Under the pieces are notes generated by a model. It searched no databases and was not told the origin of the DNA. It saw only the letters and a program-made list of their open reading frames with translations. The translations under genes and the position numbers were made by a program. DNA of 7,494 bases. Source: Chloroflexota bacterium (GTDB lineage: Bacteria > Chloroflexota > FW602-bin22 > JAMCYS01). This document shows, piece by piece, positions 1 to 7,494 of this stretch; position 1 is the stretch's first letter; each line of letters starts with the position of its first letter. The stretch spans positions 1 to 7,494 of the forward strand of contig JAJZQK010000143.1 in assembly GCA_021847625.1 (NCBI GenBank), written 5' to 3'.

Positions 1-368
1 GCGGCAAGACCGATCCCCTGGTAGTGCCCAAGAAGGCGGCGCTCTCGCGCGACTTCCAGGCCTCGACGGCCTTCGTCGACTCCAGCGGCCACTGCCTCTT
101 CATCACCTTCGCCACCGGCGACCTGGCCGAGGGCTTCGAGGGCCTGGTCGAGGAATGCGCGGGGGCCCTAGGCACCGATTGGAAGAAGGACGACGTGTAC
201 GCCGTCGGCTATGCCTGCCTCAGAAGGGAACGCGAGTTCAACGCCAAGGCCGGCTTCAGCGACGTGGACGACCGCATGCCCGAGTTCATGAAGCGGGAGG
301 CCCTGCCACCCCACAACACGGTGTGGGACGTCCCCGACGAAGACCTGGACTGGGTCCACAAGTACTAG
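1..368 (+). CDS. Aldehyde ferredoxin oxidoreductase (AOR family), C-terminal fragment
   Basis: The reading frame is open from the left edge (first full codon at 3) to TAG at 366-368, so this is the 3' end of a larger gene. AOR family enzymes oxidise aldehydes or related substrates using a bis-pterin tungsten (or molybdenum) cofactor and one 4Fe-4S cluster, passing electrons to ferredoxin. Family marks seen: a DSSGHC segment, matching the DSxGxC stretch that supplies the last cluster cysteine (codon 93-95), then REFNAKAGF and DDRMPEF, matching the conserved (R)xFNxxxGF and DDxxP motifs near the C-terminus, and an ending of the type LPPHNxVxDVPDEDLD. The catalytic core and the CxxCxxxC cluster ligands lie outside the window. 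A MoaD-like gene follows, as is common for AOR genes, but a terminator separates them. A GTG at 24 is only an internal codon. The subfamily and substrate cannot be told from this tail. Confidence 0.9.
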   Translation, partial: GKTDPLVVPKKAALSRDFQASTAFVDSSGHCLFITFATGDLAEGFEGLVEECAGALGTDWKKDDVYAVGYACLRREREFNAKAGFSDVDDRMPEFMKREALPPHNTVWDVPDEDLDWVHKY

Positions 369-388
369 GCGTGTACCGCAACTAGCAC

Positions 389-414
389 AGGGCCCGGCTG
401 CTGAGCCGGGCCCT
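389..414 (+). terminator. Rho-independent-type terminator after the AOR gene
   Basis: A perfect 11-bp stem (389-399 with 404-414, AGGGCCCGGCT and its complement) closes a GCTG tetraloop, starting 20 nt after the AOR stop codon. The tail TCCCCT is only weakly T-rich, so termination may be partial. It would separate AOR transcription from the downstream MoaD-like genes. Confidence 0.75.
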
Positions 415-450
415 TCCCCTGCACCAACTAGAGCCGTCCGGCGACATTCT

Positions 451-462
451 GGCAACGGCCGC
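451..462 (+). repeat. 12-bp direct repeat, left copy
   Basis: GGCAACGGCCGC occurs here and again at 942-953 in the same orientation, so the two copies flank the stand-alone moaD-like gene. The left copy is followed by a GC-rich hairpin and then by the CCCTCTCCC repeat, in the same order as on the right side. It could be part of a duplicated spacer or a chance GC-rich match. Confidence 0.5.
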
Positions 463-492
463 GGGCGCCGGAAGGAGCGGCTCTCCTAGCCC

Positions 493-516
493 GGGGCCGG
501 CAGAGCCGCCGGCCCC
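493..516. repeat. GC-rich hairpin element (CCCCTAC family), left copy
   Basis: GGGGCCGGC (493-501) pairs perfectly with GCCGGCCCC (508-516) around a 6-nt loop and runs into TACGGG. The GGCCCCTAC edge matches the terminal motif of the clearer inverted-repeat element at 1045-1094. It is probably a dispersed non-autonomous palindromic element. The gene-free stretch 369-661 holds only this hairpin, the terminator, the 12-bp repeat and the 561-604 repeat. Confidence 0.55.
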
Positions 517-560
517 TACGGGTTATCGGGGGTTCTATGGCAGCGCTCCGACCGTTCACG

Positions 561-604
561 GAGGACGACCCTCACCCTGTCCCTCTCCCTGGAAGGGCGA
601 GAGG
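561..604 (+). repeat. 44-bp dispersed repeat, copy A
   Basis: This copy matches the reverse complement of 1151-1194 at 41 of 44 positions, with the first 31 bases identical. It begins GAGGACGACCCTCACCCTG, continues CTCTCCCTGG, and ends in an imperfect hairpin of CCTCTCCCT with AGGGCGAGAGG. It lies 57 nt before the stand-alone moaD-like start codon. The copies are in opposite orientation. The form suggests a REP-like or MITE-like palindromic element present elsewhere in the genome. Confidence 0.8.
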
Positions 605-661
605 ACTCTTCCATCACCACGGTCGGTTGGCGCCCCTTCACTTGAGGGAAATGGGTAGAAG

Positions 662-940
662 ATGGGTACGATAGAACTGCACCTATACGGCGAACTGCGC
701 AAGCACACGGGCCAGACGGCCTACAATCAGGACTCCATCGCCGAGGTCGAAATCACGGAAGGGAGCACGGTGGCCGACGCCGTTGGCTCCCTCGGCGTCG
801 GCGCCGAGCTCGTCGGCCTGGCCTTCGTCAACGGGCAGTTGTCGCGCCCCAGCAGACAAGTCGCCGACGGCGACCGGGTGGGCGTGTTCCCGCCGAGCAT
901 GCGGCTGCTCTATAAGTGGTACTTCGACGAGAAGACCTAG
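662..940 (+). CDS. MoaD/ThiS-family small beta-grasp protein lacking the C-terminal diglycine
   Basis: A 92-aa protein with the MoaD/ThiS beta-grasp pattern: a first strand IELHLYGELR, the helix-leading EGSTVADAV (33-41), AFVNGQ (54-59) and DGDRVGVFPP (69-78). MoaD proteins carry sulfur as a thiocarboxylate on a C-terminal Gly-Gly during molybdopterin (and tungstopterin) synthesis. Here the chain continues past FPP for 14 residues (SMRLLYKWYFDEKT) with no Gly-Gly, so adenylation and thiocarboxylation at the end are not expected. It may be a structural or chaperone-like relative of MoaD linked to the AOR enzyme. The ATG at 662 starts the first conserved strand at once; purine-rich GAGGGAAATGGGTAGAAG precedes it. 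No simple frameshift after FPP restores a diglycine. The family call is confident, the role is not. Confidence 0.82.
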   Translation: MGTIELHLYGELRKHTGQTAYNQDSIAEVEITEGSTVADAVGSLGVGAELVGLAFVNGQLSRPSRQVADGDRVGVFPPSMRLLYKWYFDEKT

Positions 941-941
941 C

Positions 942-953
942 GGCAACGGCCGC
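942..953 (+). repeat. 12-bp direct repeat, right copy
   Basis: GGCAACGGCCGC is identical to 451-462 and starts one base after the stop codon of the moaD-like gene. The distance between copies is 491 nt. Confidence 0.5.
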
Positions 954-1044
954 CCGTCGTGTAATATGCGAAGAGACAGGAATGGTCCCTCGCCGCGCGG
1001 GCGACCCATGAGGCGCAAAGTACGAGTCGGCAGCGTGCTGCCCC

Positions 1045-1094
1045 TGTAGGGGCCGGGTTTCCCGGCCCGCGGGCGCGGCGACCGCGCCCCTACA
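1045..1094. repeat. 50-bp inverted-repeat element with two internal hairpins (MITE-like)
   Basis: The ends TGTAGGGGC (1045-1053) and GCCCCTACA (1086-1094) are perfect 9-bp inverted repeats. Inside are two further hairpins: GGCCGGG-TTT-CCCGGCC (1051-1067) and GGGCGCGG-CGA-CCGCGCCC (1071-1089). These compete with the terminal pairing, so a cruciform or a two-hairpin form is possible. No flanking target duplication is visible. Elements of this form are usually interspersed in intergenic DNA; in RNA they could pause or terminate transcription. With the 1151-1194 repeat and the 12-bp repeat, this fills the gene-free stretch 941-1246. Confidence 0.7.
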
Positions 1095-1150
1095 AATCTG
1101 GTCTTTCTGGAAACCGTGGCCCACCCAACGTTCGGCCGGCAGTCTGCGGT

Positions 1151-1194
1151 CCCCTCTCCCTTTCAGGGAGAGGGACAGGGTGAGGGTCGTCCTC
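1151..1194 (-). repeat. 44-bp dispersed repeat, copy B (inverted relative to copy A)
   Basis: The reverse complement differs from 561-604 at three positions only. In this copy the palindrome is cleaner: CCCTCTCCCT (1152-1161) pairs perfectly with AGGGAGAGGG (1165-1174) around TTC. It lies 52 nt before the ATG of the fusion gene, almost the same distance as copy A from the preceding gene. Confidence 0.8.
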
Positions 1195-1246
1195 TAGACG
1201 ACGAATAGGCCGGCGGCTCACGAACCGCCGATAGACGAGGTGCGGG

Positions 1247-2530
1247 ATGGAGGTTGAGGTCAGGCTCTTCGCGTCGCTGCGAGAATACTTGCCGGGGGTG
1301 AAAACGGGGGAAGGCACTCGCCTAGCCCTCCCGGAAGGCGCCACCGTGGCCGACCTCTTCGCCGCCTTGGCCGTGCCCGCGGAGGAGGTGCGGCAAACCT
1401 TCGTAAACGGACGGGTCGTCGAGCCGCAGCGCGTCTTGCAGGAAGGCGACCGCGTCGGCATCTTCCCACCCGTCGGCGGCGGATCGGGAGAAGTCCCCGA
1501 CACCTCGGCCATCCTCGCCATCGACGTGGGCGCCGGCACCCAGGATATCCTCCTCTATCGGGAAGGCATCCCTATCGAGAACTGCGTCCAGCTCATCCTC
1601 CCCTCGCCGACGGTCATCCTCGCCGGGAAGGTGGCCGAAGCCACCTCCCGCGGACGGCCGCTGTTCCTCGTGGGACACGTCATGGGCGGGGGAGCGGTGA
1701 GCGGCGCCGTCCGGGCGCACCTGGAGGCCGGCCTGGACGTCTATGCCACCCCGGCGGCCGCCGCCACCCTCTACGACGACCCTGCGCGCGTGCGGGCGAT
1801 GGGCGTCAAAATCGTCGACAGCCAGCCGGCGGGCACGGAGTCGGTGACGATGCGCGACGTCGACCTGCCCGCCCTGGGCGCGGCGCTGGCGCCATTCGGC
1901 GTCGCGCTGCCGGCGACAGTCGCCGTCGCCGTGCAGGACCACGGCTACGCGCCCCACATGAGCAACCGGCTGTTCCGCTTCGAGCACTGGCGCCGCTTCG
2001 TCGCGGAGGGCGGCGACATCAAGAACCTCATCTATGCCGAGCCGCCCTCTTACCTGACCAGGATGCGGGCCGTGCGGGAGGACGTACCTGGCGCCTACGT
2101 CATGGACACGGGCGCCGCGGCCATCTGGGGGGCGCTGGCCGACGAGGAGGTCGCCGGGCATCGTGACGAGGGGCTCACCGTCGTCAACGTCGGCAACGCC
2201 CATACCGTGGTCGCCCTGCTGCGGGGAAGTCGCGTCGAGGGTCTGCTCGAACACCACACCGGCGCCCTAACCTCCGCCAAGCTCGCCGATTACGTATCCC
2301 GTCTGCGGCGCGGCGAAGTGCGGGAGGGCGAGGTATTCGACGACGGCGGCCACGGCAGCTGCTACGCGCCCTCGTTCCAACCGAGCGAAGGCTTCGCCTA
2401 CGTCGCCGTGACCGGCCCCAACCGCGGCCTCGCCGCCAACCTCGGCTACCACTTCGCCGTGCCATACGGCGACATGATGCTGGCCGGCTGCTTCGGCCTC
2501 GTCGCCGCCCTCCGGGCGAAGGTCGGGTAG
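1247..2530 (+). CDS. MoaD-like domain fused to DUF1786 ASKHA-like domain through a GGG linker
   Basis: A 427-aa protein. Residues 1-79 are a complete MoaD/ThiS beta-grasp domain (VEVRLFASLRE, EGATVADLF 30-38, FVNGR 52-56, EGDRVGIFPPVGGG 66-79). After S80-G81 a short linker leads into DUF1786: AIDVGAGTQDILLY (91-104, a phosphate-loop-like actin/hexokinase segment), LPSPT (118-122), GHVMGGG (143-149), DTGAAAIWGAL (287-297), VVNVGNAHTVVALL (312-325, a second nucleotide-loop-like segment), HHTGAL (336-341) and VTGPNRG (388-394). DUF1786 is often labelled a pyruvate formate-lyase activating enzyme, but no radical-SAM CxxxCxxC is present and the biochemical role is unknown. FPPVGG is where a free MoaD would end, so cleavage after the glycines would release a mature carrier. 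No start codon lies in the linker and the frame is continuous, so this looks like a true fusion. GAGG 6 nt before ATG supports the start. Confidence 0.88.
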   Translation: MEVEVRLFASLREYLPGVKTGEGTRLALPEGATVADLFAALAVPAEEVRQTFVNGRVVEPQRVLQEGDRVGIFPPVGGGSGEVPDTSAILAIDVGAGTQDILLYREGIPIENCVQLILPSPTVILAGKVAEATSRGRPLFLVGHVMGGGAVSGAVRAHLEAGLDVYATPAAAATLYDDPARVRAMGVKIVDSQPAGTESVTMRDVDLPALGAALAPFGVALPATVAVAVQDHGYAPHMSNRLFRFEHWRRFVAEGGDIKNLIYAEPPSYLTRMRAVREDVPGAYVMDTGAAAIWGALADEEVAGHRDEGLTVVNVGNAHTVVALLRGSRVEGLLEHHTGALTSAKLADYVSRLRRGEVREGEVFDDGGHGSCYAPSFQPSEGFAYVAVTGPNRGLAANLGYHFAVPYGDMMLAGCFGLVAALRAKVG

Positions 2531-2626
2531 GGCCTTGCGCCGCCGGCCGAAGGGCGCTAGAAGCCGCGAAACCAGCGCCCTCCCTGCGCCAGACAATGCC
2601 CACCAAGAACACGCCGGCAGCCTGTA

Positions 2627-2635
2627 TGCTACAAT
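2627..2635 (+). promoter_or_regulatory. Extended -10 promoter candidate for the DUF429 stump
   Basis: TGC-TACAAT is an extended -10 box with no convincing -35. Initiation about 7 nt downstream would fall at or next to the GTG at 2644, so that start would give a nearly leaderless message; the other start, GTG 2683, would have a short leader. Confidence 0.4.
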
Positions 2636-2643
2636 GACCGCCG

Positions 2644-2871
2644 GTGCGCCCTTCCCCGTGCACTCTGGAACGGAACCCACAGGTGGTCTTTTACGCAGTT
2701 CACTCCGCCCCCTGTCTGGGTATAGACCTGGCGGGGGTCGACCGCAACGAGACGGGCATCGCCCTGCTGGTGCAGGGCCATCTGGCGATGCTCGGCTCGG
2801 CCTACACCGACTCAGAGATCATCGCCCACGTCGAGGCGGCGGGGCCGACGGTCTTATCCAGCCATATCTAG
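2644..2871 (+). pseudogene. DUF429 (RNase H-like) gene, 5' remnant cut by the restriction module
   Basis: Residues 26-70 match the start of DUF429 proteins, predicted nuclease-like RNase H-fold proteins: GIDLAGVDRNETGIALL (with the first acidic residue, D28) and a region ending AAGPTV. In the family this is followed by a strand and a loop of the type V(A/C)IDAPL. Here the match ends at V70 and the frame meets a stop five codons later. V70 ends at 2853 and the stop codon of the opposing endonuclease occupies 2854-2856, so the break coincides with the edge of the restriction module. No 3' remainder was found later in the window. The start is either GTG 2644 or, more like the family length, GTG 2683. 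A product, if made, would lack most of the fold. Confidence 0.7.
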
Positions 2872-3774
2872 CAGCCTCTCAAGCTCTGCTACAATAGTAA
2901 GTGCAGACTGAGCCCTCGATGACGGAATGTCAGTGGCCTGTTGCACACGTTCCTTCAAGCGTTCGAGTGCTCTACGAGCCGCGTCATCACTAGTGCTCTC
3001 TTGAAAAGCCTTCAAGAACCTCTGCCAGTAGACCGTCTTGATACCACACAGTTGTACATTCTCAAGTTTCTGAATGTAAGAGTCCATTATGCCGGTGCGG
3101 GCTAATCGGCCGAAGTTGCCGCCACCGTCGTAACGAGGCCTATCGAGAATGTGCTCAGTCCGTGAAGGGTAGGGGCTGACCCCTTCGGGAATGTCAATTC
3201 CTGTGTCATTGGCGGTTTGGCGGATATGCTTCCAGTGGTAGTTACGATATTCGGCCGCATACCTTGCCGATTCGATGAACGCCTCGAACAAAACTGGCGA
3301 GCCACTGATCACGTTTCCCAATACCCACGGAACGACGACGATCAAGTCCTGCTTAGCGCATGCAGCGGCGGTGGTCTGAAACCGCAAACTCGGTTCAGTC
3401 TCCTTTGCTAGCAGATACCATCCTTTTAGTTCTATGCCCAATAGCACCTCGTCGGTTGAGGTCTTGCGCAACAGGACGTCGGGAAAGCTCTGCGGTTGCC
3501 GAACGAAACTATAGAGTGCATACTTCTCGTCCGGGTCCCACGTATTCCGCAGCAAATTCAGGGTCCGGACGACTTGATCCTCAATCGTCGCGCCGAGCAC
3601 AGTGTTGAGCGTGTGCAGATCCGTTGCCATAATCCCCGAGATATGGGTCTCCGTCCTGAAGTAGATTGGCAACGACGCGATGGCCTCTCGCGTATTCTGG
3701 TAGAGCTGGTGATGTTCATACTCTGGCCCCGGCAATTCTCTTGATGGGGCCGCCGGCAGGTCTTGCTCCTTCAT
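2854..3774 (-). CDS. Type II restriction endonuclease, PD-(D/E)xK fold
   Basis: A 306-aa soluble protein placed directly after a DNA methyltransferase. Its stop overlaps nothing downstream, but its start ATG overlaps the methyltransferase stop as ATGA, indicating translational coupling. The nuclease core is visible: E65 in TIEDQVVR (helix acid candidate), F97-P98-D99 in SFPDVLL, and E115-L-K117 in LGIELKGWYLL, which together make a PD-x15-ExK metal site. A second half with GGGNFGRL (217-224) and a charged helical C-terminus would hold the target-recognition and dimer parts. It should cut unmethylated DNA at the site protected by its partner. I cannot name the specificity. An SD-like GGAGAGG lies 11 nt before the ATG inside the methyltransferase gene. 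The C-terminus ends exactly at the junction with the DUF429 stump, so the last residues may have been changed by the insertion event. Base composition is lower in GC than the flanks. Confidence 0.85.
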   Translation of the reverse strand: MKEQDLPAAPSRELPGPEYEHHQLYQNTREAIASLPIYFRTETHISGIMATDLHTLNTVLGATIEDQVVRTLNLLRNTWDPDEKYALYSFVRQPQSFPDVLLRKTSTDEVLLGIELKGWYLLAKETEPSLRFQTTAAACAKQDLIVVVPWVLGNVISGSPVLFEAFIESARYAAEYRNYHWKHIRQTANDTGIDIPEGVSPYPSRTEHILDRPRYDGGGNFGRLARTGIMDSYIQKLENVQLCGIKTVYWQRFLKAFQESTSDDAARRALERLKERVQQATDIPSSRAQSALTIVAELERLLDMAG

Positions 3775-4838
3775 GACCGCATCAACCTCTCCACTGCTGC
3801 AGCGTAGAACTCCGGGATGATCTCTGCTCCGCAGTACCGGCGGTCAGAACGGAAGGAGACAACAGCTCCCGGGCACAGGCCGCCGAAGGGTTCCCAGACG
3901 ACATCACCCTCATCCGTAGAAGCACGGACCACCAAGTCGATGAACTTAAGAGGTTTCTGACTGCCATGCAGGCTGCTGAACTTGTATCTCATTCCATTCC
4001 GCTTTCCCTGGACACGCTCCGACCCACCGACTTGCGGTTCACGCCAGACGTTGGTCACGCCTACGCTGCAGTGGAATTTGGCCCGCAGCGTGGCCCACAC
4101 TTCATCTGGAATGGGGCTCCTTCCGTCCATACTGAAATACGGCCGACCTGCCGGGTGTCCGTGCTTGTTCGCATACTCGGCGAGCCTTGAGAAGGCGTCT
4201 ACCGGTGGGTAATACCAGAGATGATCCGCCGTGAGGTACTTCCGGGTTGCGGCGTTCAGCACACCACATGCCTCGTTCGCTAGCCGGAATGGCAACTTGG
4301 TTCGTTTCCACTCGTGACGAAGCCACTCTTGCATGCTCAACGATCGGCTCCCCACTTGAAACATCGCCGCCTTTACGTAGTGTACGCATACCTCAGTAAC
4401 GACGGGGAACTTGCGTAGCGTCTTGCTGTTCGCATTACCCGCCACATGCCCCAGGCCTTTGTCCCAGATATTGCAGCAGCGGTACTCCCAGCCGTTCGCA
4501 ACCAAGACCGGATGTACCGTTGCCCATCCCAGTTCGGTGTTCCAGAACCAGAGAGTTGTCTGAGGTGTAGAACGGTCACTCCAGGCCCTGATGTGCGGCT
4601 CATACCACCCGGCAAGTGACTCGGCCTTATGGTTGTCACCGGGAAAACCGCTCACCCCGTAGGGACCATCAGAGATAATACATGTTGGAGTTGGCCAATC
4701 AGCGTACAGTCGCTCAGCGTGGTCAAAGTGAATCGATACCAAACCACGAGAGAACTTGTCCCCAAACACTGGCACTCGTTCGTATCTTTGCCATTCAGAA
4801 AGGAAGTTGCCCTGCAATGTGCGTTCGGTCTTGTACAT
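3771..4838 (-). CDS. Type II DNA amino-methyltransferase (N6-adenine or N4-cytosine), beta class
   Basis: A 355-aa protein from ATG 4838. It transfers a methyl group from S-adenosylmethionine to an exocyclic amino group, protecting host sites from the adjacent nuclease. Motif order is that of the beta class: catalytic motif IV first (S56-D57-G58-P59-Y60-G61, a DGPY variant of DPPY), then a target-recognition region, then HGSQKP (291-296, motif X type) followed by WEPFGG (315-320, the AdoMet-binding motif I) and GAEIIPEFYAAAVERL (337-352). The frame extends upstream to an ATG at 4958, but that ATG lies beyond the -35 box at 4932-4937, the extra 40 residues have no motif, and ATG 4838 has AGAGGA 7 nt in front, so 4838 is chosen. 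It is the first gene of a two-gene operon with the endonuclease; making the methylase first is the usual safe order. The DGPY spelling leaves adenine versus cytosine open. Confidence 0.9.
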   Translation of the reverse strand: MYKTERTLQGNFLSEWQRYERVPVFGDKFSRGLVSIHFDHAERLYADWPTPTCIISDGPYGVSGFPGDNHKAESLAGWYEPHIRAWSDRSTPQTTLWFWNTELGWATVHPVLVANGWEYRCCNIWDKGLGHVAGNANSKTLRKFPVVTEVCVHYVKAAMFQVGSRSLSMQEWLRHEWKRTKLPFRLANEACGVLNAATRKYLTADHLWYYPPVDAFSRLAEYANKHGHPAGRPYFSMDGRSPIPDEVWATLRAKFHCSVGVTNVWREPQVGGSERVQGKRNGMRYKFSSLHGSQKPLKFIDLVVRASTDEGDVVWEPFGGLCPGAVVSFRSDRRYCGAEIIPEFYAAAVERLMRS

Positions 4839-4884
4839 GAGGGAGTCCTCTGTCACTTGATGATCGTGGCCAGCCGCGGACACG

Positions 4885-4912
4885 GTATTGCTTGAAGGCC
4901 GTGGGGCAATAC
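4885..4912. promoter_or_regulatory. Inverted repeat overlapping the methyltransferase promoter (operator candidate)
   Basis: GTATTGC (4885-4891) and GCAATAC (4906-4912) are perfect 7-bp inverted repeats 14 nt apart. The second arm covers four bases of the -10 box and the first lies in the early transcribed leader. The placement suits a repressor site or a leader hairpin. No separate controller gene is next to the pair; the binding protein is unknown. Confidence 0.4.
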
Positions 4913-4937
4913 TAGCACTCCCTCGCTGTGATATCAA
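4909..4937 (-). promoter_or_regulatory. Sigma-70-type promoter for the restriction-modification operon
   Basis: On the minus strand TTGATA (4937-4932) and TAGTAT (4914-4909) are separated by 17 nt, and TGC directly before the -10 makes it an extended -10 box. The start of transcription should fall near 4902, giving a leader of about 64 nt before ATG 4838. Confidence 0.6.
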
Positions 4938-4987
4938 TAGACCCGCCGCAATGGTCATCGTCCTTGACGGGGAAAACTCGACACTGT

Positions 4988-5017
4988 GGGCTGGGCCGAT
5001 ACCGATAAGGCCAGCCC
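4988..5017. repeat. Stem-loop in the gene-free stretch upstream of the methyltransferase
   Basis: GGGCTGGGCC (4988-4997) pairs with GGCCAGCCC (5009-5017) in a 9-bp stem with one bulged G and an 11-nt loop. No T-tract follows on either strand. Within 4839-5410 I see no credible gene: only the operon promoter, this hairpin, a CCGATAAGG pair (5002-5010, 5067-5075) and CAGCCC(C/G)TA motifs at 5012, 5089 and 5125. Confidence 0.45.
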
Positions 5018-5410
5018 GTAGGGCGCCTAAGCTTGCCCGCCGTAGCAGGCGGTAGCCATCATTTCCCCGATAAGGACGCAGAGCCGTGCAGCCCCTAGTC
5101 GGATCATCGGTCAGCAGGGTAGTTCAGCCCCTAACCTGTGCTGGCAAGCGCGTGCAACGGACGTACGCGCCGCTAGGACGCCCTAGAGAGTGTGGGCAGC
5201 TCGTGCCATCTCTGCTGGGTGGGGTCGCGTGCTAAGCCCCTCGACACCACTCTGACTCTGGGCGAAGGTGAGGACAATGCGAGACTGGGGCCCGAAAAGT
5301 CAGCGCTGGGAGCGCGAGAGAGCCCTGGGACCATCTAGTGGTCACCGTGTCAGGCGTTCTAGCGGCAAAATGCGCTCGGCGGCCAGGACTTGTCTTCCCA
5401 CGTTCTTGGC

Positions 5411-5611
5411 TCACTCTTCATCCGCGAAGCTGAAGAGTTCGTCGATCGTGGCGTTCAACGCTTTCGCCACGTTGTGGGCGAGCCTCAGAGAGGGGTTGTA
5501 CCTGCCTTGTTCGAGGAAGATGATCGTCTCCCTTCTCACACCGACAATCTCGGCGAGCCGCGCCTGGGTGAGATTCTCCCTTGCTCGGAACTCACGAATC
5601 CGCGTCTTCAA
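5411..5611 (-). CDS. XRE-family helix-turn-helix regulator (66 aa)
   Basis: A single-domain DNA-binding protein of the small XRE group typified by short proteins of the form M-K-x-R-I-R-E-x-R. The helix-turn-helix spans about residues 14-36 ([12 protein letters not shown], then the recognition helix [11 protein letters not shown]), followed by the hallmark RYNPSLRLA (37-45) and the dimer-forming end ATIDELFSF (54-62). The length is normal for the group. The start is TTG at 5611: it gives the canonical N-terminus and no ATG or GTG lies in frame nearby; purine-rich GGAGGG lies further upstream than usual. It follows the membrane protein gene by 96 nt with no evident promoter between, so the two are probably co-transcribed. 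In such pairs the regulator most often represses its own operon. It is transcribed toward the restriction operon, but a control role over it is not shown. Confidence 0.88.
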
Positions 5612-5679
5612 ATTCGTTTCCGTCTTACCCTCCAGACAGATGCCAACATGAGAATCGTGCGTCGCAAGGTCATTACCCG

Positions 5680-5701
5680 TTCGATCCTTGCCATTCGATC
5701 C
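5680..5701 (+). repeat. 8-bp direct repeat between the membrane and regulator genes
   Basis: TTCGATCC occurs at 5680-5687 and 5694-5701 with a 6-nt spacer, just after the membrane gene's stop codon. It might be a protein-binding site or chance. Confidence 0.3.
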
Positions 5702-5707
5702 CCGGCC

Positions 5708-6316
5708 CTACTGCTCGGCACGGCTAAAGAGCCCTTTGACGAACAGTGCCGCGCTTCCCAGGACGCCAATCGCGAAGGCCAGCGGCGCCACGATCACGGC
5801 AAGCAAGAAGAAAACGGCTTCCTCAACGTTCAGCAACGCACTGATCGCGTTGTGGAGAACGACGCCCACTACGAACAAACAGATCGAGCCTCCCGCCACA
5901 GCCAAGAACGCCTTCAACATCCGCAGACCCCTTTCACTCGATGTCAGCTTCACCCGATCGAAGTAAAGGTAGGACAGAGCATAAGCCGCCGTGCCCGCGA
6001 TCAGCAGGCCACCCACGACGTACCCGACGGCTGACCCGGGCACTGACACAAGGCCAAAGAGGGCCGTCAGGAAAGCCGAGGCTAACACGAAGAAGACGAA
6101 CCCGTTACGCAGAGCGCCGGCCATGTTCTCCTGCACGCGCTCGTCGAAGGGCGGCAGTCTCCGCCACCTGAGCAATGACCACACCTCGCGGTAGCCGACC
6201 ATCAGGGCGGCGATCAATAGAGCGATGACCACGTAGTACGACTGCAGCAACAAGAACACCGTCACGAACAACCCAGCACATATGGAAAGGCCAACGAACA
6301 GTCTTTGCAGGACCAC
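5708..6316 (-). CDS. Polytopic membrane protein (DUF2178-like) paired with XRE regulator
   Basis: A 202-aa integral membrane protein of unknown function. Hydrophobic segments at roughly 6-24, 27-42, 72-92, 96-116, 133-156 and 165-195 suggest about six membrane passes. Between the second and third is a cytosolic-looking loop RWRRLPPFDERVQENMAGALRNGF in two parts, where D58-E59-R60 and the following amphipathic helix resemble the DER motif of DUF2178 membrane proteins. Genes of that family are often followed by a small XRE regulator, as here. The protein is longer than typical DUF2178 members, so it may be a two-unit version or a related family. The start is GTG 6316, supported by GGAGG 5 nt upstream. 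The pair has its own promoter at 6364-6392. Confidence 0.75.
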   Translation of the reverse strand: MVLQRLFVGLSICAGLFVTVFLLLQSYYVVIALLIAALMVGYREVWSLLRWRRLPPFDERVQENMAGALRNGFVFFVLASAFLTALFGLVSVPGSAVGYVVGGLLIAGTAAYALSYLYFDRVKLTSSERGLRMLKAFLAVAGGSICLFVVGVVLHNAISALLNVEEAVFFLLAVIVAPLAFAIGVLGSAALFVKGLFSRAEQ

Positions 6317-6345
6317 GACAACCTCCGATCCCGGCCGCCTTGGAC

Positions 6346-6361
6346 GTTATTTATTTCTAAC
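6346..6361. promoter_or_regulatory. AT-rich imperfect inverted repeat near the transcription start (XRE operator candidate)
   Basis: GTTA and TAAC enclose eight AT-rich bases, just downstream of the -10 box and before the ribosome binding site. It stands out from its GC-rich surroundings and is placed where a self-repressing XRE protein would bind. Symmetry is only partial. Confidence 0.3.
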
Positions 6362-6363
6362 AC

Positions 6364-6392
6364 ATGATAATGTCCGGTAGATCGCTTGTCAA
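6364..6392 (-). promoter_or_regulatory. Strong sigma-70-type promoter for the membrane/XRE operon
   Basis: On the minus strand a perfect TTGACA (6392-6387) is followed after 17 nt by TATCAT (6369-6364). Transcription should start near 6357, about 40 nt before the GTG start. It is the best promoter match in the window. The stretch 6393-6524 behind it shows no gene. Confidence 0.75.
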
Positions 6393-6524
6393 GAGCTGCG
6401 AGGGTCCATGCGCGGGCGCAAGAAAGCCGTAATCCCTACCTCGGGAGCCAAAGGGGTCGGCAATCAGTCGTTAGAGGGAGAGGCCAGACTGTTGAGGGAG
6501 AATTGGTGATGCGTCCATGGGCAA

Positions 6525-6552
6525 ACAAAAAAGGGCGCCCCGATGGGCGCCG
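6525..6552 (-). terminator. Rho-independent terminator of the tRNA gene
   Basis: On the minus strand GGCGCCC (6551-6545), loop ATCG and GGGCGCC (6540-6534) form a 7-bp GC stem followed by C and six T. It begins 6 nt after the tRNA 3' end. Confidence 0.88.
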
Positions 6553-6557
6553 GTGGG

Positions 6558-6632
6558 TGGGCGTTGAGGGATTCGAACCCCCGAACCTCACGGATGTAAG
6601 CCGTGCGCTCTAACCAGCTGAGCTAAACGCCC
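6558..6632 (-). tRNA. tRNA-Val (anticodon UAC)
   Basis: A full cloverleaf of 75 nt is readable: acceptor GGGCGTT with AACGCCC (7 bp), D arm GCTC-AGCTGGTTA-GAGC, anticodon arm CACGG-CTTACAT-CCGTG with TAC at its centre, variable loop AGGTTC, and T arm GGGGG-TTCGAAT-CCCTC with one G-U pair. The discriminator is A. The genomic bases after it read CCC, so the CCA end is not encoded and must be added. The anticodon UAC reads valine codons of the GUN box, chiefly GUA and GUG. It has its own promoter and terminator and stands next to the accessory region, a common position for inserted DNA. Confidence 0.95.
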
Positions 6633-6646
6633 CTGCGAACGAACTA

Positions 6647-6676
6647 AGTATAGCGTAGGCCGCGCTTGCATGTCAA
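6647..6676 (-). promoter_or_regulatory. Promoter of tRNA-Val
   Basis: On the minus strand TTGACA (6676-6671) and TATACT (6652-6647) are 18 nt apart, placing the start near 6640, about 8 nt before the mature tRNA. It faces away from the promoter of the deacylase gene. Confidence 0.7.
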
Positions 6677-6691
6677 CGCGACTAGCGATAG

Positions 6692-6721
6692 TGGACAGGG
6701 CCTCGCAAGTTCGGCTATCAT
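6692..6721 (+). promoter_or_regulatory. Promoter candidate for the YbaK-like gene
   Basis: TGGACA (6692-6697) and TATCAT (6716-6721) are 18 nt apart, with initiation expected near 6728. The leader would contain an inverted repeat, CGCGGTG (6734-6740) with CACCGCG (6751-6757), loop 10 nt, before the ribosome binding site. Confidence 0.5.
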
Positions 6722-6783
6722 TGGCAGGACTTGCGCGGTGCGACCCGCGTCACCGCGTGATTCATGTCAACGAGAGGTAGGCT

Positions 6784-7260
6784 ATGGGTGCAGTGGATAG
6801 GGTGCAGGGGCTGCTGGCAGAGGCCGGCCTGGGGATTGACGTCGTCCACCTGGAGAAAGATACGCGCACGGCAGAATTGGCCGCCCGGGCGCTGGGGACG
6901 GAGGTGGGGGCGATCGTGAAGTCGCTCGTCTTCCTCGCCGACGAGGCGGTCGTCCTCGCCCTGGTGGCGGGCGATAAGCGGGCCGACCTGGGCAAGGTCG
7001 CCGAGTCGCTCGGCGCGAAGAAAGTCGAAATCGCCCGCGGCAGCGTCGTCAAGGAACGCACGGGGTTCGCCATCGGCGGCGTGCCGCCCCTGGTGAAGGA
7101 CGGCGAGGGGAAGCAGGTCCCTACCTTGATGGACCGCCACCTCTTCCGCTACGATACGGTCTACGCGGCGGCGGGGTCGCCGTTCGACATCTTCCCCGTC
7201 AGCCCGTCGGCGCTGGCCGGACTCGTCGAGGCCAGCGTGGGAGACATCACGGAGGTGTAG
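6784..7260 (+). CDS. YbaK/EbsC-family aminoacyl-tRNA deacylase
   Basis: A 158-aa cytosolic protein of the YbaK/ProX/EbsC editing family, which hydrolyses mischarged tRNAs such as Cys-tRNA-Pro or Ala-tRNA-Pro. Signs of the family: TRTAELAARALG (27-38), GAIVKSLVF (42-50) with K46 the invariant lysine of the active site, LVAGDKRAD (60-68), ERTGFAIGGVPP (91-102) with the GGVPP loop, and TLMDRHLFRYDTVYAAAGS (114-132) leading into FPVSPSALAGL. Length is normal for the single-domain form. After GGVPP the family often has VGH; here LVKDGEGKQ is inserted or substituted. The start ATG 6784 has AGAGGT 6 nt upstream. The next gene starts 2 nt after the stop, so they form an operon. Exact tRNA specificity cannot be assigned. 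Confidence 0.9.
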   Translation: MGAVDRVQGLLAEAGLGIDVVHLEKDTRTAELAARALGTEVGAIVKSLVFLADEAVVLALVAGDKRADLGKVAESLGAKKVEIARGSVVKERTGFAIGGVPPLVKDGEGKQVPTLMDRHLFRYDTVYAAAGSPFDIFPVSPSALAGLVEASVGDITEV

Positions 7261-7262
7261 CC

Positions 7263-7494
7263 TTGGCCGCAAGCCGAGCGTCCGCTATTCACGAGGAGTT
7301 CCGGGTCGACCGCGTGCGCATCTTCCTGGCGGCAATTCCCCTCGAGGTGCCCTTCACAATCAGCGGCGGCACGCTCGCCGTGCGCAAGTCGTTGATCGTG
7401 GAGTTGGCGGGGGACGGCATCAGCGGCTTCGGGGAGTCGGCGCCCTTCGAGGCCCCCTTCTACTCAGCCGAGACGACCGACTCGGCGCTGGCGA
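7263..7494 (+). CDS. Enolase-superfamily enzyme, MenC / o-succinylbenzoate synthase-like, N-terminal fragment
   Basis: The first 77 residues of a gene that leaves the right edge. The match is to the N-terminal capping domain of muconate-lactonizing-type enolase enzymes: RVRIFLAAIPLEVPFTIS, a basic KSLIVEL strand, then DGISGFGESAPFEAPFYSAET, the GxGE(S/A) plus PxYxxE(T) signature common in o-succinylbenzoate synthase and N-acylamino acid racemase. Such enzymes abstract a proton next to a carboxylate using Mg2+; the barrel with metal ligands and catalytic lysines is outside the window. The start is TTG 7263, chosen because GGAGG (7251-7255) lies 7 nt upstream inside the end of the deacylase gene. 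Menaquinone synthesis is the favoured role, but an amino-acid racemase/epimerase is possible. Confidence 0.8.
   Translation, partial: MAASRASAIHEEFRVDRVRIFLAAIPLEVPFTISGGTLAVRKSLIVELAGDGISGFGESAPFEAPFYSAETTDSALA

Follow-up and report, generated by a model that had tools for sequence, protein, structure and literature searches.

In a 7,494-nucleotide stretch of DNA from an uncultured Chloroflexota bacterium (the window), a MoaD-like carrier runs without a stop into a domain of the DUF1786 family, which raises the questions of whether the joined chain is a precursor cut after its internal glycines and of what DUF1786 does. The original prediction had placed such a fusion at 1247–2530, and our analysis bears it out: this plus-strand ORF of 427 amino acids is intact from ATG to TAG, and Pfam recognizes both halves. 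The MoaD/ThiS β-grasp domain (residues 1–79; 1247–1483, plus strand) matches ThiS over residues 5–79 (E 8.6e-13; 49.1 bits against a cut-off of 22.5), and Foldseek pairs it with SAMP1 (3po0, E 8.9e-5). Because this half reached 31.2 of the 66.15 bits set for the NCBIfam moaD equivalog, we call it MoaD-like and not a certified MoaD. The second domain (residues 89–427; 1511–2527, plus strand) matches DUF1786 (PF08735) over residues 146–394 (E 3.3e-90; 302.3 bits against a cut-off of 25) and covers profile positions 1–251 of 252, making it a full-length family member. Third-position GC is 0.82 in the carrier half and 0.90 in the DUF1786 half, both in one frame.

The β-grasp domain ends FPPVGGG, with the glycines at codons 77–79 (1475–1483, plus strand) followed by the nine-residue linker SGEVPDTSA (residues 80–88; 1484–1510, plus strand), positions that agree with the earlier description. 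When aligned with 17 homologues, the second domain begins at about residue 83, and codon 83 (GTC; 1493–1495, plus strand) occupies the site of the start methionine of stand-alone DUF1786. As encoded, the carrier has no free C-terminal Gly-Gly: 348 residues follow G79, and only cleavage could expose the glycines. In a structural model of the fusion, pLDDT falls below 50 only at residues 76–80, around the glycines and linker.

An error in assembly or base calling, or a mutation at strain level, could make two genes look like one in a single contig, and two circumstances favor this: the fusion is found in one contig only, its protein cluster comprising two member sequences from one 17.6-kb contig, and the nearest relative encodes two genes. 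A single substitution could create a stop at any of codons 79–82, and one at codon 80 or 83 could create a start. However, since stop and start are both required, restoring two genes takes at least two substitutions. There is no in-frame ATG, GTG or TTG between codons 64 and 94, and an indel would make the carrier continue through another 74 codons in one of the other frames and 229 in the remaining one. Thus no single base change restores two ordinary genes, and we regard a sequence error as unlikely.

A search of approximately 5.8 billion clustered proteins yielded 2426 homologues among 7996 candidates scored. In the best 120 homologues listed, DUF1786 is stand-alone in the other 119, and the fusion is a singleton there. 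Querying with residues 1–82 against proteins of full-length size only gave five matches among 571 candidates, and DUF1786 was present only in the query itself. Neither the 29 genomes from the class of the nearest relative nor 400 from its phylum yielded a second fusion. We also inspected the genome loci of the best 80 of 345 relatives, some of which lie near a contig end, and MoaD adjoins DUF1786 in one of the 80 (L001). Loci L035 and L117 contained no MoaD match, though their matches reached into the carrier half. The database search suggested with the original prediction thus returned one fusion among the matches listed, and on these counts we reject a conserved MoaD-DUF1786 architecture.

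The nearest relative, Chloroflexi bacterium FK_Sedi_B_Bin.34 (L001; 66% identity), encodes carrier and DUF1786 as two genes that overlap in different frames, with MoaD at 5995–6252 and DUF1786 starting at 6239. The original prediction had named separate genes with a stop after Gly-Gly as the case that would count against it; the separate genes are there, but the L001 carrier runs past its glycines (GGGGPDADR) and does not stop at them either. In that relative's class, DUF1786 occurs in 21 of 29 genomes, and only the L001 genome has a MoaD neighbor. The DUF1786 tree groups the window with L001 and seven database proteins in a nine-row clade (SH-aLRT 100), and the carrier-domain tree groups it with L001 and P0125 in a three-row clade (support 97/88, from 86 columns only); carrier and DUF1786 thus occur as a pair in both lineages. 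The neighbors of the pair differ, being an AOR array in the window and, in L001, a gene that is presumably a MarR-type regulator. Seven of the eight DUF1786 relatives in the window's clade start with Met, and P0005 starts with Leu, all at about the same place; the fused state is therefore most simply derived. It belongs to a known kind, the carrier fusions, among which it is rare and derived.

DUF1786 is predicted by structural modelling to adopt an ASKHA/actin-like fold. The aligned ASKHA proteins FtsA, PilM, diol dehydratase reactivase and 2-hydroxyisocaproyl-CoA dehydratase activator share 14–16% identity with DUF1786 in those four rows, and a search of PDB sequences gave no match to DUF1786 below E 0.7. 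The window is one of 52 DUF1786 rows that share 65 invariant columns, including D93, G95, T98, Q99, D100, N314, G316 and N317, which we take to be putative phosphate-binding motifs. The Pfam description of the family suggests pyruvate formate-lyase activation. Pyruvate formate-lyase activases are radical-SAM enzymes, and with an ASKHA fold in the model we do not find this assignment supported. The literature we searched held no paper on DUF1786 or PF08735.

The neighbors of unfused DUF1786 genes give an independent view of the family's role. When every ORF was searched, moeA lay beside or near DUF1786 in 10 of the 80 loci and mogA in 7, together 11 loci; L141 supplies an eleventh moeA and an eighth mogA row, but comes from the same genome as L062. 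By gene density (41 MoeA_N matches in 24 genomes, kinship ignored), 0.34 moeA neighbors would be expected versus the 10 found. In several loci, including L012, L064 and L077, DUF1786 overlaps or abuts moeA by a few bases, a coupled-operon arrangement. AOR directly follows DUF1786 in two of the 80 (L033 and L052), the order in L033 being 4Fe-4S protein, DUF1786, AOR. The Moco-linked DUF1786 rows fall into two clades and the AOR-linked rows into one, all apart from the window's clade; the ten moeA loci are therefore not ten independent events.

Neighboring genes were also called as greedy longest ORFs and assigned by Pfam, using 76 of 78 upstream and 68 of 75 downstream calls (nine shadow-ORF-like or edge pieces omitted). 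MoeA_N was the immediate upstream neighbor in 4 of 76 and the downstream one in 6 of 68, with ThiS upstream once and AFOR_N downstream twice. Six called ORFs (L047, L050, L062, L070, L051 and L064) had been swapped by hand for the moeA, mogA or phosphorylase ORF there, which favors moeA in these Pfam counts and makes the all-ORF count the more trustworthy. Other frequent neighbors were the purine phosphorylase family (11 of 76 upstream genes) and, downstream, pyridine nucleotide-disulphide oxidoreductase (12 of 68) and DNA ligase (7 of 68); the majority of DUF1786 loci have neighbors other than Mo/W-cofactor genes.

Across 400 Chloroflexota genomes, DUF1786 occurs in 103, AOR in 178 and both in 60 (odds ratio 2.1, p 0.0013, kinship uncorrected). 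This count leaves out four of 107 rows (G032, G123, G362 and G388) in which the match was to the carrier half or a broken piece. As 43 of the 103 DUF1786-bearing genomes have no detected AOR, the family is not AOR-specific, and we reject a role as an AOR-only factor. The presence of moeA, mogA and AOR beside unfused relatives independently supports the earlier proposal that DUF1786 belongs to Mo/W-pterin metabolism, and the guess with the most support is that the family acts in Mo/W cofactor synthesis or in enzyme maturation.

The window itself opens inside a gene for aldehyde ferredoxin oxidoreductase (AOR), of which it contains the C-terminal end (3–368, plus strand; Pfam AFOR_C E 2.3e-12, residues 2–103, profile 247–346), which supports the proposed connection of the fusion to AOR. 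Between the two lies gene B (662–940, plus strand), a MoaD-like β-grasp gene (Pfam Ub-Mut7C E 3.8e-11, ThiS E 1.7e-6) whose product ends in FPPSMRLLYKWYFDEKT and lacks Gly-Gly. Relatives of gene B with similar ends follow AOR, directly or behind one more MoaD-like gene, and gene B falls in one clade with the A and B rows of the arrays (support 100/99). The A and B β-grasp proteins after AOR (the window's 662–940; L165–L171 and L192–L199) have LLYKWYF-like or MALLYV-like ends without Gly-Gly. The A and B kinds often stand in tandem ahead of a gene that has it.

Using gene B as query, we obtained matches in 12 genomes among 400 of the phylum (E no higher than 1e-6) and, among 346 genomes from a second class, in 10 (E no higher than 1e-12); together these are 20 different genomes. 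Fifteen arrays were tabulated; G123, G200, G221, G362 and G368 were left out because their stretches had neither AOR nor a B-type gene. The arrays run from AOR through one or two MoaD-like genes without Gly-Gly (ends such as MALLYV or DMALLYKWYF) to a last gene, here labelled GG-type. AOR lies within the fetched stretch in 13 of the 15, with none there in G044 and G428. The window has the order AOR, B type, GG type on one strand (3–368, 662–940, 1247–1483), as do G415, G435, G412 and G413; G002, G014, G032 and G013 have the same order plus one extra MoaD-like gene after AOR. In most arrays the gaps are narrower than the approximately 300 nt before and after the window's gene B. A 46-nt inverted repeat flanks gene B (561–606 and 1149–1194, 93% complementary, 542 nt apart) and possibly belongs to a mobile or dispersed repeat.

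The last MoaD-like gene has Gly-Gly in all 15 arrays. Its chain stops there in seven (G014, G044, G032, G435, G428, G413 and G412) and continues in eight with tails of 2–25 residues: FC, LLRGSQQ, HPNPA, VVLVGGK, EGPGSWAI, KDNG, one of 19 and one of 25. The carriers of G214 and G277 are nearly identical and their frames diverge right after Gly-Gly, where a base-calling slip in one is possible. Of the 27 stand-alone carriers that residues 1–82 retrieved, 24 terminate directly after GG or GGG. An R follows the glycines in P0125 and SYD follows them in P0134; the weakest match, P0151, does not end in Gly-Gly. Tails are thus present in 8 of 15 array genes versus 2 of 26 stand-alone carriers (P0151 omitted), a comparison uncorrected for kinship, in which close relatives make up five of the eight tailed genes. 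Sequences in which Gly-Gly is kept while the tail drifts suggest a processed precursor, although an unused end would look the same for a while. If array carriers are processed precursors, the window's DUF1786 would be an extreme tail.

Two database proteins carry other extensions. P0121 (303 aa) has, by eye, an AbrB-like and radical-SAM-like start, a GG-type MoaD (GGGQ) and a second β-grasp-like domain without Gly-Gly; its Pfam domains are ThiS and Ub-Mut7C only, and either a further array fusion or an artefact of assembly could explain it. P0122 (587 aa) has a MoaD domain with FPPVAGG, then a long C-terminal region to which several Pfam accessions of repeat type are assigned (PF01436, presumably NHL), and is another carrier with a large partner behind.

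Carrier fusions that are processed have been described elsewhere. Like the window's protein, MoaX of Mycobacterium has an N-terminal MoaD, an internal Gly-Gly followed by Ser and a partner in Mo-cofactor synthesis; it is reported to be cut between Gly82 and Ser83, a cut required for activity (PMC4326299). The partner in MoaX is MoaE, in contrast to DUF1786 here, and the cleavage demonstrated for MoaX (PMC4326299) is inferred for the window's protein. The Deinococcus MoaD-MoaE fusion DR2607 is likewise a linear carrier fusion, described as cleaved by the JAMM protease DRJAMM, and it too differs in having MoaE as the partner (PMC8832034). A 2006 analysis proposed that MoaD or ThiS may be released from fusions by JAB proteases, and reported MoaD-AOR gene neighborhoods and an AOR-MoaD fusion in Azoarcus; the latter also joins a MoaD-like domain to a tungsten-enzyme pathway protein, but with MoaD at the C-terminus of AOR itself (PMC1779556). 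Finally, the AOR operon of Aromatoleum aromaticum holds two MoaD-like genes, as the window array does; these genes, aorD and aorE, are described as putative W-cofactor maturation factors in passages that mention neither DUF1786 nor a fusion (PMC6365974).

Prok-JAB matches were present in 12 of 16 related genomes, including that of the nearest relative (G001), whose best match has a ThiF/E1 match 1.3 kb away; a search of G001 for MoaE was negative. Prok-JAB presence failed to separate tailed (7 of 8) from untailed (4 of 7) carriers (p 0.28). Cleavage of the fusion at residues 77–79 is plausible: the low pLDDT at 76–80, the Gly-Gly ends with variable tails, the Prok-JAB matches and the MoaX and DRJAMM precedents speak for it, and the unconserved architecture and the two genes of the nearest relative count against it.

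Taking these results together, we put at about even the chance that the window holds a recent fusion of two linked cofactor genes, that DUF1786 is an ASKHA-fold Mo/W-pterin helper and that the chain is cleaved after Gly-Gly by a JAMM-type protease. A GG-type carrier closing an AOR-associated MoaD array would recently have been fused to the DUF1786 gene just downstream, a step based on the ORF, its domains, the two separate genes in L001 and the array context. DUF1786 would presumably be an ATP-dependent helper, as fold and linkage suggest, that makes or delivers the Mo/W-pterin cofactor or matures an enzyme. The fused chain would then be a probable precursor, cut by a JAMM-type protease after the glycines, most likely between G79 and S80, to give a carrier with a free Gly-Gly end and an equal amount of DUF1786. 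Several points stand against this explanation: a single fused sequence is known, 43 of 103 genomes have DUF1786 without AOR, many neighbors are unrelated, the array spacing is looser, the Prok-JAB comparison with tails is non-significant and MoaE was not found in G001. A broader version is possible, and we hold it tentatively: AOR-linked GG-type carriers would routinely be precursors with disposable tails, the tail here being replaced by an ASKHA-fold DUF1786 that acts as an ATP-dependent factor for W/Mo-cofactor synthesis or insertion, with one cut releasing carrier and partner in equal amounts.

If the fusion is young, its retained glycines may reflect inertia and not use, and two other accounts of it compete with the precursor reading. 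In the first, the fusion is real but stays uncut, and the β-grasp domain would have become a docking module or tether by which DUF1786 is attached to AOR, MoaE or another array protein, with the glycines as a flexible hinge. The array A and B proteins, which lack Gly-Gly ends, indicate that β-grasp proteins apparently unfit as carriers are normal beside AOR, the linker is predicted to be flexible, and the separate L001 carrier has no free Gly-Gly end as encoded. However, Gly-Gly in the last gene of 15 of 15 arrays and the 24 of 27 close stand-alone relatives that stop exactly at GG or GGG suggest that the end is used, and we consider docking somewhat doubtful. It is very improbable, in our estimate, that the stop was simply lost and the chain tolerated, with DUF1786 working as before and paralogues covering for an idle carrier half. 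Carrier paralogues are indeed plentiful (with P0001 as query, G001 yielded five matches, four of them confined to the carrier half), and the sequence right after Gly-Gly looks unconstrained in two array relatives. Against such neutrality, the carrier half retains its family match and its glycines, and divergence between the window and L001 is lower at codon positions 1 and 2 (0.35 and 0.29) than at position 3 (0.55), although most of this divergence may predate the fusion.

The value of the finding is that it directs an ASKHA-fold family to Mo/W cofactor biology, a direction that the unfused relatives support independently. DUF1786 is widespread, with 2426 protein clusters matched, and the fusion together with the moeA, mogA and AOR neighbors gives it a concrete and testable place in Mo/W-cofactor metabolism. 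The variable tails after Gly-Gly in AOR arrays suggest in addition that bacterial tungsten pathways may process precursors in the style of ubiquitin.

The remainder of the window contains a putative type II restriction-modification pair on the minus strand (2854–4958), consisting of an N6_N4 methylase (3771–4958, minus strand; Pfam E 2.7e-11) and a weak REase_II match (2854–3774, minus strand; PADLOC E 2.3e-7). Because third-position GC in the methylase is 0.63, below that of the upstream genes, the pair may be acquired. An ORF at 2644–2871, whose end is overlapped by the REase_II gene, resembles by eye a cut-off gene start. Searches against viral contigs and plasmids were uninformative, as was a promoter and terminator scan of the window. 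The RNA family search returned a tRNA gene (6558–6632, minus strand) and no other RNA family in the window, and a gene of the YbaK/aminoacyl-tRNA-editing type lies near the tRNA gene at 6784–7260.
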